A stretch of 56,217 bases of DNA from Bacteriovorax stolpii (lineage in GTDB: Bacteria; Bdellovibrionota; Bacteriovoracia; Bacteriovoracales; Bacteriovoracaceae). A program made the translations under genes and the position numbers. Under the pieces are notes generated by a model. That model saw only the letters and a program-made list of their open reading frames with translations. It was not told the origin of the DNA and ran no database searches. Of the stretch, positions 1 through 56,217 are shown piece after piece; the first letter of the stretch is position 1; every line of letters begins with the position of its first letter. The stretch is from the NCBI GenBank assembly GCA_945905815.1, contig CAMDQH010000012.1, positions 1 through 56,217 of the forward strand, in the 5' to 3' direction.

Positions 1-1716
1 CTCTTCACTTTCTGCCCAGATCTTACCACCATGCTTTGAGATGATGTGTTTAACGATGGAAAGGCCAAGACCTGTGCCTCGAGTTGTTTCCCGAGATGAA
101 TCGACGCGATAGAAGCGCTCAAAGATTCGCTGAATATGTTCTTTTGATATACCGGGCCCATCATCGGCAATTGAAATGTATCCCTTGTTCTCTTTAGTGT
201 ATGTCGAAATATTTATTGAAATCGTATCCCCTGAATACTTACAAGCATTATCAACCAAGTTGGATATAACCTGTTCCATCAGGCGGTCGTCACCCGTTAT
301 GGTTGTGAGCTGAATATCTTTGGTGATGCTGATTTTTTTATTAGGATAGCTGGCCCTAATATTACCAGCGACAGTAAAAATGAGCTCCTTAAGATCCAGG
401 ACATCGAACTTCATAACGTCTTTTGATTCAATCACGGACAAATTAAGAAGATCATTAAAGAGAGCAATCATTCGCTCAGTATTTACGACAATCTTCTCCA
501 GGAAGGTGTGCAGCTCAGGATCAAATTTATTTTTCTGCGATTCAAGTAGTTGTGTGTAGCCTTTGATTGATGTCAAGGGGGTTCTAATCTCATGGGAGAC
601 ATTGGCCACAAAATCAACTCGCATCTGTTCGGTTAATTTAAATTCGGTCACATCATAGAGGACACCAAGCGCGCCGCTAATCTTGCCTTCCGCATTTTTT
701 AGTGACGTGATCGTAAGATCAAAATATCTATCAGGGTTTAGAGATGAGAGGAAAGTGAGTCCCTTAAGAGAGACTTTTTCGCCGTTTTTTAGTACTGATC
801 TAAATGCCGCTAGCACATTTTCATCTGAAAGGGTGTGCCATAATTTAGGCATGATCTCTTTATAACTTTTTTCCTTCATGAAATTGCGTTTAAAATTAGA
901 GTTATAGAAAAGGACCGTCTCATAAGGATCAATTGCAATAATGTCATCATAGATTGATTCTAGAATGGTTGCGATTTTTTCGTTCTCCATTCGAACGTTA
1001 GTAATTTGGGTTTTTAACTGGTGATCAGCTTCGTTGAGGGCCTCATTAATTCGTGACCACTCATCTTTTTTGTACATGAGTTGAAGGTTCTTATTAAAGG
1101 GAATATCGATATTGAACTGTTCAACTTTATTCAGTATTCCGCCTAATGGCTTAGTGGCGTTGTAGAATAAAATTAAGAAAATTAGATAACTAAGTAAAGA
1201 AAAGGGGACAATACGAAGGAAGATAACTCGGTCAAAACGATTCATGTCATCTTTTAACGAAGTAATAGGAACGATTTTACGGATTACTGTGTCGTCTGAA
1301 AATTTCAAGCTGGCAAAAAGGGCCTTGGTTCCAAAGAAATCACTGTGCCTGACTTGAGAGAAAAAATCTTGTTTAAGACTTCCTTCAACTTCAGTCATGT
1401 CATTTACTTTTTTTCCTTGTTTCTCGGGATTTGAATCACAAAGAATAGTTCCGTCTTTGTTGATAATTGAGTAACGAGTGTCCTTGGGACGTAAATTCTG
1501 ACACCATTCATTTAAGTTTAATTTGGCGTTCTCAATTGTTGATTTGGTAGTTCGAAGGTTTTCTTCCACCTGAATCGTCATCTGAGAAACAAGACCTTCC
1601 TTGTACGAAGATCGATAAAAAAAGAGTATAAGGAAAATAGTTGGCAAAAATACAATAAACGACAGTCGCGCTATTCGATAAAAGAAGAACCAAGGATAAG
1701 TTATTTCAGATGACAT
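1..1716 (-). CDS. PhoR-type sensor histidine kinase (3' end beyond window)
   Basis: Membrane histidine kinase, 572 codons visible, still open at the window edge. Translating the minus strand from ATG 1716 gives a TM segment at about residues 15-33, an extracytoplasmic region of about 125 residues, and a second TM at about 162-183. A PAS-like domain follows (about 235-355). The H box reads VSHEIRTPLTSIKGY with His375 as the phosphorylation site. N box NLVDNACKYS, G1 box DDGPGIS, F box FERFYRVD and G2 box GTGLGLSIVKHI are all intact; only the extreme C-terminus is missing. The start overlaps the regulator stop by 11 bp, so the two are translationally coupled. PhoR-like by architecture; whether the signal is phosphate cannot be told. 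Confidence 0.9.
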   Translation of the reverse strand, partial: MSSEITYPWFFFYRIARLSFIVFLPTIFLILFFYRSSYKEGLVSQMTIQVEENLRTTKSTIENAKLNLNEWCQNLRPKDTRYSIINKDGTILCDSNPEKQGKKVNDMTEVEGSLKQDFFSQVRHSDFFGTKALFASLKFSDDTVIRKIVPITSLKDDMNRFDRVIFLRIVPFSLLSYLIFLILFYNATKPLGGILNKVEQFNIDIPFNKNLQLMYKKDEWSRINEALNEADHQLKTQITNVRMENEKIATILESIYDDIIAIDPYETVLFYNSNFKRNFMKEKSYKEIMPKLWHTLSDENVLAAFRSVLKNGEKVSLKGLTFLSSLNPDRYFDLTITSLKNAEGKISGALGVLYDVTEFKLTEQMRVDFVANVSHEIRTPLTSIKGYTQLLESQKNKFDPELHTFLEKIVVNTERMIALFNDLLNLSVIESKDVMKFDVLDLKELIFTVAGNIRASYPNKKISITKDIQLTTITGDDRLMEQVISNLVDNACKYSGDTISINISTYTKENKGYISIADDGPGISKEHIQRIFERFYRVDSSRETTRGTGLGLSIVKHIISKHGGKIWAESEE

Positions 1717-2404
1717 CTTTGAATCTATATCCGATGCCTCGGATAGTTTCAATCATATTGGAAGCTTCACCCAATTTTTTTCTTAATCCTGCAACATGTG
1801 TATCGATTGTTCGACCAGTTACAAAGATATTTTCGCCCTGGATGTTGTTGATAAACTGTTCACGGGTATAAACATGGCCTGGTTTTTGGGCCAACAAGAG
1901 CAATATCTTAAATTCAGTCGATGTGAGGGTTATTTCTTCTTTTTGAATGAAAACTCGACACTTGTTAATTTCAATTTTCAAAAGACCAAAATCAAGGATG
2001 TCACTCGATTTTGCCTTAGCATCATTCGCACTTCTCAACTGAACTCTCACTCTTGCTTGGAGAACATTGAGGTCAAAAGGCTTGGTAATATAATCGTCAG
2101 CACCGGCATCCAGACCAGCGACAATATTGTCGGCCTGAGTGAGTGCTGTAAGCATGATCACAGGTAGGTCTTTATAGGCCTTATTAGATTTGATTTTTTT
2201 AGTGAATTCCAAACCATTCATAGAGCCCGGTAACATCCAGTCTATGATAAACAGATCAATCTTTTCACCACGCTCAATAATAGAAATCGCCTTGTCCGCA
2301 CTTTCTACCGCGAGAACTGTATGGCCTTCCGATTTTAGTTGAAAAGCGATCAAGTCACGAATGTCCTGCTCGTCTTCAATAACCAGTATTTGGGCGTTTT
2401 TCAT
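1706..2404 (-). CDS. OmpR/PhoB-family response regulator
   Basis: DNA-binding response regulator of 232 aa, the usual length for the family. The receiver domain (about 1-120) has the acidic pair Glu10/Asp11, phospho-acceptor Asp55 (IIDWMLPG), Thr86 and Lys108 (YITKPFD). The C-terminal winged helix (about 130-232) carries the typical LTSTEFKILLLL and RTIDTHVAGLRKKLG segments and ends GIGYRF. It is the first gene of the operon with the kinase downstream. A tandem repeat just upstream looks like the binding site for this family, suggesting autoregulation. Closest to PhoB/PhoP types; the regulon is unknown. Confidence 0.93.
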   Translation of the reverse strand: MKNAQILVIEDEQDIRDLIAFQLKSEGHTVLAVESADKAISIIERGEKIDLFIIDWMLPGSMNGLEFTKKIKSNKAYKDLPVIMLTALTQADNIVAGLDAGADDYITKPFDLNVLQARVRVQLRSANDAKAKSSDILDFGLLKIEINKCRVFIQKEEITLTSTEFKILLLLAQKPGHVYTREQFINNIQGENIFVTGRTIDTHVAGLRKKLGEASNMIETIRGIGYRFKDVI

Positions 2405-2430
2405 GGACCATTTATATCAGATTCTTTTCT

Positions 2431-2457
2431 ATGATAAAGGTTAAGATTTGGTTAAGA
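2431..2457 (-). promoter_or_regulatory. candidate PhoB-like box and promoter of the two-component operon
   Basis: Two identical 8-bp copies of GGTTAAGA (2439-2446 and 2450-2457, plus-strand reading) are spaced at exactly 11 bp. Eleven-bp head-to-tail repeats are how PhoB/OmpR winged-helix dimers bind DNA. On the minus strand the repeats are followed two bases later by TATCAT (2431-2436), a 5/6 match to a -10 element, so the repeats occupy the -35 position as in activator-dependent Pho promoters. The inferred leader is about 20 nt. The site also faces the divergent lipoprotein operon starting at 2556. Confidence 0.5.
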
Positions 2458-2555
2458 GGGAAGGCCTCTCTGAATCTTTAGTGCGTTATATTAAGGCTTT
2501 GTGTCATTCATCTACTTAATTGACATTAATACCTAACGGGTCCAAAATTTTCCAA

Positions 2556-3512
2556 ATGAATTATCTCCTGTTTTTACTGCTATTAAGCAGCTGCTCGTTA
2601 TTTAAAAAAGCACCATCTTTGTCTGAAACTTCCAATGAAGTTCCAGGCTGGGTTTATTCGCCATATGAAGGATGCGCTGAAGCCTCTGAGTTGTGCGCAA
2701 CTGGTGAGGCCAAAACGCTTACTCAGGCAGATGCAGAGGCCAGAGCAAACCTAGGAAGTATCTTCGAAGTTAAAGTTCAGTCTGAATTAAATGTGACAAC
2801 AAGTGCTTCCCAAACATTTCCATGGCAAGCGCAGGTAAAAGAAGAAGTCCAAAAAACAATTAAAGAATCAGTCGATCAAATTCTTGAAACCGTACAAATT
2901 AAGAAGCATTTCAAAAAAGATGGTTTATCACACTCACTGGCCGCTCTTGATAGAAACAAAGCAAGTGAGTTGATTGGAAGCCGTTTGACAAAAGTGGATA
3001 GCGAGCTTGATACCTTGTGGGCGAATCATCAACGCACTAATTTACGTAGGATTGTAAAACTTTACATGGAACGTGAACGTCTGAATGAACGTTACTCCAT
3101 TATCTCAGGAGTCCCACGTCCTTCAAAAGTTTCCTGGCAAGAAATAATTAAGTGGAGAGAGTCAAAACCAAAAATGGAGGCCCTGCAATTTAAAGTAGGG
3201 CAAGCGCCAGATTGGATGAGAGAAAAAATTGTGGAGCTATTAACTGAAGCTGGTTTTCGGCTTGTAAAAGGCGATGCGGATAAAGTTGTCACTCTTCAAG
3301 TGGACTCAATTAAAGAGTTTCTGAATGTCGAAGGTTTTGAAAAACACACATTTACGCTTAATATGGCGAGTATTGTGAATGGAGATAAAAATCGATCATT
3401 TTCAATTTCTGAATCAGTCAATGGACGAAATCAGGCAGATGCACTTTTAAAAGTAAAAAACTTTTTCATTGAATATATTGAACAACATTTATCTGACTTA
3501 CGTTTAGATTAA
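2556..3512 (+). CDS. LPP20-like lipoprotein
   Basis: Predicted lipoprotein of 318 aa. ATG 2556 is chosen over the in-frame TTG 2520 because it puts the lipobox (LSSC, Cys13) directly behind a short hydrophobic signal; neither start has a clear Shine-Dalgarno. Residues about 45-150 resemble the LPP20 family: an Ala-rich DAEARANLG stretch, then a V-rich strand and a long amphipathic helix. The C-terminal half is not recognised. First of four consecutive lipoprotein genes; the next starts 17 bp downstream. The two lipoproteins that follow show similar Ala-rich helices, suggesting a shared envelope complex. The molecular role is unknown. Confidence 0.72.
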   Translation: MNYLLFLLLLSSCSLFKKAPSLSETSNEVPGWVYSPYEGCAEASELCATGEAKTLTQADAEARANLGSIFEVKVQSELNVTTSASQTFPWQAQVKEEVQKTIKESVDQILETVQIKKHFKKDGLSHSLAALDRNKASELIGSRLTKVDSELDTLWANHQRTNLRRIVKLYMERERLNERYSIISGVPRPSKVSWQEIIKWRESKPKMEALQFKVGQAPDWMREKIVELLTEAGFRLVKGDADKVVTLQVDSIKEFLNVEGFEKHTFTLNMASIVNGDKNRSFSISESVNGRNQADALLKVKNFFIEYIEQHLSDLRLD

Positions 3513-3528
3513 AAAAAAAGGAGCTTGT

Positions 3529-4212
3529 ATGAAGCTGATGCCTTTCTTGATTGCAATCCTAATCCTTGGTGCTGGCTGTTCTAGCAAAAAGAAAGTTAAG
3601 GATGTGGATAACACTGCAACGATTTCTCGTGATTTTGAAGTGAAAGACGCTTCTTCTACTTCTCGTCCAGGTTGGATTGAAGATGCATCTGTTTGGGTTG
3701 AACAAGAACAAATGGATGTTAGCAAATACCGTTATTTTTCTTTTGAGACAGAACCAAAGGTTAACCGTGAGATCGCTTGTAACCTGGCCAAGGCCAATCT
3801 TCGTGCTGATATAGCATCTGAGATTACTACGTTCATTCAGAAATCTCTCGCAGCTTCTGAAGAGGGGGCCCCGGCGATTGATCCTAACAATCCTAAAACT
3901 CAACCGATGAGAGAATTCGTTTCGAACACTCTTGCCGAAAGAGTTCAGTCAATGATTCACGGTGCAGCTGTGATCAAGACGTATTGGGAAAAACGCAATT
4001 ATATGCAGAAAATGGGTGCAAAAAAAGACTACATTGGCTTCACATGTGCCACATTAGTGAGAATGGATAACGCCCGTCTTAAAGCAGCGATTGAAAAAGC
4101 TTCTGAAGATATTGTTAACCAAACTGATGATGCTGCAACAAAAGAGAACGTAAAAAAAGCTCTTGATCAAGTTGATGAAGATTTTGTTAAGGCCCGTAAA
4201 GGCGAAGTATAA
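3529..4212 (+). CDS. lipoprotein, LPP20-related
   Basis: 227 aa with a lipoprotein signal (LGAGC, Cys17) and a strong Shine-Dalgarno (AAGGAG, 7 nt before ATG). The segment NLAKANLRADIASEITTFIQ (about residues 85-105) resembles the LPP20 signature also present in the preceding gene, so the two may be distant paralogues. The C-terminal 40 residues are charged and helical. Sits between an LPP20-like and an LpoB-like gene with 16- and 9-bp gaps, so almost certainly one operon. Probably anchored in the outer membrane facing the periplasm (inference). No enzymatic motif is seen. Confidence 0.7.
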   Translation: MKLMPFLIAILILGAGCSSKKKVKDVDNTATISRDFEVKDASSTSRPGWIEDASVWVEQEQMDVSKYRYFSFETEPKVNREIACNLAKANLRADIASEITTFIQKSLAASEEGAPAIDPNNPKTQPMREFVSNTLAERVQSMIHGAAVIKTYWEKRNYMQKMGAKKDYIGFTCATLVRMDNARLKAAIEKASEDIVNQTDDAATKENVKKALDQVDEDFVKARKGEV

Positions 4213-4221
4213 GGAGAATCT

Positions 4222-4827
4222 ATGAAATTATTAATTGCAGTTCTATCACTCACACTTTTGGCTTCTTCTTGTGGAAGTTTCAAGGCGAAAAGAGTTGATG
4301 CTAATGAATCAGATGAAAAAGGTCTTGGAATCACTGATAACTGGATGAGTGCTGATACCACTCAAGCAGTAACTGATATCGTGAAGCAAATCAAAGCGCA
4401 TCCTGGATTTGGCAAAATGAAGGCACGTCACCAGACGCCAAAGATTTTTATTGCAGAAGTTCAGAATCAAACATCTGAAGCTTATTTTCCAATTGGGGAT
4501 CTGAATGATGAACTCTTAAATGAGCTTTCACTTTCAGGTGAATACGAATTGGTTGATCAAGCGGCCCGTGAAAAAATTCTCGGAGAGATCACTTACCAAA
4601 ATGATGGAATGGTTGATCCTGCGACTGTGAAGAAAATAGGTAAGCAGACTGGTGCTGACGTCATGATTTTTGGTAACGTTTATATGAAACCGGAAAAGCG
4701 TGATGGGAAAACTATTAAAGAATATTCGGTTAACATGCGTATGACTGATATTGAGAGGGCGACTGAGCTTCTTCGTACTCGTACAAAAGTTTTCAAATAT
4801 TCTGAGAAGAATGCAACTGGATGGTAA
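4222..4827 (+). CDS. LpoB-family penicillin-binding-protein activator lipoprotein
   Basis: 201-aa lipoprotein (LLASSC lipobox, Cys17; Shine-Dalgarno AAGGAG). It matches the LpoB/PF13036 layout: a central PKIFIAEVQNQTSE strand, a conserved LNDELLNELSLSGEYELVD stretch, the helix ATVKKIGKQTGADVMIFGNV, and a strand YSVNMRMTDIERA. LpoB in enterobacteria is an outer-membrane lipoprotein that stimulates the class A synthase PBP1b across the peptidoglycan. In many non-enteric bacteria this family sits next to LPP20-like and large TPR-like lipoproteins, as here, and its partner there is unproven. The stop overlaps the next start by 7 bp. Confidence 0.82.
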   Translation: MKLLIAVLSLTLLASSCGSFKAKRVDANESDEKGLGITDNWMSADTTQAVTDIVKQIKAHPGFGKMKARHQTPKIFIAEVQNQTSEAYFPIGDLNDELLNELSLSGEYELVDQAAREKILGEITYQNDGMVDPATVKKIGKQTGADVMIFGNVYMKPEKRDGKTIKEYSVNMRMTDIERATELLRTRTKVFKYSEKNATGW

Positions 4828-6479
4828 AACCTTCACTTAATCTTTTATTCTTATCTCTTCTTTTGGTCTTGGGGGCATGTGCCTCCAAGTCAAAGGATCA
4901 GATGCGCGCTTTCCGCGAAGCCTATGCTGCCGGGGAATTTAGTAAAGCCTCTGAAATTTTAAAAGAAAGTGAATTAAAAAAAGACAAAAAGAGCGTCCTC
5001 CTTTTGAATCTTGAAGAAGGCTCACTCTTTTTGGCCCAAGGAAATGAGTCCGCTGCCATTGTCTCTTTTCAGACAGCGATTGAATTAATTGATCAACTCT
5101 ACACCAAGAAAATATCGGCCAAGGTTGCCTCATTTTTAGTCAACGACGCTTCAGATGTATTTTACGGCGCCAGCTATGAGCGATCATTTGCTCATTATTT
5201 TTTATCTAAGGCCTACTATAGTCGTTATTTGAAGACACAAAATAAATTGGATCTCCAGGGAGCAAGGGGAACAATTCTTGCTTGGGACTCTTACTTTTCA
5301 CAACTTCAAAGAAGTGCAGCTGTTAAAACTATTTATCAGAATGATTTGATGCTTAAAATATTTGGAGCAGAAATTCATGAAGTGAGCGAAATTCGCTCTG
5401 ATAAGCAAATTTCGCTACAATTATATAAAGATGCTTTGGGAATTCTAGAAACCATGGGTGGAGCTTTTTCTGTCTTTAATACCAACAGTAAGGATTTTGT
5501 TAAAGATTTAGAAAATTCACTAAGTGAGGGGAGTAAGCCTTCCTCAAAGGCCTATGTCTCTACTTTGGCCCAACATGATTTGACAAACTTTCTTCACTAC
5601 AAAATTCTAGCTCTAACTCGAGAAATCCGGAACACTGATTTTAATGTACAGCTTAAAGCACTTAAGCCTATTCCTGAGACTCTGAAAAAAGTTAATGGTC
5701 CAAAAGGAAATGTTGTTATTGTTTTGGAAGAGGGATTTATTCCTCAAAAAATTGGAAAGCCATTTAATATTGGACTCAAGGGGGCTGTTGATTCAGTTGA
5801 AAATCCAGCCGCCAAGGCTTTCATAGAAACTGTTGGTGGCGCAGTACTGACTGCTTTTGCGATGAACACCCTTGGTATGGGACCCACAAATTCCACAGGC
5901 CCTGGAAGTTTTGTTTTTGCGGTAGATGTCATGCATGCAGGAGTTAAGGAAGTGGCCATTGCTTTTGAACTTCCCATGATTGATAGTTCACCGAAACTAA
6001 ATGACTATAAACTTTTCATCCTTGATGAAACTGGAAAAGTGCTCCAAGAAGAACCGCTTGCGATCATTTCTGAAAATGGTGAAATCGCAAAACTGGTTCT
6101 TGAAGAAGATGTAGTGAGTCGTTATGTGAAAACTGGGACTCGAGTGGCCGTGAAACATATTCTTGCTATTGTGGCAGCGATGCAGATTCATGACAGATTG
6201 AAAGAAAGTGGATCTTTTATTGCTGGTGCTGCCGCCATGGCAACCTATGTAGCAGCATCTAAGGGGATTGAGGCGATGGAAAAAGCTGATACCCGTCATT
6301 GGACAACACTTCCGCAGGCCTTCAGGATGATGGAACTGAATCTTCCTTCAGGGAACTACCAGATTGCCTTGGCGCTCAAAAATAATGCTCAAGATCCGAG
6401 TAAAATGAAAGTTCTCGGCAATATCAAGGTAATTGAGTCAGCTAAGGCCATCCATACCTTCAAATTAACCTCATTTTGA
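4821..6479 (+). CDS. large TPR-like lipoprotein (COG3014-type)
   Basis: 552-aa lipoprotein with signal LLLVLGAC (Cys19). The N-terminal half (about 25-260) is helical and TPR-like, with repeats such as AAGEFSKASEILKES and SAAIVSFQTAIELI. The second half has strands (GNVVIVLEEGFIPQKIGKPF) and two glycine/alanine-rich hydrophobic stretches at about 340-360 and 455-480. This two-part plan fits the COG3014 family that neighbours LpoB-like and LPP20-like genes in other Gram-negatives. It overlaps the LpoB-like gene by 7 bp, the mark of translational coupling, and ends the four-gene lipoprotein set. Family assignment is from memory of the domain plan. Confidence 0.65.
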   Translation: MVKPSLNLLFLSLLLVLGACASKSKDQMRAFREAYAAGEFSKASEILKESELKKDKKSVLLLNLEEGSLFLAQGNESAAIVSFQTAIELIDQLYTKKISAKVASFLVNDASDVFYGASYERSFAHYFLSKAYYSRYLKTQNKLDLQGARGTILAWDSYFSQLQRSAAVKTIYQNDLMLKIFGAEIHEVSEIRSDKQISLQLYKDALGILETMGGAFSVFNTNSKDFVKDLENSLSEGSKPSSKAYVSTLAQHDLTNFLHYKILALTREIRNTDFNVQLKALKPIPETLKKVNGPKGNVVIVLEEGFIPQKIGKPFNIGLKGAVDSVENPAAKAFIETVGGAVLTAFAMNTLGMGPTNSTGPGSFVFAVDVMHAGVKEVAIAFELPMIDSSPKLNDYKLFILDETGKVLQEEPLAIISENGEIAKLVLEEDVVSRYVKTGTRVAVKHILAIVAAMQIHDRLKESGSFIAGAAAMATYVAASKGIEAMEKADTRHWTTLPQAFRMMELNLPSGNYQIALALKNNAQDPSKMKVLGNIKVIESAKAIHTFKLTSF

Positions 6480-6526
6480 TTTAAATTTTTCTCTAGAATT
6501 CGTTAGGTTCGCCGAAGAGCAACTTA

Positions 6527-7447
6527 ATGAAGTACTGCGCGGCATTTTTGCTTATATTCTCACTTTCATTTTCGCTCCGGGCCATGGAAGAAAAGACCAT
6601 TCATATTGAAGGTCAAACAACCCAGTCTAGCTGGATGGACTTTACTTCTTCTTCTGATCTTAATTTTCAAAAGCTTTTTGAACTACTTGCTCGCTCACGA
6701 ACTGGTGAGAAGCTGATGAAAGAAGCCCAGTTTAAAGCCGCACGAATGGGGATGACACTTACTGATGTTGTAAAAGTTGGGGATTCTTCTTTGACTGATA
6801 CAACCCTTGTTCGAAAATTTTCTCCGAGCTCACCTGAGCATGTCATTTATGAATCACGCTCTGTTGTGCATATTAGTCGCCACCTTAGTTGGAATGACGC
6901 ATTACTGGATCTGGCCCATGAGTTAACACATTTTGTTTATCGCGAAAGTTTCAATCCTTACTCAGATAGCTTTAATGCCAAGGACTTCATTAAGAGCACC
7001 ATTGAGGGTGAAGGCGGGGAAGTTCAGGCCTTTATAACTGAGTGCCGAGTTTTAAAAGAGCTTTTTTCAAATAAAGCACAGACTCGCTCTCACTGCCAAA
7101 AAATCGAAAATGATCGAGGCGAATTATCATTCAGTAAGGCCGTTGAGCTTTTCTATAATGTCGGACACTATTACTCGGAATTTAGTAAGCAACTTGAGGG
7201 CCGCTCCATCGCTAGCTCCTTTTCAGACCTAAAAGGCGAAAAAATAAATTTTATTTCCTCGGCTTATGGTGTTCCATACCCAATTGCTGCATTGATGGAA
7301 TTTGATTTGGTACTTAATAAGGTTTGTGAGAACGATAAGAAGCGTCTTGTCTATATGCAGCAAGGTCCCAAACGTGGACCAGCATCAATAACAGCAGAAA
7401 ATGTAAAATTCCAAGAAACCTTCACTTCCCGCTGTCCTACAAAATAA
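6527..7447 (+). CDS. exported putative zinc metallopeptidase (HExxH)
   Basis: 306 aa with a Sec signal peptide (about 1-19, cleavage near LRA-ME). The motif HELTH (His131, Glu132, His135) lies in a hydrophobic helix, LLDLAHELTHFVY, as expected for a zincin active site. Acidic residues Glu160, Glu162 and Glu165, about 25-30 residues later, are candidates for the third zinc ligand, as in gluzincins. No family is recognised beyond the motif. Four to five Cys residues follow, compatible with disulfides in the periplasm or outside. It begins 47 bp after the lipoprotein operon and may be cotranscribed. Substrate unknown; a non-catalytic role is possible. Confidence 0.6.
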   Translation: MKYCAAFLLIFSLSFSLRAMEEKTIHIEGQTTQSSWMDFTSSSDLNFQKLFELLARSRTGEKLMKEAQFKAARMGMTLTDVVKVGDSSLTDTTLVRKFSPSSPEHVIYESRSVVHISRHLSWNDALLDLAHELTHFVYRESFNPYSDSFNAKDFIKSTIEGEGGEVQAFITECRVLKELFSNKAQTRSHCQKIENDRGELSFSKAVELFYNVGHYYSEFSKQLEGRSIASSFSDLKGEKINFISSAYGVPYPIAALMEFDLVLNKVCENDKKRLVYMQQGPKRGPASITAENVKFQETFTSRCPTK

Positions 7448-7479
7448 TTTATACATCTCTTGATTTCCATCGGAAATGA

Positions 7480-7508
7480 TTGAAATTTCTGGCCCTAGAA
7501 GGTAAAAC
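7480..7508 (+). promoter_or_regulatory. candidate sigma70-type promoter for nuoBCDI
   Basis: TTGAAA (7480-7485), a 17-bp spacer, then TAAAAC (7503-7508), upstream of nuoB with its Shine-Dalgarno GGAG at 7535. Matches are 5/6 and 4/6 to the consensus hexamers. Placement in the only gap before nuoB makes it plausible; there is no other support. Confidence 0.4.
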
Positions 7509-7546
7509 TAAGGCTAGTATATTTTCAGTTGAACCGGAGTAAATCC

Positions 7547-8029
7547 ATGCAAGATGGTGTTGTTCTCACGACTCTCGATGAGTTTTTAAACTGGGGTCGA
7601 AAAAATTCCTTATGGCCAATGACCTTTGGTCTAGCTTGTTGCGCGATTGAAATGATGGCAACAGGTGCAGCAAAATATGATCTTGAAAGATTTGGTTGTG
7701 GGGCTTTCATGGCCACTCCTCGTCGTGCGGATCTTATGATTGTTGCTGGAACCGTAACGCTAAAAATGGCGACTCGTGTGAAAGTGCTTTACGAGCAAAT
7801 GGCCGAACCAAAATATGTTATCTCAATGGGTTCTTGTGCAAACAAGGGTGGTCCTTATTGGCAATACGGTTATCACGTTCTTAAAGGCGTTGATGAAGTA
7901 GTCCCTGTTGATGTTTATGTTCCTGGTTGTCCTCCACGTCCGGAAGCTCTTATCGAGGGTGTAATGACTCTTCAGAAGAAAATAGCTAACGAGCGTCTTC
8001 TTCGTAATAAGTGGGTTAAACATGCATAA
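7547..8029 (+). CDS. nuoB: NADH-quinone oxidoreductase subunit B (NuoB)
   Basis: Complex I subunit that holds iron-sulfur cluster N2, the last electron carrier before quinone, on the cytoplasmic arm. ATG 7547 has a GGAG Shine-Dalgarno 8 nt upstream and gives 160 aa, the usual length; an upstream in-frame TTG lacks these. N2 ligands are visible: tandem Cys31-Cys32 ([10 protein letters not shown]), Cys97 (MGSCAN) and Cys128 (PGCPPRPEA). The loop between the third and fourth ligands is about two residues longer than in E. coli ([11 protein letters not shown]). First gene of nuoBCDI; no nuoA precedes it. It overlaps nuoC by 8 bp. Confidence 0.96.
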
Positions 8030-8594
8030 GGAATTATCAGACCTGATTAACAGAAATGTTTCGGGTGCAAACGCAGTTGCTTATTTAACTGCAGATGCAA
8101 AGAAGTTTGATTCAAGCATTACTGTTGAAACTTCTCACATTTACAAAGTAGTAGAGTTTCTTAAAACAAATAAAACAACTTCATTCAATTCTCTACACTG
8201 TATTAGTGGTGTGGATTATACCGATTACATGGAAGTCTGCTACATGCTGACTAACTATGATCCGAGTGCGGTGAGAAATCTTACTCTTAAAGTAAGAGTC
8301 ACTGATCGTGTGAATGCTGCAATTGATTCAGTGGTTGGCCAATTCGTTTCAGCTGATTTTCTTGAGCGCGAAGTTTATGACATGTTCGGAATCAAGTTTA
8401 ACAATCATCCAGATATGAGAAGAATTCTTTGTCCTGATGATTGGGAAGGGTTCCCGCTTCGTAAAGATTACGTTGCTCAGAAAGATTACAACGGCATGAC
8501 TGTTTATCCTGATAACAAGATGAACATGGAAGACCGAGAGTTTATTGTACGTCAGAATATGATTAAGAAAGCTCAAGCAGAAAAAGCTCAATAA
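8022..8594 (+). CDS. nuoC: NADH-quinone oxidoreductase subunit C (NuoC)
   Basis: 190-aa 30-kDa-type subunit of the complex I connecting arm, which packs against NuoD and NuoB. The family signature is intact near the C-terminus: [20 protein letters not shown] followed by [17 protein letters not shown]. The length is that of a stand-alone NuoC, so it is not fused to NuoD as in E. coli. The start overlaps the nuoB stop (ATGCATAA), and nuoD begins 13 bp downstream. Confidence 0.95.
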
Positions 8595-8607
8595 GAAGGT
8601 AGAACAT

Positions 8608-9783
8608 ATGCAAACTCGTTGGGACGTTGGCGAACCACATAAGCCAACTATAAATACAAGTACCGAACAGCTCAAGTCAGATCTTCTGACTCTAAACATG
8701 GGTCCGCAGCATCCTGCTACTCACGGAGTTTTAAGAATTGAAATCTGGACTGATTCTGAAATTGTTGCACATGCCATTCCTCACATCGGATACCTTCACC
8801 GCTGCATGGAAAAGCATTGTGAGAATTTAGATTTTCGCGGAGTGATTCCTTTCGTTGATCGCTTGGATTACCTGGCATCAATGAACATGGAGTGGACCTA
8901 CGCCATGACGATTGAAAAGATGCTTGGAACTGAAGTCCCTCGTAGAGCTGAACTTCTTCGTATTTTAACTTGTGAGCTTCAGCGTATAGCCTCTCACTTA
9001 ATGGCCTTCGGTACTTATGCAATCGACTTGGGAGCATTTTCTCCTTTCCTATACGCTTTTGATTATCGTGAAAAAATTCTTCGTTTGTTTGAAGAAGTTT
9101 CTGGCGCTCGTCTCCTATACAACTACATCTGGATTGGTGGTTTATGGAATGACTGGAGTCCCGAGCAAATTAGCCGAGTGACGGCATTCTGTGATGATAT
9201 GGAAGAAGAAGCCAAGAAATACCATGAGCTTCTTTCTATGAATAAAATATTTATTGCGCGAACTGCACATGTTGGTGTGATGAGCGTTCAAGACTGTATT
9301 GATTTCGGTGCTACAGGTCCTATCCTTCGCGGGGCAGGAATGAAATGGGATCTTCGTAAGAATGAACCATATTCACTTTATAGTGAATTTGATTTTGATG
9401 TTCCAGTTGGAACTGGTGAAGTCGGCGAGCCTGGGGACTGCTGGAACCGTTACATCGTTCGTATGAGAGAAGTTGTAGAGTCGATCAAAATCATACGCCA
9501 GGTAATTGAGAAACTTGAGCCAGGTTCAATCATGGGCAAAGTTCCTAAAGTCATGAAGCTTCCTGAAGGTGAAGTTTATTTTCGCTCTGAGTGTCCACGT
9601 GGCGAGCTTGCTTTCCATTTGGTTACGAAGCAAGATTCCAAAGAGCCGTTCCGTTTAAAAGTAAGATCTCCCTGTTTCACACATACATCAATGTTACCGA
9701 GAGTTGCTCCTGGCCAGATGATTGCTGACTTTGTTGCAACTGTAGGATCAATCGATATCGTTTTAGGAGAAATAGACCGATGA
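8608..9783 (+). CDS. nuoD: NADH-quinone oxidoreductase subunit D (NuoD)
   Basis: 391-aa 49-kDa-type subunit that forms the quinone-binding site with NuoB. The N-terminal LNMGPQHPATHGVLRIE motif, the region around GYLHRCMEKHCENL, and the C-terminal end GSIDIVLGEIDR are typical. The paired cysteines that bind nickel in related [NiFe] hydrogenases are absent (the C-terminus ends in the complex I form), so this is a respiratory subunit. Shine-Dalgarno AGAAGG precedes ATG 8608. Overlaps nuoI by 4 bp (ATGA). Confidence 0.96.
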   Translation: MQTRWDVGEPHKPTINTSTEQLKSDLLTLNMGPQHPATHGVLRIEIWTDSEIVAHAIPHIGYLHRCMEKHCENLDFRGVIPFVDRLDYLASMNMEWTYAMTIEKMLGTEVPRRAELLRILTCELQRIASHLMAFGTYAIDLGAFSPFLYAFDYREKILRLFEEVSGARLLYNYIWIGGLWNDWSPEQISRVTAFCDDMEEEAKKYHELLSMNKIFIARTAHVGVMSVQDCIDFGATGPILRGAGMKWDLRKNEPYSLYSEFDFDVPVGTGEVGEPGDCWNRYIVRMREVVESIKIIRQVIEKLEPGSIMGKVPKVMKLPEGEVYFRSECPRGELAFHLVTKQDSKEPFRLKVRSPCFTHTSMLPRVAPGQMIADFVATVGSIDIVLGEIDR

Positions 9784-10289
9784 ATACACAAGTTCACCAC
9801 ACTTCTTCTGTGAAAGAATATTTCGGCGGTCTTTGGGATGGGATCTATTCAAGCCTTAAGGGGATGTGGATCACATTCCGTTATGTTTGGGCAGTAGCAC
9901 CCGTCTCGATTGAATATCCTGAGGTTCGTGAAGTCCTTCCTGAGCGAGCTCGTATGCGTTTATTTAACGATGCACTTAACTGTATCAGTTGCACTCAGTG
10001 TGCAATGGCATGTCCAGTAGATTGCATTTACATCGCTTCTGAGAAACTTCCAGAAGGATCAGAGATTAAAAAAACCAGCAATGGTCAGGCGATTCGTTTG
10101 CATTTAACACAATTCACGATTGATACGGCCCTTTGTTGTTACTGCGGTCTTTGTACAACTGTATGTCCTACAGAGTGTCTGACTCATTCTCATGATTATG
10201 AGTTCTCAGCCTATACAATTGATTCAATGAAATATGATTATCTGGCGCCCGATATCGTGGCGTGGAGAGATCGAATCGTTAAAGCTTAA
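9780..10289 (+). CDS. nuoI: NADH-quinone oxidoreductase subunit I (NuoI)
   Basis: 169-aa ferredoxin-like subunit carrying clusters N6a and N6b. Two CxxCxxCxxxCP motifs are present: Cys68/71/74/78 (CISCTQCAMACP) and Cys119/122/125/129 (CCYCGLCTTVCP). The N-terminal about 45 residues form the membrane-associated helix that contacts the membrane arm. Last gene of the cluster: the next gene is convergent with only a 3-bp gap, and nuoH, nuoJ-N, nuoE, nuoF and nuoG are not in the window. Confidence 0.95.
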   Translation: MNTQVHHTSSVKEYFGGLWDGIYSSLKGMWITFRYVWAVAPVSIEYPEVREVLPERARMRLFNDALNCISCTQCAMACPVDCIYIASEKLPEGSEIKKTSNGQAIRLHLTQFTIDTALCCYCGLCTTVCPTECLTHSHDYEFSAYTIDSMKYDYLAPDIVAWRDRIVKA

Positions 10290-10292
10290 AAC

Positions 10293-10613
10293 TTATTGGG
10301 CCTTAACGTATTCCAGAACCATTTGGTTATTCTTGATCTTTCCTCTGAAATTCACCGGGGTCTGGCTATTCATGGAACGAATGGCAATGAACTCAAGCGC
10401 AGAGTATGAACTGTAAATGCTTACTATGTTGGCCTTTCCGTTAACGATAATTAAATCGGGAGTTCCTCTCTTGATTACTCCCACTTGATTTGTCGCTGTC
10501 GCATTTCCATCTGATAGGGCAGAATTTGCTTGAAGTTCTCTCGTGGAAATACTGACGTTGTTTCCACAGGAAAAAATTAAGAATAAAGATAGAATTAAAA
10601 ACTTAGTTTCCAT
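10293..10613 (-). CDS. small lipoprotein, unknown function
   Basis: 106 aa from ATG 10613 (a GTG immediately before it is an alternative). The signal ends in LIFSC, giving lipid-modified Cys16. The mature part is polar at first (Ser/Asn/Ala-rich), then has short strands (IIVNGKANIVSIYSSYSALE), suggesting a small beta domain. No family is recognised. The start overlaps the upstream gene's end by 11 bp, so the two are coupled; the 3' end lies 3 bp from nuoI, convergent and without a terminator. Confidence 0.6.
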   Translation of the reverse strand: METKFLILSLFLIFSCGNNVSISTRELQANSALSDGNATATNQVGVIKRGTPDLIIVNGKANIVSIYSSYSALEFIAIRSMNSQTPVNFRGKIKNNQMVLEYVKAQ

Positions 10614-11001
10614 CACTTACGGTCCCATCAATTTTCAGTTTACCATCTTCTTCAATCACTACAAACTGAGATTGATGTGTGGGAGATTCTTTTACTTTCT
10701 CTTCAGTATTAACATTCGCAAAAAATATTTTCCCTGTTTTACTTTTTTTCCATTTACGAAGGAGGGAGCCGAGACCTTTTTTTTCTTTTACTTTGGGAAG
10801 TTCTTTTACTTTTAATACGAATTCTTCTTTGCCACCGTTATCGGTCAAAAATTTTTTCGTAAAGACTTCATCGACGAGTTCAACTTTATGTTGTTGGATT
10901 ACCTTGTCGTAATTTTCGAAGAGTTCTTTCATCGCCTTATCATCTGAAGCGTAAAGATTTAGAGACAAGATGCATATTAAAGCTATTAGTTGAAATCGCA
11001 T
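10603..11001 (-). CDS. small exported protein, unknown function
   Basis: 132 aa with a signal peptide (ALICILSLNLYAS, cleavage about residue 19). The mature protein is Lys/Glu-rich, with a predicted helix (KAMKELFENYDKVIQQHKVE) and a C-terminal strand region (SQFVVIEEDGKLKIDGTV). The layout resembles small periplasmic proteins with a SnoaL/outer-membrane carrier-like fold, but no family is identified. It overlaps the amidase gene upstream by 16 bp and the lipoprotein downstream by 11 bp. Confidence 0.58.
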   Translation of the reverse strand: MRFQLIALICILSLNLYASDDKAMKELFENYDKVIQQHKVELVDEVFTKKFLTDNGGKEEFVLKVKELPKVKEKKGLGSLLRKWKKSKTGKIFFANVNTEEKVKESPTHQSQFVVIEEDGKLKIDGTVSDGN

Positions 11002-11813
11002 CCGTATCCTTTCGCCAATGTCTTAATCTGGCCAATATAACTTTTAATCGTTCCGGGACAACTTGTATCGTGATAGTAGTTATGCCACTTGATATATTTC
11101 ATACGTGGGTATTTCTTTTGAAGTTGGCATGAAAGTCTCGCTATCATGTCTTGCGTTTTATCTGTTGGATATCTTGGGGCCCTCTTTGAATAGCCACCAG
11201 GATTGTTTTTAGCAAAAGGTGCATAGTTCCCGTTAATCACCACACCAATAGTCGTAACGTTGGCCTTAATCTTTCCATTTTTTACTAAAGTCGCATCAAA
11301 TGTAGGAACTTCGTTTTCTTTTCCACACAGAATTTTTTTATCCGCCCAAATTTTTGCTTGTTCAGAATCCATGGGAATAAATACGTTTGAACCTGCATGA
11401 GCTCCAGCTATTTCTATTGGTCTCCCATCAGTCACTAAGGGAGTTGGGACCGTTGCACCCTTGTAGGGAGAATTTATGACATAGGTATAAGCAATCATAT
11501 ACCAGGGATCAGTAGCTGTGCCGCGGGCAAGGTGGAGTTCATTTATATATGCTGGTGTTGCTGACGAACTGGTTTCAGAGTGATGAATAACAACTGTATC
11601 TACCATTTCTGGCGGTCTCATACAGAAAGATGCTTTGGTATTTCGAGTGTAATCTTGTTTTGCAATATCAATTAATTCGAGCGGCCACTCGGGATTAACA
11701 TCAGAAGGATATTCCATTATTTGGTTCATATCAGGCACCGAAACAAATCCTAAATCATACGCATGTAAGAGTAGTGATTGGGAAAATAGAATGATTAAAA
11801 ATAGTCCTTTCAC
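10986..11813 (-). CDS. exported N-acetylmuramoyl-L-alanine amidase (Amidase_2/PGRP fold)
   Basis: 275 aa with a signal peptide (ending LLLHAYD, about residue 18). The T7-lysozyme-type zinc site is recognisable: His77 in VVIHHSE, and His244 and Cys252 in KWHNYYHDTSCPG. The His-to-Cys spacing of 8 equals that of T7 lysozyme. The central GAHAGSNVF and TIGVVINGN segments also fit the fold. It should cleave the bond between MurNAc and the stem peptide in the periplasm or in prey/other walls. First gene of a three-gene overlapping operon with two small envelope proteins, which might modulate it (inference). Confidence 0.88.
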   Translation of the reverse strand: MKGLFLIILFSQSLLLHAYDLGFVSVPDMNQIMEYPSDVNPEWPLELIDIAKQDYTRNTKASFCMRPPEMVDTVVIHHSETSSSATPAYINELHLARGTATDPWYMIAYTYVINSPYKGATVPTPLVTDGRPIEIAGAHAGSNVFIPMDSEQAKIWADKKILCGKENEVPTFDATLVKNGKIKANVTTIGVVINGNYAPFAKNNPGGYSKRAPRYPTDKTQDMIARLSCQLQKKYPRMKYIKWHNYYHDTSCPGTIKSYIGQIKTLAKGYGCDFN

Positions 11814-11887
11814 GGTAGCCTTTTAGAACCTTATCGGAAAGCTCGGGTAAAGCTTGAGCATGATTAATTTGGACTAATTAAAATTTC

Positions 11888-11917
11888 TTGAGAAATCGTA
11901 TAGATGCGTTATATGAT
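11888..11917 (+). promoter_or_regulatory. candidate sigma70-type promoter for the DUF962 gene
   Basis: TTGAGA (11888-11893), an 18-bp spacer and TATGAT (11912-11917) lie 17 bp before the start codon. Both hexamers are close to consensus (TATGAT is 5/6). The Shine-Dalgarno AAGAGGG follows. Confidence 0.5.
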
Positions 11918-11934
11918 ATAAAAAAGAGGGCATA

Positions 11935-12237
11935 ATGGAATTCAAGACCTTTGCTGATTTTTATCCATTCTATCTTAGAGAACACACTCATATTATGTGT
12001 AGAAAACTCCATTTTTTGGGGACTTGCGGAGTTATTGCGGTTCTTTTACTCTTCTTTTTTACCGGAAATCCAATGCTTCTTATTTTACTTCCAATCATTG
12101 GTTACGGTTTTGCTTGGACGGGACATTTTGTTTACGAGAAAAACCGTCCGGCCACTTTCAAGCATCCCTTTTATAGTCTGCTCGGAGACTTTAGAATGTT
12201 TTGGGATATCTTGGTAGGTCGATTAAAAGCTTTCTAA
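11935..12237 (+). CDS. DUF962/Mpo1-like membrane protein
   Basis: 100 aa with two TM segments (about 26-43 and 45-62). The family pattern is clear: F-x-x-FYPFYLREHTH near the start, HFLGT at the first TM, and WTGHFVYEKNRPATFKHP after the second. The conserved His residues (about 18, 26, 63 and 73) match those that bind iron in yeast Mpo1, a dioxygenase that shortens 2-hydroxy fatty acids. In bacteria the substrate is unknown. A good Shine-Dalgarno (AAGAGGG) and promoter precede it. Its end overlaps the convergent permease gene by 4 bp. Confidence 0.85.
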   Translation: MEFKTFADFYPFYLREHTHIMCRKLHFLGTCGVIAVLLLFFFTGNPMLLILLPIIGYGFAWTGHFVYEKNRPATFKHPFYSLLGDFRMFWDILVGRLKAF

Positions 12238-13022
12238 GAACTCGCACTTGAATAAACTCTCAGTCCTTTTTTCCAAACAAATAGCATTACCATCCAAAGC
12301 CCGATTGTGACTGACATGAGATGTAGGAATGTTGGCCAATGAAATTTTTCTATAAACAATCGTGCAGGAAAAGACGCAATCAAAGCAAAAGGTAAAAGGA
12401 TTGTGAAGACAACTCTTAGCCAGCCTTTATAAATTTTATCAGGTCTCTCCATGGCAATTCCCATTGAAAAAAACAAATCCATGAAACCTTTCGAGCTCTG
12501 GGTCCAAAAAACAGGAAGAATCATCAACATCTGACAGCAGTAATAAATAAGAGTTCCATTCAAAATTAGGGCGATAAGTAGAACAACTTCCCAGATAGAA
12601 AAAGTTTGAGAGTACGTTGAAAGAGCATAGGTCATAATCCCACTAGCGATAATAAGATTCATAAATGAATTTGCCGAAAACTCCTTCAAGGAAAGAAAAA
12701 ACAAAGGAGAAACAGGGCGTATCAAATGATAATCAAGCTCGCCTTTATTTATATGATGAGGAAGCCACCACATATTGCTTGAAAATACTGTCATGCCAAT
12801 GGCGTCCACAAGAAGATAACAAGACACAAAAATCATCATTTGTTCTTGAGTCCAACCGGCCACAAGGGGAGTATGAAGAAAGATCACTTTGAAAAACATG
12901 ATATTCACAGCGTAGTAGAGAATGTCCATGACAATTCTAAACGTAAAATCGAGGCGAAATTCCATCGCCTTCGAAAATGAAAAGCGTAAAAAGTGAAGAT
13001 AAAGGTTGAGGTAACGTTTCAT
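12234..13022 (-). CDS. ABC-2 type exporter permease (COG3694 type)
   Basis: 262 aa with six predicted TM segments. It matches the permease that pairs with the COG4587 permease and COG4586 ATPase: KAMEFRLDFTFRIVMDILYY near the start and WLRVVFTILLPFALIASFP near the end. Third gene of the exporter unit, overlapping the second permease by 4 bp. The substrate of these exporters is generally unassigned. Confidence 0.83.
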   Translation of the reverse strand: MKRYLNLYLHFLRFSFSKAMEFRLDFTFRIVMDILYYAVNIMFFKVIFLHTPLVAGWTQEQMMIFVSCYLLVDAIGMTVFSSNMWWLPHHINKGELDYHLIRPVSPLFFLSLKEFSANSFMNLIIASGIMTYALSTYSQTFSIWEVVLLIALILNGTLIYYCCQMLMILPVFWTQSSKGFMDLFFSMGIAMERPDKIYKGWLRVVFTILLPFALIASFPARLFIEKFHWPTFLHLMSVTIGLWMVMLFVWKKGLRVYSSASS

Positions 13023-13822
13023 ATGCCCACACTGGTATATTTATGCTGGCCACGTTTCCAAACAAGTTTCACGAATTCCACAAAAACAATAATCCAAACA
13101 CTCAGGATGAGAACTCCCTTGCCCATTTCTCCCAATGTCGAGAGTCCCATAATTGTTCTTGCAGGCAAACTGATCAAATAGGGAAAAGGTGTCCATTCAA
13201 GGGCCGCTTGTGTCCAACTGGGAAGAAACGTGAGCGGTATTAAGCCGCCTCCAAAAAAAGAAGTAAAAAATCGAAGCATAACTATGAGTGACCAAACATT
13301 GTCTGCCCAAAGTGAAATCATTTCGATTAATAGCGCCATCATGACGTAAGTTGTCGCCGCTAGAAAAAAAAGACCAATCCCCATGAGCAAATTTCCAAAA
13401 TCAGTAAACGTAAATGCGGCTTGTGCGATAAAAATTCTGAATAGGGTGTATATTATTAAAAGCTGAAAAGCATAAAACATACTGTACGTGAGATAGGTTG
13501 TCGTCTTGTATTGAAAAACAGATAGTGGGTAAAGAAGATATCTTGTGAAAGTACCTTCATAAATTTCCCGAGCAAGAAATCCTACGCTTTCACCAGTAAG
13601 GATCCGCGTACCAATTGGAACGATGAGATAATAAAGACTCATCATCTCAAGCGTAAATCCCTGCATTTCGGTTACACCTTGAGCGTCAAAGATCATTTGC
13701 CACAAGGCCCGGGCCACCAAAAGTTGGATAAGAGTCTGTCCTAGAAAGGTAATCCAGAAATCAGATCGATAGGCCAAAATTTTTCGAAGCTCCATGGCAA
13801 CGACATGTCTCCACCATTTCAT
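13019..13822 (-). CDS. ABC-2 type exporter permease (COG4587 type)
   Basis: 267 aa with about six TM segments. The N-terminal amphipathic stretch (MELRKILAYRSDFWITFLGQ) is typical of ABC-2 permeases. The loop YEGTFTRYLLYPLS corresponds to the conserved substrate-side segment of the family. It overlaps both neighbours by 4 bp, so ATPase and both permeases are translationally coupled and presumably form a heterodimeric exporter. Substrate unknown. Confidence 0.83.
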   Translation of the reverse strand: MKWWRHVVAMELRKILAYRSDFWITFLGQTLIQLLVARALWQMIFDAQGVTEMQGFTLEMMSLYYLIVPIGTRILTGESVGFLAREIYEGTFTRYLLYPLSVFQYKTTTYLTYSMFYAFQLLIIYTLFRIFIAQAAFTFTDFGNLLMGIGLFFLAATTYVMMALLIEMISLWADNVWSLIVMLRFFTSFFGGGLIPLTFLPSWTQAALEWTPFPYLISLPARTIMGLSTLGEMGKGVLILSVWIIVFVEFVKLVWKRGQHKYTSVGI

Positions 13823-14745
13823 GTTGGTCTGACACCGTTGCGCATAATGGATTCAATTACATCTTCAATCGATGGATCTTGAATATTTAAATCCAGAACA
13901 TCATTTTCTTCAAAAATCTGATGGGTTTTTGAAGAGAGCTCATGTCTTGGTATGCTTACTTTAAAAGTTTTATCCTGAGTCGTTACGCTTAATACTTTTT
14001 CATCACCCATCATGCTCTGAATGTTACTTAATGATCCATCATAAACGAATTGACCCTCTTTAATTATCACAACGCGAGGACAAAGTTCCTTTATGTCTTC
14101 CATATAATGCGAAGTAAGGATGGTGATAGGTTTAAACTCTGTTTGATATTGACGCAAAAAAACACGTACTGCTTTTTGGGCAGAAATATCGAGACCGATT
14201 GTAGGTTCATCTAAAAAAATAACTTTAGGGTTGTGAAGAAGAGCGGCCATGAGTTCAACTTTCATTCTTTCACCAAGAGAAAGTTTTCTTACCTGAGTTT
14301 TTAGCTGATCTTTAATCATCAATGTTTCGGCCAAGAATTCAATGTTGTATTTATATTGCGCCTGGGGAATCTGGTAAATTTCTTTTAAAAGCAGAAAACT
14401 ATCGAGCGCAGGTAAATCCCACCAGACTTGATTCTTTTGGCCCATGATCAGGGCCATCTGACGTCTGTATTCATTGGATCTTTCCCAAGGAACATATCCC
14501 ATCACGGTAGCTTCACCAGAGCTTGGATGAACGATGCCGGAAAGTATTTTAATGAGTGTCGTTTTACCAGCACCGTTGGCACCAATAAGCCCAATAATCT
14601 CACCCGGATTGATTTCAAGATTAACTGACTTTAGTGCGTCTTTAGTACGAACCTCGCGAGAAAAAAGTGACTTGAATGAACCCTTGAGTCCTGGCTCTTT
14701 TACGTGTGAAGTAAATGTCTTGCGGAGATGTTTCACCTGAATCAT
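13819..14745 (-). CDS. ABC-2 exporter ATP-binding protein (COG4586 type)
   Basis: 308-aa ATPase. Walker A is GLIGANGAGKTTL (about 52-64), the signature is LSLGERMKVEL (LSLGE in place of LSGGQ, as in this subfamily), and Walker B is VIFLDEPTIGLD. The N-terminal extension before the first strand and the C-terminal domain of about 80 residues are usual for COG4586 proteins. It overlaps the upstream methyltransferase by 4 bp and the permease by 4 bp. It powers the heterodimeric exporter encoded after it. Confidence 0.9.
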   Translation of the reverse strand: MIQVKHLRKTFTSHVKEPGLKGSFKSLFSREVRTKDALKSVNLEINPGEIIGLIGANGAGKTTLIKILSGIVHPSSGEATVMGYVPWERSNEYRRQMALIMGQKNQVWWDLPALDSFLLLKEIYQIPQAQYKYNIEFLAETLMIKDQLKTQVRKLSLGERMKVELMAALLHNPKVIFLDEPTIGLDISAQKAVRVFLRQYQTEFKPITILTSHYMEDIKELCPRVVIIKEGQFVYDGSLSNIQSMMGDEKVLSVTTQDKTFKVSIPRHELSSKTHQIFEENDVLDLNIQDPSIEDVIESIMRNGVRPT

Positions 14746-15953
14746 AACTTCTCCAAAACTAAACCTTTAAGGTAGTTACCTTCCGGGAAGCCTTTTAGAG
14801 TTGGGCAGTCTTGTCCGAGAGATACCCGTGCACTCAAATTGTAATGGAGTTTTAATTCACCAAGAATATCCTGTATCGTCCTCTCAAATTTTTGGTTTGT
14901 AACCTGATGGGTGTTGAGGAAAATAACCATATGGCCTTTGGGATTCAAAACTTTATCCATTTTTGAAATCAAATCTTTATAACTTTTGATGGCGGAAGTT
15001 CTTTTGTCCCCGTCAGTTGATGATGACGGTGGATCACATATAATGAAATCGAATTTTCTCTCTTCGTTTCGCAGTTTCACTAAGGCCTCTTCAACACTCA
15101 TGGTGAGCGCTTCGTGTTGGGTTGAGTTTAATTCAGGATTAAGACCCAGATTCTGCTGAAGCCATTCAATGTATTTTGGAGAGAGATCTACGGATGTGAC
15201 TTGTTTTGCACCAAGCTTCATTGCCCATAACGAAAATGCACCAGTGTAACTGTAGAGATTAAGTACACTTGAATCATGATGGATATATTTTTTTAAAACA
15301 TATCGGACAGAACTCATGTCTGTATATAGCCCATAATCGTAGGAACTGCCTAAGCGAATAAGGTACTGCAATCCAAATTCTTGAATGTGAAACTCATCTC
15401 TTCTGCCAGCGTCAGTGGAGTTAACAGGCAGCTTTTGCAATTCGCGTGTTTCTCCTCTAAGCTGTAACCAAATGTTCTCATCTTTCATCTCAGGAAAAAC
15501 TTCCTGTACTGTCGTTTGAATCACTGTCTTATAGCGATTCCAAAAACTCGTATAAAATTGAATCAGTACGCGGTCTTTCAGTTTAAGTATAAAAATACCA
15601 GGCAATTGATCTGCTTCGCCAAAAACCAAATAATAATTATCCCGCTCTTTAAGGGCCGGTTCTTTCAATCTTTTTTCAAAAGCCAAATCGAGTCTTGCCT
15701 GAAGACCGGCCGTAAAATGCTCGGCTTCACGATCAAATGGATATTTAGTTGTCCAGACTCTCGCTTTCACGTTTTTATGATTTGGATCGTGTAAGAGTAG
15801 TGCCATAGGACGTTTTCGATCATCCATCGCAATCACAAATTCACTTTGTCTGGGAAAGCGATTTGAGAAATTATCTGGGGTTATCCACGGGTGGCCCGCC
15901 CGAATCAATTTAATTGAAATCGGATGGATTAGGCATTCAGGAATTTTTTCCAT
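14742..15953 (-). CDS. SAM-dependent methyltransferase, RlmI-like (PUA-like plus class I MTase)
   Basis: 403 aa. The N-terminal about 75 residues (HPISIKLIRAGHPWITPDNF) look like the PUA-like domain of RlmI/RlmK proteins. The Rossmann methyltransferase domain follows: SAM motif I is VLNLYSYTGAFSLWAMKLGA, motif II is VTSVDLS, and motif IV is FIICDPPSSS. RlmI makes m5C1962 in 23S rRNA in E. coli; the substrate here is inferred. It is coupled by 4 bp to the ABC exporter ATPase downstream. Confidence 0.82.
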   Translation of the reverse strand: MEKIPECLIHPISIKLIRAGHPWITPDNFSNRFPRQSEFVIAMDDRKRPMALLLHDPNHKNVKARVWTTKYPFDREAEHFTAGLQARLDLAFEKRLKEPALKERDNYYLVFGEADQLPGIFILKLKDRVLIQFYTSFWNRYKTVIQTTVQEVFPEMKDENIWLQLRGETRELQKLPVNSTDAGRRDEFHIQEFGLQYLIRLGSSYDYGLYTDMSSVRYVLKKYIHHDSSVLNLYSYTGAFSLWAMKLGAKQVTSVDLSPKYIEWLQQNLGLNPELNSTQHEALTMSVEEALVKLRNEERKFDFIICDPPSSSTDGDKRTSAIKSYKDLISKMDKVLNPKGHMVIFLNTHQVTNQKFERTIQDILGELKLHYNLSARVSLGQDCPTLKGFPEGNYLKGLVLEKL

Positions 15954-15954
15954 T

Positions 15955-16254
15955 TTACTGCTTTAAATTGTTTACCTGTTCTTCAGTTTTATCCAGAAGA
16001 CGCAAAAGTATATTGGTAGCGAGATAAGGGTTTTTTAAATGATCTGTGAGCTTGAGATTATTCATGATCTGCTGACATTCAGAGGTGATATCTGGATTAA
16101 ACGGATCGAAATTATTTCCCAAGTATTTAAGCTTTGTCATTATAAGCTCGGCTTCCAGGACGCCAGTCGCCAACAACATTTTCTCAAATTCCATGACGAA
16201 ATTTTCAGTGCTTTCTCTAGTAGGAGCGGTAGTTTGTTTCTGAAGTGAATTCAT
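15955..16254 (-). CDS. small helical protein, unknown function
   Basis: 99 aa, no signal peptide and no TM segment. Predicted almost all helical (FVMEFEKMLLATGVLEAELI, then a Leu-rich C-terminal helix). It contains no recognised motif. One base separates its stop from the methyltransferase start, so it leads the operon that includes the methyltransferase and the ABC exporter. The gap to the divergent gene at 16333 is 78 bp and should contain both promoters, but no convincing hexamers are seen. Confidence 0.6.
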   Translation of the reverse strand: MNSLQKQTTAPTRESTENFVMEFEKMLLATGVLEAELIMTKLKYLGNNFDPFNPDITSECQQIMNNLKLTDHLKNPYLATNILLRLLDKTEEQVNNLKQ

Positions 16255-16332
16255 AAGATTAAAATTATGACATTGAGTTGCATGCTGTCAATTAAACGGT
16301 AAATAACAGTAACAATTTTCTAAGGCAAAACC

Positions 16333-17205
16333 ATGTTTTCTTACATAATTTACCCTTTATTCATTTTTAGTCTTGTTTATTGGATTGAATCTAAACCGAT
16401 AGTTATGACTAACCCATTGAATCTTAAGAGAAGTGCAGCCGAAGAATTGGAGGACTGGCTCAAGCGATTCAATTGGGGCAACCGGCAGGAGCTTCAGGCG
16501 CCAGGAAGGCTACCCATTTACAAATTTTACACAGAAGTCGTCGAAATTCTTCTCTCTCTGGCCCGAAAAATGGGAGGGAGCTATCAAGATTCATTGCTAT
16601 TTTTGCGTGAAGGGCTACAGGCCGACAGACAGTTTGAAAAAAAATTAAAAGAAATCGTTCTTGGAACATGGTTGCAGATGGGAATGATGGTTGTCCTTAC
16701 ATGGAGTTTTATTTTAGGAGCTCTTTTTTTGGTAGACGTCAAAATAAGCATCATGAAGTTAGTTTTAATTGCATTATGGCAGGGGATTGGTCTTTGCCTT
16801 CTACCTTTGGTTGTTTCCTATTTTCGTAAAAAATTCTTTGGCGATATTGGTAAACTTTGGAAGATGCTTTATGTTTTACGATCCTTGATCAAAGTTCCTC
16901 TTTCAAGAACTGAAATTCTAACGATTGCCGGAGTCGCTGAGATTAAAACCATTCAACAGAAATCATTGATTCACATTGTAGATAAATTAAAAGAAACATG
17001 TCAGAAGGCCCTCCAGATGGGGGGGAGTTATGAAGAAGAAGTTTTAACTCTCATGAGTGAACTTAGGTTCCAAGAAAAATGGCATTTCGAACTTTTTGAA
17101 AAGCGACTCATGGTGATAAAACTCGGTTTAATGTCGATTTTCTTTTTACCATCGTATCTAGCGTTCATTTTTTTACTTTTAGGTGACCTTTTGACTCTAA
17201 TGTAG
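16333..17205 (+). CDS. membrane protein, probable T2SF/TadC-like pilus assembly protein
   Basis: 290 aa with TM segments at about 2-17, 112-132, 140-162 and 262-288, and a cytoplasmic helical region between the third and fourth. That order is the GspF/TadB-TadC domain plan: two TMs, a helical bundle, a C-terminal TM. The stretch EEEVLTLMSELRFQEKWHFE before the last TM resembles the family's conserved region. Context supports it, because a CpaF-like ATPase, a CpaC-like secretin and a Flp-like pilin follow within 6 kb. Family assignment is tentative; ettA starts 71 bp downstream. Confidence 0.52.
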   Translation: MFSYIIYPLFIFSLVYWIESKPIVMTNPLNLKRSAAEELEDWLKRFNWGNRQELQAPGRLPIYKFYTEVVEILLSLARKMGGSYQDSLLFLREGLQADRQFEKKLKEIVLGTWLQMGMMVVLTWSFILGALFLVDVKISIMKLVLIALWQGIGLCLLPLVVSYFRKKFFGDIGKLWKMLYVLRSLIKVPLSRTEILTIAGVAEIKTIQQKSLIHIVDKLKETCQKALQMGGSYEEEVLTLMSELRFQEKWHFELFEKRLMVIKLGLMSIFFLPSYLAFIFLLLGDLLTLM

Positions 17206-17276
17206 AGCAACAATCTTTTACAGACTGAATCCATTCTGCTTTAATGGGGCTTCTAAAAATTCAAAGGAAAGCTCCC

Positions 17277-18965
17277 ATGGCCGTCGATGACAAAAAAGTT
17301 ATTTTTGGTATGCATAAAGTTGGAAAGATTTATCCACCCAAAAGAGAAGTGCTTAAAAATATCTCCCTTTCATTTTACCTCGGTGCCAAGATTGGTGTTC
17401 TAGGTCTTAACGGTTCTGGTAAATCATCGCTCTTAAAAATTATTGCAGGAGTTGATAAGGATTTTCTCGGTACTGTGAACTCTAATAAAGGTATCACTTT
17501 TGGTTACCTTGAGCAGGATCCAAAACTTGCAGACGATAAAACAGTTCGTCAGGTGGTTGAAGAAGGGCTTCAAGAGCAAGTGAATATTGTTAAAGAATAC
17601 GAAGAAGTGAATAACAAATTCGGCGAAGAAATGTCTGATGCCGAGATGGATAAGCTGGTTAATCGTCAGGCAGAGCTTCAAGATAAAATGGATTTACAGA
17701 ATTTGTGGGATCTTGATTCACGTCTTGAACTTGCGATGGATGCTCTTCGTTGTCCACCTTCTGACCAGCTTTGCGGCATTCTTTCAGGTGGAGAAAAACG
17801 CCGTGTCGCTTTATGCCGTCTTCTTCTTTCTGAACCAGATGTTCTTCTCCTGGATGAGCCTACCAACCATTTAGATGCTGAAACTGTCTTCTGGCTTGAG
17901 CGTCACCTACACGCATACAAGGGTACAGTTATTGCGATTACCCATGATAGATACTTTTTAGATAACGTTGCTGGCTGGATTCTCGAACTTGACCGAGGAT
18001 CTGGTATCCCTTGGGAAGGAAATTACTCTTCATGGCTTGAGCAGAAATCAAATCGCTTAGCTCAGGAAGAAAAAACTGAATCGAAACGTCAGAAGAAAAT
18101 GAAAGAAGAGCTTGAGTGGATTCGCATGTCACCTAAAGCTCGTCAGGCCAAATCGAAAGCACGTATTTCTAACTACGAGCAAATGCAAAATGACACTACG
18201 GCCGAAGCCCGTAATGAAACCAATGAACTCTTTATTCCACCAGGACCAAGACTTGGTGACATTGTAATTGATGCAAACGGAATCTCAAAAGCATTCGGGG
18301 ATAAGCTTCTATATGAAAACCTCACTTTTAAACTTCCTCCTGGAGGTATAGTGGGAATCATCGGGCCTAACGGTGCTGGTAAAACGACTCTCTTTAAAAT
18401 GATCACAAAGCAGCTTCAACCAGATGCCGGGTCTTTTAAAGTTGGAGAAACAGTTAAGCTTTCTTATATTGATCAATCTCGTGAGATGGATCCTGAGACA
18501 ACTGTGCTTCAAGAAATTTCTGGTGGCCTTGAGCTACTCAAACTTGGAAACAAGGATATGAATGCTCGCGCCTATATTTCAAGATTCAACCTTACAGGTG
18601 ATGATCAATCAAAGCGCATAAAAGAATTATCCGGTGGTGAGAAAAACCGAGTTCACTTGGCCAAAATGCTTAAAGAAGAAGGCAACGTTCTTCTTCTGGA
18701 TGAGCCTACCAATGATCTTGATGTAAACACACTCCAGGCTTTGGAGCGAGCACTTTTAGATTTTGCCGGTTGTGCGGTGGTTATTTCCCATGATCGTTAC
18801 TTCCTGGATAGAATTTGTACCCATATGCTCGCTTTTGAAGGGGATTCGAAAGTAACTTGGTTCGAAGGAAACTTTCAGGATTATCACGAAGATCTTCGTC
18901 GCCGTTTGGGTGACAAGGCCGATGTTCCACAGCGCCTGACTTACAAAAAACTTAAACGCGATTAA
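17277..18965 (+). CDS. ettA: energy-dependent translational throttle protein EttA (ABC-F)
   Basis: 562 aa, close to the 555 aa of E. coli EttA. It has two ABC modules: Walker A GLNGSGKSS and GPNGAGKTT, signatures LSGGEKRRVAL and LSGGEKNRVHL, Walker B LLLDEPTNHLD and LLLDEPTNDLD. The inter-domain linker is charged and helical. The beginning (MHKVGKIYPPKREVLKNISL) follows EttA closely. ATG 17277 is preceded by AAAGGAAA; an in-frame ATG at 17244 lacks such a site and would add 11 residues absent from the family. ABC-F proteins bind the ribosomal E site and gate translation by ATP/ADP ratio. Confidence 0.94.
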   Translation: MAVDDKKVIFGMHKVGKIYPPKREVLKNISLSFYLGAKIGVLGLNGSGKSSLLKIIAGVDKDFLGTVNSNKGITFGYLEQDPKLADDKTVRQVVEEGLQEQVNIVKEYEEVNNKFGEEMSDAEMDKLVNRQAELQDKMDLQNLWDLDSRLELAMDALRCPPSDQLCGILSGGEKRRVALCRLLLSEPDVLLLDEPTNHLDAETVFWLERHLHAYKGTVIAITHDRYFLDNVAGWILELDRGSGIPWEGNYSSWLEQKSNRLAQEEKTESKRQKKMKEELEWIRMSPKARQAKSKARISNYEQMQNDTTAEARNETNELFIPPGPRLGDIVIDANGISKAFGDKLLYENLTFKLPPGGIVGIIGPNGAGKTTLFKMITKQLQPDAGSFKVGETVKLSYIDQSREMDPETTVLQEISGGLELLKLGNKDMNARAYISRFNLTGDDQSKRIKELSGGEKNRVHLAKMLKEEGNVLLLDEPTNDLDVNTLQALERALLDFAGCAVVISHDRYFLDRICTHMLAFEGDSKVTWFEGNFQDYHEDLRRRLGDKADVPQRLTYKKLKRD

Positions 18966-18973
18966 ACTATATT

Positions 18974-19020
18974 CTGTCCGGTGCTCTGATCTTTTGGGCC
19001 GGGCAGATTTTTCTTTATTT
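18974..19020 (+). terminator. intrinsic terminator after ettA
   Basis: CTGTCCGG (18974-18981) pairs with CCGGGCAG (18999-19006) through one G-U wobble, with a 17-nt loop, and is followed by ATTTTTCTTTATTT. It lies 9 bp after the ettA stop. Confidence 0.6.
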
Positions 19021-19034
19021 TAATCATTCTTTTC

Positions 19035-19136
19035 TTAACGAGTTTCATTCCAAGAGAATCTCTGGCCGACATAACTTTGTGCGATATCCTGGAGACGCTC
19101 TAGTGCGGCTTTTCTTCCTTCTTCCTTCTGCGAGAA
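19035..19136 (-). pseudogene. possible gene remnant downstream of the CpaF-like gene
   Basis: An open stretch of 33 codons plus a stop reads like protein: RKAALERLQDIAQSYVGQRF, then SWNETR and the stop at 19035. It has no start codon in frame. It shares the frame of the CpaF-like gene, but two stops separate them. There is no ribosome-binding site. It may be the tail of a decayed gene, or chance. Confidence 0.3.
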
Positions 19137-19169
19137 TTATCTTTTTCCGGTGCTATCTATTTCTAACGT

Positions 19170-20273
19170 TTAGAAAATTGAACTTTTTTGTCTCTCATTA
19201 AAAATATTCTCATAAAAAGGTATCCCTTTATCCGAACCCATAATCTTGATGACCTCTTTAACTTTTTTATTCTCCATAAAAACGACATATTCTAAATTTC
19301 GACAAATGAGTTCCATTACTTTCTCAAAGGCGAGGTTGGCCTCACCTGCATATAGTGTAAAAAGAAGTGCTACGCGGTTTAATGCATCAACTGCGCTTGA
19401 TGCGTGAAGAGTTCCCATCAGGCCTTTGTGTCCAGTGTTCATGGCCATAAGAAAAGGGACAACTTCATGAGAGCGCATTTCTCCCAGAATAATTCGGTCC
19501 GGGCTTAATCTAAGTGAGTAAGCAAGATAAGATCTTAGGGAGGTTTGGACCGAATCGCCTGAGAGAAAGCGCGTCTGATAAGGATGCTCTGAAATGATTT
19601 CATAAGTATCTTCCAGAACTACTAAATGTTCATCTCTATCCACAAAATCCAGGAGACTGGTTAATAGAGAGGTTTTTCCCGAACCTGTTGAGCCAGCAAT
19701 AAGTACGTTCTTTTTGTTTTTAACCATTTCAACTAAGGCTTCAGTTTCTCCAAAGGATACAATGTCGTGAGACTTTTTAGATAGGCAGCGAAGCACGAGT
19801 TTTGAAATACCACTGGGAGAAGTGGATCCGTGAATCATACTAAACCGATAATTCTTTCCAAACAATTCACCAAAAAAGCTGCAGAAAGGGTTTTGAACAT
19901 TCCAGTTTTGTTTATATTTAATAGATATAATCTCAAGCCATAATTGCCAGTCTTCACTATGAAGCTCCACAAGTAGATCAATTTTTTTTCCATTCAGGGT
20001 CAGACGTTGAGATTTATCAAACGAATGGAAAAAAAACTCTGTTGCATCCAAATTGAGCATGTCTTCTAAAAATGGCCATTGAGTCAGGCGCACGAAATTT
20101 TCTTTTATCGATTCCAAGTCTTCTACATTGCTCAAAACTGGCAGTTCCTGGAAGAATTGATCCCAAAAAGGAATCATCCCCTTGTTTAAGGATGAAACCA
20201 AAAGTCGTCTTGCTTGCGTGAGTGCTTCTTCACGGTGAAGTGGGATTTCGGCATCTTTAAATAAACTTAACAT
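19170..20273 (-). CDS. CpaF/TadA-like secretion ATPase
   Basis: 367-aa member of the VirB11/GspE superfamily, shorter at the N-terminus than typical CpaF (about 450 aa). Walker A is AGSTGSGKTS (193-202). An acidic ASP-box region (VLEDTYEI), the segment RLSPDRIILGEMRSHEV with Walker B-like character, and the His box NTGHKGLMGTLHAS are present. It should hexamerise and energise assembly of Tad pili from the inner-membrane face. Its start overlaps the secretin stop by 1 bp (TAATG), so the two are coupled. The short N-terminus and lack of a nearby TadB leave open a divergent system. Confidence 0.85.
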   Translation of the reverse strand: MLSLFKDAEIPLHREEALTQARRLLVSSLNKGMIPFWDQFFQELPVLSNVEDLESIKENFVRLTQWPFLEDMLNLDATEFFFHSFDKSQRLTLNGKKIDLLVELHSEDWQLWLEIISIKYKQNWNVQNPFCSFFGELFGKNYRFSMIHGSTSPSGISKLVLRCLSKKSHDIVSFGETEALVEMVKNKKNVLIAGSTGSGKTSLLTSLLDFVDRDEHLVVLEDTYEIISEHPYQTRFLSGDSVQTSLRSYLAYSLRLSPDRIILGEMRSHEVVPFLMAMNTGHKGLMGTLHASSAVDALNRVALLFTLYAGEANLAFEKVMELICRNLEYVVFMENKKVKEVIKIMGSDKGIPFYENIFNERQKSSIF

Positions 20274-21553
20274 TATTCCACCGCCTCTAAAACGACGTAG
20301 CCGTAAATTTGTTTGTATGTTTTTGTGTCTGACTTTGATTCAAATAAATGTTTCAAAATAGGGATTTCCGATAGTAGAGGTATACCCTTGCGGGCCTTTC
20401 CTGTGGTTTGAAAACCAATTTGAAAGATTTTCATGGGAACACCGATTTCTAAAAGTGCCGAGGAGATTTCTTTGCTACCACTAATCGCTTGGTCAACCGG
20501 GCGAGAGAATTCTGTTTCGTATTCCAAAAGAAGTTTTCCGTATGATTCAGTGATTTTCGTTTTGATCTTGAGACCTGCAAATCTCCAGTCAATCGGAGCG
20601 ATAACAGCAGATCCCTGAACACCGATATTTTGATAAGGAATCTGTGATCCTATTTCTATTACCTGTGGCGTATTCAGATTAACCACGAGTTCAGGTTCAG
20701 CAAGTGAAGAAAGATCCATCTGGGATTTTTGAAGAAAGACTGTATTCTTATCAATAAGGTTTCTTATGCCGCTTACAAAAAGATCTGAAACGCTGGCCTG
20801 TAGCGTATCTAAACCAAGATGGATTTCTTTTCCATCCATTCTTTCTAGTTGAACCAGTTTCAATTTTAGACGGTAATTCTTATGACGAAGTCGTGAGTCT
20901 TGTTTAATAAAAGAAACACGGTAAAAGCCGGCGATTTGTTTTAAGAAATCAGCATTCGTTTCTCCTTCATAGAAACAAAGAATATCTAACCAGTCTGCCT
21001 GACATGTGACTGATGAGAATCCATTTCCATAAAGTTTTTTATAAATTTGGCCTACAATATGGTTTCTTAGCTTTGGATCGAGTGTAATTTTGAAAAAGAC
21101 CTGATCTTGAAATTGTCCTTTAATCTTTTGTAGATAGAGATAATCTGAAAAATCACTTAGAACACCAGATGCGGTCATAATAGGACCTTTTATGTCGATG
21201 GTGAGATTTAAGTTTTTAAGGGCGTCTGCAAGCTGGAACGTTTTGAGAAATTTTTGCTTGGAGAGAACGTAGATACTGATGACTTCTTTGCCAGTTTTTT
21301 TCCAGACAACTAGATCCGTAAATCCCACCTTCTTGCCTTTAAGAAGGAGTTTTCCGGTTTTAGGAATAAATTTATATGAGATCACCCCTGGATTCCCAAC
21401 GGAAAAGTTCTTCAGGCCTTGAAAACTGAGTTCTTTTTGTTCCCCCTTGGCCAAAATGACATCCGATTGAGGAACTTGCGCAAATGACGCTACAGGCAAT
21501 AGGAAGAAGACTTTGACAATAAGGAGGCATCTGGTTAGATTGAGGAGCTTCAA
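20273..21553 (-). CDS. CpaC/RcpA-like pilus secretin (TTG start)
   Basis: About 426 aa from TTG 21553. The open frame continues to 21895, but that extension is the antisense of a Lys/Ala-rich gene and would put the signal peptide at residue 115. From TTG the protein has a proper signal: MKLLNLTRCLLIVKVFFLLP, then VASFAQ. An N-terminal pilus/BON-type domain follows (GEQKELSFQGLKNFSVGNPG). The C-terminal secretin domain ends with GIPLLSEIPILKHLF, the hallmark sequence before the lip. It should form the outer-membrane pore for a Tad-like pilus. No good Shine-Dalgarno precedes the TTG, so the start is moderately certain. Confidence 0.78.
   Translation of the reverse strand: MKLLNLTRCLLIVKVFFLLPVASFAQVPQSDVILAKGEQKELSFQGLKNFSVGNPGVISYKFIPKTGKLLLKGKKVGFTDLVVWKKTGKEVISIYVLSKQKFLKTFQLADALKNLNLTIDIKGPIMTASGVLSDFSDYLYLQKIKGQFQDQVFFKITLDPKLRNHIVGQIYKKLYGNGFSSVTCQADWLDILCFYEGETNADFLKQIAGFYRVSFIKQDSRLRHKNYRLKLKLVQLERMDGKEIHLGLDTLQASVSDLFVSGIRNLIDKNTVFLQKSQMDLSSLAEPELVVNLNTPQVIEIGSQIPYQNIGVQGSAVIAPIDWRFAGLKIKTKITESYGKLLLEYETEFSRPVDQAISGSKEISSALLEIGVPMKIFQIGFQTTGKARKGIPLLSEIPILKHLFESKSDTKTYKQIYGYVVLEAVE
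21513..21541 (+). promoter_or_regulatory. strong promoter for the H1-like gene, inside the secretin 5' end
   Basis: TTGACA (21513-21518, perfect), a 17-bp spacer, TAGATT (21536-21541, 4/6). It gives an about 43-nt leader to ATG 21591 with the Shine-Dalgarno GAGGAG. The promoter lies on the opposite strand of the secretin signal-peptide codons, so the H1 transcript begins near the secretin start. Confidence 0.6.
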
Positions 21554-21590
21554 ATTTGAAATATTTAGATTATTCCTCGAGGAGATATTT

Positions 21591-21890
21591 ATGGCTTCAA
21601 GAACCGCAGTAACAGAAAACCGTCGTAAGGCACACCACAGAGCTATGGGAGCAAAAAGAAAAGCTGCCAACCGCAATAAAGGTACAACTCCTAAGTTTGC
21701 TGTCCATGAAAATGGCGCACCTAAAGTAGTTAAAGCTGTTGCACATGTTGCAGTTTTAAAAGCACCTAGTGCTAAAAAAGCTAAAGTGTTTAAAGTAAAA
21801 GCACCTAAAGCTGAAAAAGCTCCAAAGGCCGCAGTTGAGAAAAAAGCGAAAGCTCCTAAAACTGAAAAAGCTGCAAAACCTACTAAGTAA
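21591..21890 (+). CDS. Lys/Ala-rich histone H1-like protein
   Basis: 99 aa from ATG 21591, which has a strong Shine-Dalgarno (GAGGAGATATTT before ATG). The N-terminal 45 residues are basic (RRKAHHRAMGAKRKAANRNK). The C-terminal half consists of KAPK/KAEK/KAAK-type repeats (VKAPKAEKAPKAAVEKKAKA) like eukaryotic H1 tails and bacterial H1-like proteins. It probably binds DNA or RNA by charge; this is inference from composition. It is the only plus-strand gene between minus-strand pilus genes, squeezed into a gap of about 350 bp. Confidence 0.7.
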   Translation: MASRTAVTENRRKAHHRAMGAKRKAANRNKGTTPKFAVHENGAPKVVKAVAHVAVLKAPSAKKAKVFKVKAPKAEKAPKAAVEKKAKAPKTEKAAKPTK

Positions 21891-21903
21891 TTCATAAGTG
21901 CTC

Positions 21904-22206
21904 CTATGGGGCCTGAAATATTTTAAGTGATTCAGAAACAAATGAACGATCAACGGAGACTATTAAAAGGTCTCCGTTTTTTTTTAAGCAGAGATCTAAC
22001 TTTCCTCTTTCATCTAATTCATCACAATTTGCGACTTCTCCTAACGAAATAAGATCCTCCGGAATTTGATAAGTTCCAATAAAGATGTCTTTCACAATTT
22101 GGGCACGGGATGGTTCGTCTTCATAAAAGACCTTGATGGGAGTTGGAGCTGCCTTGGCAGTGCTGGCAATTGTTACCAACGCAATAAAGCTAATAACGAA
22201 TTTCAT
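21904..22206 (-). CDS. small exported protein of the pilus operon, unknown
   Basis: 100 aa with a signal peptide (SFIALVTIASTAKA, cleavage after residue 19). The mature part has two Cys residues about 14 apart (VANCDELDERGKLDLC), which may form a disulfide, and strand-like segments (NGDLLIVSVDRSF). No family is recognised. It starts inside the upstream gene's end (17-bp overlap), so it is the last member of the minus-strand pilin operon beginning at 23750. Confidence 0.58.
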   Translation of the reverse strand: MKFVISFIALVTIASTAKAAPTPIKVFYEDEPSRAQIVKDIFIGTYQIPEDLISLGEVANCDELDERGKLDLCLKKNGDLLIVSVDRSFVSESLKIFQAP

Positions 22207-22618
22207 GGTCTAATCCTCTAGAGAGTGGAGCAAAGGTGAGCGTTTTTAGGAACGGCACGATTTCCCAGCTGTCGTATTTTAAGAGGGACTCTACTTCAGT
22301 TTCTTTAACCAAAACCGTAAATCGTCCCTCAGGTTCTAATGGAGATGTTTCTAACATGGCCTCCACCCTTTTCCGGGCACTACGCTGAAGAAGAAGAACC
22401 TTTTTTCCAGATTGAAATGGAGTGAGTAATTCTGCACGTACCTGTATTTCTACCCATCCTTCTGGAATAGACGAGACTGCGTCTACTTTTGTTTCACTTC
22501 CGGAAAATAGAGCGAAAAAAAAGATATTTGAAAGGACAATGGCGATAGCAAGTTTCATCCACCAGACTTTAGTCTTTGTATCTCTTTTCAAGATATTGCC
22601 AGCGATTTTGGAAATCAT
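22190..22618 (-). CDS. membrane-anchored pilus-operon protein, possibly CpaB-like
   Basis: 142 aa with one TM at about 21-38 and an exported domain of about 100 residues. The start at 22618 has AAAGGA 8 nt upstream; a second ATG at 22558 (MKLAIAIVL) would avoid a 50-bp overlap with the preceding gene but lacks a good site. The exported part (EGWVEIQVRAELLTPFQSGK, then KVLLLQRSARK) has strand character that weakly recalls the SAF domain of CpaB/RcpC. That link is speculative and rests mainly on position between pilins and secretin. Confidence 0.55.
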   Translation of the reverse strand: MISKIAGNILKRDTKTKVWWMKLAIAIVLSNIFFFALFSGSETKVDAVSSIPEGWVEIQVRAELLTPFQSGKKVLLLQRSARKRVEAMLETSPLEPEGRFTVLVKETEVESLLKYDSWEIVPFLKTLTFAPLSRGLDHEIRY

Positions 22619-22835
22619 TTAAGTGGTCCTTTGTTCTATGCTCATAAAGTTTGTTAAGTAAAAAAAGCCCAAGAAATAATAAGCTAGAGGCCATTAGCGT
22701 GAGGATAAAAGGGAGGACAATATCGCCCCCTTCTCCTCGGCCTGGTAGGTAGGATTTGGTACGATGGTTTCGATACTGGAGGCGTCGATTTTCAGTGTTA
22801 GCAGATAGGGTCTCTTTAAAAAATAATAGGTCCAT
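22569..22835 (-). CDS. TadE-like prepilin candidate, overlapping the upstream gene by 142 bp
   Basis: 88 aa. ATG 22835 has an excellent Shine-Dalgarno (AGGAG, 6 nt before). The leader is about 37 residues, then GEGGDIVLPFILTLMASSLL starts a long hydrophobic segment, the layout of TadE/TadF minor pilins. After the TM the protein is short, polar and basic. No other ATG, GTG or TTG occurs before the hydrophobic core, so the start lies inside the 200-aa gene in another frame. Either both proteins are made from the overlap or the upstream gene carries a frameshift. Confidence 0.55.
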   Translation of the reverse strand: MDLLFFKETLSANTENRRLQYRNHRTKSYLPGRGEGGDIVLPFILTLMASSLLFLGLFLLNKLYEHRTKDHLNDFQNRWQYLEKRYKD

Positions 22836-23296
22836 TTTTTACTCCTAATAATGGCCGAACCATCCATTCTTCTTTTAAATCCAAAGTCTGAACCTAGTTG
22901 GTAGGGATTAAGAAACATTTGGGGATCTATCGGGCAGCCACGTACTTTCAGGCCATTTAATTTCGCAAAGTAGAGTCCCAGTTCACCGGCCTGCAGACCC
23001 TTAGCAACTTTTTTTAACTTTTCAGCATTTCCAACAACCGGCCAAAGTGGGGGGTAAAAGATCGCTATCATTTGGGCACGAGAAACATTTTGTAAAAGCC
23101 AGTTCAAGCGACCCATGGACTTCAGATAAAGATGCAATTCGCCTTTGGTTTCTTTTACACAGAGAAAAAGTGTGGTGCGCTTTTTCATTGAACTAAAGTG
23201 ATGTTGAAGCTCCAGACTACATAGAGTTAACAGACCACTAAGAGCGACTAGAATCAGGACACAAAAGAGAATGGCCTCACCTTTTTGATTCCTCAT
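22694..23296 (-). CDS. prepilin-like membrane protein
   Basis: 200 aa. The N-terminus MRNQKGEAILFCVLILVALS has the type IV-like prepilin form: a short basic leader, Gly, then a hydrophobic helix with Glu near its start. The cleavage site would be QKG-E. The remainder (about 45-200) is a soluble exported domain with several Cys and aromatic residues. It overlaps the preceding 92-aa gene by 4 bp. It is likely a TadF/TadG-like minor pilin by position; sequence does not identify it further. Confidence 0.6.
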   Translation of the reverse strand: MRNQKGEAILFCVLILVALSGLLTLCSLELQHHFSSMKKRTTLFLCVKETKGELHLYLKSMGRLNWLLQNVSRAQMIAIFYPPLWPVVGNAEKLKKVAKGLQAGELGLYFAKLNGLKVRGCPIDPQMFLNPYQLGSDFGFKRRMDGSAIIRSKKWTYYFLKRPYLLTLKIDASSIETIVPNPTYQAEEKGAILSSLLSSR

Positions 23297-23571
23297 ATTT
23301 TGCCACTAAGAGGTAAGTTGAAAGCATGCTTGCCTAAGTTAGGTAAGCGTCTCCAGCTAACCCTTTTGTGCTTAAGGATTACGTGCAATTTGCAACTAGC
23401 ATCTACCGCTTGGGCGTAGTCTTTTGGATGATAAAGAAGGGTACTGGTTTGTAATTCAGTACCCTTTAGCCAAGCATTTTGCCGGCAAACAGTTGCCTGG
23501 TGAAAGGCCACTGCCTCGATCATGACTGCTACCATTAAAGTGAGAGCAAGGGTCCAGGCAATGAAGTTCAT
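23293..23571 (-). CDS. small membrane/pilin-operon protein
   Basis: 92 aa with an N-terminal hydrophobic helix (AWTLALTLMVAVMIEAVAFH, residues 5-24) and a basic exported part with two Cys residues. It has a Glu within the hydrophobic helix, as in minor pilins, but no clear prepilin peptidase site. It overlaps its neighbours by 4 bp on both sides. Probably part of the pilus; no family is recognised. Confidence 0.55.
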   Translation of the reverse strand: MNFIAWTLALTLMVAVMIEAVAFHQATVCRQNAWLKGTELQTSTLLYHPKDYAQAVDASCKLHVILKHKRVSWRRLPNLGKHAFNLPLSGKI

Positions 23572-23750
23572 TTTTTGGTTGAGGTAATCGTGATTTCTTT
23601 AGTTATTTTCTGCTTCATCCCTTCTATTCGATTTTGGATGACGTCCCCAAACTGCTTAACAACGGTCAAACAGCAAATCCCAATAAGACTTGAAATGATG
23701 ACGTACTCCATGATTCCCTGGCCTTTCTGGTTCCTAAATAGCTTTTTCAT
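23568..23750 (-). CDS. Flp-type major pilin
   Basis: 60 aa, the usual size for Flp pilins. The leader MKKLFRNQKG ends at the prepilin peptidase site (G before QGIMEY). After cleavage the mature protein starts QGIMEY with Glu5 and Tyr6, the Flp hallmark, followed by a hydrophobic helix (VIISSLIGICCLTVVKQF) and a short basic tail. The Shine-Dalgarno is near-perfect (AAGGAGG, 5 nt before ATG), fitting high expression. First gene of the minus-strand pilus operon. Confidence 0.8.
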   Translation of the reverse strand: MKKLFRNQKGQGIMEYVIISSLIGICCLTVVKQFGDVIQNRIEGMKQKITKEITITSTKK

Positions 23751-23883
23751 TTTTGCCTCCTTATGGCTGAGAGGGTTTTATGTGGGAGAAGCGTCTTTTT
23801 CAGTAAAAAGGCGCAAAGACCGAGTAGTTTGTTCGGATTTGAAATGTTTTGCTCAAAATGACGTAAGACCCTAAAATATTGAT

Positions 23884-24513
23884 ATGGAAGAAAATAACAA
23901 AGTTATCGTATTTGAAAAAAAAGAGATCATTCTCATCCTCTTGTTTGTGGTGGTTCTTATCATCACAAGCTTTACTCTCGGTATACAGCTCGGAAAGAAG
24001 TTGGCCTTGGAGGAATCTGGAATTAAACCAGAGGATCAAAAAACGGTTGAACTGAAATCCAGTATCGAAGAAGACGTTGAAAAAACAATTCAAGAAGATT
24101 CTAAACTTACAGACGAAGAGAAGCTAAAAAAACTAATGGATGAATCGAAGAATCGTTTATCAGATGAGCTTGAAAAGTTTTCAGCTAAAGATAAAGATAA
24201 AGATAAAGATAAAGATAAAGATAAAGTGGAGCCAAATAAAAGTGTTGAGCCTCAGACCTCAAGTGCCATGAATGGAAAATATACAATTCAATTAGGATCT
24301 TACCCAACTGTTGAGGAAGCGAAGCAATTTGCTGAAGGTTTCACCGTGAGAGGGTATAGTCCGATCATTAATGAGACATCACTTGATAACAAAGGGACAT
24401 GGTACCGAGTAAGTCTTGGATTGTTTAGTAATGTTGAAGAGGCCAAGGCATATGTTAAAAATGAGCAAAGTTTATTCTCAGGTCAAGATTACGTAATTAC
24501 CGAAATCAAATAA
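23884..24513 (+). CDS. SPOR-domain membrane protein
   Basis: 209 aa: an N-terminal TM (about 15-36), a charged coiled-coil-like linker (about 45-100), a (DK)6 run, and a C-terminal SPOR domain (about 135-207: YTIQLGSYPTVEEAKQFAEG, GTWYRVSLGLF). SPOR domains bind denuded glycan strands at division sites, so this is likely a bitopic inner-membrane septal protein. No Shine-Dalgarno is obvious. It is divergent from the pilin operon and convergent with the next gene, stops 2 bp apart. Confidence 0.85.
   Translation: MEENNKVIVFEKKEIILILLFVVVLIITSFTLGIQLGKKLALEESGIKPEDQKTVELKSSIEEDVEKTIQEDSKLTDEEKLKKLMDESKNRLSDELEKFSAKDKDKDKDKDKDKVEPNKSVEPQTSSAMNGKYTIQLGSYPTVEEAKQFAEGFTVRGYSPIINETSLDNKGTWYRVSLGLFSNVEEAKAYVKNEQSLFSGQDYVITEIK
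24187..24226 (+). repeat. tandem AAAGAT hexamer array in the SPOR gene
   Basis: Six full copies of AAAGAT plus a partial AAAG, coding for alternating Asp-Lys. Because the unit is 6 bp, slippage would change linker length without changing frame. Confidence 0.9.
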
Positions 24514-24515
24514 AC

Positions 24516-25286
24516 CTAATAAAAAATGCCCATCTCAAAAGCTAATGAGAACCATCCAATCGAGAATGATCTATCTCCCTTACTTTCTGTTCCAATAGCG
24601 TCTCTCGTTACGTAACCAATATTGTAAGATGCTTTGCCGCCATAAAAATATTTGGTACTAGTTCGTTTATGAATCCCATAATTGGTTGAGAGGCCATATC
24701 CAGTATATTTTTGGTCAATATATGTTTCATCCATCGTTAGATAGTTTGTAAACACATCAACAGTCTCAAAAACATCTTCTGTCGGGTAGAATTCTGTAAG
24801 TAATTTAAAACGGTAACCAACGCCAGCTCCCATTCCTGAAAGATGATTCAAGGAATTATTTGGCCGCTGATATTTAGATTCATCATTTGGATTATCACTA
24901 GTCTGAGCGACTTGGTTCTGAGTGATTGCATTAAAGAAGGTGCGATGTTGGAAAAGTTGTACACCGTACCAGATCTGATTATATTTTTCAGTTCGGCGCA
25001 TGTAATTAAATTCAAGTCCGAGGATATAGTTGATGCGCTCATAGTCTCCCGAGACGTGCCCGGCCACTGCGAATCTGTTCTTATCTTTTCCTGTGTATTT
25101 TCTTTGATCTCTAATTCCTAGATCTGTGTTCAGATCATACATCATGCTTTCATTTCTCAGAAACTTCTCAGGTCGTTTGATTAGAACATCTTCAGTTTCA
25201 GGATTTCTTTCTTCGTAACTAAGATCGAGAGGGCTTAAGGCAAAAGCACTTTGAGAAAATAAAATAAAAAGTATTAAGTATTTCAT
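24516..25286 (-). CDS. exported protein, probable outer-membrane beta-barrel
   Basis: 256 aa with a signal peptide (ILFSQSAFA, cleavage about residue 16). The body alternates aromatic and polar residues, as in barrel strands (INYILGLEFNYMRR, FSIGWFSLAFEMGIFY), and the last residue is aromatic, as the BAM recognition signal expects. No named family is recognised. It is 3 bp after the TolC-like gene in the same operon, so it may work with it. Confidence 0.6.
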   Translation of the reverse strand: MKYLILFILFSQSAFALSPLDLSYEERNPETEDVLIKRPEKFLRNESMMYDLNTDLGIRDQRKYTGKDKNRFAVAGHVSGDYERINYILGLEFNYMRRTEKYNQIWYGVQLFQHRTFFNAITQNQVAQTSDNPNDESKYQRPNNSLNHLSGMGAGVGYRFKLLTEFYPTEDVFETVDVFTNYLTMDETYIDQKYTGYGLSTNYGIHKRTSTKYFYGGKASYNIGYVTRDAIGTESKGDRSFSIGWFSLAFEMGIFY

Positions 25287-25289
25287 AGG

Positions 25290-26789
25290 TTACCTTGTCG
25301 CCAATGTTTCGAAGTTCTCACCCGGGAGATCTTCTAAACCCATAAAGTCGGCCAACTCAAGTTTTTTCACCAAGTGATCAAATTTCACATTCTCAGAGTT
25401 GATATGGGAATTGACGAGGTTATCGATACCGAGTTTGATATCAGCGTAGGTTGTGTTGCCTGCAATATAATTGTCTAAAGCAGAGTCATAGTTACTCTGA
25501 GCATTTTTATGTTGGAATTGAGCAATCTCAACTTTTTGCTCTAAAAAGCGAACAGTCTTATAAATAGTTCGAACTTTGACTTCAAGTTCACGACGAGTGT
25601 TAAAGAAGCTAATCTCACTAATTCGTTTTGAAAGATAAGCTTGTTGGTTTTCTCGAGCATTGAAGAATCCGCCCTCACCCAAGATCGTCCAGCGCATGTC
25701 AATTGAAGCAACAAGTTCTATGTTACGACTGTTATCCGAGGTTTGATAGTTCCAAGAAGTCCCTGAGGGATCAAAGCCTGTGCGATATGTTCCAAAGTTT
25801 AGTGCAAATTTTGGTAGGGGAAGGTTCTCTTTTAGTGTCTTTTCATAAGTTCGAGAGGCCACATCGTAGGAGACTTTAGCGTCCCGGTAAGGCTGACTTG
25901 ATTCTTGGGACGCCTTGAGTGATTGCTCCATCGTCGTATTAATAGTTATATATTTAAGTTGTTCGGCAGACCTGTAGGAGCCTCGGTATTCATCACCCAA
26001 AAGGTTGGCCATTTTCTCTTCTTCAAGCCCGACTTCAAATAGTGATTGTTGATATTCAGTCTGGGATCTCAGGTATTCAGAGCGAGTCTGGTAATACTCC
26101 TGAGTTTTGATCTTTCTAAGTTGCAATTTCTCACGGGCCAAGCGGTGAATAAAAGATGTCTGGCGCAGTTGTTCTTGTTTAATGCGAAGAATTTCTTTGA
26201 AACGTATCAAATTAAAGTATTGATTGATGAGTGAGAATTTTAGACGCCTATGGGCTTCATTTATTTGTTGATTGCCACGGGTAAGGACTTGTTTCTCGTT
26301 TAAGTATTGTAGGTAATCTCTACCCCAGTTGAAAACGGTGTATTCATCGATGACTAAACCAAGGCTTCCAGTCGGAGCTTTTTGGGCCCCCATACCAGCA
26401 GAATTTTGGCTTGAATCATGAAAGCGGTCAACTCTGTGATTAGAACTCTGTAGTTCGAGTCCAATCGTAGGATACCAAAACTTTTGAAATACATCAGTTT
26501 TCAGAAGTTCAATCTGTTCACGCTGCTGAACCCGGATTTTTTCAAGTGGGTTTCTTCTGAAGCCTTCTTCGAGAACCGATCTAAGGTCTAAAGGACGACC
26601 TTCCTTGTCGTTGTCAGTTTCTCTGCCTGGATCAGATCTCTTAATACTCCAGCGGGATTTTTTCACACGAGTGTTAGTAGGTGCGGTATCAGTATCAGCT
26701 TGAAATGAAGATTCAAGAATAGCTAAGTCGTCATCTTGGGCATAGGCCTGAGTAATTAAAATAAATGAGATTAAAACGGCTTTTAACAA
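25290..26789 (-). CDS. TolC-like outer-membrane efflux protein
   Basis: 499 aa with a signal peptide (ITQAYAQ, about residue 17). A low-complexity region (about 20-65) precedes two OEP-type repeats. The long coiled-coil segments (QQREQIELLKTDVFQKF; LRIKQEQLRQTSFIHRLARE; VRTIYKTVRFLEQKVEIAQF) and conserved YxAGxxxY-like stretch (DNYIAGNTTYADIKLGIDNL) are typical. It should form a trimeric channel-tunnel. No inner-membrane pump is adjacent; only a barrel-like gene follows at 3 bp. Confidence 0.82.
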   Translation of the reverse strand: MLKAVLISFILITQAYAQDDDLAILESSFQADTDTAPTNTRVKKSRWSIKRSDPGRETDNDKEGRPLDLRSVLEEGFRRNPLEKIRVQQREQIELLKTDVFQKFWYPTIGLELQSSNHRVDRFHDSSQNSAGMGAQKAPTGSLGLVIDEYTVFNWGRDYLQYLNEKQVLTRGNQQINEAHRRLKFSLINQYFNLIRFKEILRIKQEQLRQTSFIHRLAREKLQLRKIKTQEYYQTRSEYLRSQTEYQQSLFEVGLEEEKMANLLGDEYRGSYRSAEQLKYITINTTMEQSLKASQESSQPYRDAKVSYDVASRTYEKTLKENLPLPKFALNFGTYRTGFDPSGTSWNYQTSDNSRNIELVASIDMRWTILGEGGFFNARENQQAYLSKRISEISFFNTRRELEVKVRTIYKTVRFLEQKVEIAQFQHKNAQSNYDSALDNYIAGNTTYADIKLGIDNLVNSHINSENVKFDHLVKKLELADFMGLEDLPGENFETLATR

Positions 26790-26862
26790 AGCTCATCTCC
26801 CGCAAAGAATGTGTGTGCGGAAAAGATTTAACATCAATAAATCCGAGAAGTAAAATCAGTTA

Positions 26863-27213
26863 TTAAAGAGAAATTCCGGGACAGCCTGATCGGACAACGT
26901 TCTCTTCCATGGTTTCGATATTTAGGGCGGTAATATGAAGCTCGTTTTTAATTCTAACCTGATTAGAAAGTAGTCGACTGTGCATGGTGGTTCTTGCTTT
27001 GGGGCTTTTCCTAATTAAATCCTGGCTGCGCTGTAAAAGCGCATTTAGGCGCTGCTGAACCACTACTTTCTCAGATCTATCATTCAGTAGTTCTTTGCAG
27101 CGTAAGCTGAGGGACGGTTTAGTGATGGCATCTTGCATTAGATACTCATTCTGAGTAATTCCTAGACCACTAAACGCCAAAAGAATGACAGTTATAATAA
27201 GTTTCATATTCAA
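26863..27213 (-). CDS. small exported helical protein, unknown
   Basis: 116 aa with a signal peptide (MKLIITVILLAFSGLG; initiation at Met1 or Met3). The mature part is helical with many Arg/Gln/Leu residues and two Cys residues (LRCKELL and RSGCPG), which could pair. No motif is known. It lies 73 bp upstream of the TolC-like gene on the same strand and could be its operon partner. Confidence 0.55.
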   Translation of the reverse strand: MNMKLIITVILLAFSGLGITQNEYLMQDAITKPSLSLRCKELLNDRSEKVVVQQRLNALLQRSQDLIRKSPKARTTMHSRLLSNQVRIKNELHITALNIETMEENVVRSGCPGISL

Positions 27214-27327
27214 AGTTTAGCACGAGGCCGTGTTAACGCAAAGTTCAAAATCAGCTCTCAAATGGTTGTCGTAATTAGAGATTTTGTGTAGTTTGAGGGG
27301 TCAATTAAATTTTCAGGCCAAATATCT

Positions 27328-28065
27328 ATGACATCTGTAGTTGTTCTTATTCCAGCACGTTTCGGGTCTTCAAGATTCCCGGGAAAACCACTCGCTAAAA
27401 TCGCTGGTCGCTCGATGATCGAGAGAGTTTATACGAACTGTAAAAAAGCAGGTTTTAAAACTGCAGTGGTTACAGACAATGATGAGATTGAAGCTCACGT
27501 AAAATCTTTTTCGGGAGTTGTTCTTCGTGTGAATGATGATGTTCCTTCAGGTTCAGAAAGAATTGCTTTGGCCTATCAAAGATTTTTTCAAGATGCGAAA
27601 GCTGATCTTGTGATTAATGTTCAAGGTGATGAGCCATTACTTAATGGAGAAATTTTAAAAGAACTAGCGGCCTTCCATTTAAAAAGTCCATATCCCATCA
27701 CCACTCTTTTGCGGGAACGTTCAAGTCGTGAAGAAGATTTTATAAATCCCAATGTGGTAAAAGCATTGTGGTCTGAAAAAACAAAACAGTGTTTCTATTT
27801 TTCACGACAGCCACTCCCATATGACCGTGATGGGGGAAGAGATTTTAGTTGGTATCACCACATCGGCGTCTATAGTTACAGGCCGGATGCACTTCTGGCA
27901 TTTGTGAAGCTGCCTATGTCAAAACTTGAAGACCTTGAAAAATTAGAGCAATTGCGTGCATTAGAAAATGGTTATTCTCTTGGTGCGATACTTACCACTC
28001 AGAAATTAATGGGTGTGGACGTGCCGGAAGATATTAAAAAAGTAGAAGGGGCCCTCAGTGAGTAA
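27328..28065 (+). CDS. kdsB: 3-deoxy-manno-octulosonate cytidylyltransferase (KdsB)
   Basis: 245 aa. Makes CMP-Kdo from CTP and Kdo in the cytoplasm for LPS core synthesis. The family start is clear: VLIPARFGSSRFPGKPLA (nucleotide-binding loop), then NVQGDEPLL for magnesium and CTP binding, and HHIGVYSYRPDALL near the C-terminus. It overlaps pyrG by 8 bp, which makes the CTP it uses. The Shine-Dalgarno is poor. Confidence 0.96.
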   Translation: MTSVVVLIPARFGSSRFPGKPLAKIAGRSMIERVYTNCKKAGFKTAVVTDNDEIEAHVKSFSGVVLRVNDDVPSGSERIALAYQRFFQDAKADLVINVQGDEPLLNGEILKELAAFHLKSPYPITTLLRERSSREEDFINPNVVKALWSEKTKQCFYFSRQPLPYDRDGGRDFSWYHHIGVYSYRPDALLAFVKLPMSKLEDLEKLEQLRALENGYSLGAILTTQKLMGVDVPEDIKKVEGALSE

Positions 28066-29650
28066 GAAAAAATATATTTTTATTACAGGTGGAGTTGCAA
28101 GTTCACTTGGCAAAGGACTGGCCGCGGCCAGCATCGGGTGTTTGCTTGAGCACCGTGGGATTAAAATTAATATGTTGAAGATGGATCCATACATTAACGT
28201 TGATCCAGGAACGATGAGTCCCACCCAACACGGTGAAGTTTATGTCACAGATGATGGAGCAGAGACAGATCTGGATTTGGGTCACTATGAGCGCTTTACG
28301 ACTTTGACTCTGACTCGTGAAAATAACTTTACCACGGGTAAAGTTTATCTTCAGGTTATTGAAAATGAACGTGAAGGAAAGTATTTGGGAAAAACTGTTC
28401 AAGTGGTTCCTCATATTACGGATGAAATTAAACGTCGTATTCATGTGGCGGCTGAAAAATGCGATTTGTTGATTGGCGAGATTGGTGGAACTGTTGGTGA
28501 TATTGAATCATTGCCTTTTATGGAAGCTATTCGTCAGTTTGCTGGAGATGTGGGGACAGAGAATGTCCTGTTTGTTCATTTGGTTTTAGTCCCTTATATT
28601 GCTGCTGCAGGAGAGTTGAAATCAAAACCTGCTCAACACTCAGTCAAAGAATTAAGAACGATTGGATTATTTCCAAATATTATTATCTGTCGTGCGGACC
28701 GTGAAATTGAGAAATCGATTTTGGATAAGATCTCATTGTTTTGTAACGTTCCTAAAGAGAACGTCTTTCAATCAATTGATCTTGATCTGATTTATAAAGT
28801 GCCGCGCTCGTTTCATGATCAGGGACTGGATAAAAGAATTACAACACTTTTAGGCATGTGGGCGACTGAACCGAACATGGCCGATATTAACAAGGTTATT
28901 TACAACGCAGAAAATCCACTAAGAGTGGTTAATATTGGAGTTGTAGGAAAATATACTGAGTTGATTGAATCTTATAAGTCATTAGATGAAGCATTAAGGC
29001 ATGCGGCGATTGAAAATCAAGTGAAGTTAAACCTTATTTATATTGATGCCGAAGATTTAGAAAAAGGCGCTAACACTGATCTCTTAAAATCGGTAGAAGG
29101 CATTTTGGTTCCTGGTGGTTTTGGGGCCCGTGGAACCGAAGGAAAGATTAAGGCCATCCAGTACGCCCGCGAAAATAAAAAACCATTTTTTGGAATTTGT
29201 CTTGGCCTACAATTGTCGATTATCGAATTTGCGCGAAATGTAGCGGGAATAAAAGATGCTACATCTACTGAATTCACTGATAAAGGTAACTTCGTTGTTC
29301 ATTATATGCATGGCCAAAGTAAAGATGGTGCCAAAGGCGCTAGCATGAGACTCGGGGCCTATGATTGTGACTTAAAGGAAGGAAGTCTTGCGCATAAAGT
29401 ATACGGAGCACATAAAATCTCTGAAAGACATCGCCATCGTCTAGAAGTAAATAATGAATACGTTTCAAAATTAACTGAAAAAGGTCTGGTGGTTTCTGGA
29501 CTCAATCCGAAATTAAATCTAGTAGAAGTTATTGAATTGAATGATCATCCTTTTTTCATCGCTTGTCAGTATCACCCGGAATTTAAGTCGAGACCATTTA
29601 CGCCTCATCCACTTTTTGCTTCATTTGTGAAAGCAAGTGGTAAACTCTAA
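28058..29650 (+). CDS. pyrG: CTP synthase (PyrG)
   Basis: 530 aa, standard length. Amination of UTP to CTP. The N-terminal synthetase begins FITGGVASSLGKGLAAASIG and contains KMDPYINVDPGTMSPTQHGE. The C-terminal class I glutamine amidotransferase has the nucleophile loop FFGICLGLQL and the His-Glu pair in QYHPEFKSRP. The start codon is GTG, overlapping the kdsB stop by 8 bp. Sits between kdsB and kdsA, as in other Gram-negatives, linking CTP supply to Kdo activation. Confidence 0.97.
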   Translation: MSKKKYIFITGGVASSLGKGLAAASIGCLLEHRGIKINMLKMDPYINVDPGTMSPTQHGEVYVTDDGAETDLDLGHYERFTTLTLTRENNFTTGKVYLQVIENEREGKYLGKTVQVVPHITDEIKRRIHVAAEKCDLLIGEIGGTVGDIESLPFMEAIRQFAGDVGTENVLFVHLVLVPYIAAAGELKSKPAQHSVKELRTIGLFPNIIICRADREIEKSILDKISLFCNVPKENVFQSIDLDLIYKVPRSFHDQGLDKRITTLLGMWATEPNMADINKVIYNAENPLRVVNIGVVGKYTELIESYKSLDEALRHAAIENQVKLNLIYIDAEDLEKGANTDLLKSVEGILVPGGFGARGTEGKIKAIQYARENKKPFFGICLGLQLSIIEFARNVAGIKDATSTEFTDKGNFVVHYMHGQSKDGAKGASMRLGAYDCDLKEGSLAHKVYGAHKISERHRHRLEVNNEYVSKLTEKGLVVSGLNPKLNLVEVIELNDHPFFIACQYHPEFKSRPFTPHPLFASFVKASGKL

Positions 29651-29660
29651 AGGAATTTGT

Positions 29661-30461
29661 ATGAAAAAGATGGACTTCTATATTGGCCCTTGCGTGATTG
29701 AAAGCGAAGATCTTGCTAAGCAGATAGCAGAAAGAATCGTGAAAGATCTTGAGCCTTTTAAAAATGAAATCACTCTTCATTTTAAAGGAAGCTTTGATAA
29801 AGCGAATCGTTCTTCTTTCACATCATACCGTGGACCTGGAATAGAAGAGGGTCTTAAGATCTTAACTATGGTCAACAAGGAATTTGGTCTGCCTACGCTG
29901 ACTGATTTTCATTCTCCTGAGCAAGCAGAAATAGTCGCAAAATATGTAAACGTGTTGCAGGTTCCAGCATTCTTGTGCCGACAGACGGATATGATCTTTG
30001 CAGGTGCTGAAGCTTGCAAAAAATATGACCGTGAATTAAAGATTAAGAAAGGTCAGTTTTTGTCTCCGGAAGAAACTAAAAATATTGTGGATAAGGCTTC
30101 GCACTTTCTACCAAAGAATAAGATTCTTTTAACAGAGCGTGGTTCATCATTTGGTTACAATAACCTTGTAGTAGATATGGCCTCATTTCAGATCATGAAA
30201 TCGTTTGGTGTGAGAGCGATACACGATGCTACCCATTGTGTTCAGCGGCCAGGTGGGCTTGGTACAGCGACCGGTGGCAAGCGTGAGCAAATTTTAGTTC
30301 TCGCTAAAGCAGCAGTGGCAGCAGGTGCCGACGGTATTTTCATGGAATGTCATCCTAATCCAGATAAGGCCTTGTCAGACTCAGCGACAGCTCTCCCACT
30401 TGATCAGGTGAAGAGTATTGTTGAAAAATTATTAAAAATTAGAAGAGCGGTGGAAGAATGA
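29661..30461 (+). CDS. kdsA: 3-deoxy-8-phosphooctulonate synthase (KdsA)
   Basis: 266 aa. Condenses arabinose 5-phosphate and phosphoenolpyruvate to Kdo 8-phosphate. ATG 29661 is preferred because AAAGGAAT precedes it; an in-frame GTG at 29637 would overlap the pyrG end. Motifs: LQVPAFLCRQTDM, KKGQFLSPEET, RGSSFGYNNLVVDM, HDATHCVQRPGG. The Cys in the LCRQTD/ACKK area and His/Glu residues suggest either class; metal dependence is not decided here. Confidence 0.95.
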   Translation: MKKMDFYIGPCVIESEDLAKQIAERIVKDLEPFKNEITLHFKGSFDKANRSSFTSYRGPGIEEGLKILTMVNKEFGLPTLTDFHSPEQAEIVAKYVNVLQVPAFLCRQTDMIFAGAEACKKYDRELKIKKGQFLSPEETKNIVDKASHFLPKNKILLTERGSSFGYNNLVVDMASFQIMKSFGVRAIHDATHCVQRPGGLGTATGGKREQILVLAKAAVAAGADGIFMECHPNPDKALSDSATALPLDQVKSIVEKLLKIRRAVEE

Positions 30462-30994
30462 GTTTAAGAGCAACGGCCAAGCGCTTTGAAGAAAAACTTA
30501 AAAAAATCAAAGTCGTTTGTTTCGATTTGGATGGCATACTTACTGATTCGCATGTCTGGTGGGCTAGCGAAGAAGTCGGATTTAACCGCACGTTTTGTAT
30601 TTATGATGGCTACGGAATGAAAGTTCTCATGAAAGCAGGACTTAAAGTTGGAGTCATTACAGGCGGGAACAGTGTTTCAGTGAAAAAGCGTGTTGATCAG
30701 TTAGGCCTAGATTTTTGTTACGCAGGAAACGAAGATAAGCGTTCAGCTTTTTTAGATTTGCTGACTCGATATAATGTTACTTCAGAAGAAATCCTTTATA
30801 TGGGGGATGAGCTTTTTGATATGCCTCTTTTAAGGAAGGCAGGGTTCTCAGCGACCGTTCCGAATTGCTCTGATGAGGTTAAGGAAGCTGTTGATTACGT
30901 CACAATTAAAGAGAGTGGCAAGGGCTGTGCACGTGAAGTGATTGATCTCGTTCGCTATGCTCAAGGCATAGAGCCTCACAACGAGGACTTTTAA
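30458..30994 (+). CDS. kdsC: 3-deoxy-D-manno-octulosonate 8-phosphate phosphatase (KdsC)
   Basis: 178 aa, a C0-type HAD phosphatase with no cap domain. The nucleophile and acid are Asp23 and Asp25 in CFDLDGILTDS; motif II is GVITGGNS and motif IV GDELFDMPLL. Removes phosphate from Kdo 8-phosphate to give Kdo. It overlaps kdsA by 4 bp. A slightly degenerate form compared with E. coli (GDE-x-x-D in place of GDDxxD). Confidence 0.93.
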   Translation: MSLRATAKRFEEKLKKIKVVCFDLDGILTDSHVWWASEEVGFNRTFCIYDGYGMKVLMKAGLKVGVITGGNSVSVKKRVDQLGLDFCYAGNEDKRSAFLDLLTRYNVTSEEILYMGDELFDMPLLRKAGFSATVPNCSDEVKEAVDYVTIKESGKGCAREVIDLVRYAQGIEPHNEDF

Positions 30995-31563
30995 TGCTTG
31001 GGAAGAAACTTTATAAGACATCCATGCTGAACTTCTTTAGACTCGGAATTGTCGCAATAGTGATTTTTTTCTTTAATGACTTTTATCTTGAAACGTTTAC
31101 CTATGAGAACTTTCAGGCGGATGGTCGTTTCAAGGTTCTTGATGTGATTGATTATCATTTTAGGTATCCTCATGAGTTCATCATCTTTTTATGCCTCATT
31201 CTTATCCCTGCGATCTATTATGGTTTGATTAGAGGTGTTCGATTCATGGAGAAAGGTTTTGTTTATAATAGAGGGCTGCCATTTTTTAATCATGCAGTTT
31301 TATATTCTGATATAAAGACCTACAAGCTGCTACATCCGAAGATGGCCATTTCAATTCATTCACTCAAGGGCGACGTCTTTGTCATTGCAGATAATTCAGT
31401 GGAAAGGGTGATCGCGATTCTAGATCAGCATAATATAAAGGGAGATCTTGCCCAGGATGATTATGTTCGTCTTATTGGAAATTTTAAGAAGTTCTTCGTG
31501 ATGATTTTTGGGTTTACTATTTTTATATTTGTGATTAAGAGGCTTGGTTTATTTCAGAATTAA
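30994..31563 (+). CDS. membrane protein, possible bacterial PH-like domain, LPS operon
   Basis: 189 aa. Hydrophobic segments at about 15-28, 58-76 and 168-184. Between the second and third lies a soluble domain (FMEKGFVYNRGLPFFNHAVLY, split here as two strands, then SDIKTYKLL and SIHSLKGDVFVIAD), which recalls bPH-type domains. Family not certain. Its ATG overlaps the kdsC stop by 1 bp, so it belongs to the LPS operon. A role in Kdo or lipid A handling is inference from position. Confidence 0.55.
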   Translation: MLGKKLYKTSMLNFFRLGIVAIVIFFFNDFYLETFTYENFQADGRFKVLDVIDYHFRYPHEFIIFLCLILIPAIYYGLIRGVRFMEKGFVYNRGLPFFNHAVLYSDIKTYKLLHPKMAISIHSLKGDVFVIADNSVERVIAILDQHNIKGDLAQDDYVRLIGNFKKFFVMIFGFTIFIFVIKRLGLFQN

Positions 31564-31751
31564 TTTCCCCTTGGAATTATTAGATTTTTGCACACCAGTT
31601 AGGGTGTGATAACCGAGACCGTACTTGACTGAAATATCATGAGTTTCCACATTTTAATCTGCAAAGCACCTGAGTGGGATTAATAGAAATATTACTAAAA
31701 AATTCACTAATAAATTTTAACTTAATAAAAGGACAAAATTTGGAAAGGAAA

Positions 31752-32732
31752 TTATTCCAATGCAGCAAGGTTATTACTAATAGATAAGCTTTTTGCTTTG
31801 TCTAAACGATTCCAAATTCCCATCCAATCATCAGAGACTTGAGCGGAATTTCTCATAATTAGTATCAAATCATGGCCAAAATCAGAAAATTTACGAAGGT
31901 CCTGATAAAGTTCACGACTGGCGATTCTTGGGTCCGTTGAAAGTTCCCAAAAAGCAGGTTTAAGAAATTCTCTACCAAATTTTTGTTCAATAAGATTTCG
32001 TTGTTTTTCCCATTGAAAATGTTCCGGAACAATCACCAGTGGTATATTCGGCATATAATGATGCTTAAGCTGACCGGGTGCCACAGGACTTTCTGCATAT
32101 TCAACTGTCGCTTTAATATTGTGTACGGCCAATATCTGTTTTAGTGTTTGCGCCGTAAAATGTCCTGGTCGGTATATGAGAACTTTCCATCCATCACTAT
32201 GTTTTTCAATTCCAGCGACAGTCGATTCAATCCCAACCTGACAAGGACCTCCATCCAAAATAGAAACGTCATCACCGAACTCATGAAAAACGTGACTTGC
32301 TTGACTGGGAGAAGTTTTTCCAAATTTGTTAGCACTTGGTGCTGCGAGACCACCATCAATAGTAGAGAGCAGCTTGAGCGTAAGTTCATGCTGAGGGCAG
32401 CGAAGCCCAACAGAATCAAGACCTGAAGTAATTAATGAATTAACAGAGTTTTTTTTCTTGGCAATTAATGTCAGAGGTCCAGGCCAGCAGGACTTCGCCA
32501 AGATTTCATGCACCACAGTCCAATTGCCGGTTAGTGATTTAGCCTTTTCAATTGAATCAATATGAACAATTAAGGGATCAAAAAATGGACGCTCTTTAGT
32601 TGAAAATATTTTTCTAAGACCAGCTTCAGAATAGATCCATGCTGCCAGGCCATAAACGGTTTCAGTAGGTATAGCGACAACATCACCTTTAATAAGAAGC
32701 TCTCGTGCCAGATTGATATCTACAGTTTTCAA
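31752..32732 (-). CDS. L-threonylcarbamoyladenylate synthase (Sua5/TsaC2 type)
   Basis: 326 aa with both the YrdC core and a C-terminal Sua5 domain, so the long form. The YrdC core has VVAIPTETVYGLAAW, the KERPFFDPLIVHI loop, WPGPLTLIA, GLRCPQH and LAAPSANKFGKTSPS. The Sua5 domain spans about 235-326. The protein makes threonylcarbamoyl-AMP for the t6A37 tRNA modification. It lies 2 bp downstream of the 703-aa exported protein gene on the same strand, an odd pairing. Confidence 0.93.
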   Translation of the reverse strand: MKTVDINLARELLIKGDVVAIPTETVYGLAAWIYSEAGLRKIFSTKERPFFDPLIVHIDSIEKAKSLTGNWTVVHEILAKSCWPGPLTLIAKKKNSVNSLITSGLDSVGLRCPQHELTLKLLSTIDGGLAAPSANKFGKTSPSQASHVFHEFGDDVSILDGGPCQVGIESTVAGIEKHSDGWKVLIYRPGHFTAQTLKQILAVHNIKATVEYAESPVAPGQLKHHYMPNIPLVIVPEHFQWEKQRNLIEQKFGREFLKPAFWELSTDPRIASRELYQDLRKFSDFGHDLILIMRNSAQVSDDWMGIWNRLDKAKSLSISNNLAALE

Positions 32733-32734
32733 AT

Positions 32735-34846
32735 TTACTCGCTTACAATACTGGCCGGTTGCCGGGAACCAACAGAACGTTTGTAGTTATCAATAACGCC
32801 CATACCCCTAAATTGTCCAGAGGAAAAAGAAGTTACGAACTGATTGTTTTGTGAGGTCGTTGCCTTGATTTGACCATGAATAAAGGTATTTTCCTCTCCA
32901 AATAGCGAGGTTAAATCACTCAAAGAGTCAGCGCGTTTATAGTATTTAGTCAGGAAGGTCTTAAATTTTGCCAGTGAAGGTTGAAGCGAATGTTGCTGGT
33001 AATCGGCCTTAAAATCGAGGAAATGGTTTCCAATGGTTTTTACACAAAGCTCTGCACCGATTTGACCAGACCTCAAACGAACATAGCGAGTCGCTTCGTT
33101 AGTCCACTCCGTTAATTTATGAGAACCACATACTTTTACAATCGAAGTAAATAAGTCATTGAGCGGTAGCTTTAGTACATTTTCAAAACCGGCCTTTTCG
33201 ACTCGAAGATTTGACTCAACCATAATCGGACCTTTAAGCTGCTCAGAACGTATGATGGACTTATAATCTTTTGGCAGAGTCGTGAAAGAATCTACAAACC
33301 AAATGACATCATTTTTAAATTTTTTATCAAGCCAACGATCTGTTCTCGCGGCTTCATAGCTTTGTTTCATTACAAAAGAGAACTGCTCGGTACTTTCAAT
33401 CCGGGTAATGTTTGGATCAGATGCTTGGGGATGAGTGGCTTCATATTCTAAATTGACTTGGCGATTATAAAGAGCAGCATCTTTAGTTCCAATGGGGAAT
33501 TTAAAAACTTTATAAACGACGGCAGAAAAGATGCGGCTAAAAATGTTTTGAACGACTTTCATATTCTGTGCATAGCTCTTAAAGAAAACTTTCACAGTAC
33601 TATCTTTTATCACGCGGACTTGTTCTGTTTTACTTTTTGCGAGGCGGCCCCAAATCAAAAGTGTTCCGCGCTGAGCGAGTTCAGATGACTCGTGTTCGTC
33701 CAGTTCAACGACGTAAGGTTCAAGTGAGGCCACATGGCCATATCCATGAATGATCGTATTAAGTTCTTTACCCTTGGCGTGATCTTGAATTACGTGTTGC
33801 CACTCAGGCGCACTTAATCCAAGTGTAAACTCTTTGGCCGAAGCATATTCATAAGCAAGATCATAATTCATAATCGTAAGTTTAAGGAGTTTTAGGAAAT
33901 CGACTTGAAGACTTACGTTGGCCCCAACACTTACAGTTTGTTTTGACTTAGCACTAATTCGGAATTTTTCACTGGTAGCATCCAGGACAGTTCTGTTTTG
34001 TATAGAAACCATGTTCTGATATGAATACTGAGCAAGAATTCCTCCAGCAAGAGAAAAACCGTAGTATGGTGGACTGGCAATCATTCCACCTGCACTGGCG
34101 GTCCAGTTATCATCGCGTTTAATAATTTCTTCATTATTCATACGACTAATACTCGTCGTGTTTAACTTCAAAAAGGGAAGAAAGAGTTTAGAAAAGTCTG
34201 CGCGCAAACCTTCATTGTAAGAATTTGCATAATGGTAGTAAGTATAAATCCGCTTAAAAGTAACTCCTGCGAAGGCACCAATTTCGACGTCACTCATTGA
34301 TGTTATACCTGCTTCATTTGAACGTTGAAGAAAGGTTGTTGCTTCAATATCAAAGGTAAAAGTGTCCTGAATAAGCCAATTGCTTCCAAAAAGGTTAGGG
34401 GTTACTTGTCGGTCGGCCCACACATGAACAACGCCGAAAGGTTTTTGCCAGCTAAAGCCAGAGAAGTTTTCCGTGCCCATGTTAAACTGGCGATTTAAAA
34501 AATCTAAATTTGAAACTTCTTGTCGTCCAATTTCTTGATGTGAAGCTTCAAGGTGACCGCGGATCTGTTCATAAAGAAGTGATTGTTCACCATCGGTTGG
34601 AAATGGATTATTAAAATCCCCGGCACCACTGCTTGTGCCTAAAAGATTGACTCGGATTTTTTGCGCATACTCATCAACTTTTGAGTCATCTGAAGCCGTT
34701 AGAGATTTACTTGTGAGTTGAAAGCTTTTCAATTGAGGCTGATTAAGATACTGTTCAAACTGTGGATTTAATTTGATGTAATTGAACTCTGAAGCATGCG
34801 CTTGCAGCACTATTACGCTAAAAATAATCATCCATACATGGATCAT
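32735..34846 (-). CDS. large exported protein, unknown function
   Basis: 703 aa with a signal peptide (MIIFSVIVLQAHAS, cleavage about residue 19). The body is mixed: strand-rich segments, some Gly/Ala-rich stretches (ASAGGMIASPPYYGFSLAGG), and no TM. The C-terminal 130 residues contain two Cys (KVCGSHK and LCVKTIG). No family is recognised. It could be a periplasmic or surface protein; the strand patterns also allow an outer-membrane association. Divergent from the DUF493 gene, gap 134 bp. Confidence 0.6.
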   Translation of the reverse strand: MIHVWMIIFSVIVLQAHASEFNYIKLNPQFEQYLNQPQLKSFQLTSKSLTASDDSKVDEYAQKIRVNLLGTSSGAGDFNNPFPTDGEQSLLYEQIRGHLEASHQEIGRQEVSNLDFLNRQFNMGTENFSGFSWQKPFGVVHVWADRQVTPNLFGSNWLIQDTFTFDIEATTFLQRSNEAGITSMSDVEIGAFAGVTFKRIYTYYHYANSYNEGLRADFSKLFLPFLKLNTTSISRMNNEEIIKRDDNWTASAGGMIASPPYYGFSLAGGILAQYSYQNMVSIQNRTVLDATSEKFRISAKSKQTVSVGANVSLQVDFLKLLKLTIMNYDLAYEYASAKEFTLGLSAPEWQHVIQDHAKGKELNTIIHGYGHVASLEPYVVELDEHESSELAQRGTLLIWGRLAKSKTEQVRVIKDSTVKVFFKSYAQNMKVVQNIFSRIFSAVVYKVFKFPIGTKDAALYNRQVNLEYEATHPQASDPNITRIESTEQFSFVMKQSYEAARTDRWLDKKFKNDVIWFVDSFTTLPKDYKSIIRSEQLKGPIMVESNLRVEKAGFENVLKLPLNDLFTSIVKVCGSHKLTEWTNEATRYVRLRSGQIGAELCVKTIGNHFLDFKADYQQHSLQPSLAKFKTFLTKYYKRADSLSDLTSLFGEENTFIHGQIKATTSQNNQFVTSFSSGQFRGMGVIDNYKRSVGSRQPASIVSE

Positions 34847-34980
34847 AAGGAACTCCCTAGGCCTTCATTGGCAGGTCATCATATGTAGATCGGATGATTT
34901 GGAGAGAAAATTTAATCTCACCCTCGGACTTAACTCTTTGATTTCCCTTTTGCTGGGAAAATTATGGAAAGTGAACAGAC

Positions 34981-35244
34981 ATGGATGATCAGCAGTTTAA
35001 AAAATTCCGCGACTTACTAGACCAAAGTTATCAGTGGCCGGATTACTATGAATTTAAATTTATTTTGAAAGTTGATGAAAGGCTTGAAGCCCTTAACAAG
35101 CTGCAAGGATTCACAATTACTGAAACCCCGTCTAAAAAAGGCAATTATATCTCGATAAATGCCCGAAAACTGATGAAGAGCACTCAGGAAGTTCTGGATG
35201 TATATCAAGTGATGAGTACTATTAAAGGTATTATGAGTCTTTGA
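34981..35244 (+). CDS. DUF493 (YbeD-like) protein
   Basis: 87 aa, the normal size for the family. The pattern YQWPDYYEFKFILKV at residues 17-31 corresponds to the conserved 'FP..y.iKv' start, followed by the KKGNYISINARKLMKSTQE strand-helix region and a C-terminal helix. YbeD in E. coli adopts a small ferredoxin-like fold of unknown role. gpsA begins 10 bp downstream, so they are one transcript. Confidence 0.8.
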   Translation: MDDQQFKKFRDLLDQSYQWPDYYEFKFILKVDERLEALNKLQGFTITETPSKKGNYISINARKLMKSTQEVLDVYQVMSTIKGIMSL

Positions 35245-35254
35245 GGGTTAAAAT

Positions 35255-36283
35255 ATGAAATACAAGACAGCTTTGGTATTGGCCGGTGGTGCATTCGGAA
35301 CATCAATAGGTTTCGTTCTCACACAAAATTTTCAAAAAGTGATAATCAAGGTTAGATCCCAGGATATTTATGACGAAATAAATCGTGGTGAAAATACAAC
35401 TTATCTACCTGGCCAAAAACTTCCGTCATCTATTAAAGCCGCTCTGACTTGGGATGAAGTGAGGGAGCTTCAGGAAGGCGAAATTGAATTAATGATTTCA
35501 GGTCTACCCATGGCCGCTATTGACGATTTCTGCCGTGAAAATCTTTCTGAATTAACTAAATTATTAGATACCGGAATTCCTCTCGTGAGTTTAGCGAAAG
35601 GAATTGACCATGCCACACTAAAACTTCCAGATGAAATTTATAACACTCACTTTTCTGCCTATCGCAAACAATTGATGTATTTATCTGGTCCTTCTTTTGC
35701 AAAAGAAATTCTCGCTAAACAAATCACCATCGTTTCTCTCGCGGGTGAGGATAAAGTAAATCTTCTAAATGCCTGCGATATGTTAGGAACTGCTTTTTTT
35801 AAGGCCTTACCTACGACGGATGTGAAGGGTGTTCTTTTGGGAGGATCCCTTAAAAACGTTATCGCCATTGCTGGCGGAATTATGGAAGGCCTAGGTTACA
35901 ACCACAACACTCGTGCGGCACTTATCACTCGGGGAATAGTGGAGATGCTTCGGTTCGGAACTTATTTTGGAGCAAGGCCAGGAACATTTTATGGCCCATC
36001 CGGAATGGGAGATTTGATTCTCACTACAACGGGAGAACTTTCTCGAAATAAATCTTTTGGAATTGAAATAGCTAAAGGCAGAAAACCTGAGGATATAATC
36101 CGTGCTTCAAGATCAGTCGTGGAAGGTTACAAAACTGCCAAGGCAGCTCATTTACTGGCCGAGAGTAAACATATTAGTGCCAGGATTTTTACTGGAATTT
36201 ACCACGTACTTTATTTGGAGCATGACCCTAAAGAAGTGGTGCAGGCACTCATGATGCTCCCACCCAAATTTGAAGATGATTAA
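35255..36283 (+). CDS. gpsA: glycerol-3-phosphate dehydrogenase [NAD(P)+] (GpsA)
   Basis: 342 aa. Reduces dihydroxyacetone phosphate to sn-glycerol 3-phosphate for phospholipids. The Rossmann loop is VLAGGAFGTSIGFVLTQN, a slight variant of GxGxxG (GGAFGTS). Downstream motifs GSLKNVIAIAGGIMEGLGYN with the catalytic Lys, GPSGMGDLILTTTGELSRN and VVEGYKTAKA are intact. The SLAKGID and YLSGPSFAKEI segments are also typical. Confidence 0.95.
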   Translation: MKYKTALVLAGGAFGTSIGFVLTQNFQKVIIKVRSQDIYDEINRGENTTYLPGQKLPSSIKAALTWDEVRELQEGEIELMISGLPMAAIDDFCRENLSELTKLLDTGIPLVSLAKGIDHATLKLPDEIYNTHFSAYRKQLMYLSGPSFAKEILAKQITIVSLAGEDKVNLLNACDMLGTAFFKALPTTDVKGVLLGGSLKNVIAIAGGIMEGLGYNHNTRAALITRGIVEMLRFGTYFGARPGTFYGPSGMGDLILTTTGELSRNKSFGIEIAKGRKPEDIIRASRSVVEGYKTAKAAHLLAESKHISARIFTGIYHVLYLEHDPKEVVQALMMLPPKFEDD

Positions 36284-36304
36284 AAATCTAATTCAGTGAT
36301 TTTT
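36282..36304. terminator. weak AT-only bidirectional hairpin between convergent gpsA and dsbD
   Basis: AAAAATC (36282-36288) pairs with GATTTTT (36298-36304) around a 9-nt loop, with A- and T-runs at both sides. It overlaps the last bases of gpsA and of dsbD. Low stem stability. Confidence 0.3.
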
Positions 36305-38408
36305 CGATTTTTCCAATACTGATTGTTTCCCCGAGGAAAACAACTTCACCATTTGTTTTTTGCACAAAATAAGCTGGAACACCTACAGCGCCGTATCGTT
36401 TTAAATATTGTGTGATGTTATCATCACGTCTGGTCCAGTCGGCCCGAAGTAATGTGATATTGTTCTTTTTTGAGAACTCTTCAAAAGCATCTGTTTCAAA
36501 AACTAACTTCTTATTCACTTTGCACGTAAGGCACCACTCGGCGGTAAAATCCATGAATACAAGTCTGCCTTTTTCCTCTTCAAGTTTTGATTCTGACCAT
36601 GGTTTCCATAGACTCGTTTTAGAAATGACCGGGCCAGATAGAGGCTTCATTTCAAGATTTTTCATGGCGAAAACTGTCATCGTCAATGGCAATATAAAAA
36701 CACCAACCAGTGCAAGTTTGTTGCATGAAATTTTCTTCATAAAGAAAAAAGCAAAAAACCAAAAAGCAAATATAAGATTAATTTTCCAACTGATGATATC
36801 GAAATTCACCAGACTAACAAAAACATCATAAAGCCATACGACAGTGGCCAGTAGTGATAGGCCTAGAAAATATTTTAATTTTTCCATCCATGCACCTGGT
36901 TTAGGGAAGATGCTTAAGCTCTTAGGTATAATCGCAGTTAGGAGGAAGGGAAATGCTAGTCCCAATCCAATGAAAAAGAAAATAAGAAAAATGGTTGATG
37001 AACTAGTCGTAAAGGCAAAAGTTAGGGCAGTTCCAAGAAACGGTGCCGAGCATGGAGTGGAGAGAATAGTTGTAAGAACTCCTCCGAAGAAATCTCCCGC
37101 AATTCCTTCTTCAGTTTGCGCGTTGCCTAGTTTGGATCCACCAGGAGTGAAAAATTCAAAAAGGCCAAAAAGATTCAGACTTAAAATAAAAAGAATCAAC
37201 ATCATCGCAAAAATAAAAACGGGTGATTGCAGTTGGAAACCCCAGCCAACTTCTTCGCCTGTTGCCTTAATCGCCACAATGATTCCAGCAAAGGCCATGA
37301 AGGTCGATATCACTCCCGAGGCATAACTAAGATTGTGTCTGAGAAGTTGTTTTTTCGAGTAACCCTGATGCTTAATGAGGCCAAAAAGCTTAAGCGAAAT
37401 AACTGGCAGTACACAGGGCATAAGGTTCAAAATGAGTCCACCCAAAAAAGCAAACATCAGATATTGGAAAAAGTTCATGTCTTGCGTTGGGCCTACGTCC
37501 GTCGTTGAAAAAATCTTCTTTTGATCAAGTGGTGTGAGCTTTTTATAAAAATCATCCAGCGTGGGGGATGCATTTGAGAAGTCTTTAATTTTTAAAATAA
37601 CTTTTTGAGTGTTACTTAGGCCAGGTGCATTTAACAAAAATGGCAGATCATAGTTTTGTTTGAAACCACCATTTGCCGGAAGAGGAACAGCGGGTTCCTG
37701 ATATTCACCATCCCATTCAATTTCAGTCTTTCCGTAAAGGGTATCACCTTCCACATAAAGTGTTTCACGCTTGTAACCAAAAGGTGGCGAGGGAAAAGCA
37801 GTTAAAAGTGAAAGTCTTTTGGGCAGCTTTGTATTTTTTAACCCTTTCATAGAGTAATGGAGAGTCAACAGATTCTGATCTTTCACGCGAGTTAAATAAA
37901 ATTCGAAGTTCGACGGCAGAGCTGCATCGGCCGGAAGATTTTTAAATGCGTTCTGTAATTCAGAAACCGAATAGGGTGACCATCCTTTGCGATTGGCCGC
38001 TGAAGATTGGTCTTTTTCTAATCTCAGGTCTGCTTCACCTGGGATACATATATCCTTACAAATCAAAAGCGTAATATGAACATCAACAGCTCCTTTAACA
38101 TCATCGAAAAAGAAGTGTTGGAGCCCTTCATAGCCAATGGTCAGGATATCCCCGGCCTCTATGTGCTTTTCTGGTACTGGCCACTCATAGGCCTTTAAGA
38201 CGATAGGCTTTTTGTCAGAAGAGGAAAATTTAAACGACGAGGGAAGTCCAGCATCTCCAGGATTTTTCCAATAAGTGTGCCATCCTTCATCATGATTGAC
38301 TGAAACAACTAATTTGTTATCAACTCTCTGTAATGAAACAGTCGCGTGTTCCTCGGCAGCAAAGAGTGAACATGAAAATAAAATATAAAAAAACATAAAC
38401 TTCAGCAT
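36288..38408 (-). CDS. thiol:disulfide interchange protein DsbD-like
   Basis: 706 aa. Signal peptide (FSCSLFAAEE, about 1-18). The periplasmic alpha-type domain (about 19-290) has the redox pair in ICKDICIPGE. Eight TM helices follow from about 310, with membrane cysteines in LMPCVLPVISL and STPCSAPFLGTA. The C-terminal thioredoxin domain has WCLTC (Cys626, Cys629) and the cis-Pro loop GVPAYFV. It carries electrons from cytoplasmic thioredoxin to periplasmic proteins. The alpha domain is larger than in E. coli DsbD, as in ScsB-like forms. Confidence 0.9.
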   Translation of the reverse strand: MLKFMFFYILFSCSLFAAEEHATVSLQRVDNKLVVSVNHDEGWHTYWKNPGDAGLPSSFKFSSSDKKPIVLKAYEWPVPEKHIEAGDILTIGYEGLQHFFFDDVKGAVDVHITLLICKDICIPGEADLRLEKDQSSAANRKGWSPYSVSELQNAFKNLPADAALPSNFEFYLTRVKDQNLLTLHYSMKGLKNTKLPKRLSLLTAFPSPPFGYKRETLYVEGDTLYGKTEIEWDGEYQEPAVPLPANGGFKQNYDLPFLLNAPGLSNTQKVILKIKDFSNASPTLDDFYKKLTPLDQKKIFSTTDVGPTQDMNFFQYLMFAFLGGLILNLMPCVLPVISLKLFGLIKHQGYSKKQLLRHNLSYASGVISTFMAFAGIIVAIKATGEEVGWGFQLQSPVFIFAMMLILFILSLNLFGLFEFFTPGGSKLGNAQTEEGIAGDFFGGVLTTILSTPCSAPFLGTALTFAFTTSSSTIFLIFFFIGLGLAFPFLLTAIIPKSLSIFPKPGAWMEKLKYFLGLSLLATVVWLYDVFVSLVNFDIISWKINLIFAFWFFAFFFMKKISCNKLALVGVFILPLTMTVFAMKNLEMKPLSGPVISKTSLWKPWSESKLEEEKGRLVFMDFTAEWCLTCKVNKKLVFETDAFEEFSKKNNITLLRADWTRRDDNITQYLKRYGAVGVPAYFVQKTNGEVVFLGETISIGKIEKSLN

Positions 38409-38462
38409 ACTGACCCTTTGTAGAACCTGTCCCCCTAAGGCATAATAGAGGAGGAGAAAAAA

Positions 38463-39248
38463 ATGAGTTTTCCATCTAAAATTATATGCCTCACTGAAGA
38501 AACCGTCGAGAGTCTGTATCTAATGGGCCGATCTGACCTAATTGGTGGCGTTAGTAAGTACGTCGAAAGGCCGACTGAGGCAAAAACCAATCATCCCATC
38601 GTAAGCCAATTCGTTCGCTCGGATATTGAACAGATCATTGACCTAAGACCAGATCTTGTCATTGGTTTCTCCGATATCCAAAAAGATATTGCCCGTGAGC
38701 TCATATCCAGAGGATTAAACGTTCTGGTTACAAATCAGAGATCATTGCAAGAAATCCTAGATCAAATTCTTTTATTGGGCCGCTTAATCGGGGAGGAAAA
38801 GAAGGCCAAGAAACTTGTGGATGATTTTTCAAAGAAACTTGAAAGTTTCCGCGAGAAATCTAAGCTCAAACCTAAAGTGAAGGTCTATTTCGAAGAGTGG
38901 GATGAGCCAAGACTAAGTGCCATTCAGTGGGTTTCAGAATTAATTGAGGCGACTGGAGGCGAGAATATTTTTAAACATAAAATAGGCAGCCTTGCGGTCC
39001 AAAGAGCAGTAACTGATTCAGAAGTTGTGGCCCTTAACCCAGATATCATTATTGGATGCTGGTGTGGAAAGAAGGTAAAGACGGATTCATTTGCTCAAAG
39101 ACCCGGTTATAGGGAAATAACTGCGATAAGAAAAAATCAAGTTTTTGAAGTGGATCCCGCAATTTTTCTTCAGCCCGGTCCGGCACTCTTTGTTGACGGA
39201 TTAGATCAATTTTTTGGCCTTTTGGCAAAAATCTCCTCGTGCGCTTGA
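38463..39248 (+). CDS. BtuF-like cobalamin-binding protein without a signal peptide
   Basis: 261 aa of the BtuF/FhuD-type helical-backbone binding-protein fold. The start IICLTEETVESLYLMGRSDL matches 'sl.Ps.TEil..LG', with ISQF-like VSQFVRSDIEQIIDLRPDLV next, and ends with GLDQFFGLLAKI. The N-terminus goes straight into the first strand: there is no signal peptide or lipobox. It may be a cytoplasmic binding protein, as this sub-group is in some bacteria. No ABC permease is adjacent, and no B12 riboswitch is seen in the 54-bp upstream gap. Confidence 0.75.
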   Translation: MSFPSKIICLTEETVESLYLMGRSDLIGGVSKYVERPTEAKTNHPIVSQFVRSDIEQIIDLRPDLVIGFSDIQKDIARELISRGLNVLVTNQRSLQEILDQILLLGRLIGEEKKAKKLVDDFSKKLESFREKSKLKPKVKVYFEEWDEPRLSAIQWVSELIEATGGENIFKHKIGSLAVQRAVTDSEVVALNPDIIIGCWCGKKVKTDSFAQRPGYREITAIRKNQVFEVDPAIFLQPGPALFVDGLDQFFGLLAKISSCA

Positions 39249-39279
39249 CGACTCAATTAATGAGATCATATTTGTACTT

Positions 39280-39876
39280 ATGGAACGGTTTTTCGTAAAA
39301 ATTTGTATTATTTTTATTTTCTTGGTCTGTACTGGATGGGCTTTCGCTGACCAACAGTCTGATCAAATCAAACGACGTGAAGAGATTCGAGAAGAAGTTC
39401 ACCAGCGAATTCGCGATATGCTTCTTAATGGAAAAGCTGACGATCCAGATATGTTCAAAGATTTAGAAGAAGAACTTGGCAGTCTTATGTCTGATTCTTT
39501 TTCTGGGATGAATCAATTCCGTGGCGGAAATCCTGTAAATTACAAATCAGAGTGGCTTGAAACTAAGATAGGAAGAACTCTCGCAATTACTCCTAAAGAT
39601 AAAGATCAGAAAATAAATGTCGATGTAAATGCCACTGTGATTACTATCAAAGGTGATTCGCTACAAAAAACAGCGACTTCAACATTTTCATCTGCCTTTA
39701 CTAATAGCTTCCCAGTGCCTGATGACTGTGATGGGACAAGAGTGAAGATGAATTCAAAGGACGGAAAACTATTGATCGAGCTTCCTTTCAAGTCTTTAAG
39801 ATCTGTAAAAGCGCCTGTAAAGAAAGAAGAGGAAAGAAAACCACTTCCTCCATTGCCCGGTGCAGTTGAAATTTAA
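39280..39876 (+). CDS. exported Hsp20/alpha-crystallin-like protein
   Basis: 198 aa from ATG 39280, chosen because the signal peptide (IIFIFLVCTGWAFA, cleavage about residue 22) follows at once; the longer frame from 39214 overlaps the previous gene. A charged helix (about 25-75) precedes a beta domain at about 100-180 that resembles alpha-crystallin: KINVDVNATVITIKGDS, FTNSFPVPDDCDG, and SKDGKLLIELPF. A Pro-rich tail (KPLPPLPGAVEI) ends it, with an I-x-I-like terminus missing. Most Hsp20 proteins are cytoplasmic, so an exported version is unusual. Confidence 0.65.
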   Translation: MERFFVKICIIFIFLVCTGWAFADQQSDQIKRREEIREEVHQRIRDMLLNGKADDPDMFKDLEEELGSLMSDSFSGMNQFRGGNPVNYKSEWLETKIGRTLAITPKDKDQKINVDVNATVITIKGDSLQKTATSTFSSAFTNSFPVPDDCDGTRVKMNSKDGKLLIELPFKSLRSVKAPVKKEEERKPLPPLPGAVEI

Positions 39877-40632
39877 TTACTTCTGAATAGAATGGGCCAT
39901 GTGAAGAATCTGGGTATTAAAGTTTCCTATCATTGTCCCCTTGGTCGAAGAAAATGGCGGGATATTAAAAAACATGTTGGCCGTTTTAATATCAAAGCCC
40001 GTGATAATAGTTGAAACGATCATTGTTTCTGTTGGACTAATTTCTTTCATATAAACAACTGCATAGTTTCGGTAAATAAGTTGGGTAAAGTTCGACATAT
40101 CTAAAATCAGGTAACGCTCTTTGCCTGTGCCCTTAAGTGCAGCTCCTTCATCTTTCAAATAATTTGATAGTTGAATTCCAAGAGTCGCGGCCGAAACTTC
40201 TTTAACCTTGAAATCAAAACTTACTTTAAATGGAATACCATAAGCTTTAACTCGATTCGTAACGTTCCAAATTTCAGCAGTCTTCTGAGAAATAGAAACA
40301 GCGTTAAGCATATCTGAAATAAAATTTGTCTTGGTCATTTTTAAAAATGAAAGATCATTAAAAGATTTATTACTGATGAAAGCAATTTTGGAAGCAATCA
40401 TTTGTATGTTGTTTGAATATAGGTCTGAAATTTTTGGAATATCTGTCAGACTTAATTCTTTTTTTCTGAATTCAGATGGCGTAAGCCATTCTACTGCCAT
40501 TTGAATGTTGCCGTCTAATATGATGCTAGGACTAACTGTAAAATCAATACTTCTCTCTTCAGTCTGGGCAAAACAAATTGCATTGAAGAAAAGAGCGAGC
40601 GAGATCAGTGCCAGATGGAGGGCCTTCATCAT
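39877..40632 (-). CDS. exported protein, unknown function
   Basis: 251 aa with a signal peptide (LALFFNAICFAQ, about residue 23; Met1 or Met2 start). No Cys in the mature part. Strand-rich in the second half (GIPFKVSFDFKVKEVSA, YAVVYMKEISPTETMIVST). No family is recognised. Convergent with the Hsp20-like gene, with no gap between the stops. Probably periplasmic. Confidence 0.58.
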   Translation of the reverse strand: MMKALHLALISLALFFNAICFAQTEERSIDFTVSPSIILDGNIQMAVEWLTPSEFRKKELSLTDIPKISDLYSNNIQMIASKIAFISNKSFNDLSFLKMTKTNFISDMLNAVSISQKTAEIWNVTNRVKAYGIPFKVSFDFKVKEVSAATLGIQLSNYLKDEGAALKGTGKERYLILDMSNFTQLIYRNYAVVYMKEISPTETMIVSTIITGFDIKTANMFFNIPPFSSTKGTMIGNFNTQILHMAHSIQK

Positions 40633-40834
40633 GATTCCTTTAGGATATTTATTAGGGCGAATTTACATCCCATAGGGAAATTCTTCATTAGACAAACTCT
40701 GAATGTGTAACAATTCTAGGATGCCTAAGTATCTGATTTTTTATGGTTAAATGTAACAATCGATTTTTTCTCATGATCCAACCGATAAGTCCGATAGGGA
40801 ATATGTGCGTAAAACCCGATCCCGGAGGCCTTGT

Positions 40835-40990
40835 ATGGCAAAGACATTAGCGCTTTTTTTCGTTCTTGGTTTAATGGTTAGTTGTGCTTCTCATCGTAAT
40901 GAGAGAGCGATTTCTTCTGTTGATCAGGCCGAGACTGAAGCAGGATATCGGCACGAACGTGGATCTATGTATAGAGATGGTTCTCGCTAA
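40835..40990 (+). CDS. very small lipoprotein
   Basis: 51 aa from ATG 40835, with GGAGG 6 nt upstream; a GTG at 40805 lacks a site. The signal is ALFFVLGLMVSC (Cys17). The mature 35 residues are polar and charged (Glu, Arg, His), ending GYRHERGSMYRDGSR. No family; a hairpin terminator follows at 41045. Upstream, 'CCGATA' occurs twice 9 bp apart (40783 and 40792). Confidence 0.6.
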   Translation: MAKTLALFFVLGLMVSCASHRNERAISSVDQAETEAGYRHERGSMYRDGSR

Positions 40991-41044
40991 TTGCCTAGAG
41001 GCTTTTTTCGGACTTCAATACATCGTTTAAAAGATTCAAGAGTA

Positions 41045-41076
41045 AGAGAGGATTAAAAAGCCTCTCTTTCTTATTT
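41045..41076 (+). terminator. intrinsic terminator after the small lipoprotein gene
   Basis: AGAGAGG (41045-41051) pairs with CCTCTCT (41061-41067) over a 9-nt loop, then TTCTTATTTT. It sits between two convergent genes, 54 bp after the lipoprotein stop. Confidence 0.55.
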
Positions 41077-42038
41077 TAGGGCTTCTTTTGCCAATCGGGA
41101 ACGTCTGAAACTTCTTCCAAAACTCGCTTATATGAATCAAGTCTCGAAAGAATATACTGGGAATCTTTTTGTTCTAGGTCAAGCTTCTGAAAGAAGCATC
41201 CTTTGTTGTTCTCTTCATGGTTACAGCTCACAAATTTACATTTTGTAGCGAATTCCTGAATGTCTGAAAAACTCTGAATCAGTTCTTCTTTTGTCAGGTC
41301 ACTTAAACTCATGGAACGAATCCCTGGGGAGTCGATCAACGCAAATTTTTCACCATCAATAAGTTCCGCCCATGTTGTGGTATGAGAACCTTTATTGGCG
41401 CGATTAGTTTCACCGCTTAGAAGTTGGATTTTACCTTCAGAGAGTTCAGTTATCAGGCGGCTTTTACCAACACCTGATTGCCCAACTAAAATGGCCGTTT
41501 TACCTTTTAGTTTCTCTGAGAGTTCAGAAAAACCTTGATCAAGATATTTTTGTTTATACTTTCCATCCTGGGCGGAAACTTCAAAGCACTCAACGTTTAA
41601 CCATTTAAGTCTCTCAGCTTCAAAGCTAATATCAAATTCACCGGACTCATAGAGGTCCATCTTGTTAAAGATCAGATAGGCCGGAATATCCCAATATTCA
41701 GAACGAACCAGATAGCGGTCAACGAGCCCTCGTTTATACGCCGGTTTATCAGCGCTGCTTACAACTAACAAGACGTCTACGTTACTCGCAATGACACTTT
41801 TTTTCTGAACACGCGGAAGATTTCTAAAAATAGAGTTGTTTCGTTTAATAACTTTTTCAATGACCCATTCCTGGCCGGCCACTGGGGGAGGAATAAGTTC
41901 CACCCAATCACCCACAACGATATGGTCTTCTTTAAGCAAGATTGCTAAGGCGGTAGCCGTGACCATCTCTTTATTGTCTGAACGCTGACAGTCAAAATGT
42001 CTTTTGGAGGATCTAAAAATGCGGGCTTTGATTGTCAT
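41076..42038 (-). CDS. rsgA: ribosome small subunit-dependent GTPase A (RsgA)
   Basis: 320 aa. Circularly permuted GTPase that matures the 30S subunit. The N-terminal OB fold (about 1-75) comes first, then G4 (NKMD, 125-128) before G1 (GQSGVGKS, 186-193) and G3 (DSPG, 236-239), the diagnostic permuted order. The C-terminal zinc site is Cys267, Cys272, His274, Cys281. All key residues are intact. Confidence 0.95.
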   Translation of the reverse strand: MTIKARIFRSSKRHFDCQRSDNKEMVTATALAILLKEDHIVVGDWVELIPPPVAGQEWVIEKVIKRNNSIFRNLPRVQKKSVIASNVDVLLVVSSADKPAYKRGLVDRYLVRSEYWDIPAYLIFNKMDLYESGEFDISFEAERLKWLNVECFEVSAQDGKYKQKYLDQGFSELSEKLKGKTAILVGQSGVGKSRLITELSEGKIQLLSGETNRANKGSHTTTWAELIDGEKFALIDSPGIRSMSLSDLTKEELIQSFSDIQEFATKCKFVSCNHEENNKGCFFQKLDLEQKDSQYILSRLDSYKRVLEEVSDVPDWQKKP

Positions 42039-42075
42039 ATATGTTTTGATCGTAGCATAAATCCTGACTACCTGA

Positions 42076-42104
42076 TTGACAAGATTTGAACCGGTCGTTA
42101 AAGT
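42076..42104 (+). promoter_or_regulatory. candidate promoter for tRNA-Arg
   Basis: TTGACA (42076-42081, perfect), a 17-bp spacer, TAAAGT (42099-42104, 4/6). The tRNA starts 70 bp downstream, giving a short 5' leader. Confidence 0.5.
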
Positions 42105-42174
42105 TAGGCCCTAAATGCCCTGAATCATAAACTCCTTGGAATCAATGGATTTTAACGCTTTCTTGGTACTATGC

Positions 42175-42251
42175 GCACCGGTAGCTCAGCTGGATAGAGC
42201 AACCGATTTCTAATCGGTAGGTCATAGGTTCGATTCCTATCCAGTGCGCCA
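42175..42251 (+). tRNA. tRNA-Arg (anticodon UCU)
   Basis: 77 nt with encoded CCA. Acceptor GCACCGG pairs with CCAGTGC except one C-A mismatch at the fifth pair. D stem GCTC/GAGC, anticodon stem ACCGA/TCGGT with loop TTTCTAA (anticodon TCT), variable loop AGGTC, T arm ATAGG-TTCGATT-CCTAT. Discriminator G. UCU reads AGA/AGG codons, common in AT-rich genomes. Confidence 0.93.
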
Positions 42252-42254
42252 TTT

Positions 42255-42290
42255 AAAAAAGCCCCAAGTGTTTGATTGGGGCTTTTTTTT
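42255..42290 (+). terminator. strong intrinsic terminator after tRNA-Arg
   Basis: Stem AAGCCCCAA/TTGGGGCTT with loop GTGTTTGA and an 8-T run, right after the tRNA end. Confidence 0.9.
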
Positions 42291-42357
42291 GTCTAATTTC
42301 TTAGATTTCTATACATGAATTTAATGATTAGTGATTCCTGATTCGAATCGCTTGGTA

Positions 42358-42373
42358 TGCGCCATTCAAAAAA
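42358..42373 (+). repeat. direct repeat of the tRNA-Arg 3' end
   Basis: TGCGCCATTCAAAAAA matches TGCGCCATTTAAAAAA at 42245-42260 (the tRNA 3' end plus flank) in 15 of 16 positions. The copies are 113 bp apart. This looks like a possible att-type scar; see findings. Confidence 0.55.
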
Positions 42374-42637
42374 CTAATTTCGCCTTCCATAAAGTTGAGT
42401 CACCATTTTCTGACAACTAGGACTCAGGGAAGAGTAAACATTTCTCATGCAAGATCGAAACTGGTCTAGGTCCTCTCGGGGATGGCGGCAACCCAAGATC
42501 TCCAGTTCCTTAAAACAGGATCTTGAGGTTTTAATTTCTCCCGACGTCGCTTCTGTGGATTTCATGGTTGCCTCATCGATTGATGCTTGGGCCATTAGGG
42601 ATGTTAACAACGTTAAAATAATTACTAATTTTTTCAT
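42374..42637 (-). CDS. small secreted protein with a GLG1-like Cys-rich repeat
   Basis: 87 aa. Signal peptide (TLLTSLMAQAS, about residue 19). The mature part has four Cys (41, 50, 63, 75) in SCFKELEILGC, RSCMRNVYSSLSPSC, matching the GLG1 (PF00839) repeat: C-x8-C...C-L/M...LSP-x-C. A single repeat, so disulfide-stapled and extracytoplasmic. Such single-repeat proteins are found in proteobacteria with unknown role. It is 13 bp downstream of the metzincin-like gene on the same strand. Confidence 0.65.
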   Translation of the reverse strand: MKKLVIILTLLTSLMAQASIDEATMKSTEATSGEIKTSRSCFKELEILGCRHPREDLDQFRSCMRNVYSSLSPSCQKMVTQLYGRRN

Positions 42638-42650
42638 AAATATCCTTTAA

Positions 42651-43331
42651 TTAAAGAAAGTTTTTACCAATATTTCCCATCATGTAACCTACGGCATAAG
42701 GAACTGAATATGGTCTGGTTGGAGTTGATGAGGAGGAATGGGTGTAGCCGAGCTTATGTAACCATTCATGAAAGAGATTTCCGGCAACACTATTCTCTTT
42801 AAAAGAATTAAAGAACTTGGTGTTAACCCAAATACGTCTTGTACCTCCGTTAGTGTAGCCAACAACGGTATTGGCAGCGTAGTAGAGCTGAACCTCTAAA
42901 TCCATTGTATTGTTCTTAATCGGCTTAAGAGTTTCGGCTGCATCAAGAATCGTTTGGTAGATTTGTTGATTTGTTCTGCTTTTATTGTCAATAAAAGCTT
43001 TTTGTCCGTTATAGGTGAAATTCACAACATCATTTTTAAATTTTTCAGTTGCAACCACTAGTTTAACGATTTCTATCGCCTTGTTATATTTTTCTTCCTG
43101 AGCGGCAGTAAAACTGACAAGAGTAATGTTGGTGTCAAAGCTAAGTGCAAGAGCAGGTAAATTTGAATTTGTAGGTGTTGGTATTGGTGGGCCGGGTACA
43201 ATGTTATTTTCATGATCCCCTATCACTGGCACTCCTTGAGCATCCTGCTTACTACTTGATCCCCTGTCAGACTTGTTGCATGAGACGCTGAAAAGCGACA
43301 TCATGAGAAAAATTGCTATCAGTTTTTTCAT
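42651..43331 (-). CDS. lipoprotein with a metzincin-type zinc site
   Basis: 226 aa lipoprotein (FSVSC, Cys18). After a Ser/Pro-rich linker, the C-terminal part has HEWLHKLGYTH (188-198): His188, Glu189, His192, Gly195 and His198 are the complete HExxHxxGxxH motif. A Met-Met pair follows (GYMMGN), 20 residues on, a candidate Met-turn. So a predicted surface or periplasmic metalloprotease. The family is not identified and the domain is small (about 170 aa). Cotranscribed with the Cys-rich protein. Confidence 0.7.
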   Translation of the reverse strand: MKKLIAIFLMMSLFSVSCNKSDRGSSSKQDAQGVPVIGDHENNIVPGPPIPTPTNSNLPALALSFDTNITLVSFTAAQEEKYNKAIEIVKLVVATEKFKNDVVNFTYNGQKAFIDNKSRTNQQIYQTILDAAETLKPIKNNTMDLEVQLYYAANTVVGYTNGGTRRIWVNTKFFNSFKENSVAGNLFHEWLHKLGYTHSSSSTPTRPYSVPYAVGYMMGNIGKNFL

Positions 43332-43783
43332 TTACCTTCCTTGGTATAAAAGATGGCAGCCCTGCCGTCTTGTTTATCTAAGATGGGCCATGATCACACA
43401 GACTAATTTTGTCTCGAAGGGAGTAAGATCTTCCGTGTGAAAAATGGTAAGTGATTGATTTATTTCTATGGATGCAGAGATGTCAAGTTTCCACATTCCT
43501 ATAAGGTTCTTGAGAGGTAGATTCTTTCAACGTTTATAAGTGGCAAAGTCAAGAAATGACGTCCTGAAAATAACGAGGTTTATGCCGGCACAGCAAACCA
43601 AGATATTGCAATTAATCCAGTTTTAACTCAGTGGGTCCCTAAATTCTTGTAGCTTCATTGCCAAAAAATGGTCCCTTTATATGGGGTTTACGTGGATTTG
43701 ATGGACGAAAGTGCCTTGGGTATCTTAGAATTTTCTTTGGAATATAATTTCAAAATAATAATCATGGAAGATTTGGAGTTATC
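43332..43783. other. 452-bp intergenic region with coding-like fragments and a candidate promoter
   Basis: On the minus strand TTGACA (43481-43486 in plus coordinates TGTCAA), 17 bp, then an AT-rich -10-like stretch could serve the metzincin-like gene. On the plus strand, two out-of-phase segments read like protein: 43563-43652 (YAGTANQDIAINPVLTQWVP) and 43652-43747 (GPFIWGLRGFDGRKCLGYLR). There is no start codon or ribosome-binding site. It looks like a degraded gene; no RNA gene or repeat is seen. Confidence 0.35.
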
Positions 43784-44674
43784 TTGAAAACGTTAATGGC
43801 ACTTTTAGTCCTTATAATCTCTACTCATACCCTCGCCGATTCTGTGAGCTTGCATTTATTTCGTTCTCCATTAGGAATTAATTGGGCGACGCCTTGGGAA
43901 ATGACTGTTTCAACTCTTAAGAACTCAGTTGCCAACACGCATGGCAAACGCGCCTTTTCTATTAGCCACGTTTTTGCTGAAATTAATTGCAACTCAACGA
44001 ATGAACATATTTACCGTGGACAAACTTCTATTGAGAATTCAGGTGAAAGGGATCTCCTTTTCAAAAAGAAATATGGCATGGGTGTCATGTTCTTCACCTA
44101 TGAAGGTAAGTTTGAAAAAGATGAGACAATTTTAAATGACATGGCCCCCTATGAAGGGTCTGAAAGACGTGGAACTTTTACTGCAATTGTTAACCCTGCA
44201 ACTTGTCAGCGCATGCTTCGTTACGTGCGTGAGTATGAGGAGCGCGGCTACGGAAATATCTATTCAGGACTTCAGGCCGATCCTTTAAAAGGTGAAGGGT
44301 CCGGCTGTTCAGCCTTTGCAGTTAGCTTTCTGAGAGTTGGCGGATTAATGGAGCCATTCGTAAAAGAATGGCAAAATGTAATAGATGTTCCAAAGCGTTT
44401 TGTCGGCGGACCACTGACTGGCAACAAGGTCAGCATATTCAAGCTCCTCGCTTCTCCAGGGGCCAAATGGTCAAACAAGGAAGCTCATATTCACCTTGAA
44501 GCATGGAATCCGGAAAGAATGCTTGAATGGGTCAATAAAACTCATGACTTCGTATTAAATGGTGGCGTTATGGAAGGACTCGGAGTTTCCATTGATAGTG
44601 TAGGGGAATCTCGGCACGTAACAGTTGATCTTTATGATAGGGCCACCCCGTACGGACCTATCTGGCTAATTTAG
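43784..44674 (+). CDS. exported protein, possible permuted NlpC/P60-like hydrolase
   Basis: 296 aa from TTG 43784 (GGAG 6 nt upstream) with a signal peptide (LIISTHTLA, about residue 18). FSISHVFAEINC puts a His early, and GSGCSAFAVSFLRVGG puts a Cys in a helix start later; that His-before-Cys order is the permuted NlpC/P60 (LRAT/YiiX-like) arrangement. No confirmed family. If correct, a cysteine peptidase, amidase or acyltransferase outside the cytoplasm. It starts a run of secreted enzyme genes on the plus strand. Confidence 0.5.
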   Translation: MKTLMALLVLIISTHTLADSVSLHLFRSPLGINWATPWEMTVSTLKNSVANTHGKRAFSISHVFAEINCNSTNEHIYRGQTSIENSGERDLLFKKKYGMGVMFFTYEGKFEKDETILNDMAPYEGSERRGTFTAIVNPATCQRMLRYVREYEERGYGNIYSGLQADPLKGEGSGCSAFAVSFLRVGGLMEPFVKEWQNVIDVPKRFVGGPLTGNKVSIFKLLASPGAKWSNKEAHIHLEAWNPERMLEWVNKTHDFVLNGGVMEGLGVSIDSVGESRHVTVDLYDRATPYGPIWLI

Positions 44675-44731
44675 TCAGGCTTTCACAAGTATTAAATTAG
44701 CTGTCTTCTTAGCCGATAAGCTATTCAGCTT

Positions 44732-46279
44732 ATGAATTGGAATCATTTATTAATTTTGTTTTTATTGATTACTTACAGCTTGGTTTCAACCAATCCAGAA
44801 GCCTTGCGTTCTCCAGCTGCGGAAGACGTAACTCAATATGGCTGGAAAATAACTTTTGAAGATGAATTTAATGGTCGTAATGATGCTATTGCGCAAGGCA
44901 CTTCGAGCAGCTGTTTTGACATGACTCCGCAGTGCTTGCTTAATTACTGGGGGCAGAAAGATTGTAAACAAGAGTATCATGCCAATTTGCGCGATCTGAA
45001 TAAATGCAATTGGCGAGTTTACGATATGTATAACTGGATGGATTTTGATGCTAAAGAAGGTCAAGGTATTAACGCCCTTAATCCTTCGCAGGTCGAAGTC
45101 AAAAATGGAAATCTCACTCTCTATGCTTCAAGAAGTCCCTACTCAAGCAGCGAGCTTGATTGTAAAAGAAATTTTTACGATACCGAAATCAGCTGGGATA
45201 ATTACACCAAGAAATGTCCTTTTATTTCAGGTGGAATTAATAGTAAGACTCATGACAATCATGGAACCCCAGTCGGGTTTGCTCAGGAGTATGGCCGCTT
45301 TGAAGTGAGAGCAATTCTTCCTGGTGGACCTGGAACCTGGCCTGCGCACTGGTTGCTACCAGATATTGAGCCTGACAAAAATTCTGCCGGCAAAGGCTGT
45401 GGATGGCCTTTTAGCGGTGAAATCGACATTATGGAAATGTGGTCCGACTCTAATAATAAAAAATATAAAGGTGGTTTGATTACTGGGGACTGTGACCAGA
45501 GCATTGCCGGTGGAGAGGGTGGCTATGGTGAATCTAAAACGATTACCACGGACTACCATAAGTACATTGTGGAATGGACTCCTAATTACGTGAAGTTTCT
45601 TTTTGATGATACCGTTATTAATACGGTCTACAAAGATGATCCAATTCGCAGTAAGTATCATCAAAATGATGGAACTAATTATTCCGCTGATGAACTGGAT
45701 GATCGTTTTAAGCATCCGGCCCGAATTCCTAATCATCCTTTTTACTGGATTCTTAATACCACCATCGAACATGGTCTAGGGAAAAAAGAAAAATATCGAC
45801 CCGATCCGAATAATTTTCAAACTACGAAACATGTGATTGATTACGTCAGAACCTACACCCGATGTACTGCAGCCGATGATCCCAAGCAGTGTGTGAAGTT
45901 TAAAGATAAAGATACTGTTTATAATTACAATACAAATAAAAATGAAACAGCTTCTGTTGAAATTAATGCATTTCCGAGTCCTCAAATAAAAGGTCAAAAT
46001 ATGACCACAAGGATAACTTCAAATCAGTACTGTAAAAATCTCACTTTTACGCTGGTGAACATGGGCGGTCAAATTGTCGGTGTGGACAAAGTATCAGCGG
46101 AAGACCGTACCAGAGGAAATCTCTACAAAGGTCCGATCGATAAAGATGAAACGAAGGAAATCGTGTTTATGACAAATAACCTCGCCGCAGGAATGTATCT
46201 TGTCACTGCCTGGTTCGATGGGTGTGGTTATGATGGAAGCGGCGAAGGGAATCACGTATTTAAGATGATCATTATCTAG
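44732..46279 (+). CDS. secreted glycoside hydrolase family 16 (beta-glucanase-like)
   Basis: 515 aa with a signal peptide (about 1-19). The GH16 domain covers about 35-385: YGRFEVRAILPGGPGTWPAH, then the catalytic motif GEIDIMEMW with Glu230 (nucleophile), Asp232 and Glu235 (acid/base), and WTPNYVKFLFDD. GH16 enzymes cut beta-1,3/1,4-glucans such as laminarin or related polysaccharides by retention. Several Cys residues in an inserted N-terminal stretch suggest disulfides. A C-terminal domain of about 100 residues follows, perhaps a beta-sandwich. Prey or environmental polysaccharide is the likely substrate. Confidence 0.88.
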   Translation: MNWNHLLILFLLITYSLVSTNPEALRSPAAEDVTQYGWKITFEDEFNGRNDAIAQGTSSSCFDMTPQCLLNYWGQKDCKQEYHANLRDLNKCNWRVYDMYNWMDFDAKEGQGINALNPSQVEVKNGNLTLYASRSPYSSSELDCKRNFYDTEISWDNYTKKCPFISGGINSKTHDNHGTPVGFAQEYGRFEVRAILPGGPGTWPAHWLLPDIEPDKNSAGKGCGWPFSGEIDIMEMWSDSNNKKYKGGLITGDCDQSIAGGEGGYGESKTITTDYHKYIVEWTPNYVKFLFDDTVINTVYKDDPIRSKYHQNDGTNYSADELDDRFKHPARIPNHPFYWILNTTIEHGLGKKEKYRPDPNNFQTTKHVIDYVRTYTRCTAADDPKQCVKFKDKDTVYNYNTNKNETASVEINAFPSPQIKGQNMTTRITSNQYCKNLTFTLVNMGGQIVGVDKVSAEDRTRGNLYKGPIDKDETKEIVFMTNNLAAGMYLVTAWFDGCGYDGSGEGNHVFKMIII

Positions 46280-46354
46280 ACAGCATGAATCCTTTTCACC
46301 CTTTTGCATTTCAGTCTGAGCAGTATCTTCACTTCGAATTATACTACCCACCAC

Positions 46355-47260
46355 ATGAATAAATTTATTATCTTCTTAATTTCTATGTGTCTTAGCTTTG
46401 CTGCCCTGGCTAAACGCCACAAAGAAATGGTCGCGGATGCCCATTATGGACCACATGAAAGACAGATATTTGATCTATGGATGCCCAAATCTTTAACCAA
46501 GACTCCCTTAGTGATTTATATCCATGGCGGGGGGTGGGTCCAGGGTAGTAAGGATGATATCCACGGTAACCAAATCATAAAAAAGTATCTCAAAGCTGGT
46601 ATCGCTTTCGCTTCAATTAACTATCGTTATTTAAAACATGCCCCACTGCAGACTATCATGCGCGAAGATATCGCGGGTTTTGTTCAATACATTCGCTATC
46701 ACGCAAAGAAATACAATATTAATAAAAAGCTTGTTATGTCCCATGGGTTTAGCGCCGGCGGAAGTGCTAGTCTATGGCTCGGAACTCATGATGACATTGC
46801 TGATGAAGAAAATATTGACCCTGTAAAACGTGAATCCAGTAGGATGCTTGCCGTAGGGCATCTGAGTGCTCAAGTGTCCTATGACTTTATTGATTGGTAT
46901 GAATACTTTGACAGTGCAAAAGTTGATCTCTATGTCGGCAAGCAGGTCTGGTCACGATATCATCTATCTTCAATTGAAGAGCTTTATACTAAGCAGGGCA
47001 TGGAGATCAGACAAGATCTTGATATGTACGAGAACATGAGTGCCGATGATGCTCCAGTTCTTTTCTGGAACGGACTGCCTGACATTGAAAGCCAGGATGG
47101 AAGCCATTTTATGCATAGTCCACGGCATGCCAAATTGCTTTATGCCCGTTCACAAAGCTTAGGACTTGAGGCAAAGCTTATTTTAGATGGAGACAAGTTT
47201 ATTAAAACCGATGTCATGGGCGAGGCGTTTAAGTTCTTTCGTAAAAAGATTAACCCTTAA
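46355..47260 (+). CDS. exported alpha/beta hydrolase (esterase-like)
   Basis: 301 aa from ATG 46355, which puts the signal peptide (FIIFLISMCLSFAALA) at the N-terminus; the open frame extends to 46304 without support. HGGG (57-60) is the oxyanion hole and GFSAGG (131-136) the nucleophile elbow with Ser133. His251 in GSHFMHS and Asp243/248 are the candidate triad partners. Resembles BD-FAE/carboxylesterase hydrolases, which deacylate esters on polysaccharides. It follows GH16, fitting polysaccharide breakdown. The stop overlaps the pseudogene end by 4 bp. Confidence 0.75.
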   Translation: MNKFIIFLISMCLSFAALAKRHKEMVADAHYGPHERQIFDLWMPKSLTKTPLVIYIHGGGWVQGSKDDIHGNQIIKKYLKAGIAFASINYRYLKHAPLQTIMREDIAGFVQYIRYHAKKYNINKKLVMSHGFSAGGSASLWLGTHDDIADEENIDPVKRESSRMLAVGHLSAQVSYDFIDWYEYFDSAKVDLYVGKQVWSRYHLSSIEELYTKQGMEIRQDLDMYENMSADDAPVLFWNGLPDIESQDGSHFMHSPRHAKLLYARSQSLGLEAKLILDGDKFIKTDVMGEAFKFFRKKINP

Positions 47261-47696
47261 AGGTGTACTGTCTTTGTGTTTTGATTTCCAATTAATTCAG
47301 TTTCTCCGACTTCCTGATGACAATCAACAGCGTCGCCATCAACTGTTCCCGTGATATATTTAACCTGACCGAACGCTTGAAAATATTTGGCATGAAAAGC
47401 CGAAATGAAAAATTCATGGCCATTCTTTTCGATTCTGGCCGTGAATGTATCTGAAGGCTGGTCGATCATTTGGGCAGGATTATTACCTTGGGCATAAAAA
47501 AAACTCTAGAACCTCTTTCTGCCCACTCGTAATCCTTAATATCTACTGTGTAAGGTCTGGAGTTGATTTTTATATTAGTGTTAAAATAAGTCGTGAAAGA
47601 GTGGCTGGCGTATAGTCTGAATTTCCATTTGTCGGCCACTACAGGTTTTGCACAGCTGGAAGCATTCACTTGGATACCTTTATCCAGTGCTTGATT
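47257..47696 (-). pseudogene. truncated, frameshifted copy of the adjacent outer-membrane protein gene
   Basis: Two frames (47466-47669 extended to 47696, and 47257-47469) align in order to residues about 60-220 of the protein encoded at 47695-48744. Matches include ASHSFTTYFN, VDIKDYEWAERGSR against VDIKDYQWAERSSR, and IEKNGHEFFISAFH. A frameshift lies near 47466-47515: after VFFMP the frame is lost, and it returns at MIDQPSDTFTA. The copy lacks the signal peptide and the C-terminal barrel half. Its left end joins directly to the stop codon of the intact gene. Confidence 0.85.
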
Positions 47697-48744
47697 AGAC
47701 TTCGGGGACTTTCTTTTTATGGTTCTTAGGATTATAGATCATAAACTTCATGCCAACACTATTCCCCATAAAGCCTAAGTTATACTTCTGAGTCCCATCA
47801 AGGAAGCCATGTTCCTGACGATACATGGAGAGTTTGTTTTCGTAGAATACTCCAAATCTTTCTTTCGGTGAGTTGATTTCAATTCTGTTTGTTAGGCTTG
47901 CGCCAAGACCTTGGACCCCATAAGCATCATCATGTCCTTCAAATTCCCACCATTCATTTTCTTTAACCATGACTGATAGGTTTTGCCCAACCATTACACC
48001 AACTGCAAGGCTAGGAACGTATGTTAATGATCCAATTTTACCTTTTAAAAGGGTAAATCTGTGGCCATAGCCTATTTCGAAAGTCATTTGTTTATGCGTG
48101 TTTTGATTTCTTACCAATTCGCTTTCACCTGGAACTTGATCATAGCCATCAAAGGGTTTATTAATATCTTGTATACCGTCAACAGCTGTTCCATCAATCG
48201 TTCCCTTCATATATTTAACTTGATTTTCTGCTTGAAGAAATTTGGGGTGAAAAGCCGAAATGAAAAACTCATGACCATTTTTTTCAATGCTCGCCGTGAA
48301 GGTGTTACTTGGTTCATCAATCATTTGAAATGGATTACTTCCTGGCTTTCTCCACTCTTCTGGAGTGAAGAACTCTCTCGAACTTCTTTCTGCCCACTGA
48401 TAATCTTTGATATCAACATTATATCGAGTTGATCTGAAAGAAACGTCGCTATTAAAGTATGTAGTGAATGAATGACTGGCGTAAAAGCGGAATTTCCATT
48501 TATCTGCAGATGTAGGGGGGAGACATTCTTCTTTAACAGTTGGCTTAACTCCTTTATCAAGATCCAGGATAGTACTATTAACTTCGGCTTTAAGAAATTC
48601 ATCACAGAAACCTCTGTCTATAATGATCAAATCCTTAGGAATGTCTTTTCCTTGGCAGATACCTAAAATATCAGGTTTAACCTGAGCAAAAGCTGAGATT
48701 GAAAGAAAAGAGAAGATTAAGGATAGACCAATGTGAGATTTCAT
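47695..48744 (-). CDS. exported, probable outer-membrane beta-barrel protein
   Basis: 349 aa with a signal peptide (FLSISAFAQ, about residue 20) and Shine-Dalgarno AGGAG. After a Cys-containing N-terminal segment (about 25-75) come long amphipathic strands: WKFRFYASHSFTTYF, NGHEFFISAFHPKF, YGHRFTLLKGKIGSL. The pattern is that of an outer-membrane barrel. No named family. A partial copy lies immediately downstream, showing recent tandem duplication and decay. Confidence 0.62.
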   Translation of the reverse strand: MKSHIGLSLIFSFLSISAFAQVKPDILGICQGKDIPKDLIIIDRGFCDEFLKAEVNSTILDLDKGVKPTVKEECLPPTSADKWKFRFYASHSFTTYFNSDVSFRSTRYNVDIKDYQWAERSSREFFTPEEWRKPGSNPFQMIDEPSNTFTASIEKNGHEFFISAFHPKFLQAENQVKYMKGTIDGTAVDGIQDINKPFDGYDQVPGESELVRNQNTHKQMTFEIGYGHRFTLLKGKIGSLTYVPSLAVGVMVGQNLSVMVKENEWWEFEGHDDAYGVQGLGASLTNRIEINSPKERFGVFYENKLSMYRQEHGFLDGTQKYNLGFMGNSVGMKFMIYNPKNHKKKVPEV

Positions 48745-48873
48745 AAATACTCCTATATAGGGTAGTTAAAGCAAATCTTAGGCCAAGTTGAGATAGGTTA
48801 AACTTCATTGTTTTAGATAAAAGTGTGAACTTTTTAGCATGGCCGTCTAAATAATAGACAATTATGACGAGCA

Positions 48874-49398
48874 CTAAATTTTTTTTTCGAATTCCTTTAG
48901 AATCAGACCAGTTACTTTTGGCAAACCAAACTTGGGATCATTTTCTGGAAAAGGTTCAAATTTTCCAGTCGCCTTGTAACCTCGACGCTCATAAAAAGCG
49001 ATTAGCTCGTTTCTTGTTGGAATAACTGTGAATCGAATACGCTTAAATTGATAACCTCTGGCAATATTTTCAAGATGTTCTAACATTTTTTTTCCGAGGC
49101 CTAGGGCCTGAAGCTTGGGTTCCACTGTTAACATACCAAAATAAAGAGTATCAGGCAGTTCCTGGATAAGATGAACACTGCCAATAATTTTCTGTGAGTC
49201 GTCATTGAAGGCAATTTCAATTTGATTTTGTGGAGTTGTCATCATCTCTACGAGTTTTTTAGAATCTGTACGTTGCCCACCTAAAAGACTGGCTTCTGTA
49301 GTCCAGCCTTGTTCTGAATATTCGCCACGATAAGCCGAGTTAACCAGGTCAGCAAGTTCCTGAGCATGTAAAGAGGTAGCCGTTTGGAAACGCATCAT
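48874..49398 (-). CDS. GNAT-family N-acetyltransferase
   Basis: 174 aa. The acetyl-CoA motif A is clear: YFGMLTVEPKLQALGLGKKM (the Q/R-x-x-G-x-G/A loop is QALGLGKK), followed by RIRFTVIPTRNELIAFYERR and GYKATG, the motif B region. Cytoplasmic; substrate unknown. Monocistronic, divergent from the HAD gene. Confidence 0.85.
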   Translation of the reverse strand: MMRFQTATSLHAQELADLVNSAYRGEYSEQGWTTEASLLGGQRTDSKKLVEMMTTPQNQIEIAFNDDSQKIIGSVHLIQELPDTLYFGMLTVEPKLQALGLGKKMLEHLENIARGYQFKRIRFTVIPTRNELIAFYERRGYKATGKFEPFPENDPKFGLPKVTGLILKEFEKKI

Positions 49399-49442
49399 GA
49401 CTTCATCATAGTCAATTTAAGATTAATGAGTAAAATGAATTC

Positions 49443-50090
49443 ATGAGAAATATAAAAGGCTTTATTTTTGATATGGATGGGGTGATTGTCGATAATCATA
49501 GGTATCACTTTAAGGCGTGGATGGCATTTGCTACGAAGCATAAATTTGAATTAAACGAAAAGATTTATCGGGAAACCTTCAATGGTAAAACCAATACCGA
49601 TCTATTTAAGATGATCTTTGGTGAGATCTCACAAACTCAGATAGATGCTTATTCCCTAGAAAAAGAATCCAATTACCAAAAACTTTATGCTGAAGAGATG
49701 AAGCCACTGAAAGGATTAATTGATTTTTTAGAGTACTTACATCTTCGTAGGTATAAAGTTGCTTTGGGAACATCAGCACCTACTTCAAATGTTGATTTCA
49801 CTCTAGATAATCTTTTTTTACGAAAATATTTTCACGTAATTGTTGATGGCCCTCAGGTATTTCGCGGTAAACCCGATCCAGAGGTTTATGTAAGATGTGC
49901 TACTTTGCTTGGTCTGGACCCAAAAGAGTGCGTGGTGTTTGAGGATTCATTGGCAGGGCTTGAATCTGGGAAAAGAGCGGAGTGCGAAATTGTAGGAGTC
50001 GCGACGTCTCATGAAGCATATGAATTAAAACCACTAACTGAAAATATTATTCATGATTTTACTGACGCAAGAAACCTATTTCGCTTCTAG
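49443..50090 (+). CDS. HAD hydrolase, beta-phosphoglucomutase-like
   Basis: 215 aa. Asp10 and Asp12 (FDMDGVIVDNHRYHFKAW) are nucleophile and acid. The cap is helical and C1-type (about 16-85). Motif II LGTSAPT, motif III GKPDPEVY, and motif IV VFEDSLAGLESG are present. Very close to phosphatases and phosphoglucomutases of the subgroup; exact substrate undefined. Its 3' end overlaps the convergent gene by 15 bp. Confidence 0.85.
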   Translation: MRNIKGFIFDMDGVIVDNHRYHFKAWMAFATKHKFELNEKIYRETFNGKTNTDLFKMIFGEISQTQIDAYSLEKESNYQKLYAEEMKPLKGLIDFLEYLHLRRYKVALGTSAPTSNVDFTLDNLFLRKYFHVIVDGPQVFRGKPDPEVYVRCATLLGLDPKECVVFEDSLAGLESGKRAECEIVGVATSHEAYELKPLTENIIHDFTDARNLFRF

Positions 50091-50840
50091 TTGTTTTTTA
50101 ACATCGAGATAAACCTGTTTAACATTTACTTTTGCACCAATCTTTTCGAGACTTGAGTACATAGTTACTAAAGCAATACCCAAGTATAAAAAGTCGGTGG
50201 ATATATTAACTTTTTTCTCCAACATGAAATCAGCAACTTTTAAAAAAGATTCTTTAAAGCCTTTTAATTCAAATGACATTTCAGACGTTAGTGAAGCTCC
50301 GAAATGAGATTTGAAAAGTTCTGCCAGTTTTTGACGATCAGCTTCTGGCCATTTGTCGGAAGTAAGTCCTGACTTTAGAAGTCCTTGGTGGAAAATGTTT
50401 TCGTCTTCAAAGTAAAATCCATCATAGATATCTTTAAGACCTTGGGAAAAAGTAGGATTAAACTTTGTCCAAACACCTGATGGTTTGAAGTTGAATTCTT
50501 CTTTTTGTAGGTCAAAGTGACTTGGGCTCAAATCAAGAAAAAGCCCATGAGGAGAAAAAAGTTGGGCGAAATAGAGACCTAGGATCTTTTCAGCTGCCAG
50601 TTTTTTGTCTTTCAAGTCACAATGCTTGTCTACTTTATCAACTAAATTGACCTTAAAATGTGATAAAAAGGCGCTCTGCAACTCAAATAACTCGTTGTAT
50701 CCTTCTTTTTGAATGATACGGCGGGACAGTTTTGGTAGTTCTGAGGCAAGCACGCTCCATTCAACTGCTTCAAATAGCACAGTTGGAACATGCTTAAGCA
50801 ACTCTTTAAGAACTCCAGGCAAAATTCTCATAAAAATCAT
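50076..50840 (-). CDS. conserved-looking cytoplasmic protein, unknown
   Basis: 254 aa, no signal and no TM. Largely helical. The centre has FSPHGLFLDLSPSHFDLQKE, then a run of aromatics (KFNPTFSQGLKDIYDGFYFE). No motif identified. Convergent overlap of 15 bp with the HAD gene and divergent from the SDR operon, gap 45 bp. Related only possibly to regulators or kinase-like folds; unconvincing. Confidence 0.55.
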   Translation of the reverse strand: MIFMRILPGVLKELLKHVPTVLFEAVEWSVLASELPKLSRRIIQKEGYNELFELQSAFLSHFKVNLVDKVDKHCDLKDKKLAAEKILGLYFAQLFSPHGLFLDLSPSHFDLQKEEFNFKPSGVWTKFNPTFSQGLKDIYDGFYFEDENIFHQGLLKSGLTSDKWPEADRQKLAELFKSHFGASLTSEMSFELKGFKESFLKVADFMLEKKVNISTDFLYLGIALVTMYSSLEKIGAKVNVKQVYLDVKKQLEAK

Positions 50841-50885
50841 AAGTTGATTATGCTACACTCGTTGAAACATTCGCTAGGATTTTAA

Positions 50886-52265
50886 ATGAGAAAAATTCTT
50901 ATAGCAGGCGCCAGTGGGTTTATTGGGCATGCGTTAATTGATAAATTACTACAAGAAGAAGATATTGAAATTGTGGGGCTTTCACGAAACCAGAAGACGT
51001 CCCATCATCCTCGATTGTCGTGGATGGTATGCGATTTATTTTCCTTAAAGGATATTTCAGATGCGATGGTGGGTTGTGAAACGGCCTATTATTTAGTCCA
51101 TTCGATGCTTCCTTCGGCCTCTCTTTCTCAGGGAACCTTTTACGACTTCGACTTAATAATGGCAGATAACTTTGTGAGGGCCGCAAAAACTCATCAGCTT
51201 AAACATATTATTTATTTGGGCGGGATGATTCCAGTTGCTACTGATTTATCCTGGCACCTAAAAAGTCGACTTGAAGTTGAAGAAACTTTCAGAACTTCCT
51301 CAATCAGTACAACGGCGCTAAGAGCAGGGCTTATACTTGGTCCTCACGGCTCTTCCTTTACTATCTTGGAAAGATTGATTCGCCGTCTGCCGATCATGAT
51401 TTGTCCAACTTGGACCAAGACTCTTTCACAACCGATTGCTTTAAAAGATATCATAAATGCGCTACAAAGAGTCTTAGGAGATGAGAAAATCCAGGGCAAA
51501 ATTTATGATGTTGGCGGACCAGAAATTATCACCTATCAAGGGTTAATTATTAAGGCCGGTCAGCAGATTAAAAAAAGTAGCAGATTAATTACTCTGAATA
51601 TTATTCCTTTGGGGCTATCTCGTTTCTGGGTATCACTTGTAACGGGTGTTCCAAAAAAACTGGTTTATCCTTTAGTGTTGAGTTTACGCTATCAGATGCT
51701 TGCCACTGAAGATCATAAATGGCCTTATCCAGAAGATTTAAAAACGTCACTTGATGAAGCCCTTAAGTTGGCCTTGACTGGTGACAAGAAAGAAGCTTTC
51801 AAAGGCCATGTCCCTGAAGAGAAGGACGTTCGCTCAATTCAACGCTTAGTTCTTCCACCTGAAAGAAATGCGGAGTGGGTAGCAACTGAATATTTTAATT
51901 GGCTTCCGACTTTTTTATCAACTCTGGTGAGAGTTTTAGTTGAGGGTAATCGCTGTACGTTTTATCTTTTTGATCCATCGATTAAGTTATTAATTCTGGA
52001 AAAGAGTCCTGAACGGAGTTCATCTGATCGTCAGCTACTCTATATTGTTGGTGGGATTTTATCGGGGAAGCAGGGAAGAGGAAGATTAGAATTTAGAGAA
52101 GTTTTAGATCATAAATATGTAATGGCCGCTATTCATGAATTCAGGCCGGCCCTTCCCTGGTTTATTTATAAGTGGACTCAGGCGCTCATGCATCTTGTTG
52201 TGATGAAAGCTTTTGGTGAACATCTTAAATGGCATGTTATTTCTGATAAAAAGGTTATTGTATGA
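50886..52265 (+). CDS. atypical SDR NAD(P)-binding protein with DUF2867 domain
   Basis: 459 aa. The Rossmann start is ILIAGASGFIGHALIDKLL (GxxGxxG), followed by YYLVHSM, IYLGG and TALRAGLILG as in atypical SDRs of the YbjT type. The C-terminal about 140 residues match DUF2867: GNRCTFYLFDP, FREVLDHKYV, AIHEFRPALPWFIYKWTQAL. The classical SDR catalytic Tyr-x-x-x-Lys is not clear, as usual for this group. Overlaps the next gene by 4 bp. Confidence 0.78.
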   Translation: MRKILIAGASGFIGHALIDKLLQEEDIEIVGLSRNQKTSHHPRLSWMVCDLFSLKDISDAMVGCETAYYLVHSMLPSASLSQGTFYDFDLIMADNFVRAAKTHQLKHIIYLGGMIPVATDLSWHLKSRLEVEETFRTSSISTTALRAGLILGPHGSSFTILERLIRRLPIMICPTWTKTLSQPIALKDIINALQRVLGDEKIQGKIYDVGGPEIITYQGLIIKAGQQIKKSSRLITLNIIPLGLSRFWVSLVTGVPKKLVYPLVLSLRYQMLATEDHKWPYPEDLKTSLDEALKLALTGDKKEAFKGHVPEEKDVRSIQRLVLPPERNAEWVATEYFNWLPTFLSTLVRVLVEGNRCTFYLFDPSIKLLILEKSPERSSSDRQLLYIVGGILSGKQGRGRLEFREVLDHKYVMAAIHEFRPALPWFIYKWTQALMHLVVMKAFGEHLKWHVISDKKVIV

Positions 52266-53296
52266 AAATCCTCGTAACTGGCGCCAATGGCTTTGTAGGA
52301 AATGCACTCGTTCATCTTTTAGCAGAGAACGGTCATGAAGTTACTGCCCTCGTTCGTTCGCTGAATAATATTAAACATCCCAATCACAAAGTTAACTGGA
52401 TTGAAGGGGATATACTTAAGCCTGCAAGTCTGCCGAAACTTAAAAAAATGGATAAGGCCTATTTTCTGATTCATGGATTAAAAGAAGTGAATGATATATT
52501 TGAATACCATGAATCCTTGGGTGCAGTGAATTTCATTAACTGGATAAGGCCAAGTGGCGCTTCCATTGTTTATCTAGGTGGTCTTGGTCCCAAAGATGTT
52601 CCACTTTCTCCTCATCTTCGAAGCCGTCATCTGACCGGAGCTATACTCGGTGCAAGTGGGATTTTTACAACAGAATTTAGAGCAAGCGTTGTTATGGGGG
52701 AAGGTTCTCTTTCATTTGAAATGATTAAAGCACTTTCTGAGCGCTTACCTTTTAGACCTCAGTTTTCTCTTTTAAATCAGCCCTGTCAGCCGTTGGCGCT
52801 TCATGATCTGTTAAGGTATCTCGAGTCCACTTTAGAGCGAAATGGAAAAGGTCATGAGATTTTTGAAATTGGTGGGCCAGACATAGCGACTTATGGGGAG
52901 CTCCTTGATCTTTATTCTGAACTCGCGAAACTTAAGCGTAAGAAAGTAAAAATACCGGAAGTCGAACTTAAAGTGATGATGAAAGTAATGGAATATACTA
53001 TTCCTGAACATGCCAATGCTGGAAGAAAGCTTGCCGAAAGCTTAGAGCATTCAACAGTGGTGACAAACAGTGATGCGCTAGTAGCTTTTCCCGACATCAA
53101 GCCGCAAGCTTTGAAAATGGCGATGGATCTGGCACGCTCTAGTTCTAAAACTCATTATGCAACTCTGTGGGAAAAAGACTTTTTGCGAGTACTTTTATCT
53201 GACAAACTTTTAACTCAGTCTGGCCTACTTTCTCCTGATCTTATGAGAAGCCTTGAGAAAGTAGCGAAACTTAAAGATATCCTGACAAAGAGATAA
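52262..53296 (+). CDS. atypical SDR NAD(P)-binding protein
   Basis: 344 aa, a second YbjT-like Rossmann protein in tandem. It starts ILVTGANGFVGNALVHLLAE, then YFLIHGL, VYLGGLGPK and TTEFRASVVMGEGS line up with the preceding gene, so the pair looks like an old duplication. It lacks DUF2867; a different C-terminal helical part (about 240-344) replaces it. Coupled to the previous gene by 4 bp and to murI by 1 bp. Confidence 0.76.
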   Translation: MKILVTGANGFVGNALVHLLAENGHEVTALVRSLNNIKHPNHKVNWIEGDILKPASLPKLKKMDKAYFLIHGLKEVNDIFEYHESLGAVNFINWIRPSGASIVYLGGLGPKDVPLSPHLRSRHLTGAILGASGIFTTEFRASVVMGEGSLSFEMIKALSERLPFRPQFSLLNQPCQPLALHDLLRYLESTLERNGKGHEIFEIGGPDIATYGELLDLYSELAKLKRKKVKIPEVELKVMMKVMEYTIPEHANAGRKLAESLEHSTVVTNSDALVAFPDIKPQALKMAMDLARSSSKTHYATLWEKDFLRVLLSDKLLTQSGLLSPDLMRSLEKVAKLKDILTKR

Positions 53297-54090
53297 TGAT
53301 GAAAAAAGCAATTGGCATTTTTGATTCAGGACTTGGTGGGCTTACAGTTTTAAAAGTCTTGGCAAAAAAATTTCCAAATGAATCGTTTTGTTATTTAGGT
53401 GACATTGCTCGCTTGCCTTACGGAAATAAATCACCGGAAACAATTAGGCGCTATGGTTTACAGATTCTAGATTTTTTAAAGAATCAGAACGTAAAGGCGA
53501 TCATCATTGCTTGTAATTCTGCCTCGACGGTTTTTTTAGGTGAATCAGTATATGAAGGAATTCCTTTATTAAATGTAATTGAGCCGGGTGCTGCAGCCGC
53601 GATTGCTATAAGTGAAGATAATAAAATTGCAGTACTAGGAACTTCCGCTACGATTCGTTCTCATGCTTACCGAGACACATTAAAAAGACTTGCTCCAGAA
53701 GTTGAAGTTATCGAACAGGCGTGCCCGTTATTAGTTCCATTGGTGGAAGAGGGTATGGTTGACGACAGTATCACGGAGCTAGTTATCCGCCGATACTTGT
53801 CAGATATTCAGAAGAAAAATTTCACGACAGTTATCCTTGGCTGCACTCATTATCCAGTTATTAAAAGTGATCTGATTAAAGTGCTAGGGGATAAAGTAAA
53901 TTTAGTTGAGTCTGGTGATGTGCTAGCTGAACAATTAAGTGCCTTATATCAGGACAATGTATTAGTTAAGGACGTTGGTACCAGACAAATCAGGGTTTGT
54001 ATTACCGACCTTACTGATCACTTTGAACGCCTCGCTCATCAACTTATGGCCCCAGAATCTATTTCTGATTTAGAAAGAGTGGTTCTTTAA
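53296..54090 (+). CDS. murI: glutamate racemase (MurI)
   Basis: 264 aa. Makes D-glutamate for peptidoglycan stem peptides. The N-terminal IGIFDSGLGGLTVL, the first catalytic Cys73 in ACNSAST and the second Cys183 in LGCTHYPVI are all present. The ATG overlaps the SDR stop by 1 bp (TAATG). Cytoplasmic. Confidence 0.95.
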   Translation: MMKKAIGIFDSGLGGLTVLKVLAKKFPNESFCYLGDIARLPYGNKSPETIRRYGLQILDFLKNQNVKAIIIACNSASTVFLGESVYEGIPLLNVIEPGAAAAIAISEDNKIAVLGTSATIRSHAYRDTLKRLAPEVEVIEQACPLLVPLVEEGMVDDSITELVIRRYLSDIQKKNFTTVILGCTHYPVIKSDLIKVLGDKVNLVESGDVLAEQLSALYQDNVLVKDVGTRQIRVCITDLTDHFERLAHQLMAPESISDLERVVL

Positions 54091-54108
54091 ATTTTCCTCA
54101 GGTCGCCC

Positions 54109-54134
54109 ATTCATTTTCCGATAAGAAAGTGAAT
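54109..54134. repeat. 10-bp inverted repeat upstream of the PilZ gene
   Basis: ATTCATTTTC (54109-54118) and GAAAGTGAAT (54125-54134) pair with a single G-U-type wobble across CGATAA. It sits 17 bp before the PilZ start and has no T-run, so it is not a terminator. It may be an operator or leader hairpin. Confidence 0.4.
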
Positions 54135-54151
54135 AGACCAGGGGAGAATTC

Positions 54152-54616
54152 ATGTCTGATGATAAAAAAGTAGTCGATTTTGGAAAGAAAAGAGCAGAAG
54201 CTATTGAGCAAAAACGCCGTACGTTTGAGCGAGTTGTCTTCCAGGAATTTCTGGGTGTTTATACAGTTGTAGACGACCAAGGGTCAGGGTTTCCGATCAA
54301 GCTGATTGATGTGTCAGCTGATGGCTGTCAGCTACAACTTCCTTTCAGTCTCAAAGCCAAGAATCAGTTTAAGGCCGGGACCGAAGTGACATTGAAACTC
54401 TTTTTTACTAAAGGATCTTTTCTACCAGCGGTAGTCACTATTCGACACGCATCTGAATATGTTGATCAACAGGGTGATGCATGGTTGCGTTTGGGTGGAG
54501 AGTTCGACACGAGCCTTCCTAGTTTTCAGGCACTTTCGCACTTCATTTCGTTTATCTATCAATATGCTGAATTTTCATGCCTAGATAAGGGTGAGAGTAA
54601 GGTTTACTTCCTTTAA
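54152..54616 (+). CDS. PilZ-domain protein
   Basis: 154 aa. The basic N-terminal part (KRAEAIEQKRRTFERVVFQE) supplies Arg residues in place of the RxxxR motif. The second motif is IDVSADGCQLQLP (D-x-S-x-x-G). A beta-barrel-like remainder follows. PilZ domains usually bind cyclic di-GMP; here the RxxxR is not exact (RRTFERV, with R-x-x-x-x-R spacing), so binding is likely but not certain. Good Shine-Dalgarno (GGGGAGAATTC then ATG). Confidence 0.72.
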   Translation: MSDDKKVVDFGKKRAEAIEQKRRTFERVVFQEFLGVYTVVDDQGSGFPIKLIDVSADGCQLQLPFSLKAKNQFKAGTEVTLKLFFTKGSFLPAVVTIRHASEYVDQQGDAWLRLGGEFDTSLPSFQALSHFISFIYQYAEFSCLDKGESKVYFL

Positions 54617-54651
54617 CGATCGCCCTCTTAAAATTTTTTTGTTAGCATAAA

Positions 54652-54675
54652 GGCCTCCTTTGGAGGTCTTTTTTT
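54652..54675 (+). terminator. terminator-like hairpin that contains the next gene's Shine-Dalgarno
   Basis: GGCCTCC (54652-54658) pairs with GGAGGTC (54662-54668) around a TTT loop, followed by a 7-T run ending at ATG 54676. The 3' arm includes GGAGG, the likely ribosome-binding site, 9 nt before the start codon. Confidence 0.6.
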
Positions 54676-55968
54676 ATGAAGCTGGCCATACTTGGTTCAT
54701 CTCCTATAGCTCTTGAAGCGGCCCTGAGATTTCATCTCCATGGGGCCTCTTTGACGTGGTTCAATTTCGATGAAGTTGAATATGAGACTTATTTTCCCAA
54801 ATATCTTCCGGCAAATTCCTATGTGACAGAAGCTGGTTTAAATTATTTGAAAGAAATAGGTAAGGCCTATTTACCAACTGAATTTAACTTTAGTGAATGG
54901 AAGCAGAATTATTTCCTTCCACTCTCAGATTTTATTAAAAATGAACAAAAAGTTACACCGCATGATGTGGTTAGTATTACGAAAAGATTTCTGGGACCTT
55001 CAGAGATTTTGAATAATAAATCTCGCTTTCTTGATTTGTTTAGAGTTATTTTTCAAGTGAACCCCCAGGAATTTATCAAACAACAGAAAGATTCCAATCC
55101 CGAAACCTACGAAAGACTTTCAAAAGAACTAGTCGATTCCTTGCAAATGAATCTTGAGATGTATGAAGATTTTGATCTTGTCCTTGATTTAAGAAGATCT
55201 ACTCATGCGCGATCGGTTTCTGTGACAGGAAGGGCACTTGGAGAGAGTCGTGTTTCGGCTGGTCAAATGAAATACGGCTTTGAGGCCCTAAGCCTTGCGA
55301 AAGAAATAAATCAGAACCCACAAGACATGCGTGAACTAGTTCTTGTTGGCTCAGAACCACTGGCAGCTGAAATAGTTGTCACATTGAGTGAATGGTTGAA
55401 AGATCAACGCTCTCGTTTATTTATCGTCAGTGAAGAAGCCTGGCCATTTCAAAAATTCCTTGAAGATGGTGAGGTTAATCATGTTCAAAAGCTTAAAGAG
55501 ACTTTTGATTATATGGATATCGAATTTAAAAAAGATGTGAATGAATTTCATCAAAAGTTGCGCGAATGGCAGACGCTAGATGATTTTGTTCAGGCCAAAA
55601 TACAAAAACCAGTTGAACCTATTCCTAGGCTGGTTTTCTTCTCAGGCCACAATGCCACTGCGGTAGACCAGTTAATTGATAAAAGAAGGTTGTTTCTAAC
55701 TCTGGAAAAACCGGATTTCAGAGAGGGACTCAGACACCCTGAAAATAATCCGCTTGACCTCAAAACAATTGGTGTCGATCGGATACTTGTTGCCAATAAA
55801 CTGCATAAGCCAAAGTTAGATGTTCATTTGGCCAACAATGAAGTTGGTTATTTTGAACTTGAACTAAACCTTCCTAATATATCCGGAGCATGGGAAAAAA
55901 GTGTCACAAAATTGAAAGGTATCGAACATGAAGTTTTTAAGTTGTTTAGCCCTACTAACTCTCATTAG
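54676..55968 (+). CDS. Rossmann-fold protein, possible flavoprotein, unknown
   Basis: 430 aa. It opens KLAILGSSPIALEAALRFHL, a strand-loop-helix like a dinucleotide-binding motif with GSSPIA in place of GxGxxG. A second region ELVLVGSEPLAAEIVVTLSE (about 220-240) resembles a second dinucleotide fold, as in two-domain flavin oxidoreductases. Some sequence (DLRRSTHARSVSVTGRALGE) looks catalytic, but no family is recognised. Start ATG 54676 lies directly behind the hairpin described above. Confidence 0.58.
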   Translation: MKLAILGSSPIALEAALRFHLHGASLTWFNFDEVEYETYFPKYLPANSYVTEAGLNYLKEIGKAYLPTEFNFSEWKQNYFLPLSDFIKNEQKVTPHDVVSITKRFLGPSEILNNKSRFLDLFRVIFQVNPQEFIKQQKDSNPETYERLSKELVDSLQMNLEMYEDFDLVLDLRRSTHARSVSVTGRALGESRVSAGQMKYGFEALSLAKEINQNPQDMRELVLVGSEPLAAEIVVTLSEWLKDQRSRLFIVSEEAWPFQKFLEDGEVNHVQKLKETFDYMDIEFKKDVNEFHQKLREWQTLDDFVQAKIQKPVEPIPRLVFFSGHNATAVDQLIDKRRLFLTLEKPDFREGLRHPENNPLDLKTIGVDRILVANKLHKPKLDVHLANNEVGYFELELNLPNISGAWEKSVTKLKGIEHEVFKLFSPTNSH

Positions 55969-56217
55969 TTGCGCCAGTAGTGGTTTTAAAAAGAATATGG
56001 ACTCAACCAGTTTTAGAACATCTGGCATCGAGCAATTTTTTCTTCCTGAATTACCGAAGTGGGCAAATGCTTCATCTGAAGGGGCCTGTTATAAAACAAG
56101 TTCGTTTACCTATCTAAACTTTTCAAAAATAAAAGAAGCTTATCAATTAAATTATCAGCAAATGGTTGAGCTTCAGGCCCAGTATAACGAACGCCTTGAA
56201 AATTATTTTAGATCAAC
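55928..56217 (+). CDS. lipoprotein (3' end beyond window)
   Basis: Partial: 96 codons visible and open at the window edge. Signal MKFLSCLALLTLISCASSG with the lipobox LISC (Cys15). The start has GAAAGG about 8 nt upstream and lies 41 bp inside the preceding gene, so the two are probably coupled. The mature part begins FKKNMDSTSF and has one more Cys (EGACYK), then a coiled-coil-like helix (YQQMVELQAQYNERLENY). Function unknown. Confidence 0.6.
   Translation, partial: MKFLSCLALLTLISCASSGFKKNMDSTSFRTSGIEQFFLPELPKWANASSEGACYKTSSFTYLNFSKIKEAYQLNYQQMVELQAQYNERLENYFRS

What the first reader, a model, noticed from the sequence alone, without database searches (positions are those of the whole stretch)
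19170..23750. Compact Tad-like pilus locus lacking TadB, TadV and TadG
A Flp-type pilin, several tiny pilin-like proteins, a secretin and a shortened CpaF sit together, yet the canonical platform proteins and prepilin peptidase are absent (only a weak T2SF-like gene at 16333). It may be a reduced or divergent Tad variant.
Basis: partly seen in the sequence, partly recalled or inferred. Interest (0 to 1): 0.5.

Follow-up and report, generated by a model that had tools for sequence, protein, structure and literature searches.

The report
Compact second Tad pilus, fused platform
These genes are not a broken pilus locus but what looks like a complete, slimmed-down second pilus machine, kept throughout a family of Bdellovibrio-like bacteria, in which two membrane proteins that are normally separate appear to be merged into one small protein.

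Summary
A Flp pilin, small pilin-like genes, a secretin and a 367-aa CpaF lie at 19170-23750; no gene there matches the Pfam platform or prepilin-peptidase families. It is not a decayed duplicate. The genome has a full Tad locus elsewhere (contig C22, TadC on C7), yet this CpaF has an orthologue in 113 of 129 family genomes, gene order is kept, and codon positions show purifying selection. The "missing" parts are mostly explained. The gene at 16333 is a single-copy platform protein (122 of 129 genomes) whose two halves resemble TadB-type and TadC-type proteins; in Bdellovibrio the same protein is split over two overlapping genes. The 142-aa protein matches RcpC (CpaB) best in structure. Prepilin peptidases exist in trans. 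The locus corresponds to Bdellovibrio bd3297 (flp3) to bd3307 (cpaF), so Flp3, published as "not TAD-associated", belongs to a second Tad-like system. Best reading: a compact Tad variant with a fused, shortened TadB-TadC platform that assembles its own Flp filament. Its role is unknown: HD100 flp3 was silent and dispensable in the published tests. New variant of a known kind.

The parts
23568..23750 (-). Flp-type major pilin (60 aa, NQKG-QGIMEY...)
   Evidence: GxxxxEY motif in 41 of 41 loci; profile match to the Bdellovibrio flp3-locus pilin, hhalign 97.6%
23293..23571 (-). 92-aa protein, N-terminal hydrophobic helix, no clear prepilin motif; possible minor pilin
   Evidence: 31 of 41 loci; third-codon-position excess
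22694..23296 (-). 200-aa prepilin-like protein (QKG-EAILF... hydrophobic), candidate large minor pilin or tip protein
   Evidence: 38 of 41 loci; best row match is Bdellovibrio 247-aa counterpart, 69.9%
22569..22835 (-). 88-aa tiny pilin-like protein overlapping the previous gene (true start may be internal)
   Evidence: sequence shows a hydrophobic segment after GRGEGG; counterpart in Bdellovibrio has GQILIE; profile counts unreliable
22190..22618 (-). 142-aa minimal RcpC/CpaB-like protein: one TM helix plus small beta domain
   Evidence: 40 of 41 loci; AlphaFold model (pLDDT 84), top PDB match RcpC 9gzr Z 7.1, rmsd 3.8, 89 aligned, next row 4.8
21904..22206 (-). 100-aa exported protein (signal peptide), function unknown
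   Evidence: 40 of 41 loci; weak row-best match to Bdellovibrio 297-aa counterpart, 20%
20273..21553 (-). secretin (426 aa, start at TTG inferred)
   Evidence: PF00263 and PF13629; 40 of 41 loci; hhalign 99.8% with the Bdellovibrio bd3306-type secretin
19170..20273 (-). CpaF/TadA-type ATPase (367 aa)
   Evidence: PF00437 3.7e-30; 113 of 129 family genomes; catalytic residues invariant in 41
16333..17205 (+). inner-membrane platform protein (290 aa), apparent fused and shortened TadB-TadC
   Evidence: 122 of 129 genomes, one match each at E<=1e-5; hhalign to the split Bdellovibrio pair 90.6-94.6%; T2SSF weak hits in 6 of 30 members
21591..21890 (+). small Lys/Arg/Ala-rich ORF nested antisense between the 100-aa gene and the secretin; not known to belong to the pilus
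   Evidence: 41 of 41 loci; no Pfam or NCBIfam match
23884..24513 (+). SPOR-domain membrane protein, divergent neighbour of the pilin gene; membership unknown
   Evidence: SPOR 1.9e-11; present in 41 of 41 loci

Best explanation
A complete, compact second Tad-like (type IVc) pilus system, separate from the genome's canonical Tad. Flp prepilin (23568) and two or three small prepilin-like proteins are inserted in the inner membrane and cleaved by a prepilin peptidase encoded elsewhere (inferred). The CpaF ATPase (19170) drives a single platform protein (16333) that unites a TadB-type half and a TadC-type half. The filament leaves through the secretin, aligned by a minimal RcpC/CpaB-like protein (22190). 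Shown here: gene content, conservation, purifying selection, homology of secretin, ATPase and pilin, and the structural match to RcpC. Inferred: that they work as one machine, the shared peptidase, and the fused nature of the platform (profile evidence only). The Bdellovibrio counterpart is bd3297 (flp3) to bd3307, with a two-gene platform elsewhere. Physiological role unknown; a contact or adhesion filament used under conditions not yet tested is most likely.
For: CpaF orthologue in 113 of 129 family genomes at E<=1e-73, best outside the family 3.8e-62 among 239 genomes. Gene order kept in 40 fetched neighbourhoods. Platform gene downstream of cpaF in 30 of 41 loci, and in the other 11 genomes elsewhere in the genome. 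Canonical TadB and TadC in 35 of 35 good genomes sampled, so this is an additional system. Five genomes lack both CpaF and platform (G065, G071, G105, G121, G122), while G065 and G105 keep canonical TadB (the G105 hit is partial). Platform: first half vs TadB 73%, two halves vs each other 48%, unrelated ABC permeases <=0.4%; vs joined Bdellovibrio pair 94.6% over 212 columns, reversed order 19% over one half. RcpC structural match. Row-best matches to Bdellovibrio genes are the syntenic counterparts for pilin, 200-aa, 142-aa, 100-aa and secretin.
Against: In HD100 flp3 was silent in all conditions tested and its deletion did not affect predation (PMC5430801, passages). The platform's direct match to TadC is weak (4% for the second half) and Pfam T2SSF hits are sub-threshold. 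Structure search of the platform model was uninformative. No prepilin peptidase or TadZ in the locus. Two of 73 good family genomes lack the CpaF (G065, G077) and two lack the platform (G065, G081). The CpaF branch uniting window type and Bdellovibrio type has aLRT 88, with long branches.
Confidence: 0.7

Rival explanations
1. Accessory module: the locus supplies an alternative pilin, tip and outer-membrane exit, but extension relies on the canonical TadB/TadC (and possibly TadA) encoded on C22 and C7. The 16333 protein is then a modulator or unrelated membrane protein.
For: Platform gene lies on the other strand behind an ABC-F gene and leaves the neighbourhood in 11 of 41 loci. No peptidase in the locus. 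Non-TAD flp4 of Bdellovibrio may act with shared machinery (my inference, from no call).
Against: Own CpaF with all catalytic residues; 16333 present once in 122 of 129 genomes and collinear with a split T2SSF-like pair over most of its length; joint absence in 5 genomes, two of them with a canonical TadB match.
Confidence: 0.18
2. Decayed duplicate of the canonical Tad locus on its way to loss.
For: A full Tad locus exists elsewhere in the genome; several canonical genes are absent here.
Against: Conserved across the family, ATPase residues invariant, third-position excess in the genes. CpaF is on a separate branch from the canonical and solo CpaF groups. Corresponding gene set in Bdellovibrio.
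Confidence: 0.03
3. The operon builds a short pseudopilus for secretion (T2SS-like piston) or a DNA-uptake filament rather than an extended adhesive pilus.
For: Very small minor pilins and the minimal RcpC are compatible with a short fibre; the secretin matches the MshL and PilQ models, and GspD less, all below cut-off.
Against: Flp-type pilin motif in 41 of 41 loci, CpaF of the TadA/VirB11 group, RcpC-like protein, none of which are T2SS traits by established knowledge.
Confidence: 0.07

Closest known systems
Bdellovibrio bacteriovorus flp3 locus, bd3297 to bd3307
   Same: Same ordered gene set: flp, TadE/200-aa-like, tiny pilin, CpaB-like, exported protein, secretin, CpaF. Tag arithmetic fits exactly: in strain kdesi the secretin is the 9th and CpaF the 10th gene after flp; the papers give flp3=bd3297, pilQ=bd3306, cpaF=bd3307.
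   Different: In Bdellovibrio an amidohydrolase, a Gly-rich protein and a response-regulator kinase are inserted; the candidate platform is split into two genes elsewhere. Literature treats flp3 as not TAD-associated.
Canonical Tad (type IVc) pilus, e.g. the C22/C7 system of the same genome
   Same: Flp pilin, CpaF/TadA, secretin, RcpC-like protein, small prepilin-like proteins.
   Different: One fused platform instead of TadB plus TadC, no TadZ or TadV in the locus, minimal RcpC, no large TadG.
Kil system of Myxococcus xanthus (PMC8460266, PMC12075869)
   Same: Tad-like machine in a predatory-bacteria lineage, components split over loci.
   Different: Kil has two platform proteins KilG and KilH, a KilA peptidase and 14 minor pilins; which Bdellovibrio locus those papers count as Kil-like was not checked in their supplements.
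Actinobacterial Tad without TadC, and archaeal two-domain platforms (Denise et al. 2019, PMC6668835)
   Same: Only one platform gene.
   Different: Actinobacterial TadB has a single domain; in archaeal platforms TadC aligns with the N-terminal and TadB with the C-terminal domain, the opposite order to 16333.

Membership tests
Tad (type IVc) pilus | Flp-type pilin with GxxxxEY | tested here: met
   41 of 41 loci
Tad (type IVc) pilus | CpaF/TadA-group secretion ATPase | tested here: met
   T2SSE 3.7e-30; TadA-family TIGR03819 7.7e-34, below cut-off and behind VirB11 and TrbB models; invariant catalytic residues
Tad (type IVc) pilus | secretin | tested here: met
   PF00263 above cut-off
Tad (type IVc) pilus | RcpC/CpaB | tested here: inconclusive
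   structure match to RcpC, Z 7.1 vs 4.8 for the next row, but Foldseek E 0.31 and no sequence match to own CpaB (0.9%)
Tad (type IVc) pilus | two separate platform genes tadB and tadC | tested here: not met
   one gene, 16333, with two T2SSF-like halves
Tad (type IVc) pilus | TadV prepilin peptidase and TadZ in the locus | tested here: not met
   peptidases only on C18 and C22; no TadZ-like Pfam match among the ORFs scanned; TadZ-like domain is fused to TadA on C22
Tad (type IVc) pilus | assembles an extracellular Flp filament | not testable with these tools
   needs microscopy
Bdellovibrio flp3-bd3307 system | orthologous pilin, secretin, CpaF and accessory genes in the same order | tested here: met
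   hhalign matrix, secretin-CpaF pair in 18 of 20 out-of-family loci, tree branch aLRT 88
Kil system | separate KilG and KilH platforms | tested here: not met
   single platform gene

The most novel reading that the evidence does not exclude
Across the Bdellovibrionota a second, separately evolving Tad lineage (flp3-bd3306-bd3307 type) runs beside the canonical Tad. In the window's family its platform pair tadB+tadC has been re-fused, in B-then-C order, into one 290-aa protein: a reversal of the gene fission that is held to define Tad, and possibly one of the smallest type IV filament platforms.
Probability: 0.5. Interest if true: 0.7.

Novelty: new variant of a known kind. Interest (0 to 1): 0.57.

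Why it matters
Tad systems are described as systematically having two platform genes produced by gene fission (PMC6668835, passages). A natural single-chain TadB-TadC would show which half does what and give a small, tractable platform for structural work. It would also give the "orphan" Flp3 of Bdellovibrio its own assembly machine, which makes the puzzle of several non-interchangeable flp genes in predators directly testable.

Tried and rejected
Decayed duplicate: rejected on conservation and codon positions. Pfam and NCBIfam for the small genes, the 16333 protein and the basic ORF: nothing above cut-off. Foldseek and VIA-align on the platform model: only generic helical bundles, best Z 10.9 to a cytomegalovirus IE1 chain, no informative match; no platform chain was seen in the list, which shows nothing. 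hhalign of 16333 against own PilC and GspF single sequences: 1.6% and 0.1%, weak because single sequences. Direct match of 16333 to TadC: 1.1%. A promoter motif upstream of flp: a gap-rich alignment, no conclusion. Family name of the window's host: not verified; Bacteriovoracaceae is my inference from the phylum neighbours, Bdellovibrio being named.

Flawed results: the secretin query was out of frame (its count of 4 is void; one search gives 40 of 41). The regexes for Walker A (30 of 41) and Walker B (0 of 41) were wrongly written or too strict; the alignment shows G194, G199, K200, T201, R260, G264, E265 and R267 invariant in 41. The B60 and g88 profiles were contaminated by other pilins. 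L178 was dropped from the tree as a duplicate of L133, and L077 from the alignment as a fragment.

Literature: not found described as a system in searches of open PubMed Central only. Read as passages: PMC5430801, PMC3818213, PMC6561027, PMC12546842, PMC6668835, PMC10191384, PMC12827227, PMC5941755, PMC12075869 (plus its section 16); sections 7 (part 1) and 11 of PMC8460266. Supplements not read.
Full report
What is there. On the - strand between 23750 and 19170 lie a Flp-type pilin (60 aa), a 92-aa and a 200-aa protein with N-terminal hydrophobic segments, an 88-aa pilin-like ORF, a 142-aa and a 100-aa protein, a secretin and a CpaF-type ATPase. The secretin ORF as listed is too long: its first ~114 codons are the antisense of a small basic gene (21591-21890, +). 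The alignment of relatives points to a TTG start at 21553. A membrane protein of 290 aa is encoded on the + strand at 16333, behind an ABC-F gene.

The genome has a full Tad elsewhere. Contig C22 carries two flp genes, a CpaA/TadV peptidase, TadE- and TadF-like genes, CpaB, CpaC, a TadZ-TadA fusion (716 aa) and TadB. TadC sits on C7 beside FHA and TPR genes, and a solo CpaF is on C24 (names by sequence reading and family matches). In 46 family genomes sampled, TadB was found in 43 and TadC in 44 (35 of 35 good genomes each), and the solo CpaF query matched in 46, in some of them perhaps only through the TadZ-TadA fusion.

The window locus is not a decayed copy. With an alignment of 41 orthologues, 113 of 129 family genomes have the window-type CpaF at E<=1e-73, while the best of 239 genomes outside the family reaches 3.8e-62. 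I fetched 40 neighbourhoods, chosen for genus spread and contig length from 125 genomes with a hit. Counting the window, flp is in 41 of 41, the secretin in 40, the 142-aa and 100-aa genes in 40, the 200-aa gene in 38 and the 92-aa gene in 31. Differences between close relatives concentrate at third codon positions in the genes tested, least clearly in the overlapping 88-aa ORF. Twenty-two CpaF columns are invariant, including the nucleotide-binding residues. One genus (L083-L085) keeps only flp, the RcpC-like, the 100-aa, secretin and CpaF genes at this place.

The platform. The 16333 protein lies downstream of cpaF in 30 of 41 loci. In the other 11 genomes it is found elsewhere, and over the family 122 of 129 genomes have one match each (71 of 73 good ones). 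Six of 30 members match Pfam T2SSF weakly, best 9.5e-4, more members than for any other family; a later scan of 10 members placed such matches in the first half of one and the second half of another. Profile comparisons: first half against TadB 73%, halves against each other 48%, whole protein against TadB 47% and TadC 1.1%, unrelated permeases at or below 0.4%, with TadB against TadC at 96.7% as a yardstick. In Bdellovibrio and a related genus, six of six genomes examined carry an extra pair of overlapping genes (145 and 259 aa in HD100) next to cysteine synthase; the 145-aa member matches T2SSF at 3.6e-5. The pair joined in gene order aligns with the 16333 family over 212 columns at 94.6% (90.6% in the other direction). 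Joined in reverse order only half aligns, at 19%, and joined permeases give 0.1%. The 259-aa member resembles TadB (46%, 222 columns) and the 145-aa member TadC (88%). Hence 16333 reads as a TadB-type half followed by a TadC-type half. Denise et al. (PMC6668835, passages) hold that TadB and TadC arose by fission and that TadC matches the N-terminal domain of archaeal platforms. The order here is the reverse, which fits a secondary fusion; this is inference from weak profiles. The AlphaFold model (pLDDT 84) is all helical, but fold searches were uninformative.

The RcpC-like protein. The 142-aa model has one long helix and a small beta domain. The first row of the VIA-align list is the Tad alignment protein RcpC (9gzr, Z 7.1, rmsd 3.8, 89 residues) and the next row is 4.8. 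Foldseek alone ranks it second with E 0.31, and sequence comparison with the genome's own CpaB finds nothing, so this is suggestive.

Link to Bdellovibrio. Twenty of the best out-of-family CpaF hits were fetched; in 18 a related secretin directly precedes the ATPase, the exceptions being L140 and L145. All 24 genomes of one genus have the gene, and a named record, B. bacteriovorus kdesi, fixes the genus. There the order is flp, TadE-like, 247 aa, 60 aa, CpaB-like 159 aa, 297 aa, two inverted genes, a response-regulator kinase, secretin, CpaF. Published tags are flp3 = bd3297 (PMC5430801) and bd3306 pilQ, bd3307 cpaF (PMC3818213); the spacing is exact. Genome G132 has the length of HD100 (3,782,950; the HD100 length is recalled). 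Profile comparison pairs the window genes with their syntenic counterparts: pilin 97.6%, 200-aa 69.9%, 142-aa 90.2%, 100-aa 20.4% (weak), secretin 99.8%; the 92-aa gene does not pair with its positional counterpart. The CpaF tree separates window-type plus paired far sequences from canonical and solo CpaF with aLRT 88; one paired sequence (L135) falls on the other side, and long branches make this tentative.

Function. Avidan et al. found flp3 silent in attack and growth phase and its deletion without effect on predation, whereas flp1, flp2 and flp4 were needed (PMC5430801). Capeness et al. list bd3307 among genes lower in host-independent strains than in attack-phase HD100 (PMC3818213). So the system is probably not essential for laboratory predation in HD100, and its role in the window's family is open. 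Two genomes that lack both CpaF and platform, G065 and G105, keep a canonical TadB match, so the two systems can be lost independently.

Verdict. A new variant of a known kind: a compact Tad-like system whose missing TadB and TadC appear to be one fused protein.

Noticed in passing
window 21591-21890 (+): Small basic ORF with core KxAANRNKGTTPKFAIH, about 41-99 aa, antisense between the 100-aa gene and the secretin in 41 of 41 loci, good Shine-Dalgarno in the window, no Pfam or NCBIfam match. Possibly an undescribed ribosome- or nucleic-acid-associated protein.
   Followed up: partly
window 23884-24513 (+): SPOR-domain membrane protein divergent from flp in 41 of 41 loci; may localise or regulate the pilus, or only share a promoter region.
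   Followed up: no
L019:8686-10836 (-): TadZ-like (MinD/ParA) domain fused to TadA in one 716-aa protein; open frames of about 701-755 aa in most family genomes sampled.
   Followed up: partly
L020:8286-9419 (+): Solo CpaF-type ATPase with no pilus genes beside it, next to enolase, strongly conserved (59-89% identity where a solo copy was listed); user system unknown.
   Followed up: no
L276:5308-6512 (-): Orphan overlapping gene pair in Bdellovibrio encoding split T2SSF-like platform halves beside cysteine synthase; seen in 6 of 6 genomes examined.
   Followed up: yes
L128:7798-11211, L129:7571-11797: In another family a secretin, CpaF, platform-like protein and FHA protein lie in a row, perhaps a third arrangement of the same system.
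   Followed up: partly
G081:C27:20236-21256: CpaF split over two overlapping matches in one genome of the same genus, perhaps a frameshift; the platform was not found there either.
   Followed up: no
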